From Bacteroidales bacterium (GTDB lineage Bacteria; Bacteroidota; Bacteroidia; Bacteroidales; UBA932), in assembly GCA_017480345.1 (NCBI GenBank), contig JAFVAU010000007.1, positions 1 to 47,771 on the forward strand: a stretch of 47,771 nt of DNA, in the 5' to 3' direction. Of the stretch, positions 1 through 47,771 are shown one piece after another. Under the pieces are notes generated by a model. That model was not told where the DNA came from, made no database searches, and saw only the letters and a program-made list of their open reading frames with translations. A program made the translations under genes and the position numbers. Position 1 is the stretch's first letter; every line of letters starts with the position of its first letter.

Positions 1-250
1 ACTACATGAGTGGTATCAAGCCATTGCAAACTGCACCCTGCGTGAAGTGAAATCGGCCAGGGATGCTATCAAGGACAGGGAAGAAAATGTTCTGAACTAC
101 TTCATCAACCACGCTACCAATGCGGCGGCGGAGTCGCTTAAATACAAACTCAAAGGCTTTCGAGCTCAGCTACGAGGAGTATCAGATCTACCATTCTTCA
201 TGTACAGAGTCTGTCACATCTTTGGGTAGTCATACCCGGAACTTTGCCGG
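1..250 (+). mobile_element. Right end of an insertion sequence, cut by the window start
   Basis: This stretch carries the last 75 codons of a DDE-type transposase followed by a short non-coding tail with a small inverted repeat (GGGTA at 225-229, TACCC at 234-238). Beyond about position 250 the minus strand reads as a YhcG/DUF1016 protein, whose sequence stops matching the family just there. I therefore place the IS/host junction near 245-252. The left end is outside the window, so terminal repeats and target duplication cannot be seen. Confidence 0.6.
2..229 (+). CDS. Transposase, C-terminal fragment (ISL3/ISAon1-like)
   Basis: Open from the window edge to a TAG at 227-229, about 75 residues. 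The segment NYFINHATNAAAESL followed by FRAQLRGVSDLPFFMYRV is the hallmark C-terminus of DDE transposases of the ISL3/ISAon1 type that are common in Bacteroidota (family knowledge). The Glu in the AAAES part is the likely third acidic catalytic residue. The gene is intact to its stop as far as visible; its first two thirds lie upstream of the window. The element sits at the 3' end of the yhcG fragment on the other strand and most likely broke it. The exact IS family is less certain than the transposase call itself. Confidence 0.7.
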   Translation, partial: LHEWYQAIANCTLREVKSARDAIKDREENVLNYFINHATNAAAESLKYKLKGFRAQLRGVSDLPFFMYRVCHIFG

Positions 251-665
251 TGAGCCTGAAAAGCATCTTTGCCGGAAGCATCCATTCCGTAGTTTCAGGA
301 GATTCGGCGGACGTCCGCCGAATCTGTTCGACGCCCAATTCGGCGGATGTCTGCCGAATTACCAACGCGCTATTTGAAAGGTACCCCACAACCTCAACTC
401 CAAGCTGCGGATATACTGAATATAGTCGTCTGAATTCGCGAAATCGGCGCTCTGTAAGCCCCTTTTTCTTAACACGTATTTCAAGATTCTTAAGCAGTTT
501 CTCTCCATACGCAGCACGGTCCTCCCCATGCTGCTCAAACTCTACGATATAGTATCCTATCAGCCAATTCCTTGCAGTCAGGGCAAGGTTGACAGCGTGG
601 GCGGCTTGTGCTTGCATGGTCTCATGGACCGCGTTGATATTTTGGACTAACGACTCAAAATTCAT
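198..665 (-). pseudogene. yhcG: yhcG / DUF1016 nuclease-like protein, truncated by IS
   Basis: The 155-codon frame begins with a DUF1016 N-terminal domain: the stretch LTARNWLIGYYIVEFEQ and the segment GLTERRFREFRRLY are characteristic of YhcG proteins, which combine this domain with a C-terminal PD-(D/E)XK nuclease-like domain (about 330-380 residues in full). Here the family sequence runs to about residue 138 (the WMLPAKMLFRL part) and then turns into unrelated residues encoded by the IS end, with a chance stop at 198-200. The nuclease domain is absent, so the gene is broken. Residues around 105-125 contain two QTSAE/RRTSAE-like repeats encoded by near-perfect DNA palindromes. It lies 77 bp downstream of mtaB in the same direction. 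A weak promoter-like box (TATATTCG on the minus strand) lies just ahead of the start. Confidence 0.75.
301..360. repeat. Two 24-bp palindromes inside yhcG
   Basis: Positions 301-324 form a perfect 24-bp palindrome (GATTCGGCGGAC and its complement). Positions 337-360 form a second one with one mismatched pair and an imperfect centre. Both encode a repeated Ser-Ala-Glu-containing peptide in the YhcG linker. Such palindromes within yhcG linkers are a feature I associate with Bacteroidota members of this family. Confidence 0.85.
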
Positions 666-742
666 AACTCACAGTTCATATTTCCACGAATATACGCAAT
701 TATTCCAGCACATCAAAAAGTCACCCTCTTTTTCTATCGGGA

Positions 743-2062
743 TTAAAGCACAATCTCCTCCAATTTGTTCATCAGGGCGGGGTTGAAGGGCTTTTCCACC
801 CGGATGTAGTTGCCTGTGTAGCCGCCCATGAGGCCGTTTTTGACGGAGCTTTCCCACAGCACGGTTTCTTTTATGCCCTTGTGGGCTACCACGAAGTCTT
901 GGTGCAGCTGCGCGCAGAGGGCTTCCAGGCGGGCCACCCGCTCGGTCTTGACGCTGTCCTGCACCTGGTCCGGCCAGGTGGCTGCCCGTGTGCCGGGCCG
1001 ACGGGAGTAGGGGAATACGTGGATGAAGGCCGGCCGGATGTGGTCTTTCAGGAAATTATACGTCTCCATGAACAGCTCTTCCGTTTCTCCGGGCAGGCCC
1101 ACGATGACGTCGATGCCAAAGAAGACCTTGGGCTCGCCGGGGCGTTCCAGCGCCTGACGGATATAGTCGATGCGGGAGGCGAAGAGGGCGGTGTCGTAGC
1201 GCCGGCCCACTCTCTTAAGGAGGGTGTCGCTGCCGCTTTGGAGCGGAATGTGGAAATGCCGCTGGAACTTGGTGCCGGAGGCAATCCAGTCCACGATTTC
1301 GGGGGTGATGAGATTGGGCTCGATGGAAGAAATCCGGTAGCGCTCAATCCCTTTCACCTCATTGAGGGCCTTCAGCAGGTCCGGGAAGGACTCGCCGGTG
1401 GTGCGGCCAAAGTCTCCGGTATTCACGCCCGTGAGCACCACTTCCTTCACGCCGTCTGCTGCAATGTGCTCTGCCATCTTCACCACCTCGCAGATGGCCA
1501 GGTTCCGGCTCCGGCCCCGGGCATAGGGCACGGTGCAATATGCACAGAAATTGTCGCAGCCGTCCTGCACCTTCAGGAAACTCCGCGTCCGCTCCTCCCC
1601 GGAAGAATAAGCCCCAAAGGTGGAAGAGGCGTTGTCTCCAGAATCTGTGGCCACCCTCGGCCGCATAAGAGGGAGGGGCCCGCCGGCTTGCCGGTGGGAG
1701 GGGTCGCGTAGCGACGATTCTGGAGACAATGCCTCTGCAACCGTCGGGACTATCGCATTCTTTTCCGTGGCGCCGAAGACCTTCCAGACACCGTCTATGG
1801 CCAGGAGCTGGCCCCGGCGGAGCTCCGCGTAGCAGCCGGTGACCACGATCCGGGCTTCGGGCGCCGTCTTGTGGGCCCGGCGGATGAGGTTCCGGGACTT
1901 CTTTTCGGCCGTTTCGGTGACGGCGCAGGTATTGATGAGGTAGACATCGGCCCGGGCGGTCCAGGGGACTACCTCCCAGCCGGCGACCATAAAGCCCCGC
2001 TCGTAGGTGGCGGTCTCCGCGTAGTTGAGCTTGCAGCCCAGGGTGGTGAAAGCTATTTTCAT
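743..2062 (-). CDS. mtaB: tRNA (N6-threonylcarbamoyladenosine(37)-C2)-methylthiotransferase MtaB
   Basis: Radical-SAM enzyme that adds a methylthio group to t6A37 in ANN-decoding tRNAs. The UPF0004 domain has the three expected cysteines in GCKLNYAE, NTCAVTETA and VTGCYAEL. The radical-SAM CxxxCxxC motif appears as CDNFCAYC, followed by the PYARGRSRN element. The C-terminus (GLMGGYTGNYIRV) resembles the short TRAM-like end of MtaB. The start at 2062 gives 439 residues beginning MKIAFTTLGCK and overlaps the stop of the RsmI-like gene by ATGA; a longer upstream reading frame has no family match. Oddity: between the UPF0004 and radical-SAM domains lies a 30-40 residue low-complexity insert encoded by a hairpin repeat element (1626-1735), which keeps the frame open. 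tsaD, which makes the t6A substrate, is encoded divergently about 5 kb away. Confidence 0.93.
   Translation of the reverse strand: MKIAFTTLGCKLNYAETATYERGFMVAGWEVVPWTARADVYLINTCAVTETAEKKSRNLIRRAHKTAPEARIVVTGCYAELRRGQLLAIDGVWKVFGATEKNAIVPTVAEALSPESSLRDPSHRQAGGPLPLMRPRVATDSGDNASSTFGAYSSGEERTRSFLKVQDGCDNFCAYCTVPYARGRSRNLAICEVVKMAEHIAADGVKEVVLTGVNTGDFGRTTGESFPDLLKALNEVKGIERYRISSIEPNLITPEIVDWIASGTKFQRHFHIPLQSGSDTLLKRVGRRYDTALFASRIDYIRQALERPGEPKVFFGIDVIVGLPGETEELFMETYNFLKDHIRPAFIHVFPYSRRPGTRAATWPDQVQDSVKTERVARLEALCAQLHQDFVVAHKGIKETVLWESSVKNGLMGGYTGNYIRVEKPFNPALMNKLEEIVL
1626..1735. repeat. Hairpin repeat element, copy A, in frame inside mtaB
   Basis: A 70-bp core (1646-1715) is framed by 20-bp inverted arms at 1626-1645 and 1716-1735 that match except for one base. 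The core contains GGGAGGGGCCC and ends with GTCGCGTAGCGAC. It aligns almost base for base with the cores at 34938-35008 and, in reverse, at 34536-34595, but the arms are unrelated to theirs. One arm plus core is 90 bp, a multiple of three, and no stop codon is introduced in mtaB. Confidence 0.85.
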
Positions 2063-2766
2063 GACAGGAAAAGGAATACACAGGGCCGCTTGCCGATGGT
2101 GACGGGCTTCTGTTTCCACTGGGCCACCGTGCGGGTTTGGATAAACTGGTCCGGGCAGGTGATGTTGGCGGCAATGCAAAGGCGCGTGTTGCCGCCGAGG
2201 ACGCCCAGCATATCGGCCAGGAGGGAATCGTTGCGGTAGGGCGTCTCAATGAGGATTTGCGTCTGGTGCTGGGCCGATGAACGCTTCTCCAGCGTGCGCA
2301 GCGCCGCCCTCCGCTCCTCCGTCTTGGCGGGAATGTAGCCCACGAAGGCGAAAGACTGCCCGTTGAGGCCGGAGGCCATGAGGGCCAGCATCAGGGATGA
2401 AGGCCCCACCAGGGGAACCACCTCGATGCCGTGCCGATGGCACAGGGCTACCAGCAGGGCACCCGGATCGGCCACGGCGGGAAGGCCCGCCTCGGAGAGC
2501 AGCCCCACGTTCCGGCCACCCTCGAACAGGCTGGCGTAGGCCTCCACATCGGCCGGCTTGGTGTGTTCGTTGAGCTCGTGGAACTCCAGGGTGTCAATCT
2601 TCCCCTTGAGGCCGGCGGCGGAAAGGAAACGCCGGGCCGTCCGGAGCTCCTCCACCACAAAGCAGCTGAGGGTGGGAATCACTTCCAGCACGGAGGCCGG
2701 AAGCACCTGCGAAGGGTCTCCCTCTCCCAAGGGAGTGGGGATGAGATAAAGTTTACCTGGATTCAT
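2059..2766 (-). CDS. RsmI-like SAM-dependent methyltransferase (tetrapyrrole-methylase fold)
   Basis: A 235-residue protein starting MNPGKLYLIPTPLGEGD, the first strand of the tetrapyrrole-methylase fold. It carries LLSEAGLPAVADPGALLV and VPLVGPSSLMLALMASGL, which correspond to the conserved GxPxxxDPG and GPS(A/S) motifs of RsmI, the 16S rRNA C1402 2'-O-methyltransferase. The sequence is the short Bacteroidota variant; whether it modifies rRNA at C1402 or a related site is not shown by sequence. The start at 2766 overlaps the end of the tamB-like gene by 14 bp, and its stop overlaps mtaB by 4 bp, so all three are probably translated from one mRNA. The nine upstream codons in frame (from 2793) are less likely to be used because the family begins at the chosen Met. 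Confidence 0.85.
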   Translation of the reverse strand: MNPGKLYLIPTPLGEGDPSQVLPASVLEVIPTLSCFVVEELRTARRFLSAAGLKGKIDTLEFHELNEHTKPADVEAYASLFEGGRNVGLLSEAGLPAVADPGALLVALCHRHGIEVVPLVGPSSLMLALMASGLNGQSFAFVGYIPAKTEERRAALRTLEKRSSAQHQTQILIETPYRNDSLLADMLGVLGGNTRLCIAANITCPDQFIQTRTVAQWKQKPVTIGKRPCVFLFLS

Positions 2767-5700
2767 GGGTATGGGCTTTTCCGTCTTGGTCAATTTGTAA
2801 GATTACGTTCTTTGCGGGCTTCAGGGCCGCCTCCCGGGCATACTGTTCCCGGGCCGCCCGGGAGCTGAAGAGCTCTCGGAACAGGTCCTTGAAGGTGTTG
2901 AAGTCCAGCTGGTAGGAGAAACCGCCGCCGTGGCGCTGGCTGTTGTCCAGGAAGGCGGAGAGTTGGTCGGCCGATCGGCTGAAGCCCTTCAGGCGCAGGG
3001 AGCCGCTGCGGTTCAGTTTCACCTCGATGTTGATGTCTCCCGCCACCTCGTTGGTGGTGAGGCCGGAAAGCATCTGGCGGTTGCCCACTGTACCGTTCAC
3101 GATAACCCGGTTGTTGAACAGCTGGGTGCTCAGGGCCACGTCAAAGAGGTTTCCGCCGGCCTGGGTGGCCTTGTAGTTTAGGCCCAGGTCCAGGGGAATG
3201 TTCAGTTTCTGGAAGATGTTGTTGAGCTGGCCGGACATGATACTGGACACATTGGAGAACAGCACGTCTCCGCCGCCCACGCTGATGCCGGACTCTTCCG
3301 AAGGGAGGAAGTTGCCGGCCACCAGCAAGTAGATGAACTGCTTCTGGATCTTGTCTTCCGTATTGAAGGCCGCCTCCACCTGGGCCTGTACGGTGGGGTT
3401 CAGGTCCGGGATGTCCACGGAGAAGCCCAGTTCCGGATTCCGGAGCTTGCCCGATATGTGGATGCCGCAGTTCACCGTCCGGCGACTGGTGGCGCTTTCG
3501 TCGGCCGTGAGGTTGTACAGGCTGGCCTTGGTCACATACAGGCCGTTCACGTTGAGGTCCGTGTTCATCACCTCTCCGTTGAAGCGGACGGAACTGCCGT
3601 CCTGGATTACGAAGTCCCGGCTCACCAGGTTCATGGCGGAGAAGTGGAAGTTGCCGGAGGAGAGGGTGTAGTCTCCGTTCAGGGTGAAGATTCCCTGACG
3701 TGCCCGGCTTTCGATGTCTATGATGCCCCGGCCCCTGCCGGTGAGCGAACTCTCATTGTCCACGTCAATGTAGGCCTGTGCCTGCGGCGTGGCATGGACG
3801 CGGAGCTGGACAACCAGGTCTGCCTCCTGCTTCTGTTCCTTGGGACGGCTCATCAGGAGGGTGTAGGGATCCTGTTCCTGGAGCGAGGCTGGGTCCTTGA
3901 AGGTGAGGAACTCCCTGGATTTCTCTCCGCTGGTACTTCCCAGCGGGATGTGGATGTCTCCCTGCTGGGTGGTGGCCTCTATGTCCAGCAGCAGCTGAGA
4001 GGTAATGGTTCCCGTCACGTTCACCTTGCCGCGGCCGTAGAGGTTCCCGTAGAAGCTGCTTTCCGGAGAGGGCGCCATGTTGAGCACGTGCATGTCGCTG
4101 AAGTCCACATGCACGTCCACGCCAAAGTTCTTGAAGTCGTTGAAGAGGAAACTGCCCTCCACCTTTCCGCTTCCCCTCTGCCCGTCTTCCAGCATCAGCG
4201 GCGTGAAATGCAGGCCCTTGTTGTCCAGGGCCAGCTTGCCGCTGAGGTTGTAGGGCACCTGCGTGAAGTCCAGCACCAGATGGCCGTTCTGCACCTGCAG
4301 GTCCTTGCTGCCGGCCTGCAGGTCCCCGAAACGGCCGCCCAGGCTCACCTCACCGCTGAGCTCTCCCATGAACTCGGAGAACAGGCCTTCCAGGAAGGGC
4401 TGCGCATACTGGAGGTCCGCCTTGTCCAGCAGGGCCCGTACCCCCACTTCGTCGGTGGCGGGGTTCAGGAAGGCATCGGCCTGCAGGGTGTGTTGTCCGT
4501 TCAGGTCATTGCTCACGGCCGCTATGTACCGGCCGCTTTCCGCATCCCAGCGGCTGCTGATGTCCAGCACGCCCACCGGCTTGCCGGAGACGTAGGTGGA
4601 GTCGGCCCGGATGGCGGCAATCAGGCCCGGCGTGGGTTGGAGGGGGGAGATAAGGGTGGCCTGGCCTGTGGAGAAACCGGAGAGCCTGGGCACTCCGCCC
4701 GTGAAGTTGTTCAGAAGGGCCAGGTCAAACTGGTTCATGCTCACGTTCAGGGTGTCCGTGCGTTCTCCGCTGAGCCCGCCGTCGATGAGGATGGACTGGC
4801 GCCCGTGCTGCACCGTCAGCTGCTCCACATTCACATCGCCCTTCCGGTAGCGAATATCCCCGGAATGCAGGTCCCAGGTTCTTCCGTCGAAGGTGAAGGC
4901 CGACGGCAGCACCCTTCCCAGCATGGTGAGGGCGTTCTCTTCCCGCAGGAGGTCCACCTGGGCGGCCAGGTTGGCTTTCCGCATGTCTTCGTCCGGGTTG
5001 TCAAAGAGGTAATTCAGGTCTATGTGGTTGTCGTTAGCCTTGATATCCAGGCGGTTGTCTTTCAGCTGCATGTCTCCCAGCTCCAGGATGCCGCCCCTGA
5101 GGGAGGCCGTGACGGCGCTTCCCTTGTTGTCCAGGGCCAGCTTGAGGTCTTTGATATAGCGGTTGTAGTGCGCCAGACGGCCGGAGTTCAGGGTGGTCTC
5201 CAGCTCTCCGTCCTCGCTGATGGTAATCCGGGCCGATGTCTTGTTCTCCACATACAGGCCGGGCACCAGGAAGGTGAGGATGTCCTGCGCCTGGAGGACG
5301 TTCAAGTCCAGCTTGTAACGGGAAGAGCTAGGGGAGGGCTCCACATGCTCTCCCACGAGGGCGGGCAGTTCCGTAGAGACAATCCTTTCCTTGAGGTCTC
5401 CGGCAAAGCGGAGGATGGATTCCGTGCCCTCGAAGCGGGCGGTGAGGAAGGAGGAAAGGGCCTCCATCTGGTGTATATCTCCGTTCCGACGGGTGGTGAG
5501 CTGCAAATCTCCGGGCTTCTTGGTTCCAGCCTCGCTCATGAGGGTGAGGTCCCTGAGCCAGACCACGCCGTCCAGGTCGTCGTTGGGTTTTCTCGTGAGG
5601 TCGGACTCTATCCGGAAGCTCAGGGCGGCCAGCTCCCGCGAATCCAGATGGATGGCGGCCAGGTTGGCATGCTGCATGTCCATGTTGAAGCGGAAGAGTT

Positions 5701-7318
5701 GCTCCTTCTGCTCTCCCAGGTCCACCCTTCCGCCAAAGTTGAATGTCAGGTTGGGGTCGGCGGAGGTGAGCCGGCCGTCAAAGCTTTCTCCGATATAGGT
5801 AAATTGGGCCGATATCCCGGAATAGTCGTACCCCAGGGCCTGCAGGCGGCTCACCCGGAGGGTGTCCATCTTCACGTCCATCCCTCCGCGGTCCTTGAAG
5901 ACGGCATCCAGGCGAGTGCGCATGGAAAGGGGCCCCAGGGCATCCACTCCCAGCACTTTTCCCAGATGAAGGTCGGTGGTGACCACCTGCCCGCCAAGCT
6001 CCATGTCCCGACGCTCGTTCAGGACGTTGTTCAGGTGCACATCGGCCAGGATATTGCCAATCTCGGAAGTAATTTCCCCGTTGATGTTGAGGCCGTTCAT
6101 GGGGCCTTCCATCTTTCCGGCGAAGGTGAAGCGCTCCCCGGGGGCGAAGCGGGAGAGGTCCAACTTGGAGGTGGGCGCCCATGTTTCCACGAAGTTCCCC
6201 AGCCCCTTGAGGTCGAAGGAGGCCTCGTGGATGTCCATGGAGAAGGTGCTTCCCTCCACGTTGGCAATGTTCCGGATGCGGCCGCTGGTTAGGACACGCA
6301 CGTCGTTATCCATGTCTTCCACCAGGATATTATCCAGGCTCAGGTTGTTCACCGTGCCCCTTACCTTCCCCTTCAGGAAGCCGCGGAAACGGATGTCCCT
6401 GAGTCCGGCGAAGTGAGAGAGGGTTCCGGCCATGTCCAGCCAGGAGCCATCCCGGATAACGCCCTCCAGGACAATGCGGTCTATGAATTCCGAATAGTCG
6501 TCAAGAAGGCCTTCCATGGCGAAGTGCTCCATGTTCACGGAGCTGAAGCCGTCGTTCACCAGAACATCCTCCAAAAGCACCAGGCCTTCTCCCACCCTTA
6601 CGCTGCGGGCCGATACTTCCCGTCCGTGGAAGCCGGTTTCCTGCTCCGTCAAGGTGAGTTTGACGTTCTGTGCGGTAATCAGGTTGTCCGCTATCCGGAG
6701 GTTGTAGATATGGCCTTCGTCCAGGACGGTCTTCAGGTTATTCCAGTCTATGACACCTTCTTCCACGGGGTCGTCGGCATCCTCTTCCAGCTGCGGGATG
6801 TTCACCATCTTGAAGCCCACGTTCTCTATCTCCACCTGTTTGGCGCTGAGGATGTTTCCCCACTTGTAGGCCGATTCTCCCTCTTCCCCGGATTCCAGGC
6901 GGAAGATGCGTTCCAGGTTGGTGGCAATTCCGTCCGGCCTCCCCGGATCCGGCTCCATGACCAGGTTGAACCCGCCTCCATGCAGCCTCATGCGGCTCAC
7001 ATAGGCTCCTTTCCCTCTCAGAAGGCCCCTCAGGGAGAACTTGACGGCCAGGTTTTCCACATACAGGAGGGTGTCCATGCCGGGGGCGCGGGGCTCCTTG
7101 TCCCGCACCAGCACGTCTTCTATCAGAAGGGCTTCGAAGGGACGGATGGAGATGTTCCCAAGGGTGATTTCCGCATCCGTGTCTTCCTGGATGGAGGCGG
7201 CGATCTTTTTGCCGATGGCCGTCTGCACCCTTGGGGACTGGATGGCAACCAGCCCTGAGAGCAGCAGAACCACCAGCAGTGCCAGTATCCAGGCAGCTAT
7301 TTTTACATCACGGCGCAT
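2753..7318 (-). CDS. tamB: TamB-like translocation/assembly module protein (DUF490)
   Basis: A 1521-residue protein with one N-terminal membrane anchor (about residues 8-28, ILALLVVLLLSGLVAI), then a long AsmA/TamB-type beta-rich region built from repeated short beta strands. It ends in a TamB C-terminal domain containing SLTGRGRGIIDIESRARQG and the segment VAGNFLPSEESG, both typical of DUF490. TamB-family proteins span the periplasm and are thought to help move lipids and/or assemble proteins in the outer membrane. The start at 7318 follows a TAAATTTG box by seven bases, implying a nearly leaderless mRNA. It heads the operon with the RsmI-like gene and mtaB. No partner TamA/BamA-type gene is present in the window. 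Confidence 0.88.
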   Translation of the reverse strand: MRRDVKIAAWILALLVVLLLSGLVAIQSPRVQTAIGKKIAASIQEDTDAEITLGNISIRPFEALLIEDVLVRDKEPRAPGMDTLLYVENLAVKFSLRGLLRGKGAYVSRMRLHGGGFNLVMEPDPGRPDGIATNLERIFRLESGEEGESAYKWGNILSAKQVEIENVGFKMVNIPQLEEDADDPVEEGVIDWNNLKTVLDEGHIYNLRIADNLITAQNVKLTLTEQETGFHGREVSARSVRVGEGLVLLEDVLVNDGFSSVNMEHFAMEGLLDDYSEFIDRIVLEGVIRDGSWLDMAGTLSHFAGLRDIRFRGFLKGKVRGTVNNLSLDNILVEDMDNDVRVLTSGRIRNIANVEGSTFSMDIHEASFDLKGLGNFVETWAPTSKLDLSRFAPGERFTFAGKMEGPMNGLNINGEITSEIGNILADVHLNNVLNERRDMELGGQVVTTDLHLGKVLGVDALGPLSMRTRLDAVFKDRGGMDVKMDTLRVSRLQALGYDYSGISAQFTYIGESFDGRLTSADPNLTFNFGGRVDLGEQKEQLFRFNMDMQHANLAAIHLDSRELAALSFRIESDLTRKPNDDLDGVVWLRDLTLMSEAGTKKPGDLQLTTRRNGDIHQMEALSSFLTARFEGTESILRFAGDLKERIVSTELPALVGEHVEPSPSSSRYKLDLNVLQAQDILTFLVPGLYVENKTSARITISEDGELETTLNSGRLAHYNRYIKDLKLALDNKGSAVTASLRGGILELGDMQLKDNRLDIKANDNHIDLNYLFDNPDEDMRKANLAAQVDLLREENALTMLGRVLPSAFTFDGRTWDLHSGDIRYRKGDVNVEQLTVQHGRQSILIDGGLSGERTDTLNVSMNQFDLALLNNFTGGVPRLSGFSTGQATLISPLQPTPGLIAAIRADSTYVSGKPVGVLDISSRWDAESGRYIAAVSNDLNGQHTLQADAFLNPATDEVGVRALLDKADLQYAQPFLEGLFSEFMGELSGEVSLGGRFGDLQAGSKDLQVQNGHLVLDFTQVPYNLSGKLALDNKGLHFTPLMLEDGQRGSGKVEGSFLFNDFKNFGVDVHVDFSDMHVLNMAPSPESSFYGNLYGRGKVNVTGTITSQLLLDIEATTQQGDIHIPLGSTSGEKSREFLTFKDPASLQEQDPYTLLMSRPKEQKQEADLVVQLRVHATPQAQAYIDVDNESSLTGRGRGIIDIESRARQGIFTLNGDYTLSSGNFHFSAMNLVSRDFVIQDGSSVRFNGEVMNTDLNVNGLYVTKASLYNLTADESATSRRTVNCGIHISGKLRNPELGFSVDIPDLNPTVQAQVEAAFNTEDKIQKQFIYLLVAGNFLPSEESGISVGGGDVLFSNVSSIMSGQLNNIFQKLNIPLDLGLNYKATQAGGNLFDVALSTQLFNNRVIVNGTVGNRQMLSGLTTNEVAGDINIEVKLNRSGSLRLKGFSRSADQLSAFLDNSQRHGGGFSYQLDFNTFKDLFRELFSSRAAREQYAREAALKPAKNVILQIDQDGKAHTHESR

Positions 7319-7325
7319 AATCCTA

Positions 7326-7333
7326 CAAATTTA
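7326..7333 (-). promoter_or_regulatory. Promoter -7 box for the tamB operon
   Basis: TAAATTTG on the minus strand matches the Bacteroidota TAnnTTTG consensus. The tamB-like ATG begins seven bases after it, so the transcript would start at or next to the start codon. Confidence 0.6.
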
Positions 7334-7345
7334 GCAATAATTTTG

Positions 7346-7353
7346 TATCTTTG
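7346..7353 (+). promoter_or_regulatory. Promoter -7 box for tsaD
   Basis: TATCTTTG followed by C, the canonical Bacteroidota -7 element, 21 bases ahead of the tsaD ATG and divergent from the tamB promoter in the same 57-bp gap. Confidence 0.75.
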
Positions 7354-7374
7354 CACGCATTTATTGAGCACGAT

Positions 7375-8397
7375 ATGGCCGATATTATCCTGGGTATTGA
7401 ATCCTCCTGCGACGACACTTCCGCCGCCGTCCTGCGGGACGGTGTGCTGCTGTCCAACGTGATTGCCTCGCAGCAGGTGCACAAGGACTTTGGCGGGGTG
7501 GTGCCGGAACTGGCTTCCCGCGCACATGAGCAGAACATCGTTCCTGTGGTGTCCGAGGCCCTCAGGCGGGCCGGTGTGGAGGCTTCGGAGCTTTCCGCCA
7601 TCGCCTTCACCCGCGGACCGGGGCTGCTGGGCTCGCTGCTGGTGGGAACGTCCTTCGCCAAGGCGCTTTCCCTGTCCCTGGATATTCCCATGGTAATGGT
7701 GAACCACCTGCAGGGGCACATCCTGGCCGGTTTCGTGCGGCAGCCGGACGTGCCGGTAAGGGAGCCTTCCTTCCCTTATCTGTGCCTGCTGGTTTCCGGC
7801 GGCAACTCGCAAATTGTACGGGTGAACAGCCCGCTGGATTACGAAATCCTGGGCCAGACCATAGACGACGCCGTGGGAGAGGCCTTTGACAAATGCTCCA
7901 AGATGCTGGGCCTGGGCTATCCCGGCGGCCCGGTGATAGACCGTCTGGCCAAACAGGGCAACCCGGAGCGCTTCCATTTTGCCAAGCCCAACATTCCCGG
8001 GCTGGATTACAGCTTCTCCGGCATCAAGACCTCCCTGCTGTATTTTGTGCGGGACCAGATGGCCGTGGACCCGGACTTCTTGGAAAAGAACAAGGAAGAT
8101 ATCTGTGCCAGTTTCCAGAAGACGCTCATAGACATCCTCATGGGGAAACTCATCCGGGCCGCCAAGGAGACCGGCATCCGGGAAATCACCATCGGCGGGG
8201 GCGTATCGGCCAACAGCGGCCTTCGGGAGCGCATTGTGGCGGAAGGGGAGAAGCGGCATTGGAACACCTACCTTCCGGAGTTCAAGTTCACCACGGACAA
8301 CGCCGCCATGATTGCGGTGGCAGGCTGGTTCCAGTACAAGGCCGGGGTGCGCACGCCGCTGGACGTGGCCCCCGTCTCCCGTTTAGCAGATTTTTAG
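7375..8397 (+). CDS. tsaD: tRNA N6-adenosine threonylcarbamoyltransferase TsaD
   Basis: Kae1/Qri7-family enzyme that transfers the threonylcarbamoyl group to A37 of ANN-reading tRNAs, acting with TsaB and TsaE (not in the window). The 340-residue protein begins MADIILGIESSCDDTSAA. The metal-binding histidines of NHLQGH are at residues 111 and 115, the same numbers as in E. coli TsaD, and FTTDNAAMIA near the end carries the conserved Asp. VSGGNSQIV and the GGGVSANSGLR nucleotide-binding loops are present. An in-frame TTG at 7351 lies inside the promoter box and is not a plausible start. The gene ends four bases into the convergent FAD-dehydrogenase gene. Confidence 0.96.
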   Translation: MADIILGIESSCDDTSAAVLRDGVLLSNVIASQQVHKDFGGVVPELASRAHEQNIVPVVSEALRRAGVEASELSAIAFTRGPGLLGSLLVGTSFAKALSLSLDIPMVMVNHLQGHILAGFVRQPDVPVREPSFPYLCLLVSGGNSQIVRVNSPLDYEILGQTIDDAVGEAFDKCSKMLGLGYPGGPVIDRLAKQGNPERFHFAKPNIPGLDYSFSGIKTSLLYFVRDQMAVDPDFLEKNKEDICASFQKTLIDILMGKLIRAAKETGIREITIGGGVSANSGLRERIVAEGEKRHWNTYLPEFKFTTDNAAMIAVAGWFQYKAGVRTPLDVAPVSRLADF

Positions 8398-9941
8398 CAC
8401 ATCTGGGCGCAGTTGATGCCGTCCAGGGCCGATGACACAATGCCACCGGCATAACCGGCGCCTTCCCCGCAGGGGTAGAGGCCGGGCACGTCCACGTGCT
8501 CCAGGGTCTCGGGATCCCGCGGCAGACGGATGGGGGAGGAGGTGCGGGATTCCACGCCCAGCAGGAGGGCGTCGTTGGTGTAATAGCCGTGCATGGAGCG
8601 GTCTACCTGCGGGAAAGCCCTTCTCAGGCGCTGGGCCACATGCTCCGGCAGCAGCTCATGCAGCGGGGCCGATACAACGCCTGGGTGATAGGAGGTCTTG
8701 GGCAGATCGGCCGATACGATGCCCCGGCAGAAGTCTTTCATCCTCTGGGCGGGGGCGGTGAAGGGATGGCGGGCGCCGTGCTCCTTGGCATAGCGGTACA
8801 TGGCGCGTTCCACGTCCCGCTGGAAGTCCATGAGGGCGAAGGGGCCCTGATACTGTTCCGGCTGGTCTCCGGGCTCAATCTGCACCACCACGCCGGCGTT
8901 GGCCCATTTGGAGTTGCGGGCGGCGTTGGACATGCCGTTAAGGACCACGGTCTCTTCCTCGGTGGAGGAGGGGACCAGGATGCCTCCGGGGCACATGCAG
9001 AAGGAAAAGACGCCGCGGCCTTCCTGCTGCTGCACGAAGGAATACTCGGCCGTGGGCATGAAGGGCTGGTACTTGCCGTGATAACGGATCTGGTTGATCT
9101 GCCACTGGGGATGTTCCACGCGGACGCCCAGGGCAAAGCCCTTGGCTTCCAGCGTCCAGCCTTTGCGCCGGAACAGTTCGTAGATGTCCCTGGCGGAGTG
9201 GCCCGTGGCCAGGATAACCTTATCGGCCTTGAATTCTTTTTCCCCGCAGCGGACGGTAAACTCCGTCATGCCCGGCTCCGACCGGGCATCTATGTCCGTG
9301 ACCTTGGCGTCAAAGTGATACTCTCCGCCGTGGCCCTCAATGCACTGGCGGATGTTTTTCACGATCTCCGGCAGGCGGTCGGTGCCAATGTGGGGATGGG
9401 CGTCGATGAGGATGTCCGGATGGGCGCCGAAGGCCACCAGCTGGTGCAGCACTTCGCGGATGTCTCCGCGTTTGGAGGAGCGGGTATAGAGTTTTCCGTC
9501 AGAGAAGGCGCCCGCTCCGCCTTCTCCATAGCAGTAGTTGGAATCCGGATTCAGAGCCCCTTCCGTGGAAAGTTTTGCCATGTCCACCTTGCGGCGTTCC
9601 ACGTCCTTGCCACGCTCCAGTACAATGGGCCTGAGGCCTTTCTGGAGCAGTTTGAGGGCGGCAAACATGCCGGCCGGGCCGGCGCCCACCACAATGACGG
9701 CGGGGGCGTCGTGGACGTCCTGGTAGGGCGCAACTTGGTAGGGCTCGTAAGGCTCGTTCTGGCGGTAGGCCTGCACACGGTAGCGGTACAGGATGTCCTG
9801 CCGGGCGTCGATGCTGCGGCGCACCACTTCCACGTGGCCCACCTTGTCGGCCTTTACGCCCAAGGCCTTGGCGGCCGCCTCATTCAGCTGGGCGGCCGTC
9901 AGTTCCTTTCCTATCTTCCGGGCTATCTCGAATTCTTTCAT
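8394..9941 (-). CDS. FAD-dependent dehydrogenase (COG2509-type NAD(P)/FAD oxidoreductase)
   Basis: A 515-residue flavoprotein. The dinucleotide-binding GxGxxG motif appears as VIVVGAGPAGMFAALKLL at about residues 82-99, followed by the ERG dipeptide region. The segment NYCYGEGGAGAFSDGKLYTR is diagnostic of the COG2509 family, and the C-terminal GLYPCGEGAGYAGGIVSSA closes the FAD site. The first 75 residues form the small N-terminal domain common in this family. The substrate is not known from sequence. The start overlaps the stop of the ROK gene by ATGA, so the two are co-transcribed; the 3' end overlaps tsaD by four bases tail to tail. Confidence 0.88.
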   Translation of the reverse strand: MKEFEIARKIGKELTAAQLNEAAAKALGVKADKVGHVEVVRRSIDARQDILYRYRVQAYRQNEPYEPYQVAPYQDVHDAPAVIVVGAGPAGMFAALKLLQKGLRPIVLERGKDVERRKVDMAKLSTEGALNPDSNYCYGEGGAGAFSDGKLYTRSSKRGDIREVLHQLVAFGAHPDILIDAHPHIGTDRLPEIVKNIRQCIEGHGGEYHFDAKVTDIDARSEPGMTEFTVRCGEKEFKADKVILATGHSARDIYELFRRKGWTLEAKGFALGVRVEHPQWQINQIRYHGKYQPFMPTAEYSFVQQQEGRGVFSFCMCPGGILVPSSTEEETVVLNGMSNAARNSKWANAGVVVQIEPGDQPEQYQGPFALMDFQRDVERAMYRYAKEHGARHPFTAPAQRMKDFCRGIVSADLPKTSYHPGVVSAPLHELLPEHVAQRLRRAFPQVDRSMHGYYTNDALLLGVESRTSSPIRLPRDPETLEHVDVPGLYPCGEGAGYAGGIVSSALDGINCAQMC

Positions 9942-11044
9942 TTATCCAGTTCGGCCAGGGCGAAGTCGTAGGCTCCCACGGAGATGGCGGTGGAGGTGCC
10001 AATCTTGTCGATGGTGACGCCGATGCGCTTCTGGGGGTCGTAGGTGACGGTTTTGTTTGTTCCGTAAATCTTGAGTTCGCGGGCCTCACCCTTGGCGAAG
10101 GCGGCAAACTCCTCCGGGTTGTCCAGGTTGTACACCTTCATCTGGACGCGGTTCAGGGTGTCTCCAGAGAGGGTTTTCACGGTGCCCCGCATCTCTTCCA
10201 GCAGGTAAGGCATGAAGTATTTGGCCGATGCGGAGATGCCGCCGCCAATGACCACGATGCCGTCCATCAGCTGGGCGGCCTGGGCGATGGCCAGACCGGC
10301 TACGCGACCCATCTCTTCAAAGGCGGCCTTGGCGGCTTTCTGGTTGCCGGGGCGGGTGCCTTCGGCAATGTCATAGATGTCCTTGGGAGTGAGGTTGGGA
10401 TCCTGCACGCCGGACTGCTCGGAGTACACGCGCTTGACGGCGCGGATGGCCACGCTGTCTTCCAGGATTACGCCGTTGATGTGGGGATTGGCCAGGCAGT
10501 AGGTTTCCACGCAGGAGTTGTCTCCGCGGTTCAGCTGGCCGTTGATGACGCAGCCAATTCCAAAGCCGGTTCCGAAGGTGTAGCCAATCAGGTTGTGGAA
10601 GCGCTTGGCGCTGCCAGCATCGGCCAGTTTGTCGTTCACTTCGGGGAGGGCGCCGCTCAGGGCTTCACCGAAGGCGAAGAGGTCTCCGTCGTTGTTGATG
10701 AACACGGGAATGCCGAAGACTTCCTTCAGGTACGGGCCCAGGGCCACGCCGTCGCGGAAGGAGGGGAAGTTGGGCAGGAAGCCGCCGATGATGCCGGCAG
10801 GGTAGTCGGCCGGGCCGGGGAAGGCGAAGCTGATGGCCTCCGGTTTCACGTCTCCCAGCTGGTTGATCACGTTCTTGAAGCCGGTCACCATGGTCTCCAG
10901 GCACAGGTCCAGGTTGTTGGCGTTGGACGGAAGGGTGAGCGTGTCCAGAATGAATTCTTCTCCCTTCATGGCGTTGAAGCGCAGCGAGTTTCCGCCTGCA
11001 TCCAGGGTGAGCACCACCCGCTTGTCGTTCTTATACTTTCCCAT
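9938..11044 (-). CDS. ROK-family sugar kinase
   Basis: A 368-residue protein with the ROK N-terminal phosphate loop LTLDAGGNSLRF, the FINNDGDLFAFGEAL sugar-binding segment, FGTGFGIGCVING, and a C-terminal adenosine loop IVVIGGGISAS. ROK kinases phosphorylate hexoses such as glucose, fructose or N-acetylhexosamines; the specificity cannot be read from these motifs. The classical zinc-binding CxCGxxGC motif of many ROK proteins is not evident: the corresponding part reads NSCVETYCLANPHING, a variant. It is the first gene of a two-gene operon with the FAD dehydrogenase and has its own TATATTTG box 30 bp upstream. Confidence 0.88.
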   Translation of the reverse strand: MGKYKNDKRVVLTLDAGGNSLRFNAMKGEEFILDTLTLPSNANNLDLCLETMVTGFKNVINQLGDVKPEAISFAFPGPADYPAGIIGGFLPNFPSFRDGVALGPYLKEVFGIPVFINNDGDLFAFGEALSGALPEVNDKLADAGSAKRFHNLIGYTFGTGFGIGCVINGQLNRGDNSCVETYCLANPHINGVILEDSVAIRAVKRVYSEQSGVQDPNLTPKDIYDIAEGTRPGNQKAAKAAFEEMGRVAGLAIAQAAQLMDGIVVIGGGISASAKYFMPYLLEEMRGTVKTLSGDTLNRVQMKVYNLDNPEEFAAFAKGEARELKIYGTNKTVTYDPQKRIGVTIDKIGTSTAISVGAYDFALAELDK

Positions 11045-11073
11045 ATTTCAGTTTTGTGTTATTGTTCAATCCT

Positions 11074-11081
11074 CAAATATA
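11074..11081 (-). promoter_or_regulatory. Promoter -7 box for the ROK kinase operon
   Basis: TATATTTG on the minus strand, 29 bases ahead of the ROK start codon, with a TTGC about 23 bases further upstream that could serve as the -33 element. Confidence 0.6.
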
Positions 11082-11179
11082 GCCTTTTTTGTGAAATTTC
11101 GCAAGGGCGGGGGTGCGCGTTGCTGGTGAAGGTGTGTTGCGTCGCAAGTGAGAGGGGGTTGCGTTGCGGGTGTGGGTGC

Positions 11180-11281
11180 GTACCGTTGCAGGTCCTCATT
11201 TTTTCTTCCACCTGCGACACTTATCGGCCCTATGCGCATTCTCCCGTCGCCGGTCAGCCAATTTTCGGGGACCTGCGACGC
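11180..11281. repeat. REP-like hairpin cluster I (distant from the RAYT)
   Basis: Two imperfect hairpins. The first pairs CGTTGCAGGT (11184-11193) with ACCTGCGAC (11210-11218). The second pairs CGTCGCCGGT (11245-11254) with ACCTGCGACG (11271-11280). The loops contain C-rich/G-rich pairs as in clusters II and III at 27.4 and 29.2 kb, to which this is clearly related but more diverged. It lies in the 525-bp gap between the ROK operon and the abiE pair. Confidence 0.8.
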
Positions 11282-11307
11282 CATGTCATTCCCGGCCTGA
11301 CCCTTCG

Positions 11308-11358
11308 TCATTCCCGGCCTGACCGGGAATCTGTGACTGGCAAGGGATGGAGGGGCCA
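11308..11358 (+). repeat. 51-bp direct repeat, left copy, beside the abiE pair
   Basis: This 51-bp segment is identical at 49 of 51 positions to 12945-12995. The two copies are in the same orientation on either side of abiEii-abiEi. It begins with a GTCAT-type palindrome (CCCGG...CCGGG) and ends with the first part of the left arm of hairpin element copy E. A partial copy of the palindrome also precedes it at 11285-11303. Confidence 0.85.
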
Positions 11359-11505
11359 GGGGGGCTCCGTTCCGCTTCGCTCCACTCCGTACCCTCCCAC
11401 TGTCTGCCTCGTCATTGCTTCGCAATAACGGCCAGCCAGCGGGCCCCTCCCTCTCCCCACGGCCGAGGGGGGCCATGCCCCCTGGCCCCTCCATCCCTTG
11501 CCAGT
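11336..11505. repeat. Hairpin repeat element, copy E (intergenic)
   Basis: Perfect 28-bp inverted arms at 11336-11363 and 11478-11505 frame a 114-bp interior. Read in reverse, the interior starts CATGGCC, then a CCCTCGGCC-like stretch, GAGGGAGGGGCCC, an extra segment, and GGAGCGAAGCGG. This is the same order of blocks as copies A, B and C, with a longer middle. The arms are unrelated to those of the other copies. It lies about 65 bp beyond the stop of abiEii. Confidence 0.8.
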
Positions 11506-11568
11506 TCCTAGGATGCCAGTCATGCAACTATCCGGAAATTCCGGAAAGTTCAACAGGAAGAGTCAGCG

Positions 11569-12264
11569 TTACACATATGAAGGAAAGGCCTTGAACATGG
11601 TCAGAAGAGAGATAAGTTCATCTTTCAGACCATGCCGCACGAAATCCTTTACCTCACCTTCGGCAAGTTCACCCAAACCACTGATTAAACTCTTTTCCGA
11701 GATGTCCTGGACACTTGCTATACATTTGTCCAGGTATTCTTCCATGGGCATCTTCATACGAGATTCCACGAGTTCTTTATTAATGGATGTTCTTTCTTTT
11801 AAGAAGAACCAGCAGTCGAAGACGTCTCGACTGGTGATCTCGTTCCGGTCCAGGAGAGCGCACAACTTATGGGCAAACATGTCTTCCTTCACCATGACAC
11901 GCATCTGCAAGCCCAGATAATTCAGAATTTCATAGTGATTCTCGTAAAGGCGGTTGGATATCTCAATCTTAAGTTTCCTTTCGCCAATCCCGTAATCAAG
12001 CACAATGATTATCCCATAGTGTTTTATGGCCTCGTCGTGAATCTTGCCATATTTCAGGACAATTGTCCGAACACGGTCATAGACCTCGGTTTCTTTTTCT
12101 GCATCCAGCAGGTTGAAGTCAAGGTCCGTTGAGAAGCGCGGCAGATTGTGGAAGAACATGGTGGCTGTGCCGCCCTTAAAGGCCAGCACAGAAGAAAGCA
12201 GCGCATCAGAAAAGATGTCTTTCAGCAACTGCAGCATGAAGAATTTATGTTTATTCGTATCCAT
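11569..12264 (-). CDS. abiEii: AbiEii/AbiGii-type toxin, nucleotidyltransferase
   Basis: A 231-residue protein with the DUF1814 nucleotidyltransferase signature: FKGGTATMF at residues 29-37 and RFSTDLDF at about 43-50 supply the GG loop and the two metal-binding Asp residues. Further on come a conserved KIEIS segment and the KEDMFAHKLCALLDRNEITSRD region typical of AbiEii. AbiEii toxins are GTP-binding or CTP-using nucleotidyltransferases that stop growth during phage infection; the antitoxin AbiEi represses the operon. Here the antitoxin gene lies immediately upstream with a one-base overlap (TAATG). GC is clearly lower than in the flanking housekeeping genes. The pair sits between 51-bp direct repeats, suggesting acquisition as a cassette. 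Confidence 0.9.
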   Translation of the reverse strand: MDTNKHKFFMLQLLKDIFSDALLSSVLAFKGGTATMFFHNLPRFSTDLDFNLLDAEKETEVYDRVRTIVLKYGKIHDEAIKHYGIIIVLDYGIGERKLKIEISNRLYENHYEILNYLGLQMRVMVKEDMFAHKLCALLDRNEITSRDVFDCWFFLKERTSINKELVESRMKMPMEEYLDKCIASVQDISEKSLISGLGELAEGEVKDFVRHGLKDELISLLTMFKAFPSYV

Positions 12265-12833
12265 TATCCAAAAATTGTAGAAACTCTTTGTTCAATTGTC
12301 TTGCTATTATAGATGGGAAGGAGAGAGAACACCTTCTGTTTGTCCAAAGAGAAAGGATTGTCGAAATAGTAGTTGCTGTCCAGGTATAAAGTGTCCAGGA
12401 AGGCTCTTTCCGGAGAGGCAATACTCACGTTGCCTTCGCAGATGATGCCCGTGGTATCAATCAGGATTTCCCCCTTGATTTTCCGGTATCTGTACACCTT
12501 TCCGTCAATTTCTATACTCCTGCTCAGATTCCCTACAGAGGTAATTTCTTCGCTGTACTGGAAGATGATTCCGGCCCGCTGTAATACATATTCCAAAGAG
12601 ATGTGTGATGGTGTATAGAGAAGGCAGGCAAGTTCTTTTTCGTCGTAACCGGGTTTCGCATAGATTCCCTTACGTGGGTTGAGAATCTCACCTTTTCTGA
12701 CATATCCAATCATCCTGTTCTTCACCGTATCTCTGTCTAGCCCCTGACCATAGGCCATGGCAATCCCTTGCATAGTGAAAACACTTGCTTTATCCTTGTA
12801 AAGATCTAGGAGAAGCTGATTTTGTAAACCCAT
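12264..12833 (-). CDS. abiEi: AbiEi-type antitoxin / transcriptional regulator
   Basis: The 189-residue protein from the ATG at 12833 (MGLQNQLLLDLY) has an N-terminal winged-helix-like part (about residues 1-65: FTMQGIAMAYGQGL, VKNRMIGYVRKGEIL, NPRKGIYAKPGYDE) and an AbiEi-type C-terminal part with SHISLEYVLQRAGII and the ASPERAFLDTLYL segment common to type IV antitoxins. The upstream extension to 12872 is unlikely because it would run through the promoter box at 12862-12869. It is the first gene of the bicistron, as expected for an autoregulated antitoxin. Partner: abiEii, overlapping by one base. Confidence 0.82.
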   Translation of the reverse strand: MGLQNQLLLDLYKDKASVFTMQGIAMAYGQGLDRDTVKNRMIGYVRKGEILNPRKGIYAKPGYDEKELACLLYTPSHISLEYVLQRAGIIFQYSEEITSVGNLSRSIEIDGKVYRYRKIKGEILIDTTGIICEGNVSIASPERAFLDTLYLDSNYYFDNPFSLDKQKVFSLLPIYNSKTIEQRVSTIFG

Positions 12834-12861
12834 AGTGTTGCTGTATATTACTTTCAGTTCA

Positions 12862-12869
12862 CAAAAATA
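12862..12869 (-). promoter_or_regulatory. Promoter -7 box for abiEi-abiEii
   Basis: TATTTTTG on the minus strand in an AT-rich stretch, 28 bases before the abiEi start, with TTTGTTG further upstream as a possible -33 element. Confidence 0.6.
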
Positions 12870-12944
12870 CAAATAACTACTGAAAACAACAAATTATTTT
12901 GCTATTCGGGGCGGTTTCACGTTTTCGTGTAAAATGCAGTCATC

Positions 12945-12995
12945 TCATTCCCGGCCTGACCGGGAATCTGTGTCGGGCAAGGGATGGAGGGGCCA
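12945..12995 (+). repeat. 51-bp direct repeat, right copy
   Basis: Second copy of the repeat at 11308-11358, with 2 mismatches in 51 bp and the same orientation. It includes the GTCAT-type palindrome (CCCGGCCTGACCGGG) and breaks off 23 bp into what would be the left arm of hairpin element copy E. The core and right arm are missing here. Confidence 0.85.
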
Positions 12996-13200
12996 AACCA
13001 CGAAAAGTGCATTATAATTCTTGGTTCACAACTTTGTGGACTGAAAATGTAGGTGGTGCTACAGGTGAGGGTGAATTATCTCCTGATGCAACTATTAAGA
13101 AACACTTAATAGTTCAACACGAAGGCTCTCGGTCAGTGCTCAGAATTGTGATTACAAGCGAATCAACTATTAATAATGCTAAAATTTCGTCAAAAATCGT
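12996..13200 (+). other. AT-rich gap, possible gene remnant
   Basis: Between the right 51-bp repeat and the promoter of the mazG-like gene there is about 200 bp of AT-rich DNA. A frame without stops runs through it on the plus strand and could encode some 65 residues (containing ELSPDATIKKHLIVQ), but it has no promoter or plausible start and I recognise no family. It may be the tail of a gene whose front was lost when the abiE cassette arrived. No RNA gene is apparent. Confidence 0.3.
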
Positions 13201-13208
13201 TACCTTTG
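13201..13208 (+). promoter_or_regulatory. Promoter -7 box for the mazG-helicase operon
   Basis: TACCTTTG, matching TAnnTTTG, 27 bases before the ATG of the MazG-like gene. Confidence 0.65.
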
Positions 13209-13235
13209 TAAGGTATAGTGAAACAGCCATTAGAC

Positions 13236-13565
13236 ATGTCTGAAATTGAAGAAATCCAGAGCGTATTACGTCGTTTTAATCAAGAGCGGGATTGGGATCA
13301 ATTCCATAATGGGAAAGATTTGGCCATTGGTATCTCTGTTGAGGCATCGGAGTTGTTGGAAGCCTTCCTTTGGAAAAAACCGGAAGAAATCAGTGTTGAG
13401 AAAGTTAAAGAGGAATTGGCCGATGTTTTGAACTACGCCTTCCAGATGGCAGACAAGTACAATCTCAACATCAAGGAAATCATGCTGGCAAAAATCCACA
13501 AGAATGCAGCGAAATATCCTGTTGAGAAAGCGAAAGGAAGTGCAAAGAAATATAATGAGCTATGA
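13236..13565 (+). CDS. MazG-like nucleotide pyrophosphohydrolase
   Basis: A 109-residue all-alpha NTP pyrophosphatase. DLAIGISVEASELLEAFLW provides the ExxE of the metal-binding helix and VKEELADVLNYAFQMAD the second ExxD helix, the signature of short MazG/dCTPase-like enzymes that hydrolyse (d)NTPs to monophosphates. The start MSEIEEIQ at 13236 matches the usual family N-terminus; a GTG six codons earlier (13218) is possible but close to the expected transcription start. The stop overlaps the helicase-peptidase gene by ATGA, so the two are translationally coupled. Context with a nuclease-helicase and a nucleoside-transferase-like protein suggests a role in nucleotide-based defence or stress rather than plain house-cleaning (inference). 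Confidence 0.88.
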   Translation: MSEIEEIQSVLRRFNQERDWDQFHNGKDLAIGISVEASELLEAFLWKKPEEISVEKVKEELADVLNYAFQMADKYNLNIKEIMLAKIHKNAAKYPVEKAKGSAKKYNEL

Positions 13566-15934
13566 TTGTATACAGTTCTACAAAGAGCGGTTTCTCAAAG
13601 GATATCTTTGACGGAGTCCTTACGGATAAGATAGAAAACGCTTTTTTTACTCATTTAGGACGGCATACATCCGAAAACGAGGTTCGTTCTTGGAATAATT
13701 CCTTACAGTATATGGATCGTGTACTTTGCGATCCTGCTATCCCCGAGGATTGTGGAGTATCTATTGAATATCAGATTCCCCTTACATCTAAAAGAATTGA
13801 TTTTATTATTTCTGGTATTGATAAAGATGACAATTCATCCATTGTTATCGTTGAATTGAAACAGTGGAAATCTGCCAAAATAACGAAAAAGGACGGTGTG
13901 GTAGTAACTCGTTTTATGCACGGGGAGGCAGAGACTGCCCATCCTTCTTATCAAGCGTGGTCTTATGCGGCCACTCTTAAAGATTACAACACAACTGTTC
14001 AAGATGACAAGATTGATCTTCACCCCTGCGCTTTTCTGCATAACTACCAAGAAGATAATATAATAAATAACCCCTTTTACTCATATTATCTGAATCTTGC
14101 TCCTGCTTTTTTTAAGAAAGACGCTCAAAAGCTTCGGAATTTCATAAAGAAATACATTAATAAAGGTGACGACCGGGATTTGCTATATAAAATTGAGAAT
14201 GGGCACATTCGTCCTTCCAAGCAACTGAGCGAGACGCTATCCTCAATGTTGAAAGGGAATTCGGAGTTTTTCCTTCTGGATGACCAAAAAGTGGCATACG
14301 AAACAGCTCTTGAAATTAGCCAGCACGCAGACGGAATCAAGAAGCAAATACTGATAATTGAAGGAGGACCTGGTACAGGAAAAAGTGTGTTGGCAATCAA
14401 TCTACTGGTCGAATTTACCAAGCGAGGTTTGGTCACTCAGTATGTATCCAAAAATTCAGCACCTCGGCAGGTTTATACGGCAAAATTGACCGGAAGTATG
14501 CGGAAGAGCAATATTGACAACCTGTTTGTGGGCTCCGGGAAATTTGTTGAAACTGACAGTAATACATTTGATGTGCTGATTGTGGACGAAGCACATCGTC
14601 TGTCCATGAAGAGTGGAATGTACCAGAACTTGGGCGATAATCAAATCAAAGAGATTATCAATGCTTCAAAGTTGGCTATTTTCTTAGTGGATAATAACCA
14701 GCGAGTAACTATGCAGGACATTGGTGGAACAGCGGAAATTGCTCGATATGCGGCATCGTATAAACATGCAATAACGCATCTTAAACTTGAATCACAATTT
14801 CGTTGTAACGGATCCGATGGTTATCTTAGTTGGTTAGATAATCTACTTCAAATACGTGAAACTGCCAACATTCATTTGTCTTCAGAAGATTTTGACTTCC
14901 AGATATTTGATGATCCAAATTCCTTACGTAAAGCCATAAATGCAAGGAATGGAAACAACAGAGCCCGCTTGGTGGCCGGGTACTGTTGGGATTGGGTTAG
15001 TAAATCAAATCCAGTTCTGGACGATATCATTATTTCAGAACACGGTTTTAGCATGAAGTGGAATCTGAATTCGTATGGTCAACGCTGGATTATTGAACCG
15101 GATTCAGTGAACGAAATAGGCTGCATCCATACTTGTCAAGGGCTCGAGTTGGACTATGTCGGTGTTATAATCGGTCTGGATATGCGATATGAAAATGGAA
15201 AAGTTGTTACAGATTTTCATAAACACCCGGGTAGAGACAAAGCAATGCAAGGATTAAGGCAGTTATACAAAGTTTCACCTGATGCGGCAAAAAAGAAAGC
15301 TGATGAACTTATAAAGAATACCTATCGCGTCCTATTATCTCGCGGTATGAAGGGATGTTTTGTTTATTTTTGCGATCCGGGTATGGCTGAGTACGCCCGT
15401 TCCCTGATGACCTCCCAGAAAATTAAACCTGAAACCGAACTAATTCCCAATAATGTCATTAGGATTGAACCACAAGTAAGCCATGAGGTTAAATATGTGG
15501 ATTTCCTTCCTTTTTATTCCATTCGCGCTGCGTGTGGTTATTTTGGCAATGGCGAAGAAGTTGAAGAACTGGGTTGGATTAGGGTTGATGGTATGGGAAA
15601 ACTAAATCGTAATATGTTTGTTGTAAAGGCGTGCGGCAATTCAATGGAACCAAGGATTCATAATGGGGACTATTGTGTCTTTAGAGCTAATCCCGCAGGA
15701 AGCCGAGAGGGAAAAATCGTTTTGGTTCAGAATCACATGTCGTATGATCCGGAATATGGTGGAAGCTATGCGATCAAGAAATACTCCAGCGAAAAACATT
15801 ATTACTCAGATGGGACATGGCGGCATTCTGATATCATTCTTAAACCGCTTAATCCGGAGTTTACTCCCATCATATTAAGTGAGGACGATTCTGAAAGATT
15901 TCGTGTGATAGGAGAGTTTTTAGGGGTGTTATAG
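13562..15934 (+). CDS. Nuclease - DUF2075 helicase - S24 (LexA-type) peptidase fusion
   Basis: A 790-residue three-part protein. Residues about 1-180 look like a PD-(D/E)XK nuclease: D80 in KRIDFII and E98-L-K100 in VIVELKQWK. Residues about 260-640 are a DUF2075/Schlafen-type superfamily 1 helicase with Walker A GGPGTGKS (268-275), Walker B VDEAH (D342-E343), a VDNNQRVTMQ sensor, HTCQGLELDYVGVI and a late TYRVLLSRGMKG motif. Residues about 665-790 are an S24 peptidase domain: GNSMEP with Ser694, VLVQNH, then YAIKKY with Lys739 or Lys740, the Ser-Lys dyad arrangement of LexA and UmuD. All three sites appear intact. Base composition is AT-rich and codon use differs from the neighbours, suggesting transfer. 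The C-terminal domain could sense DNA damage or phage signals and release the nuclease-helicase by self-cleavage (inference). No Ala-Gly or Cys-Gly cleavage site was firmly assigned; AACGYF at about 666-671 is a candidate. Confidence 0.87.
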   Translation: MIVYSSTKSGFSKDIFDGVLTDKIENAFFTHLGRHTSENEVRSWNNSLQYMDRVLCDPAIPEDCGVSIEYQIPLTSKRIDFIISGIDKDDNSSIVIVELKQWKSAKITKKDGVVVTRFMHGEAETAHPSYQAWSYAATLKDYNTTVQDDKIDLHPCAFLHNYQEDNIINNPFYSYYLNLAPAFFKKDAQKLRNFIKKYINKGDDRDLLYKIENGHIRPSKQLSETLSSMLKGNSEFFLLDDQKVAYETALEISQHADGIKKQILIIEGGPGTGKSVLAINLLVEFTKRGLVTQYVSKNSAPRQVYTAKLTGSMRKSNIDNLFVGSGKFVETDSNTFDVLIVDEAHRLSMKSGMYQNLGDNQIKEIINASKLAIFLVDNNQRVTMQDIGGTAEIARYAASYKHAITHLKLESQFRCNGSDGYLSWLDNLLQIRETANIHLSSEDFDFQIFDDPNSLRKAINARNGNNRARLVAGYCWDWVSKSNPVLDDIIISEHGFSMKWNLNSYGQRWIIEPDSVNEIGCIHTCQGLELDYVGVIIGLDMRYENGKVVTDFHKHPGRDKAMQGLRQLYKVSPDAAKKKADELIKNTYRVLLSRGMKGCFVYFCDPGMAEYARSLMTSQKIKPETELIPNNVIRIEPQVSHEVKYVDFLPFYSIRAACGYFGNGEEVEELGWIRVDGMGKLNRNMFVVKACGNSMEPRIHNGDYCVFRANPAGSREGKIVLVQNHMSYDPEYGGSYAIKKYSSEKHYYSDGTWRHSDIILKPLNPEFTPIILSEDDSERFRVIGEFLGVL

Positions 15935-15944
15935 AATTGAATCC

Positions 15945-16310
15945 GTGGCAGGAAAGTATCCAGTCATAACTCTTTGCGGCAGCACGCGTTTCAAGGAGCA
16001 GTTTCTTGAAGCGCAGAAGCGCCTCACCCTTGAAGGCAACATAGTCATCAGTGTCGGCCTTTTCGGCCATTCCGGAGACAATGAAGTGTGGTCAGAAGGC
16101 ACCAAGGAGATGCTGGACGACATGCACAAGCGCAAGATCGACATGGCCGACGCTATCTACGTGATTAACGTGGGCGGCTACATTGGAGAAAGCACTCGTT
16201 CGGAAATCGAATATGCCGAAAGCATCGGCAAGGAGATTTTATATCTGGAGGACAACCGGGTTATTAAGGATTACTTAACAACTGCAGACGATGGGAGGAC
16301 ATGCCGATGA
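15945..16310 (+). CDS. Nucleoside 2-deoxyribosyltransferase-like protein
   Basis: A 121-residue Rossmann-like protein starting at GTG 15945, ten bases after the helicase gene. ITLCGSTRFKEQFLEAQ at the N-terminus, DMADAIYVINVGGYIGEST in the middle and EIEYAESIGKEILYL resemble the nucleoside deoxyribosyltransferase/DUF4406 superfamily, where the Glu of the GES part is the likely nucleophile. Related folds cleave N-glycosidic bonds of nucleosides or NAD derivatives. GTG is the only reasonable start because the core motif begins a few codons later. It is the third gene of the mazG-helicase operon. Base composition is higher in GC than the helicase gene, so it may have a different history. Whether it is an enzyme or a nucleotide sensor cannot be told. 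Confidence 0.72.
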   Translation: MAGKYPVITLCGSTRFKEQFLEAQKRLTLEGNIVISVGLFGHSGDNEVWSEGTKEMLDDMHKRKIDMADAIYVINVGGYIGESTRSEIEYAESIGKEILYLEDNRVIKDYLTTADDGRTCR

Positions 16311-16334
16311 GGTAGATGTCCTCGGACTAAATTG

Positions 16335-16342
16335 TATATTTG
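16335..16342 (+). promoter_or_regulatory. Promoter -7 box for the DUF1653-TSCPD gene
   Basis: TATATTTG, 33 bases upstream of the ATG at 16376. Confidence 0.55.
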
Positions 16343-16375
16343 TAGTTGTTATTGGAACTGATTCACTACCGTGCA

Positions 16376-16915
16376 ATGGAACAGTACTACCGCCACTTCC
16401 GCAATAGGAAAATCTACCGCTTTGTGACTTTCGCCACCCTTGAGGCGACGGAGGAGGAGGCGGTGGTGTACCAGGCCATGTACGGGGACCGCCGGTACTG
16501 GATTAGGACAAAAACCAACTTCTTTGAGGAGGTCTTGTATGATGGCAAAATGGTGCCCCGGTTCCAGGCTATCTCAAAGGAAGAAGCGCTAAAGGAAATT
16601 GTAACACCCACTCAACCTGTTCAAAAAATGAGAGACGTAAGCAAACTTTCAGATAGCACCTCTGGCGGGATTCGCAGCACATCGTTCGCTACGTGCGGCA
16701 TCACGTGCTCCACGCAGATCAACCTTCAGACGGAGGGGGACATCATTCGCCGCGTAGAAATTGTCAAAGGCTGCGACGGAAACACCAAGGGCCTGGCCAA
16801 GCTCTGCGAGGGACGCAAGATACAGGACGTCATCGGCCTTCTGGAGGGCATTGACTGCAAAGGCCGGGGCACCAGCTGCCCGGACCAGTTGGCAAAAGCA
16901 CTGAAACAGCTGTAA
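16376..16915 (+). CDS. DUF1653 - TSCPD domain fusion protein
   Basis: A 179-residue protein from the ATG at 16376 (an in-frame TTG at 16346 lies in the expected leader). Residues about 1-60 are a DUF1653 domain (YYRHF, VVYQAMYGD, YWIRTKTNFFEEV). After a linker of about 40 residues, residues about 100-179 form a TSCPD domain: TCGITCSTQINL, KGCDGNTKGLAKLCEG, and the naming motif GRGTSCPDQLAKAL. TSCPD modules occur as small stand-alone proteins and at the C-terminus of B12-dependent ribonucleotide reductases, where their Cys residues suggest metal binding. DUF1653 has no firmly known function. I normally expect these two as separate genes, so the single continuous frame looks like a real fusion. 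It follows the putative defence operon but has its own promoter. Confidence 0.8.
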   Translation: MEQYYRHFRNRKIYRFVTFATLEATEEEAVVYQAMYGDRRYWIRTKTNFFEEVLYDGKMVPRFQAISKEEALKEIVTPTQPVQKMRDVSKLSDSTSGGIRSTSFATCGITCSTQINLQTEGDIIRRVEIVKGCDGNTKGLAKLCEGRKIQDVIGLLEGIDCKGRGTSCPDQLAKALKQL

Positions 16916-16998
16916 GCATGCGCGCAGTATCCAAAGACGGGCCGGTGACCATTTGTATCGACACGAAAAACAAGGAATAGTTCAATGGATAAAATAAG

Positions 16999-17006
16999 TA
17001 TCTTTG
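16999..17006 (+). promoter_or_regulatory. Promoter -7 box for the serine hydrolase-recG unit
   Basis: TATCTTTG ending only four bases before the ATG at 17011; the message would be leaderless or nearly so. Confidence 0.7.
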
Positions 17007-17010
17007 CACT

Positions 17011-18333
17011 ATGAAGAAACATCGCATATCACGCATTGTCCTGGCCGTCCTGCTGGCGGCCATCCTGGGCGGCTGCCTGTACCTGAATTCGCTGCTGCCC
17101 ATCATCACCGGCTATGCCGCCAAGAACCTGGCATCGGCCGTATTTGTCTCTGGCAGAGACGCTTCCGAGGTGGAAAAGCTGGACCTGCACTTCTCCTTCA
17201 TCCAATATACCCGCAACAAGGTGGATTACGAGCACAAGACGGTCACCAGTCGCTTCCTCTGGGGTAAGTCCGTGGCCGCGTATCGCGAGGGCTACGGCGT
17301 CACCCTGCTCCGGGGCAAGAACAAGGAGGCCTTCCTGGCGCAGATCTTCCCCCTCCAGGCCGATCCGGACTTCCCGGAGCTCCTGCCGGCGGGAGACCCT
17401 GAGACGGCGGCCCGGCTGGAGCCCATCGCCAAAGCCTTCGTGGATGAGAAGGCCTACAACGGCACCCCCTTCGCCTTTGTGGTGCTCCACAAGGGCGGCG
17501 TGGTGGCCGAGCGGTACGGCAGCGGCATCGGCCCGGAAACGAAGCTCCTGAGCTGGAGCATGGGAAAGAGCTTCACCAGCGCCCTCGCCGGCATCATGGC
17601 AGGGGATTCCCTGATAGACATCCATGCCCCCATGGACATCCCCGAGTGGCAGGCCGATGAGCGCCGCACCATTACCCTGAGCGACCTCCTGCAGATGCAG
17701 AGCGGCCTGGAGTGGAACGAGGATTACGGCAACCGCTCCGACGTGAACATCATGCTCCACCAAGCCGAAGACATGGGCCTTTATGCCCAGTCCAAGCCCC
17801 TGGAGCATGCTCCCGGCACCTTCTGGTACTATTCCAGCGGAACCACCAACATTGTGATGCGTTACCTCCGCGGGAAATTCGCCTCCGACGGGGAATTTCT
17901 TGCCTATATGCGGGAGCGGCTCTTCAAGCCCATCGGCATAGACAATCCCTATTTTGAGACGGACATGAGCGGCACGCCCGTGGGCTCTTCCTACCTCTAT
18001 GTGACGGCTCGGGATTACGCGCGCTTCGGCCAGCTGTATCTGAACGACGGCTGCCTGGGCGGAGTCCGCATCCTCCCGGAAGGTTGGGTGGATTACACGG
18101 TGACGCCCGCATCGGCCAGCGAGGGAGGCTATGGCGCCTTCTTCTGGCTCAACCGCAACCACAAGCTGCCCGACGTCCCCGAAGACATGTACTCCTGCAA
18201 CGGGCATGACGGCCAGCAAATCTACATCATTCCTTCCAAGGAACTGGTGGTGGTGATTCTGGGCTATTCCCCCAAGCCGGACCATGTGATTGACTTCAAC
18301 GGCCTCCTCAAAGACATCATCGCCGCCCTGTAG
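17011..18333 (+). CDS. Serine hydrolase of the class C beta-lactamase / PBP4 family
   Basis: A 440-residue exported or membrane-anchored hydrolase. The N-terminus has basic residues and a hydrophobic stretch ending GGCLYL, either a signal anchor or a lipobox-like cleavage site. The catalytic SxxK is WSMGKSFTS at about residues 183-191; the second active-site Tyr is probably in WYYSSGT; and NGHDGQQIYI fills the place of the KTG/HxG box. Proteins of COG1680 include esterases, D-aminopeptidases and beta-lactamase-like enzymes, so the substrate is open. recG begins at the very next base after the stop (18334), pointing to a shared transcript. It marks the return from the AT-rich island to GC-rich host DNA. 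Confidence 0.87.
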   Translation: MKKHRISRIVLAVLLAAILGGCLYLNSLLPIITGYAAKNLASAVFVSGRDASEVEKLDLHFSFIQYTRNKVDYEHKTVTSRFLWGKSVAAYREGYGVTLLRGKNKEAFLAQIFPLQADPDFPELLPAGDPETAARLEPIAKAFVDEKAYNGTPFAFVVLHKGGVVAERYGSGIGPETKLLSWSMGKSFTSALAGIMAGDSLIDIHAPMDIPEWQADERRTITLSDLLQMQSGLEWNEDYGNRSDVNIMLHQAEDMGLYAQSKPLEHAPGTFWYYSSGTTNIVMRYLRGKFASDGEFLAYMRERLFKPIGIDNPYFETDMSGTPVGSSYLYVTARDYARFGQLYLNDGCLGGVRILPEGWVDYTVTPASASEGGYGAFFWLNRNHKLPDVPEDMYSCNGHDGQQIYIIPSKELVVVILGYSPKPDHVIDFNGLLKDIIAAL

Positions 18334-20463
18334 ATGACCAAGGATACATCCATACAGTACCTCCCGGGAGTGGGCCCCAAGCGGGCGCAGCTGCTGGAAT
18401 CCGAGCTGGGAATCCGCACCCTGGAGGACCTGGTGCACCTGTATCCTTTCCGTTACATAGACCGAAGCAGCATCGTGCGCATTGCCGATGTCCATCCGGA
18501 CCTGGCCCAGGTGCAGGTGCGCGCCACGGTGCAGAAAGTGCGCCTCTTCGCCAAAAACGGCGCGGAGCTTCCGGCCGATCAGCTCAAGTACAACATGGTG
18601 AGCCGCCTCAGCGCCATTGTGGCCGATGAAAGCGGCGAGATGGAGATGGTCTTCTTCAAGGGCGTGAAGTGGATGCATGCGCGCCTGGTGCCCGGCTCCA
18701 CCTTCATCTTCTTCGGGAAGCCGGCGGTGTTCGGCAGCCGGCTGAACATGGTGCATCCGGAGGTGGACGCCCCCGACGCCGGCACCACCGGCGTGCTTAC
18801 GGGCGTGTATCCCTCCACCGAGAAGCTCAAGAATGCCGGCATCACCGGAAAAGTGATGCTGCGCCTCATGGGAACCGCCCTGCAGGAAATCCTTCCCGTT
18901 GTCCAGGAGACCCTTCCGGACTACATCCTCAAGGAAAAGGGCCTGGTGCCCCTGACCTACGCCCTCCGGCAGATCCATTTCCCGGTGGACCAGGCGGCCC
19001 TGGCCAAGGCTTCCTATCGGCTTAAATTCGAGGAACTTTTCCTCCTCCAGCTGTCCCTCCTGAAGCAGAAATACATCCGCAGCCGCAATGCCGTGGGCTT
19101 TGTGATGAACCAGGTGGGCCAGCCCTTCAACGACTGCTACAACGCCCTTCCGTACCAGCTCACCGGTGCCCAGAAGCGCGTGATCAAGGAAATCCGCGAG
19201 GACATGCGCAGCGGCCACCAGATGAACCGCCTGTTGCAGGGAGACGTGGGTTCCGGAAAAACCATGGTAGCCGTGCTCAGTGCCCTCATTGCCGTGGGAA
19301 ATGGCTACCAGGCCTGTATCATGGCCCCTACCGAAGTTCTTTCCCAGCAGCACTACGCCAATGTGTCCAAGTACCTCAGGCCCACCGGCGTCAAGTGCGC
19401 CCTTCTCACCGGCACCACCACGGCGGCCCGGCGGAGGGAAATCCATGCGGGTCTCCTGGACGGGAGCATCGGCATCCTGATTGGAACGCATGCGCTCATT
19501 GAAGACACGGTGCAGTTCCGGGCCCTGGGCTTGGCCATCGTGGACGAGCAGCACCGCTTTGGCGTGGAGCAGCGCGCCCGGCTCTGGAACAAGGGCTGGG
19601 GCGGCACCGCTCCGCATGTGCTGGTGATGACGGCCACTCCCATCCCGCGCACCCTGGCCATGACCCTCTACGGAGACCTGGACGTGTCCGTGATAGACGA
19701 GATGCCCCCGGGCCGAAAGCCCATCACCACCCTCTGCGTGGGGGAGGGGAAGCGGCACGCCATGCACAATTTCATCCGGGACGAGATTGCCAAGGGCCGA
19801 CAGGCCTTCATCGTGTATCCGCTCATCTTCGAGAGCGAAAAGATGGACTACAAGAACCTGGAACTGGGTTACGAGGAGATAGTGAAAGCCTTCCCGCTGC
19901 CGCAGTACAAGGTGGCTATTGTCCACGGGCAGCAGAACGCGGCCGACAAGGCCTTCAACATGGACGCCTTTGCCGCCGGAAGGGCCAACATCCTGGTGTC
20001 CACCACCGTGATTGAGGTGGGTGTGGACGTGCCCAACGCCTCCGTGATGGTGATTGAGAGTGCGGAACGCTTTGGCCTGAGCCAGTTGCACCAGCTCCGC
20101 GGCCGCGTGGGCCGGGGGGCGGAGCGCTCCTACTGCATCCTCATGAAGGGAACCAAGATATCCAAGGAAAGCCAGAAGCGCCTGGATCTGCTCTGTGCCA
20201 CGGAGAACGGCTTTGAGTTGGCCGAGGAAGACATGAAGATGCGCGGCCCCGGAGACCTGGAGGGCACCCAGCAGAGCGGCCTTCCCATCAGCCTCAATAT
20301 CGCCTCCTTGGCCAAGGACGGACTCATCCTTTCCGATGCCCGGGCCTATGCCCAGCATATCCTGGACCTGGATCCCACCCTCCAGGAGCAAAAAAATGCC
20401 CCGCTGCTCATGGAACTGCAGCGGGACAAGTATCAATCGAAGGATTACTCCAAAATTTCTTAA
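18334..20463 (+). CDS. recG: ATP-dependent DNA helicase RecG
   Basis: A 709-residue superfamily 2 helicase that remodels stalled forks and branched DNA. The wedge/OB domain occupies the first 230 residues (start MTKDTSIQYLPGVGPKRAQLL includes a helix-hairpin-helix-like GVGP). Walker A is GDVGSGKT, the DExH box is DEQHRFGVEQRA, motif III is MTATPIPRTLAMT, and motif VI QLRGRVGRG is complete. The ATG directly follows the serine hydrolase stop without a gap. The last four bases overlap the convergent S9 peptidase gene. Length and motifs are as expected for an intact RecG. Confidence 0.97.
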   Translation: MTKDTSIQYLPGVGPKRAQLLESELGIRTLEDLVHLYPFRYIDRSSIVRIADVHPDLAQVQVRATVQKVRLFAKNGAELPADQLKYNMVSRLSAIVADESGEMEMVFFKGVKWMHARLVPGSTFIFFGKPAVFGSRLNMVHPEVDAPDAGTTGVLTGVYPSTEKLKNAGITGKVMLRLMGTALQEILPVVQETLPDYILKEKGLVPLTYALRQIHFPVDQAALAKASYRLKFEELFLLQLSLLKQKYIRSRNAVGFVMNQVGQPFNDCYNALPYQLTGAQKRVIKEIREDMRSGHQMNRLLQGDVGSGKTMVAVLSALIAVGNGYQACIMAPTEVLSQQHYANVSKYLRPTGVKCALLTGTTTAARRREIHAGLLDGSIGILIGTHALIEDTVQFRALGLAIVDEQHRFGVEQRARLWNKGWGGTAPHVLVMTATPIPRTLAMTLYGDLDVSVIDEMPPGRKPITTLCVGEGKRHAMHNFIRDEIAKGRQAFIVYPLIFESEKMDYKNLELGYEEIVKAFPLPQYKVAIVHGQQNAADKAFNMDAFAAGRANILVSTTVIEVGVDVPNASVMVIESAERFGLSQLHQLRGRVGRGAERSYCILMKGTKISKESQKRLDLLCATENGFELAEEDMKMRGPGDLEGTQQSGLPISLNIASLAKDGLILSDARAYAQHILDLDPTLQEQKNAPLLMELQRDKYQSKDYSKIS

Positions 20464-22664
20464 TCCTTCATCCACCGGTCCACCCAGTCAAAGAAGCTGC
20501 GATGCCAGTAGAGGGCATTCTGCGGCTGAAGAATCCAGTGGTTCTCCGTGGGGAAGACGATGAGTTTGGAGGGCACGCCCATGTACTGGGCGGCGGCGAA
20601 GGCGGCCATGCCCTGCTCTACCGGCACGCGGAAATCCATGCCGCCGTGAATGCAGAGGATGGGCGTGTGCCAGTTCTGCACCAGTTTGTGCGGGGAGTGG
20701 GCGTAGTGTTTCTGTGTCTTGGGCAGGTTGCTCCAGGGGGAGCCGCCCTGCCGCAGGCCGCCGAAGGTCTTGCCGTCGCCGGCGGGGCCCGTCTGACCTG
20801 GGGTGAAGGCGTACTCTTCCAGGCCGCCGTTGTCCCAGTTGGTGAACCACATCTCCTCGGTGGTGTAGTACATGTGCTCCTCGTTGAAGATACCGGCGTG
20901 GGACACGAAGCAGTCGAAGGTGTCTCCGTGGATGCCGGCCAGGTAGTAGATGCTGTAACCGCCGTAAGAGGCGCCCACGGCCGCCACGCCGCTCACATAC
21001 GGCTCGGCTTTGATGTTACGGGCGGCGGTGAGGTAGTCCTGCATGTTGAGGCCGGAGTAGTCTCCGGAAATCTGCTCGCACCATTCCTGGCCGAAGGCCG
21101 TGGTGCCGCGGCGGTTGGGGAGTACCACAATGTAACCCTGATGGCACATCTGCAGGAAGTTCCATCGGTAGCTCCAGCCCTGGGACAGGGTGTTCTGCGG
21201 GCCGCCCTCGCACATCTCGATGGCGGGATAGGTCTTGGAAGGGTCGAACTGGGGCGGGTACAGCACCCAGGTGAGCATCTTCTTGCCATCCACGGTGGTG
21301 AGCCAGCGGGCTTCCGTCTCATGGGAATCCAGCTGGGAGAGGATGTGCTGGTTCTCGAAGGTGATCTGCCGGAGGCTGTTGTCGCTCAGGGCCACCAGCT
21401 CCGTGGGGAAGTCCATGGAGCAGTAGGCGCTCAGGAGCGTGCCGTCCTGCAGCACGCCGAAGGGGCAGTCGATGTCGAACCAGAGGGTATCGGCCGTCAG
21501 GCGCTCCGGCTCGCTGCCGGGAATCACGTTGTAGAGGGCGCCTATTCCTTCCGTGCAGGCGGCAAAGTACAGGGATTTGCCGTCATCGGCCCAGCGGGCG
21601 GCGTCCACGGTATACTTGAAGCCGGCCGTGAGTTCGCGCACGTTTTCAATGCTGGGGTTGGTGCCCTGGCCTTCCTCGCTGTCGTGGTAGAGGACGTCGG
21701 CCACCATGATGCGGTTTTTGTCGGCCTCATAGCCGTCGCGGGCCATCGAGAGCCAGCTCAACTGCCGGCCGTCGGGGCTCCAGGAGGGCTTGGTGTCGTA
21801 GCCGCCGGTGAAGGTGACTTGCGTGGTTTCGCCGGTGAGGGGGCAGTAGAGGAAGATGCAGGTGTTGGTGGAGAAGGCGTACTGCTTGCCTTCCAGCTTC
21901 TTGCAGGCGTAGGCAATGAAGCGGCCGTCGGGGCTCCAGGCCAGGTCTGCGATGTCCGGGAAGGGGCCGTTGGGCAGCTGGAATTTCACGTCCTCGCCGC
22001 CCAGGATGTCCATTCCGGAAGTGATGAGGCCGTTGCCCAGCGTGGCCACATAGGTGTGGGGGATTTCTGTTACCCAGTGGTCCCAGTGGCGGTACATGAG
22101 GTCTTCCGTGGCATAGGCCTGGGCCTTGTCCAGCATCGGGTCCGTGTCGGAGGACACTTCCACCGCGCTGTGCACGTTGGCCACATACATGAGCTGGCCG
22201 CCGTCGGGGGAGAGGGCAAAGTCCTCCATGCCGCCGGGTACATCGGCCTTCAGCGTACGCCGGCCCAGTTTCCCGTCCGTATAGGGGGCCTCGAAGAGCT
22301 TGCCGCCCTGCAGGAAGAAGATGGATTTGCCGTCCGGGCTCCAGCGGGCGCAGGAGAGGCTTTTGCCGTCCATCGTGAGCTGGGTGGGGTCTCCGCCCTC
22401 CACGGGAACGGTGAAGAGGTTGCGGACGCTGCGGTTGGAGGCAATGTCCGTGTAGCTAACGCCGTACAGGATGGTTTTCTTGTCGGGAGAGAGCTGGGGG
22501 TCGCTCAGGCGTCCGAACGCCAGGAGCACTTCGGGGGTGAGCCGGCCATCGGCCACCTGGATGTCGGAAGGGCCGATGTATCCTTCTTGCGGTTTCATCT
22601 GATTGTTTTGGCAGGCTGCGGCGGCCACTACGGTCACCGTCAGCGCGAGTTGTTTAAGGTTCAT
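20460..22664 (-). CDS. S9 family prolyl oligopeptidase-type peptidase, lipoprotein
   Basis: A 734-residue protein with a signal peptide ending in a lipobox (VVAAAACQ), so probably attached to the periplasmic face or outer membrane. Residues about 45-430 form a beta-propeller with repeated WSPDGK/LSPDG blades. The C-terminal alpha/beta-hydrolase has the nucleophile in GASYGGYS, a likely Asp in HGGMDFRVP and the His in PTENHWI. This is the dipeptidyl-peptidase/acylaminoacyl-peptidase arrangement used by Bacteroidota for breakdown of di- and oligopeptides. The start overlaps the stop of the WYL regulator by 11 bp, making it the last gene of a five-gene operon. Confidence 0.92.
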   Translation of the reverse strand: MNLKQLALTVTVVAAAACQNNQMKPQEGYIGPSDIQVADGRLTPEVLLAFGRLSDPQLSPDKKTILYGVSYTDIASNRSVRNLFTVPVEGGDPTQLTMDGKSLSCARWSPDGKSIFFLQGGKLFEAPYTDGKLGRRTLKADVPGGMEDFALSPDGGQLMYVANVHSAVEVSSDTDPMLDKAQAYATEDLMYRHWDHWVTEIPHTYVATLGNGLITSGMDILGGEDVKFQLPNGPFPDIADLAWSPDGRFIAYACKKLEGKQYAFSTNTCIFLYCPLTGETTQVTFTGGYDTKPSWSPDGRQLSWLSMARDGYEADKNRIMVADVLYHDSEEGQGTNPSIENVRELTAGFKYTVDAARWADDGKSLYFAACTEGIGALYNVIPGSEPERLTADTLWFDIDCPFGVLQDGTLLSAYCSMDFPTELVALSDNSLRQITFENQHILSQLDSHETEARWLTTVDGKKMLTWVLYPPQFDPSKTYPAIEMCEGGPQNTLSQGWSYRWNFLQMCHQGYIVVLPNRRGTTAFGQEWCEQISGDYSGLNMQDYLTAARNIKAEPYVSGVAAVGASYGGYSIYYLAGIHGDTFDCFVSHAGIFNEEHMYYTTEEMWFTNWDNGGLEEYAFTPGQTGPAGDGKTFGGLRQGGSPWSNLPKTQKHYAHSPHKLVQNWHTPILCIHGGMDFRVPVEQGMAAFAAAQYMGVPSKLIVFPTENHWILQPQNALYWHRSFFDWVDRWMKD

Positions 22665-23550
22665 ATATTCGGGATGCTTTTTTGAGTTCGTCGGTAAGGG
22701 TTTCCCGCAGGCTCCGGGGCTCCAGCACCTCTATGCGGTCTCCGTGGCGGAGAAGCTCCATCACAAAGCCAGGGTTGGGGATAACGCGCAGCACGAAGGT
22801 GCCGTCTTCCAGACGCGTCTGGCTGGGGTGCAGCGGCAGGTCCGTGAGGTAGGCGGCCTCGCGCTCGGTGGCCTTCAGCTTCACCAGCACGGGTTCCTGC
22901 CCCTTCTCCGGCAGGTAGATGCCGTAGCTGCTCTCGAAGAGCCGCTCCACGTCAAAGTCCCTGGGCATCTGGAAATGCCGCTCCGTACGTTCCAGGGCCG
23001 TTATGCGGTCCATGGCGTAGGTGCGCAGCATGCCGGAGTCCTCGCTGTAGGCCACCATATACCAGCGCTTCTCGAATTCCTTCACGGCGTAGGGGCGCAC
23101 GGTCCTTATGTCCGTCTGCGTGCTCTGGTATTTTTTATAAGACAAGGTGAGGACCGCGCTGTCCAGCATGGCCTGCATCACCGGAATCAGGAACTTCTGC
23201 CCGGAGGGCACGTCCTCCACGGCCACGCGGCCGCTCAGGCGCTCCTTTCCCAGGGTGAGGAGGCTGTTTACGGTAAAGGTGTTGATGAGGTAATCCACGG
23301 CCTCGCGCTTGTCCACGGCGCTTTCGCTGCGGTCTATGCGGTAGCGGTTGGTGCTGCGGTCGCAGCTGATCACCACCCCGAACACCTCTTCCACGGCTGC
23401 CCGGTGGTTCAGGAAGCTGCGGCGCGGGTAGGGCGCGTCGTAGCGGTCTTCCCACTTGTCCTGCAGCTCCCGGAAGCTGAGACCCGCGTCACCGGCCTCC
23501 ACGAAGGTCTGCACCAGGAAGATGTATTTGTCCACCAGCTCGGGTACCAT
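22654..23550 (-). CDS. WYL-domain transcriptional regulator
   Basis: A 298-residue protein with an N-terminal winged-helix part (about residues 1-75; LSFRELQDKW and YPRRSFLNHRAAVEEVFGV) and a WYL domain around 130-215 (RPYAVKEFEKRWYMVAYSED is the Trp-Tyr-containing strand), ending in a C-terminal WCX-like extension. WYL proteins bind nucleic acids or nucleotides and often control DNA-repair or defence genes. The placement here, between a lactonase and an S9 peptidase in a housekeeping operon, gives no clear target. Three bases separate it from the lactonase gene and it overlaps the S9 gene by 11 bp. Confidence 0.88.
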   Translation of the reverse strand: MVPELVDKYIFLVQTFVEAGDAGLSFRELQDKWEDRYDAPYPRRSFLNHRAAVEEVFGVVISCDRSTNRYRIDRSESAVDKREAVDYLINTFTVNSLLTLGKERLSGRVAVEDVPSGQKFLIPVMQAMLDSAVLTLSYKKYQSTQTDIRTVRPYAVKEFEKRWYMVAYSEDSGMLRTYAMDRITALERTERHFQMPRDFDVERLFESSYGIYLPEKGQEPVLVKLKATEREAAYLTDLPLHPSQTRLEDGTFVLRVIPNPGFVMELLRHGDRIEVLEPRSLRETLTDELKKASRIYEP

Positions 23551-23553
23551 GGG

Positions 23554-24591
23554 CTATTGAAGGGCCACAAAAACGGGCTTGGGGGCCGATATGCGGCGTC
23601 CCGTGTCCGTGAGAAGGCCGGTTTTGGGGTTGCGCTTGTAAATCTCTATGGAGTCGTTGTCCCGGCAAGCCACGACAACCTCGCCCTCCGATACCAGGAA
23701 GTTCCGGGGATGGGGACTGGTGAGCTGATAGCCGGCTTTCTCCAGGGTTCCGTCGGGCTTCACCGCGAAGATGGCGATGCCGTCATTCCGCAGGCGGAGG
23801 CTGGCATAGAGGTACTTCCCGTCGGGGGATAGGTGGATGTCGGCGGCGCCGCGGGCTTCGGCCTCATCGGCCTTGATAACCTGCTTGGCGCTCAGGGTGC
23901 CGTCCGCGTAATCAAAGACGGCGATGTCTCCGGAGAGCTCGCCAATTACGTAAAAATGCTTTCCTGCTTTGTCAAAAAGGAGGTGACGGGGGCCGAAATC
24001 TGCCGGAAGGCGGGCCGCCGTGCGGTAATTGGAAATGCCGCCTGTAAGGTCTATCTGGCCTATCGCGTCTGCGCTGAACTCGCTGAATAGCAGGTGTTTG
24101 CCGTCGGGCGTGAAGGCGGCGCAGTGCACATGGGGCGTGGCCTGACGGCTCGGGTCCGGCCCACCGGTGCCGCTCACGATGAGGGAGTCCATGGGGGCTA
24201 TGCGGCCATCGGCCTCCAGTTTATAGAGGGCCAGGGTGCCGCCGCTGTAATTGGCCACCGCCAGGCGCCCTCCGGAGGCGGCCACATAGCAGGGGTCTTC
24301 TCCGCCTGTGGGGATGCCGGTGGGCTGCACGTTCAGTTTCTCGAAGCCGTTGCCGTCGTAACGCCAGGCCCAGACGGAGGCCGCCTGGTCCGGCATTTCG
24401 CTCACCGCGTAGATGCGGGTCCCGTCCAGGGCCAGGAACGAAGGATTGGGCATATCGGCCTTGGCTATCACCTCGCCGGAGGGGTAGTCCAGGGCGTAGA
24501 ATCCGTCGGAGTAGGTGCCCACCAGAAGCGTGGAGGCCGGTTGGGCGCAGGCGGACAGGGCAAGCAGCAGGGCGATGGCGGCTTTTTTCAT
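23554..24591 (-). CDS. Lactonase-family beta-propeller lipoprotein (6-phosphogluconolactonase-like)
   Basis: A 345-residue seven-bladed beta-propeller of the COG2706 lactonase family. The signal peptide ends LLALSACAQ, a lipobox, so it is exported rather than cytoplasmic. Family features seen are LLVGTYSDGFYALDY at the first blade, GGEDPCYVAASGGRLAVANYSGGTLALY, TPHVHCAAFTPDGKHL and HLSPDGKYLYASLR. Cytoplasmic members hydrolyse 6-phosphogluconolactone; for an exported member the substrate is probably another lactone or sugar acid derivative (inference). Gaps of three bases to both neighbours place it firmly in the rnhA-pdxA-WYL-S9 operon. Confidence 0.88.
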   Translation of the reverse strand: MKKAAIALLLALSACAQPASTLLVGTYSDGFYALDYPSGEVIAKADMPNPSFLALDGTRIYAVSEMPDQAASVWAWRYDGNGFEKLNVQPTGIPTGGEDPCYVAASGGRLAVANYSGGTLALYKLEADGRIAPMDSLIVSGTGGPDPSRQATPHVHCAAFTPDGKHLLFSEFSADAIGQIDLTGGISNYRTAARLPADFGPRHLLFDKAGKHFYVIGELSGDIAVFDYADGTLSAKQVIKADEAEARGAADIHLSPDGKYLYASLRLRNDGIAIFAVKPDGTLEKAGYQLTSPHPRNFLVSEGEVVVACRDNDSIEIYKRNPKTGLLTDTGRRISAPKPVFVALQ

Positions 24592-24594
24592 GGT

Positions 24595-25632
24595 CTATTT
24601 TCCCATTTTGCCCTCTTGGAGGGTATCATACTGGAGACGTTTGCGGAAGATGTCAATAGCCGTGTAGATGGCGCTCATCATGGAGCGGGGGTCGGCCTCG
24701 TCCCTTCCGGCCATCTCGTATGCGGTGCCGTGGTCCGGCGAGGTGCGCACGATGGGCAGGCCGGCCGTGAAGTTGACGCCGTCTGCGAAGGCCAGGGCTT
24801 TGAAGGGGGCCAGGCCTTGGTCGTGGTACATGGCCAGGGTGGCGTCAAAGCGGCTGTAGTTGCCCAGGCCGAAGAAGCCGTCGGGGGAGTAGGGGCCGAA
24901 GGCCTGGATGCCTTCCTTCTGGGCCTCCTGCACGGCCGGGAGGATGATGTTCTCCTCCTCGTGGCCCAGCAGGCCGCCGTCTCCGCAGTGGGGATTCAGG
25001 CCCAGGACGGCAATCTTGGGATCCGTGACGCCGAAGTCCCGCTGCAGGGAGGCCTTCATGATGCGGAGCTTCCGGAGGATGCTTTCCTTGGAGATGCTGG
25101 AGGGGACGTCCCTCAGGGGGATGTGGCCCGTCACCACGCCAATCGTGATCTGGCTGCTCACCATGATCATGGTCACGTCATCGGCCCCGAATTCCCGCTG
25201 GAGATACTCGGTATGGCCGGTGTTGGAGAAGCCTTCCGCGTTCATCGCGCGCTTGTTGATGGGGGCGGTCACCAGCACGTCTATCTGCCCGTCCTTGAGG
25301 TCCTTCACAGCCACCTCCAGGCTCTTGATGGCGGCCTTGGCGCTGTCCGGGGTGCTCTGGCCGGGCTCTGCGTAGATGTTGTCCGGCAGGCAGTTCACCA
25401 GGTTGATTTTCTTCTGCCTGGCATCGGCCGCCGAGGAGATGACGTTTATATCCATCGGGCCGATGTTGTGAAGCGTCTTGCGGTAGAAGCCCATGAGCTT
25501 CGAGGAACCATAGATGACGGGGGTGAAGGAGTCCAGGATGCGCTCATCGGCCAATGACTTGATGATGACTTCGTATCCGATTCCGTTGCTGTCGCCTTGG
25601 GTGATACCGACGACCAATTTAGGGAGTGCCAT
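24595..25632 (-). CDS. pdxA: 4-hydroxythreonine-4-phosphate dehydrogenase
   Basis: A 345-residue NAD-dependent enzyme of pyridoxal phosphate synthesis by the DXP-dependent route. It begins VVGITQGDSNGIGYEVI, the typical first motif. Metal and substrate residues are visible in APINKRAMNAEGFSNTGHTEYL (His of GHT), in LNPHCGDGGLLG, and in YHDQGLAPFK, followed by LPIVRTSPDHGTAYE near the end. All signature blocks are present and the length is normal. It starts seven bases after rnhA and ends three bases before the lactonase gene. No pdxJ is in the window, though the two are often neighbours. Confidence 0.95.
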   Translation of the reverse strand: MALPKLVVGITQGDSNGIGYEVIIKSLADERILDSFTPVIYGSSKLMGFYRKTLHNIGPMDINVISSAADARQKKINLVNCLPDNIYAEPGQSTPDSAKAAIKSLEVAVKDLKDGQIDVLVTAPINKRAMNAEGFSNTGHTEYLQREFGADDVTMIMVSSQITIGVVTGHIPLRDVPSSISKESILRKLRIMKASLQRDFGVTDPKIAVLGLNPHCGDGGLLGHEEENIILPAVQEAQKEGIQAFGPYSPDGFFGLGNYSRFDATLAMYHDQGLAPFKALAFADGVNFTAGLPIVRTSPDHGTAYEMAGRDEADPRSMMSAIYTAIDIFRKRLQYDTLQEGKMGK

Positions 25633-25639
25633 ATTCTTT

Positions 25640-26122
25640 CTATATTAATGTTTCCGTCTGGGACGCCGTGTAGCCGGTGTCTTCCGGAAGGTTGGGTTCA
25701 TGATAGGCGGCTACGGCCAGGCGGTCGCAGCGCTCGTTCTCGGGGTGGCCGGCGTGCCCCTTGATCCAGTGGAAGGCCACGCGGTGCCTGTGGTAGGCGG
25801 CGTCGAAGCGGAGCCACAGGTCCACGTTCTTCTTGCCCTTGAAGCCGCTGCGCTTCCACTTGTCCAGCCAGCCCTCGTTGAGGGCCTTTACCACATAGGA
25901 GGAATCGCTCACCACGTGCACCTGAGCGTTGTCCCACTTGATCTGCTCCAGGCCCAGGATCACCGCCAGCAGTTCCATGCGGTTGTTGGTGGTGAGGGCA
26001 AAGCCGCCGGAGAGTTCCTTCTCGTATTCTCCGCAGCGGAGGACAATCCCGTAGCCGCCGGGGCCGGGGTTCCCGCTGGCCGCGCCGTCCGTAAAGAGGT
26101 ATATAGGTGCCTTTTTGTCCAT
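25640..26122 (-). CDS. rnhA: Ribonuclease HI
   Basis: A 160-residue RNase H that degrades RNA in RNA:DNA hybrids. From the ATG at 26122 the acidic catalytic residues are D12 in LFTDGAASGNPGPGG, E50 in NNRMELL, D73 in VVSDSSYV, and the late Asp in NERCDRLAV; the His of HWIKGHAGHPEN is also present. An in-frame TTG three codons earlier lies against the promoter box and is not needed. A TAAATTTG box ends six bases before the ATG, suggesting a leaderless mRNA. It is the first gene of the operon through to the S9 peptidase. Confidence 0.95.
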   Translation of the reverse strand: MDKKAPIYLFTDGAASGNPGPGGYGIVLRCGEYEKELSGGFALTTNNRMELLAVILGLEQIKWDNAQVHVVSDSSYVVKALNEGWLDKWKRSGFKGKKNVDLWLRFDAAYHRHRVAFHWIKGHAGHPENERCDRLAVAAYHEPNLPEDTGYTASQTETLI

Positions 26123-26128
26123 ATTATG

Positions 26129-26136
26129 CAAATTTA
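26129..26136 (-). promoter_or_regulatory. Promoter -7 box for the rnhA operon
   Basis: TAAATTTG on the minus strand followed by C and then the ATG six bases after the box. Confidence 0.65.
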
Positions 26137-26188
26137 GTAAAAAAATTGCGTATAGGGAGATAAAAATTTTCTTTAAGTCATTATTCGT

Positions 26189-26205
26189 TAATACCTATGG
26201 TATTA
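26189..26205. promoter_or_regulatory. Operator-like palindrome ahead of gap
   Basis: TAATACC-TAT-GGTATTA, perfect 7-bp arms around a 3-bp centre, lying 15-31 bases upstream of the gap -7 box and thus over the expected -33 region. The position suits binding of a dimeric regulator; none is identified. Confidence 0.5.
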
Positions 26206-26219
26206 TCTGAATTTTTTTG

Positions 26220-26227
26220 TAACTTTG
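26220..26227 (+). promoter_or_regulatory. Promoter -7 box for gap
   Basis: TAACTTTG followed by C, 52 bases before the start codon, which leaves an AT-rich 5' leader of about 45 bases. Confidence 0.7.
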
Positions 26228-26278
26228 CGTCGCTTTAAAAAACTGTAAGAAATTTTTATCTTTTAGTTACATTTTAAT

Positions 26279-27346
26279 ATGAATAAAATTGCAATCAACG
26301 GTTTTGGCCGTATCGGTCGTCTGGCTTTCCGTCAGATGTTCGAAGCAGATGGTTACGAAGTAGTGGCCATCAATGACCTCACAAGTCCTAAAATGCTTGC
26401 TCACCTTCTCAAGTATGACACTGCCCAGGGTGGTTTCGCCGGCAAGTTCGGTGAAGGAAAACACACGGTAGACTATAAGGACGCTGTGCTTGCAGAAGAC
26501 GGAAAAACCGTTGTTACTCCCGGTTCCATCATCGTGGACGGCAAGGAAATCACCATCTATGCCAAGCCCAACGCCGCCGAGCTCCCTTGGGGAGAACTGG
26601 ATGTGGATGTAGTGCTGGAGTGCACCGGTTTCTACACCTCCAAGGAAAAGGCTTCTGCTCACCTCCAGGCTGGTGCCAAGAAGGTTGTCATCTCCGCCCC
26701 TGCAGGCAATGACCTCCCCACCATCGTGTACAACACCAACCACAAGACCCTCACCCCGAAGGACACTGTTATCAGCGCCGCTTCCTGCACCACCAACTGC
26801 CTCGCCCCTATGGCCGATGCCCTGAACAAATACGCTCCCATCCAGAGCGGTATCATGAGCACCATCCACGCCTACACCGGTGACCAGATGATTCTGGACG
26901 GCCCTCAGCGCAAGGGTGACCTCCGCCGCAGCCGTGCAGGTGCCTGCAACATCGTTCCCAACTCCACCGGCGCCGCCAAGGCCATCGGTCTCGTGATCCC
27001 GGAACTCAACGGCAAGCTCATCGGCAGCGCCCAGCGTGTTCCCACTCCTACCGGTTCCACCACCATCCTCGTGGCTGTGGTGAAGGGTAAGGACATCACC
27101 AAGGAAGGCATCAACGCCGCCATGAAGGCCGCCACCACCGAGTCCTTCGGTTACACCGAGGACCAGATTGTGAGCTCCGACATCATCGGCATGAAGTTCG
27201 GTTCCCTGTTCGACGCCACCCAGACCATGGTCTCCAAGATTGACGACAACACCTATCAGGTTCAGGTCGTTTCCTGGTACGACAACGAGAACTCCTACAC
27301 TTCTCAGATGGTTCGCACCATCAAGTACCTGGCAGAACTGAAATAA
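26279..27346 (+). CDS. gapA: Glyceraldehyde-3-phosphate dehydrogenase
   Basis: A 355-residue glycolytic enzyme. The NAD-binding start is [16 protein letters not shown]. The catalytic Cys is in [12 protein letters not shown] at about residue 170, and the His is in [31 protein letters not shown] and the C-terminal SWYDNENSY segment are canonical. The protein is somewhat longer than the usual 330-340 residues because of a small insert after residue 50. Codon use is strongly biased, as expected for a highly expressed gene. It has its own promoter, an operator-like palindrome and a strong terminator, so it is monocistronic. Confidence 0.97.
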
Positions 27347-27363
27347 GCCTGCACAGTGGCAAT

Positions 27364-27394
27364 AAAAAACCGACCCTTCGGGGCCGGTTTTTTT
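27364..27394 (+). terminator. Rho-independent terminator of gap
   Basis: A-rich run, stem ACCG-CCC / GGG-CGGT with a TTCG loop, then seven to eight T residues, 17 bp after the gap stop. Confidence 0.9.
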
Positions 27395-27458
27395 GTGCTT
27401 CTTCGTTGCCGGCGGGGGGCAGGACTGTCGCAGGTAGCGGCTCGTACCGTTGCAGGTG

Positions 27459-27565
27459 AGGCTCCGTACCGTTGCAGGTCCCCAAAAATCGGCCCACCTG
27501 CGACGGAAAACACACTCACCGCACAAAATACGTCGCAGGCCAGTCCAAAAACGGGGACCTGCGAC
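27459..27565 (+). repeat. 107-bp direct repeat, copy 1 (REP cluster II)
   Basis: Contains two hairpins. The first pairs CGTTGCAGGT (27469-27479 region) with ACCTGCGACG; the second pairs CGTCGCAGG (27531-27539) with CCTGCGAC (27558-27565). Their loops carry CCC...AAAAA...GGG-type inner pairs. It matches 29269-29375 at about 102 of 107 positions. Additional single GCAGGT units precede it at 27428-27457. Confidence 0.85.
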
Positions 27566-27622
27566 ACTTCAGTTACTGACCTGCGACACTTCAGTTACTG
27601 ACCTGCGACACTTAAGTCATCG
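27557..27622 (+). repeat. Three tandem 22-bp repeats
   Basis: ACCTGCGACACTTCAGTTACTG-type units at 27557-27578 and 27579-27600 are identical. The third at 27601-27622 is diverged in its second half, and a remnant (ATCTGTGACGC) follows. They start within the second hairpin arm of REP cluster II and run up to 40 bp from the RAYT stop codon. Confidence 0.85.
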
Positions 27623-27661
27623 ATCTGTGACGCAATGTCTTGTTGCCTGTGCCGGGAAGCT

Positions 27662-28609
27662 TCACTTGTCGGCCAACACTGCCTTCCTATTCCTGACCGG
27701 TAGCAGGCGGGCCGTCAACTCCCTGGGAAGTTGCAGGCAGCGGGCCAGTTGCGGGACGGAGGTTCGATAACTCCGATACAAGTAGGTAATCATTTTGGCC
27801 TTCATGTCCGGAGATAAGTCCGGGACGGAGCGGCCGTAGAATTTATCGGCCATCTCAGAAATAACCGCCATCATTTCCGTGTCCGTGTGCTTTTGGCGCA
27901 TGTTTTCCACGAGTTTTTGCCGCATTTCGGCCACGTTTACGGTTCCGATGGTCTTCAGAAAGAAGGCCTGGTCGTGGTTGAAGGCGCTTTCCAGATATTG
28001 CCAGTCGCAGGTACTGGCCGGCTCCAGGTATCCCGTGGAATTAATGAGCCAGGGTACTCCGCTCAGGTCTGCATGCGTTCGGAAAAGGCTTTCCCGCTCT
28101 CTTCGGGACAGGGCCGATACCCGTCTGCACGCATGATGGCTCTTCCCCTCCACAAACATTCCCCGATATCCGGACCACAGGTAATCTTCAATCCGGCCAT
28201 GGGCATCCAGGGCATTCCGCGGGATGTAGGCCAAGGCATTCCTGACATAACTGTCATAATCCAGATAGCGGACATCCACCCGAGAGCCGGACAAGACACC
28301 AGGCTCGTTGTATTTCCAGGCAATGAACTGGGAGTGCCTTTTCTTGATGAGTTCTCCCACCTGGGCGGCGTGGTCCATGCTGGGCGCCAGAATGGCCACA
28401 TGCCCATGATTGGACATGGCTATATCTATCACTACCAGACAGTTACACTTCCACGCACTTACATGGAATCCCTTGATTAGCTGGTCGTAGTCCTCCTCGT
28501 CCCGGCACAGGAGAACCGACTCCATTCCCTCCAGGCTGATATGAAAGGGATACACTCGGGCACTGCGCCCGTCCGGCAGGGTACGGATAACAATACGCTG
28601 GAAAGCCAT
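27662..28609 (-). CDS. REP-associated tyrosine transposase (RAYT, Y1/HUH family)
   Basis: A 315-residue protein related to IS200/IS605 TnpA. The HUH metal-binding site is SNHGHVAIL with His68 and His70; the middle residue is Gly rather than the usual hydrophobic residue. The likely nucleophile is Tyr128 in ALAYIPRNALDAHG, about 60 residues later as in TnpA, followed by YLWSGYRG, the RAYT form of the YxWSSY motif. Residues about 170-315 form a long C-terminal part, including a helix-rich end that may bind DNA. RAYTs nick and join single-stranded REP hairpins. The flanking GCAGGT/ACCTGC hairpins are the expected substrates (inference). The ATG lies six bases after the HRDC gene stop, so the two are co-transcribed. 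The gene is intact. Confidence 0.87.
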   Translation of the reverse strand: MAFQRIVIRTLPDGRSARVYPFHISLEGMESVLLCRDEEDYDQLIKGFHVSAWKCNCLVVIDIAMSNHGHVAILAPSMDHAAQVGELIKKRHSQFIAWKYNEPGVLSGSRVDVRYLDYDSYVRNALAYIPRNALDAHGRIEDYLWSGYRGMFVEGKSHHACRRVSALSRRERESLFRTHADLSGVPWLINSTGYLEPASTCDWQYLESAFNHDQAFFLKTIGTVNVAEMRQKLVENMRQKHTDTEMMAVISEMADKFYGRSVPDLSPDMKAKMITYLYRSYRTSVPQLARCLQLPRELTARLLPVRNRKAVLADK

Positions 28610-28615
28610 GACCGC

Positions 28616-28999
28616 CTATTCCATCTCTTCGGCCAGACTCTTCTCCACCAGGGATAGAATCTCCATGCCATAGCTGGCGAAACGGTTGGGCCCGAACCCC
28701 GGCACTGCCAAGAGTTCCTCCTCCGTCAGCGGTGCCTGGTCGGAAATGGCGAAAAGCGTCCGGTTGGTCAGAATGAGAAAGGCCGAGACCCCCTTCTCCT
28801 TCGCCTTGGCCCGCCGCCACAGGATGAGTTTGTCTTTGAGCGCCGGGTGGAGGCTCTGATACTCATCGGCCGATATGGGTCTCCGGATCCGGCCCATCAG
28901 AGCATCAGAATCCTTGGTTTCCAGAAAGAAAACGTCGCTTTGCACGAGGAGGGTGTTGTCGTCCTGCAGAGTAATGTTCAATAAGGTTTGCATAGGCAT
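28616..28999 (-). CDS. HRDC-domain protein
   Basis: A 127-residue protein (ATG at 28999; another Met two codons later). Residues about 1-45 are a beta-rich start of unknown type. Residues about 55-127 are an HRDC domain: LILWRRAKAKEKGVSAFLILTNRTLFAI, then PLTEEELLAVPGFGPNRFASYGMEIL, the usual helix pattern of the C-terminal domain of RecQ helicases and RNase D. HRDC domains bind single-stranded or branched nucleic acids. Here the domain is not attached to a helicase. It is coupled to the RAYT gene (six-base gap) and precedes it, so the two proteins probably act on the same hairpin DNA (inference). The upstream extension to 29032 is unlikely because it crosses the promoter-like region. Confidence 0.8.
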   Translation of the reverse strand: MPMQTLLNITLQDDNTLLVQSDVFFLETKDSDALMGRIRRPISADEYQSLHPALKDKLILWRRAKAKEKGVSAFLILTNRTLFAISDQAPLTEEELLAVPGFGPNRFASYGMEILSLVEKSLAEEME

Positions 29000-29037
29000 T
29001 ACAATTCTAGTTCTGTGCAAAGGAAAGAACAATTATC

Positions 29038-29058
29038 CGTTTCACGAAAAATGAAACG
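29038..29058. promoter_or_regulatory. Operator-like inverted repeat ahead of the HRDC-RAYT operon
   Basis: CGTTTCA at 29038-29044 and TGAAACG at 29052-29058 are perfect 7-bp arms around a 7-bp AT-rich centre. A promoter-like box (TTCCTTTG on the minus strand, near 29014-29021) lies about 17 bases downstream, so the repeat would overlap the -33 region. Confidence 0.45.
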
Positions 29059-29067
29059 TTTAATTGC

Positions 29068-29104
29068 AAAATCGGCCTTGTGACGTAGTATAAGGCCGAT
29101 TTTT
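29068..29104. terminator. Bidirectional terminator-like hairpin built from paired ATCGGCC words
   Basis: AAAATCGGCCTT (29068-29079) pairs with AAGGCCGATTTT (29092-29103), loop of 12 bases, with T runs on either strand. On the minus strand it would end transcripts of the esterase gene after REP cluster III. The stem is an inverted pair of the over-represented word GGCCGAT. Confidence 0.7.
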
Positions 29105-29268
29105 GCCCATCACTACACGGCCGAACAATGTCTCACGGAGCGGGAAATGGCCCTGCAGGTGGTTCTGCAGGCGTTATTCGTTTCATCCTTACCCTGCACA
29201 TCTCATCGCATGCTGCTGCAGGTGAGAGGGAGTACCGTTGCAGGTGACGGCCCGTACCGTTGCAGGTA

Positions 29269-29375
29269 AGGCTCCGTACCGTTGCAAGTCCCCAAAAATT
29301 GGCCCACCTGCGACGGAAAACACACTCACCGCACAAAAAGCGTCGCAGGCCAGCCCAAAAACGGGGACCTGCGAC
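29269..29375 (+). repeat. 107-bp direct repeat, copy 2 (REP cluster III)
   Basis: Matches 27459-27565 with about five differences. It is preceded by three more GCAGGT units (29219-29267) and lies 32 bp from the esterase stop codon, so it forms the 3' untranslated part of that transcript. Confidence 0.85.
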
Positions 29376-29406
29376 GGAAACGTCAACGGCCTGCAACGGC
29401 CAGCCG

Positions 29407-30615
29407 TTACAAACTCACTTCCACCCGGGCGGGGAAGATGTAGGAGAGGTCGGAGCGGGCGTTGAGGGTCTGGAGCATGGTCTGGGGGCTGCGGGTGAGG
29501 GTGCCTTCAAACAGCACTTTCTCCCCGTAGACCACCTTCACGGGCTGGTCCAGGTTCACCAGGGCGTCGTTGAGGTATACCGTGACGCGGCTGTAGTCGC
29601 TCTTCTCGATGGTGACGGTGTTGTCGCTCACGGAGGCCACCAGCATATCACCCTTCTTGGCGGCGGAGGCGTCCACGCCCAGCCAGTAGAAGGCCGGTTT
29701 CATTACGTCTCCCTGCACCCATACCACCTTGGTGGGGTGGGGGTTGCGGGTGTACTGGGCCATCCACGGAACGGCGGCGGCATCCACCAGGTCCATCCAG
29801 TGCTCCTTGCCTTCCACAATATGCCCCTCGTGGATGTAGCCTTCGGGGTCATCGGCCTGCAATTGATCCATCACCTTAATGCGCTCCGCACATTCCTTGT
29901 TGCGGTCGTAGGCGGCATCCAGGGCGCCGCACCAGATCATGAAGGGCGTGTTGCGAAGGCCTTCCAGGCGCACGTCACCGGGGTGACCGGCCATCATGGA
30001 GGCGGCGGCCCAATGGTCGGCCATGCGGGGCGCCAGACGCCACACACCGTCTCCACCGGCGGAGTAACCCATGATATAGACGCGGTTGGGGTTCACGTCC
30101 CAGGCCGATACCGCATAGCGGATGATGGCCTCGTAGAAGGCATCGGCCTCCGGAACGAAGTGAAGGTCCCAGGTGTTGGTAATGGCGCGCGGGGCCAGAT
30201 AGACACCCTCTGCGGGTTTGTAGAGCTGTTTCTGGTTGTTCCACTGCTGGTCGTTCACGGAAGGGGCAGCCCCGCCGCCGCCATGCAGGGAAATGTACAG
30301 CGAGCGGCCTCCCGCGGGCTTGGAGCCATAGGTGGCCCACCAGATGCGCATGGTATGCTGGCCGATATGCAGCGCCTTGTCCTCGAACTGGCTCTGTCCC
30401 TGCTTTTTCACGGCAGCCTTCCAGACCTGGGCCAGCTCTGCGGCATAGGCATCGGCTTCCGCCTTGGTGAGGGCGGTTTTATCGGCCAAAGTTGAGCCGG
30501 CGGGCGCCTTTACCTCGGGTTTGGTGAGGGAGACCGGCTCTGCTGCATTCTGGGCCGATGAATTGCAGGACAGGACCATCAGCAGGGCTGTCATGGAAAA
30601 AAGGATCCTTTTCAT
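29407..30615 (-). CDS. Exported alpha/beta-hydrolase (PHB-depolymerase-like esterase), lipoprotein
   Basis: A 402-residue protein from the ATG at 30615 (MKRILFSMTALLMVLSCNS), whose signal peptide ends in a lipobox. The oxyanion-hole region is LYISLHGGGGAAPSV, the nucleophile Ser lies in YIMGYSAGGDGVW, and the His is probably in VEGKEHWMDLVDA, with an Asp in MIWCGALDAAYD. This is the PHB-depolymerase/feruloyl-esterase-like class of hydrolases; in Bacteroidota these often act on acetylated or feruloylated glycans. A C-terminal domain of about 100 residues (from VKVVYGEKVLFEG back to WVQGDVMKPAFYW) is beta-rich. A TATCTTTG box lies 21 bases upstream, divergent from surE. Confidence 0.85.
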   Translation of the reverse strand: MKRILFSMTALLMVLSCNSSAQNAAEPVSLTKPEVKAPAGSTLADKTALTKAEADAYAAELAQVWKAAVKKQGQSQFEDKALHIGQHTMRIWWATYGSKPAGGRSLYISLHGGGGAAPSVNDQQWNNQKQLYKPAEGVYLAPRAITNTWDLHFVPEADAFYEAIIRYAVSAWDVNPNRVYIMGYSAGGDGVWRLAPRMADHWAAASMMAGHPGDVRLEGLRNTPFMIWCGALDAAYDRNKECAERIKVMDQLQADDPEGYIHEGHIVEGKEHWMDLVDAAAVPWMAQYTRNPHPTKVVWVQGDVMKPAFYWLGVDASAAKKGDMLVASVSDNTVTIEKSDYSRVTVYLNDALVNLDQPVKVVYGEKVLFEGTLTRSPQTMLQTLNARSDLSYIFPARVEVSL

Positions 30616-30636
30616 AAAACAGTTTTTAACGATTTC

Positions 30637-30644
30637 CAAAGATA
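30637..30644 (-). promoter_or_regulatory. Promoter -7 box for the esterase
   Basis: TATCTTTG on the minus strand, 21 bases ahead of the esterase ATG. Confidence 0.7.
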
Positions 30645-30664
30645 AGCATTTTTGTAATATTTCG

Positions 30665-30672
30665 TATCTTTG
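30665..30672 (+). promoter_or_regulatory. Promoter -7 box for surE-lpxB
   Basis: TATCTTTG followed by C, four bases before the surE ATG; predicted leaderless. It is back to back with the esterase promoter 20 bp away. Confidence 0.75.
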
Positions 30673-30676
30673 CGCC

Positions 30677-31495
30677 ATGAAGATTCTTGTTTCCAACGAC
30701 GACGGATATAAGGCCAGAGGCATCCACGTCCTGGCCCGCGTGATGGCTCAGTTCGGAGAGGTGACCGTGGTGGCTCCCAAGTTTCATCAGAGTGCCATGT
30801 CCACGGCGGTCTCCCTTGGCGTGAAGCAGCTGGCCTACAAAGATTTGGAAAACGAGGGCCCGGGCCGATGGACTTATCTGGACGCCACGCCGGCCTCCTG
30901 CGTCAAGTTCGGCCTGGAATTCAAGTACGAGAACCGGGACCCGGACCTGGTGGTGACGGGCGTCAACCACGGCACCAATGCTTCCACGGCAGCTAATTAC
31001 AGCGCTACGCTGGGGGCGGCGGAGGAAGCCGTCATCAACGGCCTAAAGGCGGTGGGCGTCTCCCTCTGCGACTTCCGCCCGGACGCGGACTTCTCCGCCG
31101 TGGAGGCCCTCCTCCCCGGCATCATGAAAGACCTCATAGAGAACTGGCCGGAGAACAGGCCCGGACTCTATTATAACATCAACTTCCCGGCCATGCCGCT
31201 GGAAGATATCAAGGGCGTCAAGTTTGCCCGTCAGGGAACCGGCCACTGGATCAAGGAGTTCGAGGCCTGGGACGAGACCTCCCTCGGAGACCTCAATGAC
31301 AGCTTCCTCTGGCAGCACTACCGCGTGAACCTGGAAGACGGCGAGAAGGCCGTTTTCATGCGCGGCACCTTCGTGAACGATGACCCTGACGCCGACACGG
31401 CGGACCACCTCCTCCTGGAACAGGGCTGGGTCACCATCGTGCCCCTCAATGCCCTCATGACGGATATGCAGGAACTGAATCGTCGTACAAAATGA
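30677..31495 (+). CDS. surE: 5'/3'-nucleotidase SurE
   Basis: A 272-residue metal-dependent phosphatase acting on nucleoside monophosphates. The start MKILVSNDDGYKARGI contains the metal-binding Asp8-Asp9 pair. VVAPKFHQSAMSTAVSL supplies the conserved Ser/Asn region, and VVTGVNHGTNASTAANYSATLGAAEEAV is the SurE motif with the second metal-binding Asn. A longer frame reaching back to 30464 crosses the promoter region and is not used. Its last four bases overlap lpxB (ATGA). The surE-lpxB order is common in Bacteroidota. Confidence 0.95.
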   Translation: MKILVSNDDGYKARGIHVLARVMAQFGEVTVVAPKFHQSAMSTAVSLGVKQLAYKDLENEGPGRWTYLDATPASCVKFGLEFKYENRDPDLVVTGVNHGTNASTAANYSATLGAAEEAVINGLKAVGVSLCDFRPDADFSAVEALLPGIMKDLIENWPENRPGLYYNINFPAMPLEDIKGVKFARQGTGHWIKEFEAWDETSLGDLNDSFLWQHYRVNLEDGEKAVFMRGTFVNDDPDADTADHLLLEQGWVTIVPLNALMTDMQELNRRTK

Positions 31496-32667
31496 AATAC
31501 TATCTCATAGCAGGGGAGGCCTCCGGAGACCTCCACGGGAGCAACCTCATGAAAGGGCTTTACGCCAATGACCCTGAGGCGCAGATGCGCTTCTGGGGCG
31601 GTCCGCTCATGGACGAGGTGTTCCGGGCCCACGAAAAAGGGGAGGGCCTGGTGGCCGATTACCGGGTCGCCGCCGTCATGGGCGTGGTGCAGGTGGTGCT
31701 CCAGGGCAAGCAGCTCATAGACCGCATCGAGCGTTGCAAGGCCGATATTGCCCAGTGGAAACCGGACGTGGTTATTCTCATCGACTATCCCGGCTTCAAC
31801 TTCCGCATTGCCGAATATGCCCACGAGGATGGCTTCCGGGTGTATTATTACATCGCCCCCAAGGTCTGGGCCAGCCGTGAGGGACGCATCAAAAAGCTCA
31901 AGGCCTGGGTGGACAAGCTCTTTATTGTCTTCCCCTTTGAGAAGGAGTATTTCAGCCGCCACGGCGTTCCTTATATCTATGCCGGCAATCCGCTGGTGGA
32001 CGCCATTGAGCAGAGCCCCGCTCTCAGCGAGACCAGGGAAGCCTTTTTGGAGCGCACCGGCCTCCCGGATCGGCCCTGGATAGCCCTTCTGGCAGGCTCC
32101 CGCAGCATGGAAATCCGCACCATGATGCCCATCTACATGCAGCTGGCCGATGTCTGGCACGCCTCCCATCCGGACCAGCTCTTCGTGGTGGCCGCCGCCC
32201 CGTCGCGCAGCCTGAAGGACTACGCCCCGTACGTGGGCGCGCGCGACTATGTGAAGGTGGTCTTCGGGGAAACCTATGGCGCGCTGCGCCACGCCCGGGC
32301 CGCCGTCATCAATTCCGGCACCGCCTCGCTGGAGGCCGCCCTTATCGGCACCCCGCAGGTTGTGGGGTACAAGCTCTCCTCGCTGATCCCGGCCTGGGTG
32401 GCGCATAAATTCTTGAAAGTGAAATACATCTCCCTGGGAAACCTCATCCTGGACCGCCTGGCCTTCCGCGAATTCATCCAGTCGGAACTCACAGCCGGCG
32501 CCCTCCTTGAGGAACTGACCCGCCTGATGGAAGATGAACCCTACAGGGAAAAGATGAAGGCCGATTATGCCCAAATCCGCGAGCTCCTGGGCGGCAGCGG
32601 CGCCTCCGACGCCGTGGCCCGCGCCATGATAGAAGATTTATTTGCATCTTTGCCGCAAAACGTGTAA
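31492..32667 (+). CDS. lpxB: Lipid-A-disaccharide synthase
   Basis: A 391-residue GT19 glycosyltransferase that joins UDP-diacylglucosamine and lipid X in lipid A synthesis at the inner membrane. Seen are the start YYLIAGEASGDLHGSNLM, FWGGPLM, IDYPGFNFRIAE, YYYIAPKVWASREGR, YAGNPLVDAIE, LAGSRSMEI (GSR motif) and INSGTASLEAALIGTPQVVGYK near the nucleotide-sugar site. It is translationally coupled to surE by a 4-bp overlap. The stop TAA at 32665-32667 is also the first part of the promoter box for the following tRNA gene. Confidence 0.96.
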   Translation: MKYYLIAGEASGDLHGSNLMKGLYANDPEAQMRFWGGPLMDEVFRAHEKGEGLVADYRVAAVMGVVQVVLQGKQLIDRIERCKADIAQWKPDVVILIDYPGFNFRIAEYAHEDGFRVYYYIAPKVWASREGRIKKLKAWVDKLFIVFPFEKEYFSRHGVPYIYAGNPLVDAIEQSPALSETREAFLERTGLPDRPWIALLAGSRSMEIRTMMPIYMQLADVWHASHPDQLFVVAAAPSRSLKDYAPYVGARDYVKVVFGETYGALRHARAAVINSGTASLEAALIGTPQVVGYKLSSLIPAWVAHKFLKVKYISLGNLILDRLAFREFIQSELTAGALLEELTRLMEDEPYREKMKADYAQIRELLGGSGASDAVARAMIEDLFASLPQNV

Positions 32668-32672
32668 TTTTG
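32665..32672 (+). promoter_or_regulatory. Promoter -7 box for tRNA-Ala
   Basis: TAATTTTG followed by C, beginning at the lpxB stop codon and ending 11 bases before the tRNA 5' end. Confidence 0.6.
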
Positions 32673-32683
32673 CAGTCCTTTTC

Positions 32684-32757
32684 GGGGTATTAGCTCAGTT
32701 GGCTAGAGCGATAGGTTCGCAATCTATAGGTCAGGGGTTCGACTCCCCTATACTCCA
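32684..32757 (+). tRNA. tRNA-Ala (anticodon CGC)
   Basis: A 74-base cloverleaf: acceptor GGGGTAT / ATACTCC, D stem GCTC/GAGC, anticodon stem ATAGG/TCTAT with loop TTCGCAA (anticodon CGC at positions 34-36), T arm AGGGG-TTCGACT-CCCCT, discriminator A. The third acceptor pair is G-T, that is the G3:U70 pair that marks alanine tRNAs, which supports the assignment beyond the anticodon. The 3' CCA is not encoded. Confidence 0.95.
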
Positions 32758-32758
32758 C

Positions 32759-32789
32759 AAAAAATGGCAGGCGCTGGCCTGCCATTTTT
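32759..32789. terminator. Bidirectional terminator between tRNA-Ala and the mutase gene
   Basis: AAAATGGCAGGC pairs with GCCTGCCATTTT around GCTG, with A and T runs on both sides. It ends the tRNA transcript on the plus strand and the phosphosugar mutase transcript on the minus strand. Confidence 0.88.
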
Positions 32790-32811
32790 CGTGAAGTAAA
32801 TTGACTTCGTC

Positions 32812-34479
32812 TTAGTTGATGAACTGGGCCTTCAGGACTTCGATCTTAGCGGGGGCGTCGCTGCCCTTGGCGCCGAAGTAGAACTTGATCTTGGGCTCGG
32901 TGCCGGAAGGACGCACGGAGACTACGTCGCCGGTGGCGTTGAAGAACTGCAGCACGTTGCTCTTGGGAAGGCCGGTCTCTTCGGGTTTGTTGTAGTCGAT
33001 GACTTTCACAAGCGGGCTGCCGGCAATATCTTTGGGAGGGCAGGCGCGGTAATCGGCCATGATCTTCTGGATTTCCTCGGCTCCGGTCTTTCCCTTGCGC
33101 ACGATGTACACCATCTTCTCCACATAGAGGCCGTATTTCTTATAGACTTCCTGGAGAAGCTGATAGAGGGTGAGGCCCTTTTCGGCGGCCCAGGCGGCGC
33201 ATTCGGCCACCATGATGCCGGCTACCTGGGCGCACTTGTCGCGCACGAATTCTCCCAGGTTGAAGCCGTAGCTCTCTTCTCCGCCGCAGATGAACACGCC
33301 CTTGCCTTCGTTGCGCTTCACCACCTCGGCAATGTATTTGAAGCCGGTGAGCACGTTGTAGCACTTGACGCCGAAGCTTTCGCAGATGGCGGCGATGAGC
33401 TCGGAGGTGACGATGGTCTTGACTACGTAGCCCTTGCCGTCGGAGAGTTTACCCAGCTCTTTCCAGCGGGTGAGGACATAGTAGGTGAGGAAGCTCCAGG
33501 TCTGGTTGCCGGTGAGCTGCACCATCTTGCCGTCGTTGTCGCGCACGGCGATGCCCAGACGGTCGGCGTCCGGGTCCGTTGCCAGCACCAGGTCTGCGCC
33601 GGTTTCATCGGCCTTCTTGAGGGCCAGGGCCATGGCGGCGGGCTCTTCCGGGTTGGGGGAGACCACGGTGGGGAAGTTGCCGTCGTTGATGTCCTGCTCG
33701 GGCACGTGGATGATGTTGGTGAAGCCTACGCGTTTGAGGGCTTCGGGCATGAGCTTGACGCCGCAGCCGTGCAGCGGGGTGTAGACTATCTTCATGTCGG
33801 CATGCTTCTTCACGGCCTCGGGGGTGAGGGTGAGGGAGGTGATGTCCCGCAGGTAGCACTCGTCCATCTCTTTGCCCATCATCTCGATGGGGGCCTTGGG
33901 CTCCCCCGGGACGGGGTTGAAGCGGACATCGGCCGGATCTTCAATCTTGGCTACCTCCGCCACGATGTCTTTGTCCACGGGGGCGGTAATCTGGCCGCCG
34001 TCGCTCCAGAATACCTTGTAACCGTTATATTCCTTGGGGTTGTGGCTGGCGGTGACCATGATGCCGGCGGTGGCCTTCTTGGCGCGGATGCTGTAGCTCA
34101 GCTCCGGGGTGGGACGCAGGCCCTCGAAGAGGAACACCTTGATGCCGTTGTTGCTCAGGACATCGGCCGATATCTGGGCGAAAAGCTCGGAATTGTTGCG
34201 GGCGTCGTAGCTGATGCAGACGCTCTTTTCTCCGGCCACGTGGGCCTTGATGTAATTGGCCAGGCCCTGCGTGGCCATGCCCACCGTGTATTTGTTCATG
34301 CGGTTGGTGCCCACGCCCATGGTGCCGCGGAGGCCGCCCGTTCCGAATTCCAGATTGCGGTAGAAGGCGTCTTCCAGTGCCACGGGGTCTGAATCCATGA
34401 GTTTCTTGACTTCGGCCTTTGTTTCCTCGTCAAAATTGCCGGTAAGCCAGCTTTGTGCTACTTCTTTGTAAGATTTCAT
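32812..34479 (-). CDS. Phosphosugar mutase (phosphoglucomutase/phosphomannomutase)
   Basis: A 555-residue alpha-D-phosphohexomutase. The start region carries FGTGGLRGTMGVGTNRMN; the phosphoserine loop is VTASHNPKEYNGYK; the metal loop is ATDPDADRLGIAV; the sugar loop is ICGGEESYGFN; and the phosphate loop is VRPSGTEPKIKFYF. It interconverts hexose 1- and 6-phosphates; the family is shared by PgcA and ManB enzymes, so the preferred sugar is uncertain. The likely promoter is TAAATTTG at 34632-34639 on the minus strand. That gives a leader of about 145 bases that contains the whole of hairpin element copy B. Confidence 0.93.
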   Translation of the reverse strand: MKSYKEVAQSWLTGNFDEETKAEVKKLMDSDPVALEDAFYRNLEFGTGGLRGTMGVGTNRMNKYTVGMATQGLANYIKAHVAGEKSVCISYDARNNSELFAQISADVLSNNGIKVFLFEGLRPTPELSYSIRAKKATAGIMVTASHNPKEYNGYKVFWSDGGQITAPVDKDIVAEVAKIEDPADVRFNPVPGEPKAPIEMMGKEMDECYLRDITSLTLTPEAVKKHADMKIVYTPLHGCGVKLMPEALKRVGFTNIIHVPEQDINDGNFPTVVSPNPEEPAAMALALKKADETGADLVLATDPDADRLGIAVRDNDGKMVQLTGNQTWSFLTYYVLTRWKELGKLSDGKGYVVKTIVTSELIAAICESFGVKCYNVLTGFKYIAEVVKRNEGKGVFICGGEESYGFNLGEFVRDKCAQVAGIMVAECAAWAAEKGLTLYQLLQEVYKKYGLYVEKMVYIVRKGKTGAEEIQKIMADYRACPPKDIAGSPLVKVIDYNKPEETGLPKSNVLQFFNATGDVVSVRPSGTEPKIKFYFGAKGSDAPAKIEVLKAQFIN

Positions 34480-34515
34480 TATGGTGTGTTTTAGTGTTTA
34501 TTCTTCATGCTCCAA

Positions 34516-34615
34516 AAAGGACAGCCTCTGAAACCGTCGCTTCGCGACCCCTCCCTAAAGGGCCCCTCCCTCTTACAGGGCCGAGGGTGGCCATGGGTTT
34601 CAGAGGCTGTCCTTT
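34516..34615. repeat. Hairpin repeat element, copy B, in the 5' leader of the mutase gene
   Basis: Perfect 20-bp inverted arms at 34516-34535 and 34596-34615 frame a 60-bp core. Read on the minus strand the core runs CATGGCCACCCTCGGCC, TGTAAGAGGGAGGGGCCC, a short TTTAGG stretch and GGAGGGGTCGCGAAGCGAC. It is the same as copy C apart from a shorter middle. The arm sequence is unique to this site except for the innermost GAAACC/GGTTTC, shared with copy C. Confidence 0.88.
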
Positions 34616-34631
34616 CTTCCGCTGAAACACA

Positions 34632-34639
34632 CAAATTTA
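34632..34639 (-). promoter_or_regulatory. Promoter -7 box for the phosphosugar mutase
   Basis: TAAATTTG on the minus strand, upstream of hairpin element B; no closer box is visible before the mutase ATG. Confidence 0.5.
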
Positions 34640-34651
34640 AAGAATAATCCG

Positions 34652-34659
34652 TATTTTTG
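34652..34659 (+). promoter_or_regulatory. Promoter -7 box for the THUMP-like methyltransferase
   Basis: TATTTTTG followed by C, five bases before the GTG start at 34665; predicted leaderless. Confidence 0.6.
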
Positions 34660-34664
34660 CAAGA

Positions 34665-36047
34665 GTGAAATTCGAAGAATTCATATTGGCCCACGATGGG
34701 GACGATCTGGCCTCGCTGGCTTTGGCCCGGGGCCGATATGCCTCTGACGTTCAGGACTTCGACCTGGCCCTCACTACCTTGGAGGTTCGGCGGAAACTCC
34801 GTGACAAGGTACCCGAATGGTACGCCGTCCCGTCCCTGGCCTATCCCTTCCGCCTCTCCGGCGAGCAGTGCTCCTCCACCGTCACGGCCCTCTATAAGGC
34901 TCATGTAGCTATGGCGGAGGGTGTACCCCTTGAAACCCATGGCCACCCTCGGCCCTGTAAGAGGGAGGGGCCCGTCGGCGAAGCCGATGGGAGGGGTCGC
35001 GAAGCGACGGTTTCAAGGGGTATACCCTCCGCCATAGCGGACCTCACCGGCGGACTGGGGGTGGACAGTTGGGCGTTTTCGAAGGTGTTCGGGAGGGTGC
35101 TGTACAATGAGATGAGACCGGAACTGGCGAAGGCTGCGGAGCATAACTTCCAATTACTTGGTGCCACGAATATCGTGGTCCGGAACGCCGCCCTGGGCCC
35201 GTCCTGCCCGGCCCCGGGAGCGTCGTCCTGCCCGGCCCCGACCGGGCATCTCCCCGTTAGGGAAATCCTGGGAGACTTCCGGCCGGACATCCTCTATCTG
35301 GACCCGGCCCGGCGGGCGGAGGACGGCCGCAAGGTCTTCCGCCTGGAGGACTGCCAGCCGGACGTGCTCAGTCTTCTTCCGGAACTGCTGGAAGCCTGCC
35401 CCAAGCTCCTTCTCAAATTATCTCCCATGGCCGATATCACCCTGGTGTGCAAGCAGTTGGGTTGTGTGAAGCAGGTGCATGTGGTGGCTGCAGGAGGGGA
35501 GTGCAAGGAACTGCTGCTCCTGCTGGAAAAGGGATACGAAGGGGTGTACAGGCTGTTTGTGGTAGAAGACGGCGCCGTGCAGGAGATTCCCGGTCAAGCC
35601 GGGAATGACGGAAGGGTCAAGGTTGACGGTCAAGCCGGGAATGACGCCGTCGTCATGGCCGGCTGCGACCGGCCATCTCCCTGCTTCCTCTTCGAGCCGG
35701 GGAAGGCGCTCCTCAAGGCCGGGGCCTTCGACTGGCCCTGCCGTTTCGGCCTCACCAAACTGGGGCGGCACACGCATCTTTATATCGGCCCGGAGCCTGT
35801 GGAGGAACTCACACCCTTCGGCAAATGGTTCCAGGTGCTGGACGTACTTCCGCTGAACAAGCGAAGCCTTAAGGAAGTAGCCTCCAGATATCCCCAGGCC
35901 GATGTCACCGCCCGCAACATCCCCCTCACCTCCGACGAGCTCCGCGCCCGCCTCAAGGTCCGGCCCGGAAGCGGCGTCCACATCTTCGGCCTGCATGAGG
36001 ACGCTTCCGCCGAGGCCCTTCTCTACATTTGCGCCCGAAATGGGTGA
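34665..36047 (+). CDS. Class I SAM-dependent methyltransferase with THUMP-like domain, carrying repeat insertions
   Basis: A 460-residue protein starting at GTG 34665 (KFEEFILAHDGDD). The SAM-binding motif I is IADLTGGLGVDSWAFS, followed by LYNEMRPELAKAAEHNFQLLGA and motif IV-like DILYLDPARRA. The C-terminal 70 residues (TPFGKWFQVLDVLPLNKRSLKEVASRYPQ onward) resemble the THUMP-like domain of this family; such proteins are presumed RNA methyltransferases, with the target unknown. Oddities: three stretches without family resemblance are encoded by repeats. These are residues about 82-125 (hairpin element C), about 179-197 (palindromes at 35201-35253) and about 306-340 (palindromes at 35582-35680). 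All keep the frame open. The stop codon lies inside the terminal repeat of a MITE-like element, so the natural C-terminus may have been changed. Confidence 0.82.
   Translation: MKFEEFILAHDGDDLASLALARGRYASDVQDFDLALTTLEVRRKLRDKVPEWYAVPSLAYPFRLSGEQCSSTVTALYKAHVAMAEGVPLETHGHPRPCKREGPVGEADGRGREATVSRGIPSAIADLTGGLGVDSWAFSKVFGRVLYNEMRPELAKAAEHNFQLLGATNIVVRNAALGPSCPAPGASSCPAPTGHLPVREILGDFRPDILYLDPARRAEDGRKVFRLEDCQPDVLSLLPELLEACPKLLLKLSPMADITLVCKQLGCVKQVHVVAAGGECKELLLLLEKGYEGVYRLFVVEDGAVQEIPGQAGNDGRVKVDGQAGNDAVVMAGCDRPSPCFLFEPGKALLKAGAFDWPCRFGLTKLGRHTHLYIGPEPVEELTPFGKWFQVLDVLPLNKRSLKEVASRYPQADVTARNIPLTSDELRARLKVRPGSGVHIFGLHEDASAEALLYICARNG
34908..35038. repeat. Hairpin repeat element, copy C, in frame inside the methyltransferase gene
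   Basis: 30-bp inverted arms at 34908-34937 and 35009-35038 (one mismatch) frame a 71-bp core. The core contains two small internal hairpins with GCGAAGC-type tips: GTCGGCGAAGCCGA and GTCGCGAAGCGAC. The arms encode parts of the methyltransferase on both sides (MAEGVPLE and RGIPSAIADL), so one arm is probably original gene sequence and the other an inverted copy. Confidence 0.88.
35201..35253. repeat. GTCAT-type palindromes, GCCCGG variant
   Basis: A half element at 35201-35220 and a complete one at 35225-35253: GTCCTGCCCGGC...GACCGGGCATCTCC. The stem is GCCCGG/CCGGGC. It lies within the methyltransferase coding sequence and encodes a repeated SCPAP peptide. Confidence 0.75.
35582..35680. repeat. 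GTCAT-type palindromes, three further units
   Basis: A complete reverse unit at 35582-35609 (stem TTCCCGG/CCGGGAA), a half unit at 35627-35645 (CGGTCAAGCCGGGAATGAC), and a forward unit at 35652-35680 with stem GGCCGG/CCGGCC. All are within the methyltransferase frame and give two GQAGND peptides. Confidence 0.8.
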
Positions 36048-36151
36048 CAACTAACTTGCTGACAATCATAGACTTGTAATACATTTCTCGTTCAAAAAAC
36101 GAACGAGAAATAGTATATAAACGCATGAGGGACAATTACTTAGCTGTCACC
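36043..36151. mobile_element. MITE-like element between the methyltransferase and nth genes
   Basis: A 109-bp AT-rich segment whose ends are 13-bp inverted repeats with two mismatches (GGTGACAACTAAC at 36043-36055 and CTTAGCTGTCACC at 36139-36151). It has a perfect 11-bp internal palindrome (ATTTCTCGTTC 36083-36093 / GAACGAGAAAT 36101-36111). The internal hairpin may double as a terminator for the two converging genes. No clear target duplication was found. Confidence 0.45.
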
Positions 36152-36167
36152 AAAATTTGTCCCGGAA

Positions 36168-36806
36168 TTAGCGGGAAAGGAGGGGATACTCCCGGCACCA
36201 GGCGGTGAGGGGGCACTCCGCGCACTTGGGATTACGGGCGGTGCAGATGTAGCGGCCGTGGAGGATGAGCCAGTGGTGGGCGATGGCGCGCCGGGAAACG
36301 GGAATGTGGCGCTCCAGGTCCAGCTGAACGGCGCGGGGGGTGGAGCCGTCGGAGAGGCCCAGGCGGTGGGAGACGCGGAACACATGCGTGTCCACGGCAA
36401 TCACCGGCTGGTCGTACACGATGGAGGCAATCACGTTGGCGGTCTTGCGCCCTACGCCCGGCAACCGCATGAGCGCGTCGATGTCCGATGGCACGGTGCC
36501 GCCATAATCGGAGAGGAGCATCTGCGCCATGGCAATCAGGTGCCGCGCCTTGGCGTTGGGGTAGGACACGCTCTTCACAAAGGGATAGACCTCGTCAAAG
36601 GAAGCCGCCGCCAGCTCTTGGGCCGATGGAAAGCGCCCGAACAGGGCCGGCGTCACCAGGTTCACCCGTTTGTCCGTGCACTGGGCCGACAGGATCACCG
36701 CCACCAGCAGCTGGAAGGGGTTCTCATAGTGCAGCTCGCTCTGGGCTACAGGCTGGTTCTGGGCAAACCATTCGAAGATGGCGTTGTAGCGTTCTTTCCT
36801 TGTCAT
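36168..36806 (-). CDS. nth: Endonuclease III
   Basis: A 212-residue base-excision glycosylase/AP lyase for oxidised pyrimidines. The helix-hairpin-helix LPGVGRKTANV holds the catalytic Lys, and AVDTHVFRVSHRLGL holds the catalytic Asp. The C-terminal iron-sulfur ligands follow the CX6CX2CX5C pattern in the segment that begins ICTARNPKC and ends CPLTAWC. The start overlaps the stop of the FtsE-like gene by one base (TGATG), so the genes are co-transcribed. The substrate-recognition segment LSAQCTDKRVN is also typical. Confidence 0.96.
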   Translation of the reverse strand: MTRKERYNAIFEWFAQNQPVAQSELHYENPFQLLVAVILSAQCTDKRVNLVTPALFGRFPSAQELAAASFDEVYPFVKSVSYPNAKARHLIAMAQMLLSDYGGTVPSDIDALMRLPGVGRKTANVIASIVYDQPVIAVDTHVFRVSHRLGLSDGSTPRAVQLDLERHIPVSRRAIAHHWLILHGRYICTARNPKCAECPLTAWCREYPLLSR

Positions 36807-37498
36807 CAGAACTCTACGTCAATGCCTTCGTCAATCACCTCGGAGCAGTGCTCTCCCTGGCAGGAGAACACGCGGCCGGGGTACTTCTCGTAGATGGCGC
36901 GGTTGTGGGTGACCATCACGATGGCCGTGCCGGCGGCATTCAAATCTTGCAGGAGCTGCAGGATTTCGTCGGCCGTTTCCGCGTCCAGGTTGCCGGTGGG
37001 CTCGTCGGCCAGAATCACCGGCGGGTGGTTCAGGAGGGCGCGGGCGATGGCGATGCGCTGCTGCTCGCCGCCGGAGAGCTGATGCGGCATCTTGTGGGCC
37101 TTGGTACTCATGCCCACGGCCTTGAGAACTTCCTTGATGCGCCCGTCAATCTCTCCGCGGTCCTTCCAACCCGTGGCGCGGAGCACGAACTCCAGATTGT
37201 CCTCCACACTGCGGTCCGTGAGCAGCTGGAAGTCCTGGAACACTACGCCCAGGCGGCGCCTCAGGAAGGGGATTTCCTTGCTGCGGATTTCCGTGAGGTC
37301 ATACCCGCAGGCAGTCCCTTCTCCCTTCAGGAGCCTGTTTTCAGCCGTTACCGTGCGGATGATGGAGGTTTTGCCGGAGCCCACCTTGCCTACGATGTAG
37401 ACCAGGTCTCCGGGCATTACGTCCATGGTAAGTCCGTACAGGACCACGTTTTCACCGTTCAGGATGTCGGCGTCTTTGAAATGGATAAGCGGTGTCAT
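36806..37498 (-). CDS. ftsE: FtsE-like ABC transporter ATP-binding protein
   Basis: A 230-residue ATPase from the ATG at 37498 ([13 protein letters not shown]). Walker A is [10 protein letters not shown], the Q loop is [10 protein letters not shown], the signature motif is [18 protein letters not shown], Walker B is [12 protein letters not shown], and the switch His lies in [15 protein letters not shown]. The sequence type is FtsE (divisome-associated, working with FtsX to activate cell-wall hydrolases) rather than LolD, but the two are close and no ftsX is in the window, so the name is provisional. The upstream frame to 37651 crosses two promoters. It is transcribed ahead of nth from a TATATTTG box 26 bases upstream. 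Confidence 0.82.
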
Positions 37499-37523
37499 AT
37501 TGTCAAATTCCCACAAGTTCCCA

Positions 37524-37531
37524 CAAATATA
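37524..37531 (-). promoter_or_regulatory. Promoter -7 box for ftsE-nth
   Basis: TATATTTG on the minus strand, 25 bases before the ATG at 37498. Confidence 0.65.
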
Positions 37532-37545
37532 ATCAGAATTTTTCG

Positions 37546-37553
37546 TAATTTTG
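37546..37553 (+). promoter_or_regulatory. Promoter -7 box for the TPR protein operon
   Basis: TAATTTTG, six bases before the ATG at 37560; divergent from the ftsE promoter with only 14 bp between the boxes. Confidence 0.65.
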
Positions 37554-37559
37554 TAGGAT

Positions 37560-40472
37560 ATGAGAAAAACCATCTTCGCCTTAGCGGCAATCCTGATTGC
37601 GCAAAGCCTGGGAGCACAGAACGTGCAGCGGGCTGCAGAGTTATACAACAAGGGTTTCTATGCAGAGGCCGTCCAGGCCCTGGAGCAGGACAAATCGGCC
37701 ACGGCTCAGGCCTACCGGGCCCTGAGCGCCCTCCAGCTCAAAAGTGAGGGGGCCGGCGTCAAGGCCGATGCCTTCATGAAACAATACCACGAGCATGCCC
37801 TGGTGCCCCAGGTGCGCTTCCTCCGGGCGCAGAACCTCTTTGACGAGGGAAACTACGAGGAGGCTGCCGCCCAGCTCAGGGACATCAAGCCCGCCACCCT
37901 GCGTGATGCCCAGCTGCCGGAATACCGCTACAAGCTGGGTTATGCCGCCTACAGCTACGGAGACTGGGAAGCCGCCATGCCCTGGCTGGAAGCCGCCACG
38001 GAGCCCTATTCGGACTATTCCGCCCCGTCGGCCTTCACCCTGGGCTATATCCATTATGCCCGGAGCCGCTTCTGGGAGGCCGAAAAATGGTTTGACAAGA
38101 GCAAGGGAGACTACCGCTTCAAGGAGCCCTCGCTTTATTATATCCTCGAATGCCGCTTCAACGAGAAAGACTACGACTACGTGATTGCCCACGGAGAGGA
38201 GGTGATGGCGCAGGTTTCCGAAGACCGCCGTCCCCGCCTGAGCCGCATCCTGAGCGAAAGCTACCTGGTGCGGGGAGACGTGGACAAGGCCCGCGAATAC
38301 TACGAGGAAGGTGTAGGCGGAGGAGCGGAGAACCGTTCGGACCACTTCCGTGCCGGAGAAATCGCCTACCTCTCCAGCGACTGGCAGGGCGCCGTGGACC
38401 GCTTCCTCCAGATGGGCGAAAGGGCGGATTCCCTGGGCCAGATCGCTTCCTACCAGATGGGCTTCAGCTACATCCAGCTGCACAACAAAGTGGCGGCCAT
38501 GCAGGCCTTCAAGGAGGCATCGGCCCGGCATTTCCAGGCCGATATCCAGGAAGACGCCTTCTACAATTACGCCAAGCTGGCCTTCGACCTGGGCAAGGAC
38601 ACCGGGCCCTTTGCCGAGTACCTGAAAAAATACAACCGCCGCAACGACCAGATTTACTCCTACATGGCCATGGCGGCGCTCACCCATCACGACTACGAGG
38701 CCGCCGTGGAGGCCTACGACCATATTGACGAGCTGGACAACCGCATGAAGGCCAACTACATGAAGGCCTACTTCCTCCGCGCCCGCGAACTCATGGAAAC
38801 GGGCTCCTGGAGAATGGCGGCGCCGCTGCTGAAATCGGCCTCCTGGTACAGCCCCAAGACGGACGGCTTCTACCAGCTGTCCCGCTACTACCTGGGAGAA
38901 TGCCTGTACAGGGACGGCCAATGGGCCGACGCCCGTGCGGAATTCACGGACCTCTACAACCGCAACGCCCTCAGGGGCCGTGCGGAGGGTGCCCTCCTGC
39001 CTTACCACGTGGCCTACAGCTACTTCAAGGAAGGGGACTACACCCAGGCCCTCAAATGGTTTAACAAGTACCTGGAAAGCCGCTCCCCGGAAGCCGGTGA
39101 AGACGCCCAGACCCGCGTGGCAGACTGCTACTTCTTCTCCGGAGACTACAAGACGGCCCTGGAAGCCTATCAGAAGGAGATGGAGCTCTATCCCGGCCGC
39201 AGCACCCTGTATCCGCGTTACCGCGCCGGTGTGGCCAGCGGCCTGTTAAACAAGGAAAAGCAGAAGATCCAGATCCTGGAGCCCGCCCTCCAGGCCGATT
39301 CTGCCACGCCCTACTACGGGGAGGCCCTCTATGAGCTGGGCCGCGCCTATGTGGCCGTGAAAGACCGCTCCCATGCCATTCAGACCTTCCAGAACCTGAA
39401 CAATACCACCACCAACGCCTCCCTGAAGGACCTCGTGCTCCTGGAACTGGGTATGGTGGAGCGCAACGCCGGCAACAAGGCGCAGGCGCTAGAATACTAC
39501 AAGGAAGTGGTGTCCCGCGGGGGAGAACACCGGGAGGACGCCCTCCTGGCCATCGAGGCCATCTACCGCACCAGCCGGGACCCTGACGGCTACCTGGCCT
39601 ATGTGAACAGCCTGGGAAGCAGCGCCGGCCGCACCGAGGAGGAGAAGGAGGAAGTGTACTTCTCCAGCGCGGAGCAGGCCTACCTCTCCGGGGACTACGC
39701 CGGAGCCCAGGGCACGCTCACGTCCTATCTGGAGAAATATCCCCAGGCCGCCTATGCCGCCAAGGCCTACTTCTACCTGGGTGAGTGCAGCCGCGAATCC
39801 GGCGCCAGGGAACCCGCCATGGACTACTACCTCCGCGCCATGCAGGAGGGCCTGGAAGGGGCTTTGGGAGAAAGCGCCCTTGCCAATTACGCCAAGCTGA
39901 ATTACGAGACAGGCCGATACGGCAAGGCCTTCGGCGCCTATGAGGAGCTCAAGGAAACCGCCCGCCTGGAAGCCAACCGCCATGAGGCCCTCACCGGCCT
40001 GATGCGCAGCGCCTTCCGCGCCAAGGAGTGGGCCGATGCCATCCCCGCCGCCGAAACCGTCCTGAACACCTTCAAGGATGCCTCCCTGGCCCGCGAAGCC
40101 CGTTATGTGAGGGCCAAGTCCCTGCTTAGCAGCAGCCGACGCGAGGAAGCCTTCCAGGACTTCCAGGTCCTTTCCAAGGAACCTTCCACGGACGAGGGCG
40201 CCGAGGCCACTTACCTCATCATCGAAGACCTGTACAACCGCGCGGAATTCGATTCCATCCAGAGCCGCGTGTACAAGTTCTCCGAAAAGGCCGGCGGCCA
40301 GAACTACTGGCTGGCCAAGGCATTCATCGTGCTGGGAGACTCCTTCGCAGACCAGGGCAACCTGTCGCAGGCCCGCGCCACCTTCGAGAGCATCCGCGAC
40401 GGGTACACGCCTGAAGGGCCTCAGGACGACGTTATGGACCAGGTGAACCTCCGTCTCAGTAAACTGAAATAG
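37560..40472 (+). CDS. Large exported tetratricopeptide-repeat protein
   Basis: A 970-residue protein with a signal peptide (MRKTIFALAAILIAQSLGAQ, likely cleaved after the Ala or Gln) followed almost entirely by TPR-like helical pairs: repeated A-x-x-x-Y/W and Y-x-L-G/A patterns such as YYLGECLYRDGQWADARAEF and AKAYFYLGECSRESGAREPA. It probably acts in the periplasm or at the outer membrane as an assembly or docking protein. It lies three bases ahead of the barrel gene and then gyrB, a conserved order in Bacteroidota as far as I know. By eye the gene contains eight GGCCGAT/ATCGGCC words. No function beyond the scaffold is assigned. Confidence 0.85.
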   Translation: MRKTIFALAAILIAQSLGAQNVQRAAELYNKGFYAEAVQALEQDKSATAQAYRALSALQLKSEGAGVKADAFMKQYHEHALVPQVRFLRAQNLFDEGNYEEAAAQLRDIKPATLRDAQLPEYRYKLGYAAYSYGDWEAAMPWLEAATEPYSDYSAPSAFTLGYIHYARSRFWEAEKWFDKSKGDYRFKEPSLYYILECRFNEKDYDYVIAHGEEVMAQVSEDRRPRLSRILSESYLVRGDVDKAREYYEEGVGGGAENRSDHFRAGEIAYLSSDWQGAVDRFLQMGERADSLGQIASYQMGFSYIQLHNKVAAMQAFKEASARHFQADIQEDAFYNYAKLAFDLGKDTGPFAEYLKKYNRRNDQIYSYMAMAALTHHDYEAAVEAYDHIDELDNRMKANYMKAYFLRARELMETGSWRMAAPLLKSASWYSPKTDGFYQLSRYYLGECLYRDGQWADARAEFTDLYNRNALRGRAEGALLPYHVAYSYFKEGDYTQALKWFNKYLESRSPEAGEDAQTRVADCYFFSGDYKTALEAYQKEMELYPGRSTLYPRYRAGVASGLLNKEKQKIQILEPALQADSATPYYGEALYELGRAYVAVKDRSHAIQTFQNLNNTTTNASLKDLVLLELGMVERNAGNKAQALEYYKEVVSRGGEHREDALLAIEAIYRTSRDPDGYLAYVNSLGSSAGRTEEEKEEVYFSSAEQAYLSGDYAGAQGTLTSYLEKYPQAAYAAKAYFYLGECSRESGAREPAMDYYLRAMQEGLEGALGESALANYAKLNYETGRYGKAFGAYEELKETARLEANRHEALTGLMRSAFRAKEWADAIPAAETVLNTFKDASLAREARYVRAKSLLSSSRREEAFQDFQVLSKEPSTDEGAEATYLIIEDLYNRAEFDSIQSRVYKFSEKAGGQNYWLAKAFIVLGDSFADQGNLSQARATFESIRDGYTPEGPQDDVMDQVNLRLSKLK

Positions 40473-40474
40473 CC

Positions 40475-42100
40475 ATGAAGAAAGAACTCATTATATCGGC
40501 CCTCCTGCTCACTGCCGGAGCCGCCTACGCCCAAAACCTGAACCCGGTGGTGGAGGTTACCAACGTGTATGCCCGCGAGGCCACGGGAATCGAGAAGCCC
40601 TCTCAGCTCAAGGCCCTGCCGGATTCCGTGTTCAAGTTCAACCTGGACTTTGACTACAGCGTCAAGAGCACCCCTTACAAGGGCGCCTACGAGTTTAATC
40701 CCTACCTGGTGACCATGCGTCCCGGCGCCCGTCTGAGCGGAGAGCAGAAGCTCTACCTGAAGGCCGGGGCCGGTTATTCGTTGCACCCGGAGGTGGATTT
40801 TGTGTGGAACCCCTTAAGAACGCAGAATTTCCGCTTCAACGTTTATGCCCAGCATAATTCTTATATAGGCTCTTTCCGCAATGTTTCCAAGCAGGATGGC
40901 ATCTACACCTGGGATGGCACCCTCAAGGGAAACGGCGTGAACGCCCGCACCCAGGCCGGTATGGACCTTCTGTACGCCTTCAAGGGCGGGGAATTGTATG
41001 CCGACGTGCAGTACCGCAACGTGGCGGCTTCGGACGTTTTCCTGGCTGCGAATCCGTCTGTCCTCATGTATCACCGGGGCCAGCTTAGGGCCGGCATCCA
41101 GAATGCCCCCGGAGCCCGTTTCCTGTATAGTGTGAACACCCGCGTGGCCTACTTGAAAGACCCCGTGGATTACGAGCTTCATACGGTGACGGACCTCTCC
41201 CTGGGCTTCCGCGTGGGCCGGAACGCCTTCCGCGTGGGGGCCGGTGCAGAGACCGTCTCCTTTGCAAACGGCTTCGGCCTCAAGGTGGAGGCTGCTCCGC
41301 ACTATGTGCTCTCCAGCGGGCGCTTCAACATGGACCTGGGCGTGAAACTCTCCTTCATCTCCCGTTCGGAGGAGACGGTGTTCCCCTTCAAGTCCGGCTT
41401 CATCTTCCCGGACGTGCACATCTCTTACCGCATTGCAGATGCCGTGGTGCTGCAGGCGGCCGCTACGGGCGGAGACCGCCTGAACAGCTACGACTCCCTG
41501 CTGGAACGCAACCCCTATCTGGGCAGTTATCTGTGGCACAGGGACGTGACCGTGGAGCGCTTCAACATCATGGCCGGTCTTCGCGGCAGTGCGGCGGGCC
41601 GCTTCTCCTACGACTTAAGGGCCGGCTACCAGCTGGTGTCCAACGAGTTTGGCTGGAGCTACTATGACAACGGTGTGCTCACTATGGCCTATGTGAGCCC
41701 CCTGAGCACCGTCTACGGCCAATTGCAGCTGGGCTGGAACTCCGAGCACTGGGATGTATCGGCCTTTGTGCGTTACGGTTACACACCCATGCCCAAGCTG
41801 GAGACGGAGGTGGAGAAGAACGTCTTTGCCCCGGCCAGTTTCCGCGGAAACGGACACGTCTACTACAAGTGGGGCGGCCGCATCAAGGCGGGCGTCACGC
41901 TGGAAGGCCGCAGCAAGCTCCGGAGCCATACTCCCGTGCCCGGTTTCTTTGACCTGGGAGCCTATGCGGAATATGCCTTCGGCCGCCGTCTGGCCTTCTG
42001 GCTCAAGGGCGGCAACCTGCTGAACCAGAGCATCCAGCGCATCCCCTTCGTGGTGGAAGGCGGCATCTATGGAACCGCCGGTATCCGTCTGGTGCTGTAG
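40475..42100 (+). CDS. Outer-membrane beta-barrel protein (TonB-receptor-like, no plug domain)
   Basis: A 541-residue protein with a signal peptide (MKKELIISALLLTAGAAYAQ) and long stretches of alternating hydrophobic residues typical of outer-membrane strands, such as FRFNVYAQHNSYIGSF and AGAGYSLHPEVDFVWNP. The C-terminus (FVVEGGIYGTAGIRLVL) ends with a hydrophobic strand as expected for a barrel. There is no TonB plug domain. Located two bases after the TPR gene, so it is presumably produced and possibly assembled with that protein. No substrate can be inferred. Confidence 0.78.
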   Translation: MKKELIISALLLTAGAAYAQNLNPVVEVTNVYAREATGIEKPSQLKALPDSVFKFNLDFDYSVKSTPYKGAYEFNPYLVTMRPGARLSGEQKLYLKAGAGYSLHPEVDFVWNPLRTQNFRFNVYAQHNSYIGSFRNVSKQDGIYTWDGTLKGNGVNARTQAGMDLLYAFKGGELYADVQYRNVAASDVFLAANPSVLMYHRGQLRAGIQNAPGARFLYSVNTRVAYLKDPVDYELHTVTDLSLGFRVGRNAFRVGAGAETVSFANGFGLKVEAAPHYVLSSGRFNMDLGVKLSFISRSEETVFPFKSGFIFPDVHISYRIADAVVLQAAATGGDRLNSYDSLLERNPYLGSYLWHRDVTVERFNIMAGLRGSAAGRFSYDLRAGYQLVSNEFGWSYYDNGVLTMAYVSPLSTVYGQLQLGWNSEHWDVSAFVRYGYTPMPKLETEVEKNVFAPASFRGNGHVYYKWGGRIKAGVTLEGRSKLRSHTPVPGFFDLGAYAEYAFGRRLAFWLKGGNLLNQSIQRIPFVVEGGIYGTAGIRLVL

Positions 42101-42112
42101 TATTGTATTTCT

Positions 42113-46198
<4,086 letters not shown>

Positions 46199-46223
46199 TT
46201 AATTTAAAATAAGTTATTTAACT

Positions 46224-47540
46224 ATGAAAGTATCCCACATCCAACCCGATGCGCTCAACTATACGGTGACCATCGAGATTGTAGCAGAAGATTATGCCGA
46301 GCCGCTGCGCAAGCGCCTGGGCGAGTACAAACGCAAGGCCGATGTCAAGGGCTTCCGCAAGGGAATGGCCCCCATGCAGCTGATCCAGCGCATGTACGGA
46401 GACCAGGCCCTCTATGAGAGCGTGAACGGTCTGGTAGGAGAGTCCTTAGACAAGTTCATCGCAGACAACAAGGTGCGTGTGCTGGGAGAGCCTATGCCCG
46501 CCGAAGACCAGCCCCAGTTGTCCTGGAAGGCCGGTGAGAACTTCACCTTCAAGTTTGACATTGCCCAGACCCCGGAACTTAACATGGAGGTGGGCAAGGA
46601 AGACAAGATCCCTTACTACGACATCAACATCACGGTGGCGGAGAAGAAGGCCCAGAAGGAGCAGCTTCTCCAGCAGTATGGTTCCCTGCAGGAAGGCAAG
46701 AAGGCCGGTGAGCAGGACTACATTGTAGCCGATATCGAGAACGAGGGCCACAAGGCCGAGGGTGTCTACGTTTCCGTCTCCCATGTGGCCGAAGAGGCCC
46801 GCGGAGCCTTCCTGGGCAAGAAAGCCGGGGACAAGTTCCAGGTGGACGTGAACGCCGCCTTCACCAATGAAACGGACCGTGCCGCCATGCTCAAGGTAGA
46901 GAAGGACCAGCTGGCTAATCTGGACCCTCTTTTCACTTTCACCGTGGTGAATGTGAAGACGTTCGTGGCCGCCGAGGAAAACCAGGAGACTTACGACAAG
47001 ATTTTTGGAGAGGGCAAGGTGACTACGCCCGAGCAGTTTGACGAGAAGATTGAGGAGCGCATCAAGGCTTCCCACGAGCAGGAGGCCAACTACCGCTTCG
47101 GGGCCGATGTGCGCAAGTACTTCGTTGAGAAGGCCAAGCTGGAGCTTCCGGAAGCCTTCCTGAAGAGATGGCTGGTATATGCCAACGAGGGCAAGTTTAC
47201 CGCCGAGCAGGTGGAGCAGGAGTTCCCGGCTTTCCTGGAGGACTTCAAGTGGCAGCTGGTCCGCGGCTCCCTCATGCAGAAGTTCGGCCTTAAGGTATCC
47301 CAGGCCGATCTGCAGGCCGCCGCAGAATCCTTTGTGGCCTATCAGTATGCCATGTACGGCATGGCCGGCGTTCCGGAGAACATTATCAAATCCTCTGCGG
47401 AGAATGTGCTTCAGGATCAGAACCAGCGCCGCCGTCTGGAAGAACAGTGCGAGGACAACCTCACCATCGCCAAGGTCCGTGAGGAGGTCACCCTCCAGAC
47501 CAAAAAAATCTCCCAGGATAAATTCCGTGAGTTGAAATAG
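46224..47540 (+). CDS. tig: Trigger factor (ribosome-associated chaperone)
   Basis: A 438-residue protein of the Bacteroidota type. The N-terminal ribosome-binding domain ends with the signature VKGFRKGMAPMQLIQRMYG (GFRKG is the ribosome contact). The middle PPIase-like part (about 150-245) is present but lacks obvious FKBP active-site residues. The C-terminal helical arm (about 270-438) includes TPEQFDEKIEERIK and LKRWLVYANEGKFTAEQVE. It chaperones nascent chains at the ribosome exit. It begins 25 bp after pgpH, with no separate promoter box seen. A hairpin repeat (copy D) starts four bases after its stop and may end the transcript. Confidence 0.94.
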   Translation: MKVSHIQPDALNYTVTIEIVAEDYAEPLRKRLGEYKRKADVKGFRKGMAPMQLIQRMYGDQALYESVNGLVGESLDKFIADNKVRVLGEPMPAEDQPQLSWKAGENFTFKFDIAQTPELNMEVGKEDKIPYYDINITVAEKKAQKEQLLQQYGSLQEGKKAGEQDYIVADIENEGHKAEGVYVSVSHVAEEARGAFLGKKAGDKFQVDVNAAFTNETDRAAMLKVEKDQLANLDPLFTFTVVNVKTFVAAEENQETYDKIFGEGKVTTPEQFDEKIEERIKASHEQEANYRFGADVRKYFVEKAKLELPEAFLKRWLVYANEGKFTAEQVEQEFPAFLEDFKWQLVRGSLMQKFGLKVSQADLQAAAESFVAYQYAMYGMAGVPENIIKSSAENVLQDQNQRRRLEEQCEDNLTIAKVREEVTLQTKKISQDKFRELK

Positions 47541-47544
47541 TTCA

Positions 47545-47618
47545 ACAGGGAAGGCCTTTTCTTCCGCGTCGCTTCGCGACCCTGTACGGGCAAATGCTCC
47601 AGAAAAGGCCTTCCCTGT
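47545..47618. repeat. Hairpin repeat element, copy D (short), downstream of tig
   Basis: Perfect 18-bp inverted arms at 47545-47562 and 47601-47618 frame a 38-bp interior containing CGTCGCTTCGCGACC, the conserved end of the other cores in reverse orientation, then unrelated bases. It lacks the GGGAGGGGCCC part. As RNA it would make a strong stem right after tig, but no T run follows. Confidence 0.75.
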
Positions 47619-47686
47619 AAATACTTCAATCTATGAAATCCTCATGACCGCTAACGCTCGCCAAAGAGAATGAAAAGTTATTTCCG

Positions 47687-47694
47687 TAACTTTG
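47687..47694 (+). promoter_or_regulatory. Promoter -7 box for the IS transposase at the right edge
   Basis: TAACTTTG, 25 bases before the ATG at 47720. Short inverted repeats (GCTCGCC at 47656-47662, GGCGAGC at 47710-47716) flank it. Confidence 0.5.
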
Positions 47695-47719
47695 GCCACA
47701 GTAATCAAAGGCGAGCACT

Positions 47720-47771
47720 ATGGACAAAGCAATTGAGTTTCCCCAGGTCGTAGACAGATGCTGCGGACTGG
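47720..47771 (+). CDS. IS110-like transposase, N-terminal 17 codons (cut by window end)
   Basis: The frame begins MDKAIEFPQVVDRCCGL and runs off the window. The VVxRxCGL(D) start closely resembles the N-terminus of IS110-family DEDD transposases, in which the next residues carry the first catalytic Asp (GIDVHK-type motif). Only 17 residues are visible, so the family is a tentative call; the left end of the element would lie between the tig hairpin and this ATG, in about 100 bp. Confidence 0.5.
   Translation, partial: MDKAIEFPQVVDRCCGL

Follow-up and report, generated by a model that had tools for sequence, protein, structure and literature searches.

Type IV restriction enzymes of the SauUSI type, which PADLOC represents as mREase_IV with a NUDIX gene (PDC-S07), are the closest described counterparts of the locus analysed here, and SauUSI has been reported to cut DNA carrying m5C or hm5C (PMC3874153, in the accessible portion of its text). 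These enzymes place a nuclease and a helicase in one chain, have the gene of an NTP pyrophosphohydrolase directly upstream, and carry an S24 peptidase tail optionally; all of these traits recur in the pair described below, which consists of a MazG-like enzyme and a nuclease–helicase. The unit of NUDIX and PLD-ResIII-DUF3427 proteins was found in 17 of 30 DUF3427 loci, and at one locus (L013) it lies directly downstream of a MazG pair. However, the SauUSI-type enzymes use a PLD nuclease, an SF2 motor and a DUF3427 domain, whereas the protein in our window (the whole stretch of 47,771 nucleotides analysed) has a putative PD-(D/E)XK nuclease and an SF1 motor of the SLFN-g3 family, and its partner is MazG rather than NUDIX. 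With no DUF3427 match, another nuclease and another motor, it departs from the PLD-ResIII-DUF3427 architecture, and we did not assign it to the SauUSI family.

Other known proteins resemble the pair in single parts. Schlafen group 3 helicases (SLFN11/14) share the helicase core family (PF09848) and fold, but the N-terminus of the window protein is a putative DNA nuclease and not the RNase fold that forms the N-terminus of Schlafen proteins. LexA and UmuD have the same Cys/Ala-Gly bond and Ser-Lys dyad in their S24 peptidases, borne on a DNA-binding repressor instead of a nuclease–helicase. A type I HsdR encoded beside HsdS (L111) is likewise a motor-nuclease whose C-terminus is a homologous S24 domain, but it has a different motor, and no MazG was found at that locus. 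PADLOC families PDC-S41, AbiO and Nhi matched in part, chiefly over the helicase; their low scores covered part of the profile only, and membership was rejected. In PADLOC-DB 2.0.0 as a whole, the MazG had no match and the helicase partial matches only, which agrees with the sequence-only reading that this is not a recognised named system. A search of the PMC literature, preprints excluded, found no paper on the pair of MazG and DUF2075 helicase, which may be in print elsewhere. The accessible part of a BREX survey (PMC12839542) mentions neither MazG nor DUF2075, and that of the DefensePredictor study (PMC13092281) describes an unvalidated MazG system whose partners are unnamed there and which could be the present pair.

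The window contains three tightly spaced genes on the + strand, at the positions first proposed: gene 1 (13236..13565) encodes a MazG-like protein of 109 aa, an all-alpha NTP pyrophosphohydrolase; gene 2 (13562..15934) encodes a 790-aa fusion of nuclease, SLFN-g3 (DUF2075) helicase and S24 peptidase; and gene 3 (15945..16310) encodes a DNPH1/NDT-fold protein of 121 aa. The ORF listing confirmed a 4-bp overlap between genes 1 and 2 and a 10-bp gap between genes 2 and 3; it would also allow gene 1 to begin with a GTG codon at 13218. The description of the operon as AT-rich held for genes 1 and 2 (G+C 0.41 and 0.40, versus 0.61 in the nearby ROK and recG genes) but less well for gene 3 (0.505). 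The abiE pair and the repeat-rich DNA alongside were both found. On the − strand, the abiEii toxin gene (11569..12264; PDLC02324, E 7.5e-104) and the abiEi antitoxin gene (12264..12872; PDLC02255, E 4.7e-74) form a separate neighbouring system, flanked on both sides by a 51-bp repeat (two copies, 96% identical), and the repeats of the locus include a 28-nt perfect inverted pair. Promoter and terminator scans of the locus gave matches at chance level.

The Pfam scan identified the helicase of gene 2 as SLFN-g3 (PF09848, which we take to be the former DUF2075; E 2.8e-104, 349.7 bits against a cut-off of 24). Plasmid annotation names its relatives DUF2075 proteins. The SF1-type core (aa 230–617; 14249..15412, +) contains the Walker A motif at 268–275, with K274 as its lysine, and DEAH at 342–345. 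The preceding region (aa 1–230; 13562..14251, +) carries the motif D80...E98-L-K100, and D80, E98, K100, K274, D342 and E343 were invariant in 16/16 aligned sequences. In the model of the 790-aa protein (mean pLDDT 79), this N-terminal domain forms strands at 65–71, 78–86 and 92–99, a helix at 128–142 and a strand at 152–159. From motif, conservation and predicted secondary structure, we regard it as a putative PD-(D/E)XK nuclease. The sole nuclease-family match of gene 2 in Pfam was NERD, below cut-off, and fold searches with the whole model were filled by helicases and thus uninformative on this domain.

Downstream of the core, a linker predicted with low confidence (aa 618–676; 15413..15589, +; pLDDT <50 at 618–661 and 663–676) leads into an S24 domain of the LexA/UmuD type (15509..15931, +; PF00717, E 2.1e-8, 34.3 bits against a cut-off of 23.3), whose own model has low confidence (pLDDT ~60). 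The domain keeps the anatomy of LexA/UmuD self-cleavage, with a predicted scissile bond at Cys658-Gly659 (nt 15533–15538) inside the linker and a dyad of Ser694 and Lys739, and autocleavage is predicted on this basis. The scissile [A/C]-G and the dyad were kept in 25/25 S24 rows compared by eye, some of them near-identical or fragments. Such tails occur beyond the SLFN-g3 proteins with a PD-type N-terminus: they also terminate MazG-paired GIY-YIG-SLFN-g3 proteins, NUDIX-paired SauUSI-like type IV enzymes and the HsdR at L111, and HsdR-like tails fell on the same side of a well-supported branch (96/96) as the window's tail. A second S24-tailed type I HsdR candidate (L110) was assigned by context. 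The intact self-cleavage site strengthened the proposal of a damage-type switch; on the other hand, the tail is optional, being carried by 18/86 helicases.

Gene 1 matched MazG-like PF12643 (E 6.8e-18, 65.1 bits against a cut-off of 27) and contains the catalytic motifs E36xxE39 and E60xxD63, so that, together with the residues of gene 2 named above, all catalytic motifs previously described as intact are present. Its nearest characterised relative is DCTPP1 (RS21-C6), a 5-modified-dCTP pyrophosphatase with a preference for dCTP and its modified forms among the dNTPs. The DCTPP1 structures 6sqw/2a3q matched with E 2.4e-15 in an alignment that spans the length of the MazG and reaches the C-terminus of the query, and 7/8 pocket residues had equivalents (E63, E66, E95, D98, W47, W73 and Y102). 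The aromatic pocket contacting the 5-methyl group, W47/W73 in DCTPP1, corresponds to W20 and W46 in the window MazG; W20 was kept in 67/69 MazGs of helicase loci (two gaps) and 18/19 other MazGs, and W46 in 66/69 (one Phe, two gaps) and 19/19. In contrast, His38 of DCTPP1, which hydrogen-bonds to cytosine, is replaced by Leu11. No histidine occurred there in the 67 helicase-locus MazGs (of 69) whose state was listed or in the 19 others, and the position was Leu, Ile, Val, Met or Ala in 64/69 (three gaps, two not listed) and 19/19, respectively. Since His38 is replaced and W20/W46 are equally conserved in the 19 other MazGs, cytosine specificity is unproven and not specific to the unit. Nucleotide depletion, as first proposed, appears less likely than nucleotide sanitation, because the nearest characterised relatives of this MazG are dCTP/5-modified-dCTP pyrophosphatases and because an unrelated NUDIX enzyme occupies the same place beside SauUSI-like enzymes.

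Analysis of helicase neighbourhoods revealed that the pairing of MazG with the nuclease–helicase is conserved in distant genomes, both bacterial and archaeal. A same-strand MazG lay within 1.5 kb of 68/96 sampled helicase ORFs, 62 of them within 60 bp, and the nuclease N-terminus of the MazG partners is either PD-type or GIY-YIG. Viewed from the MazG side, 18 of 29 matches in 395 genomes of the window's own phylum were next to an SLFN-g3 helicase or one gene away; the other 11 were not beside one. In a separate draw of 392 genomes from one phylum, helicase relatives occurred in 72, and a MazG was present within 1.5 kb in 21/30 fetched helicase loci. Further copies of the pair are present on plasmids, in the record of a Microcystis phage and, among archaea, in Halalkalicoccus; a pattern scan for the helicase in viral contigs gave no match.

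Several annotated pair loci lie near restriction genes. At E 1e-20, 112 neighbours of 19 loci matched 55 PADLOC families versus 35 for a control set of 113 genes drawn from those 19 genomes, these figures being families and not numbers of matching proteins; the control's list of 25 PADLOC matches consisted mostly of type I methylase models, each reached via one protein. C5-methyltransferases were found in 9/18 carriers (both N-terminal types) and 7/18 non-carriers, at least one of which holds a DUF3427 relative. They are therefore not rarer in carriers, which counts against plain m5C targeting. In the window's own genome (91% complete), a search for this C5 class gave no match.

We put the chance at about one in two that the pair is a mobile restriction-like defence cassette that would cut foreign DNA, sanitise nucleotides through MazG and carry an S24 damage switch. 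The large protein would translocate on and cut foreign, perhaps modified, DNA by means of its N-terminal nuclease and SF1 motor, and MazG would hydrolyse non-canonical dNTPs, probably of a 5-modified pyrimidine. This hydrolysis could starve phages whose DNA is modified. Alternatively, it could protect the host, in that modified nucleotides released as the foreign DNA is digested would not be recycled into the host chromosome and so become targets there. Upon DNA damage, the RecA filament would trigger S24 self-cleavage at Cys658-Gly659, and the cut would most likely switch restriction off and spare the damaged host chromosome, analogous to the restriction alleviation of type I enzymes, for whose HsdR switching off is a known need (PMC4231737, accessible text). 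What the analysis establishes is the pairing, the intact motifs, the relationships and the tail held in common with restriction enzymes; a defence role, the targeting of modified DNA, the substrate of MazG and the direction of the switch are inferred. More tentatively, the pair may belong to a modular restriction class in which interchangeable nuclease–helicases are each accompanied by a dedicated sanitiser, MazG or NUDIX, destroying the triphosphates of the hunted modified bases and preventing self-restriction through salvage, and in which a transferable LexA-type tail provides SOS-triggered alleviation in some members, including some HsdR. PD-(D/E)XK- and GIY-YIG-SLFN-g3 proteins would be its members, and PLD-SF2-DUF3427 proteins by analogy.

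If correct, the restriction reading would bear on why nucleotide house-cleaning enzymes, such as those of the MazG and NUDIX families, adjoin restriction-type nucleases: modified bases would be kept from the host genome or from the phage supply. It would also link SOS to restriction, a LexA-like tail shutting the restriction motor when host DNA is damaged. The pair has the look of an antiviral restriction system of a kind not yet described, and it could extend defence catalogues, since it is absent from the 2023 PADLOC models scanned and helicase relatives are frequent in places (72/392).

Abortive infection, in which phage DNA damage would lead to an S24 cut that frees an active nuclease–helicase while MazG depletes dNTPs, stopping both phage and host, is an unlikely but coherent alternative. 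A self-cleavage site that is intact and lies in a flexible linker, the intact MazG active site and the adjacent abiE genes are all compatible with it. However, 68/86 helicase homologues, many of them MazG-paired, have no S24 tail, and release by cleavage thus cannot be the core mechanism; moreover, the substrate preference of DCTPP1 is narrower than general dNTP depletion implies, and the same tail ends SauUSI-like enzymes and HsdR, and for a type I HsdR the known need is switching off.

Rather less probable is a mobile DNA-repair or SOS cassette, combining a damage-responsive nuclease–helicase with a cleaner of the nucleotide pool, like plasmid-borne UmuDC. The S24 domain is UmuD/LexA-like and has a Cys-Gly bond as UmuD does, the house-cleaning role of MazG and NUDIX families would fit, and a structure search with the whole model placed the helicase core near UvrD, RecD2 and Dna2. 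Against this, presence is patchy (7/60 relatives besides the window's own genome, and 23/395 phylum genomes with that genome counted, five of the 23 matching the tail only), G+C is low, copies reside on plasmids and in a phage record, and this tail is otherwise carried by restriction enzymes.

A toxin–antitoxin-like arrangement, with MazG as regulator or antidote of a toxic nuclease–helicase through hydrolysis of an activating nucleotide ligand, seems improbable. MazG is mostly the first gene, often with a 4-bp overlap, and a small first gene is the order common in toxin–antitoxin pairs; but of the 68 pairs, 59 had MazG upstream and nine had the order reversed, and 27/96 helicase ORFs had no nearby MazG (L073 counted as paired; a few of the 27 represent fragments or the same locus over again). 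Among 13 seemingly MazG-less helicase genomes, MazG was adjacent in one (G862) and elsewhere in seven, but five had no match at E 1e-4, some of these genomes being incomplete. No common replacement for MazG emerged from a Pfam scan of ten proteins, nine encoded near helicases that lack MazG and one encoded downstream of L002.

Finally, a three-gene operon for sanitation and restriction, in which MazG would yield a modified dNMP that the DNPH1/MilB-fold protein splits into base and sugar phosphate, is very improbable and was rejected as a unit, despite the 10-bp spacing, because, outside the loci retrieved together with it, tblastn gave no match to gene 3 in any helicase locus, not even in L002 with its 83% identity, and because its G+C differs. 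The family is common in viral contigs, and at 73 viral loci that carry gene 3, neither MazG nor helicase was present in the flanking DNA (up to 3 kb). Of the conserved three-gene unit first suggested, the MazG–helicase pair thus stood, and the deoxyribosyltransferase-like gene, though adjacent, falls outside it. The best reach of gene 3 in Pfam was DUF4406, below cut-off (E 0.004), and its closest folds were DNPH1, NDT and MilB (best E 9e-5), one MilB entry holding 5-hydroxymethyl-CMP. C11, G12, S13 and E87 are among its invariant residues and likely form part of the active site.

The ORF listing and Pfam scan confirmed the three ORFs of the sequence-only reading, with their 4-bp overlap, 10-bp gap and domain content: a MazG-like gene 1 (PF12643; 13236–13565, + strand), a 790-aa gene 2 (13562–15934, +) carrying an SLFN-g3 helicase domain (PF09848) and a C-terminal S24 domain (PF00717), and gene 3 (15945–16310, +), whose sole Pfam match, DUF4406, was sub-threshold. 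The catalytic motifs claimed in that reading were present in the sequence, and residues D80, E98 and K100 of the putative PD-(D/E)XK N-terminus of gene 2, together with K274 (Walker A) and D342 and E343 (DEAH), were invariant in all 16 aligned sequences. The G+C content was 0.41 and 0.40 in genes 1 and 2, 0.505 in gene 3, and 0.61 in the nearby ROK and recG genes.

Comparison with relatives of gene 2 (17 from a genome scan, further ones from searching plasmids and phages and from draws of whole genomes) revealed that the real conserved unit is two genes, MazG and the nuclease-helicase, with the S24 module optional. A same-strand MazG lay within 1.5 kb of 68 of 96 helicase ORFs (59 upstream, 9 downstream; within 60 bp in 62). 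These 96 were selected as the closest matches of the window's protein, not drawn at random, and include fragments and a few repeated loci. Locus L073, missed initially solely through the choice of start codon, was also paired; with it credited, 27 of the 96 lacked a nearby MazG. Among 13 genomes with a seemingly MazG-less helicase, 5 contained no MazG match, 7 had one elsewhere, and in one (G862, with L073) it was adjacent. The own-phylum draw yielded 29 MazG matches in 27 of 395 genomes; 17 directly adjoined SLFN-g3 helicase sequence (one of these, L163, being weak and in a fragment), 11 were not beside such a helicase, and the MazG of L165/L042 was 1.1 kb from one, with one gene between. A MazG match was found in 8 of 11 helicase-bearing genomes searched and adjoined an SLFN-g3 helicase in all 8. 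In Chitinophaga, the helicase adjoining MazG was a second one, distinct from that detected initially. Some copies seemed broken (the L002/G455 MazG, L019, L046/L125 and L023): the G455 MazG matches were in two pieces, a Marivirga plasmid helicase was in fragments, and in L019 and L046 the tail had an ORF of its own.

The proposal that the third gene belongs to the operon was not upheld. Tblastn detected no gene 3 in any locus fetched otherwise, including L002, which is 83% identical, and the flanks, mostly at least 1.5 kb, were adequate to reveal it. The gene 3 family was frequent in viral contigs (73 loci), and neither MazG nor this helicase was found in their flanks of up to 3 kb; gene 3 is incidental to the cassette. 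Its model (pLDDT 80) best matched DNPH1, nucleoside deoxyribosyltransferases and MilB, all modestly (best E 9e-5, TM about 0.6). DNPH1 is an hmdUMP hydrolase, and one matched structure entry names a MilB–hmCMP complex in its title. A sanitation pathway could accommodate an enzyme of the nucleotide N-glycosidase type, although co-occurrence gives no support for this. Just downstream, DUF1653 and TSCPD are joined in one protein (16346–16915).

The pair was widely distributed, in Priestia, Halomonas, Actinomycetes, Bacteroidota and small genomes apparently reading TGA as Trp. In archaea, gene 2 was found in Halalkalicoccus with MazG and in Methanosphaera, where no MazG was seen. A 22-kb record of Microcystis phage Mwe-JY31 also carried the pair; the two neighbouring genes scanned there had no match in PADLOC. 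In one phylum draw rich in small genomes, 72 of 392 genomes contained SLFN-g3 relatives; several of these gene copies had 4–8 in-frame TGA codons, which fits TGA as Trp.

The N-terminus was other than the PD type in 13 of 86 helicases in the tree, and GIY-YIG was matched in all four of these scanned (three over the Pfam cut-off, one below). MazG was paired with 15 of 19 ORFs without a PD-type N-terminus, fragments included. S24 tails also occurred on SauUSI-like PLD-ResIII-DUF3427 proteins with a NUDIX gene overlapping upstream (L276–L279; L112:5032–8887). The L112 protein matched PADLOC mREase_IV (1e-223) and its NUDIX matched PDC-S07; the solved structure nearest to this NUDIX was that of a putative CTP pyrophosphohydrolase, and MutT proteins ranked lower. 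SauUSI, of this architecture, is reported to cut m5C and hm5C DNA (PMC3874153). An adjacent NUDIX was present in 17 of 30 DUF3427 loci fetched (of 37 places found), including 7/7 of the closest, and MazG in none of the 30. At L013:4988–10650, a MazG–SLFN-g3 pair is followed directly in tandem by a NUDIX–SauUSI-like pair.

Of the roles considered, restriction-like defence is the likeliest for the cassette; it is not in PADLOC 2023, and no description was found in the PMC literature searched. Plain m5C is an unlikely target, since C5-methyltransferases were not rarer in carriers (9/18) than in non-carriers (7/18). In a comparison for defence genes (PADLOC, E 1e-20), 112 neighbours of 19 helicase loci matched 55 families and 113 control genes from these genomes matched 35; families were counted, not matching proteins, and the control's matches were mostly type I methylase models. 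For MazG, the analogies suggest sanitation: its solved relatives were 4qgp and DCTPP1/RS21-C6 (E 2.4e-15), 5-methyl-dCTP may stem mainly from degraded methylated DNA, and the E. coli NUDIX Orf135 is described as destroying it (PMC10742078). An enzyme degrading modified DNA would gain from a partner barring freed modified nucleotides from the host genome. Human DCTPP1 reportedly has a lower Km for 5-methyl-dCTP than for dCTP, and its docked pocket comprises His38, Trp47, Glu63, Glu66, Trp73, Glu95, Asp98 and Tyr102, the Trps contacting the methyl group (PMC4491611). The aligned residues in the window's MazG are L11, W20, E36, E39, W46, E60, D63 and Y67. Position 11 was hydrophobic, not His, in 64 of 69 MazGs of helicase loci (of the other five, three have a gap there and two were not printed), and therefore base choice may differ from that of DCTPP1. 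Conservation of the pocket Trps was just as strong in 19 MazGs that do not lie beside the helicase.

The S24 tail was counted in 18 of 86 helicases, and its distribution on their tree needed six changes, of which well-supported branches force no fewer than four. An unrooted tree built from 24 S24 domains contained a branch (96/96) that set apart the tail of the window's protein, those of four close relatives and three HsdR-like tails; on its other side, three further PD-type tails (one from Halomonas, two from the Pseudomonadota draw) lay with GIY-YIG and PLD-DUF3427 proteins. Since PD-type tails fall on both sides, the phylogeny suggests more than one gain within this type. In the L111 protein (L111:4025–7570), Pfam identified HSDR_N along with type I motor domains; the protein ends in an S24 domain and lies with HsdS and a PtuA-like ATPase. 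An S24-tailed protein with the same neighbours (L110:8036–11584) is, by context, a putative HsdR. The scissile bond and Ser-Lys dyad were kept in 25/25 S24 rows; in the window these are C658–G659, in a low-confidence linker of the model, S694 and K739. An SOS response has been reported in Bacteroidetes. EcoKI HsdR is described as a ClpXP target in restriction alleviation (PMC4231737). With a tail that cleaves itself, HsdR, SauUSI-like and SLFN-g3 enzymes would achieve such alleviation directly, the L111 protein possibly having it built in. For the damage-type switch proposed earlier, we infer that tail cleavage would turn the enzyme off rather than on.

The abiE pair and repeats noted beside the operon are both real. 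AbiE lies between two 51-bp repeats of 96% identity (11308–11358 and 12945–12995), and close by is a 28-nt inverted pair that matches perfectly (11336–11505); together they possibly represent a miniature mobile element.
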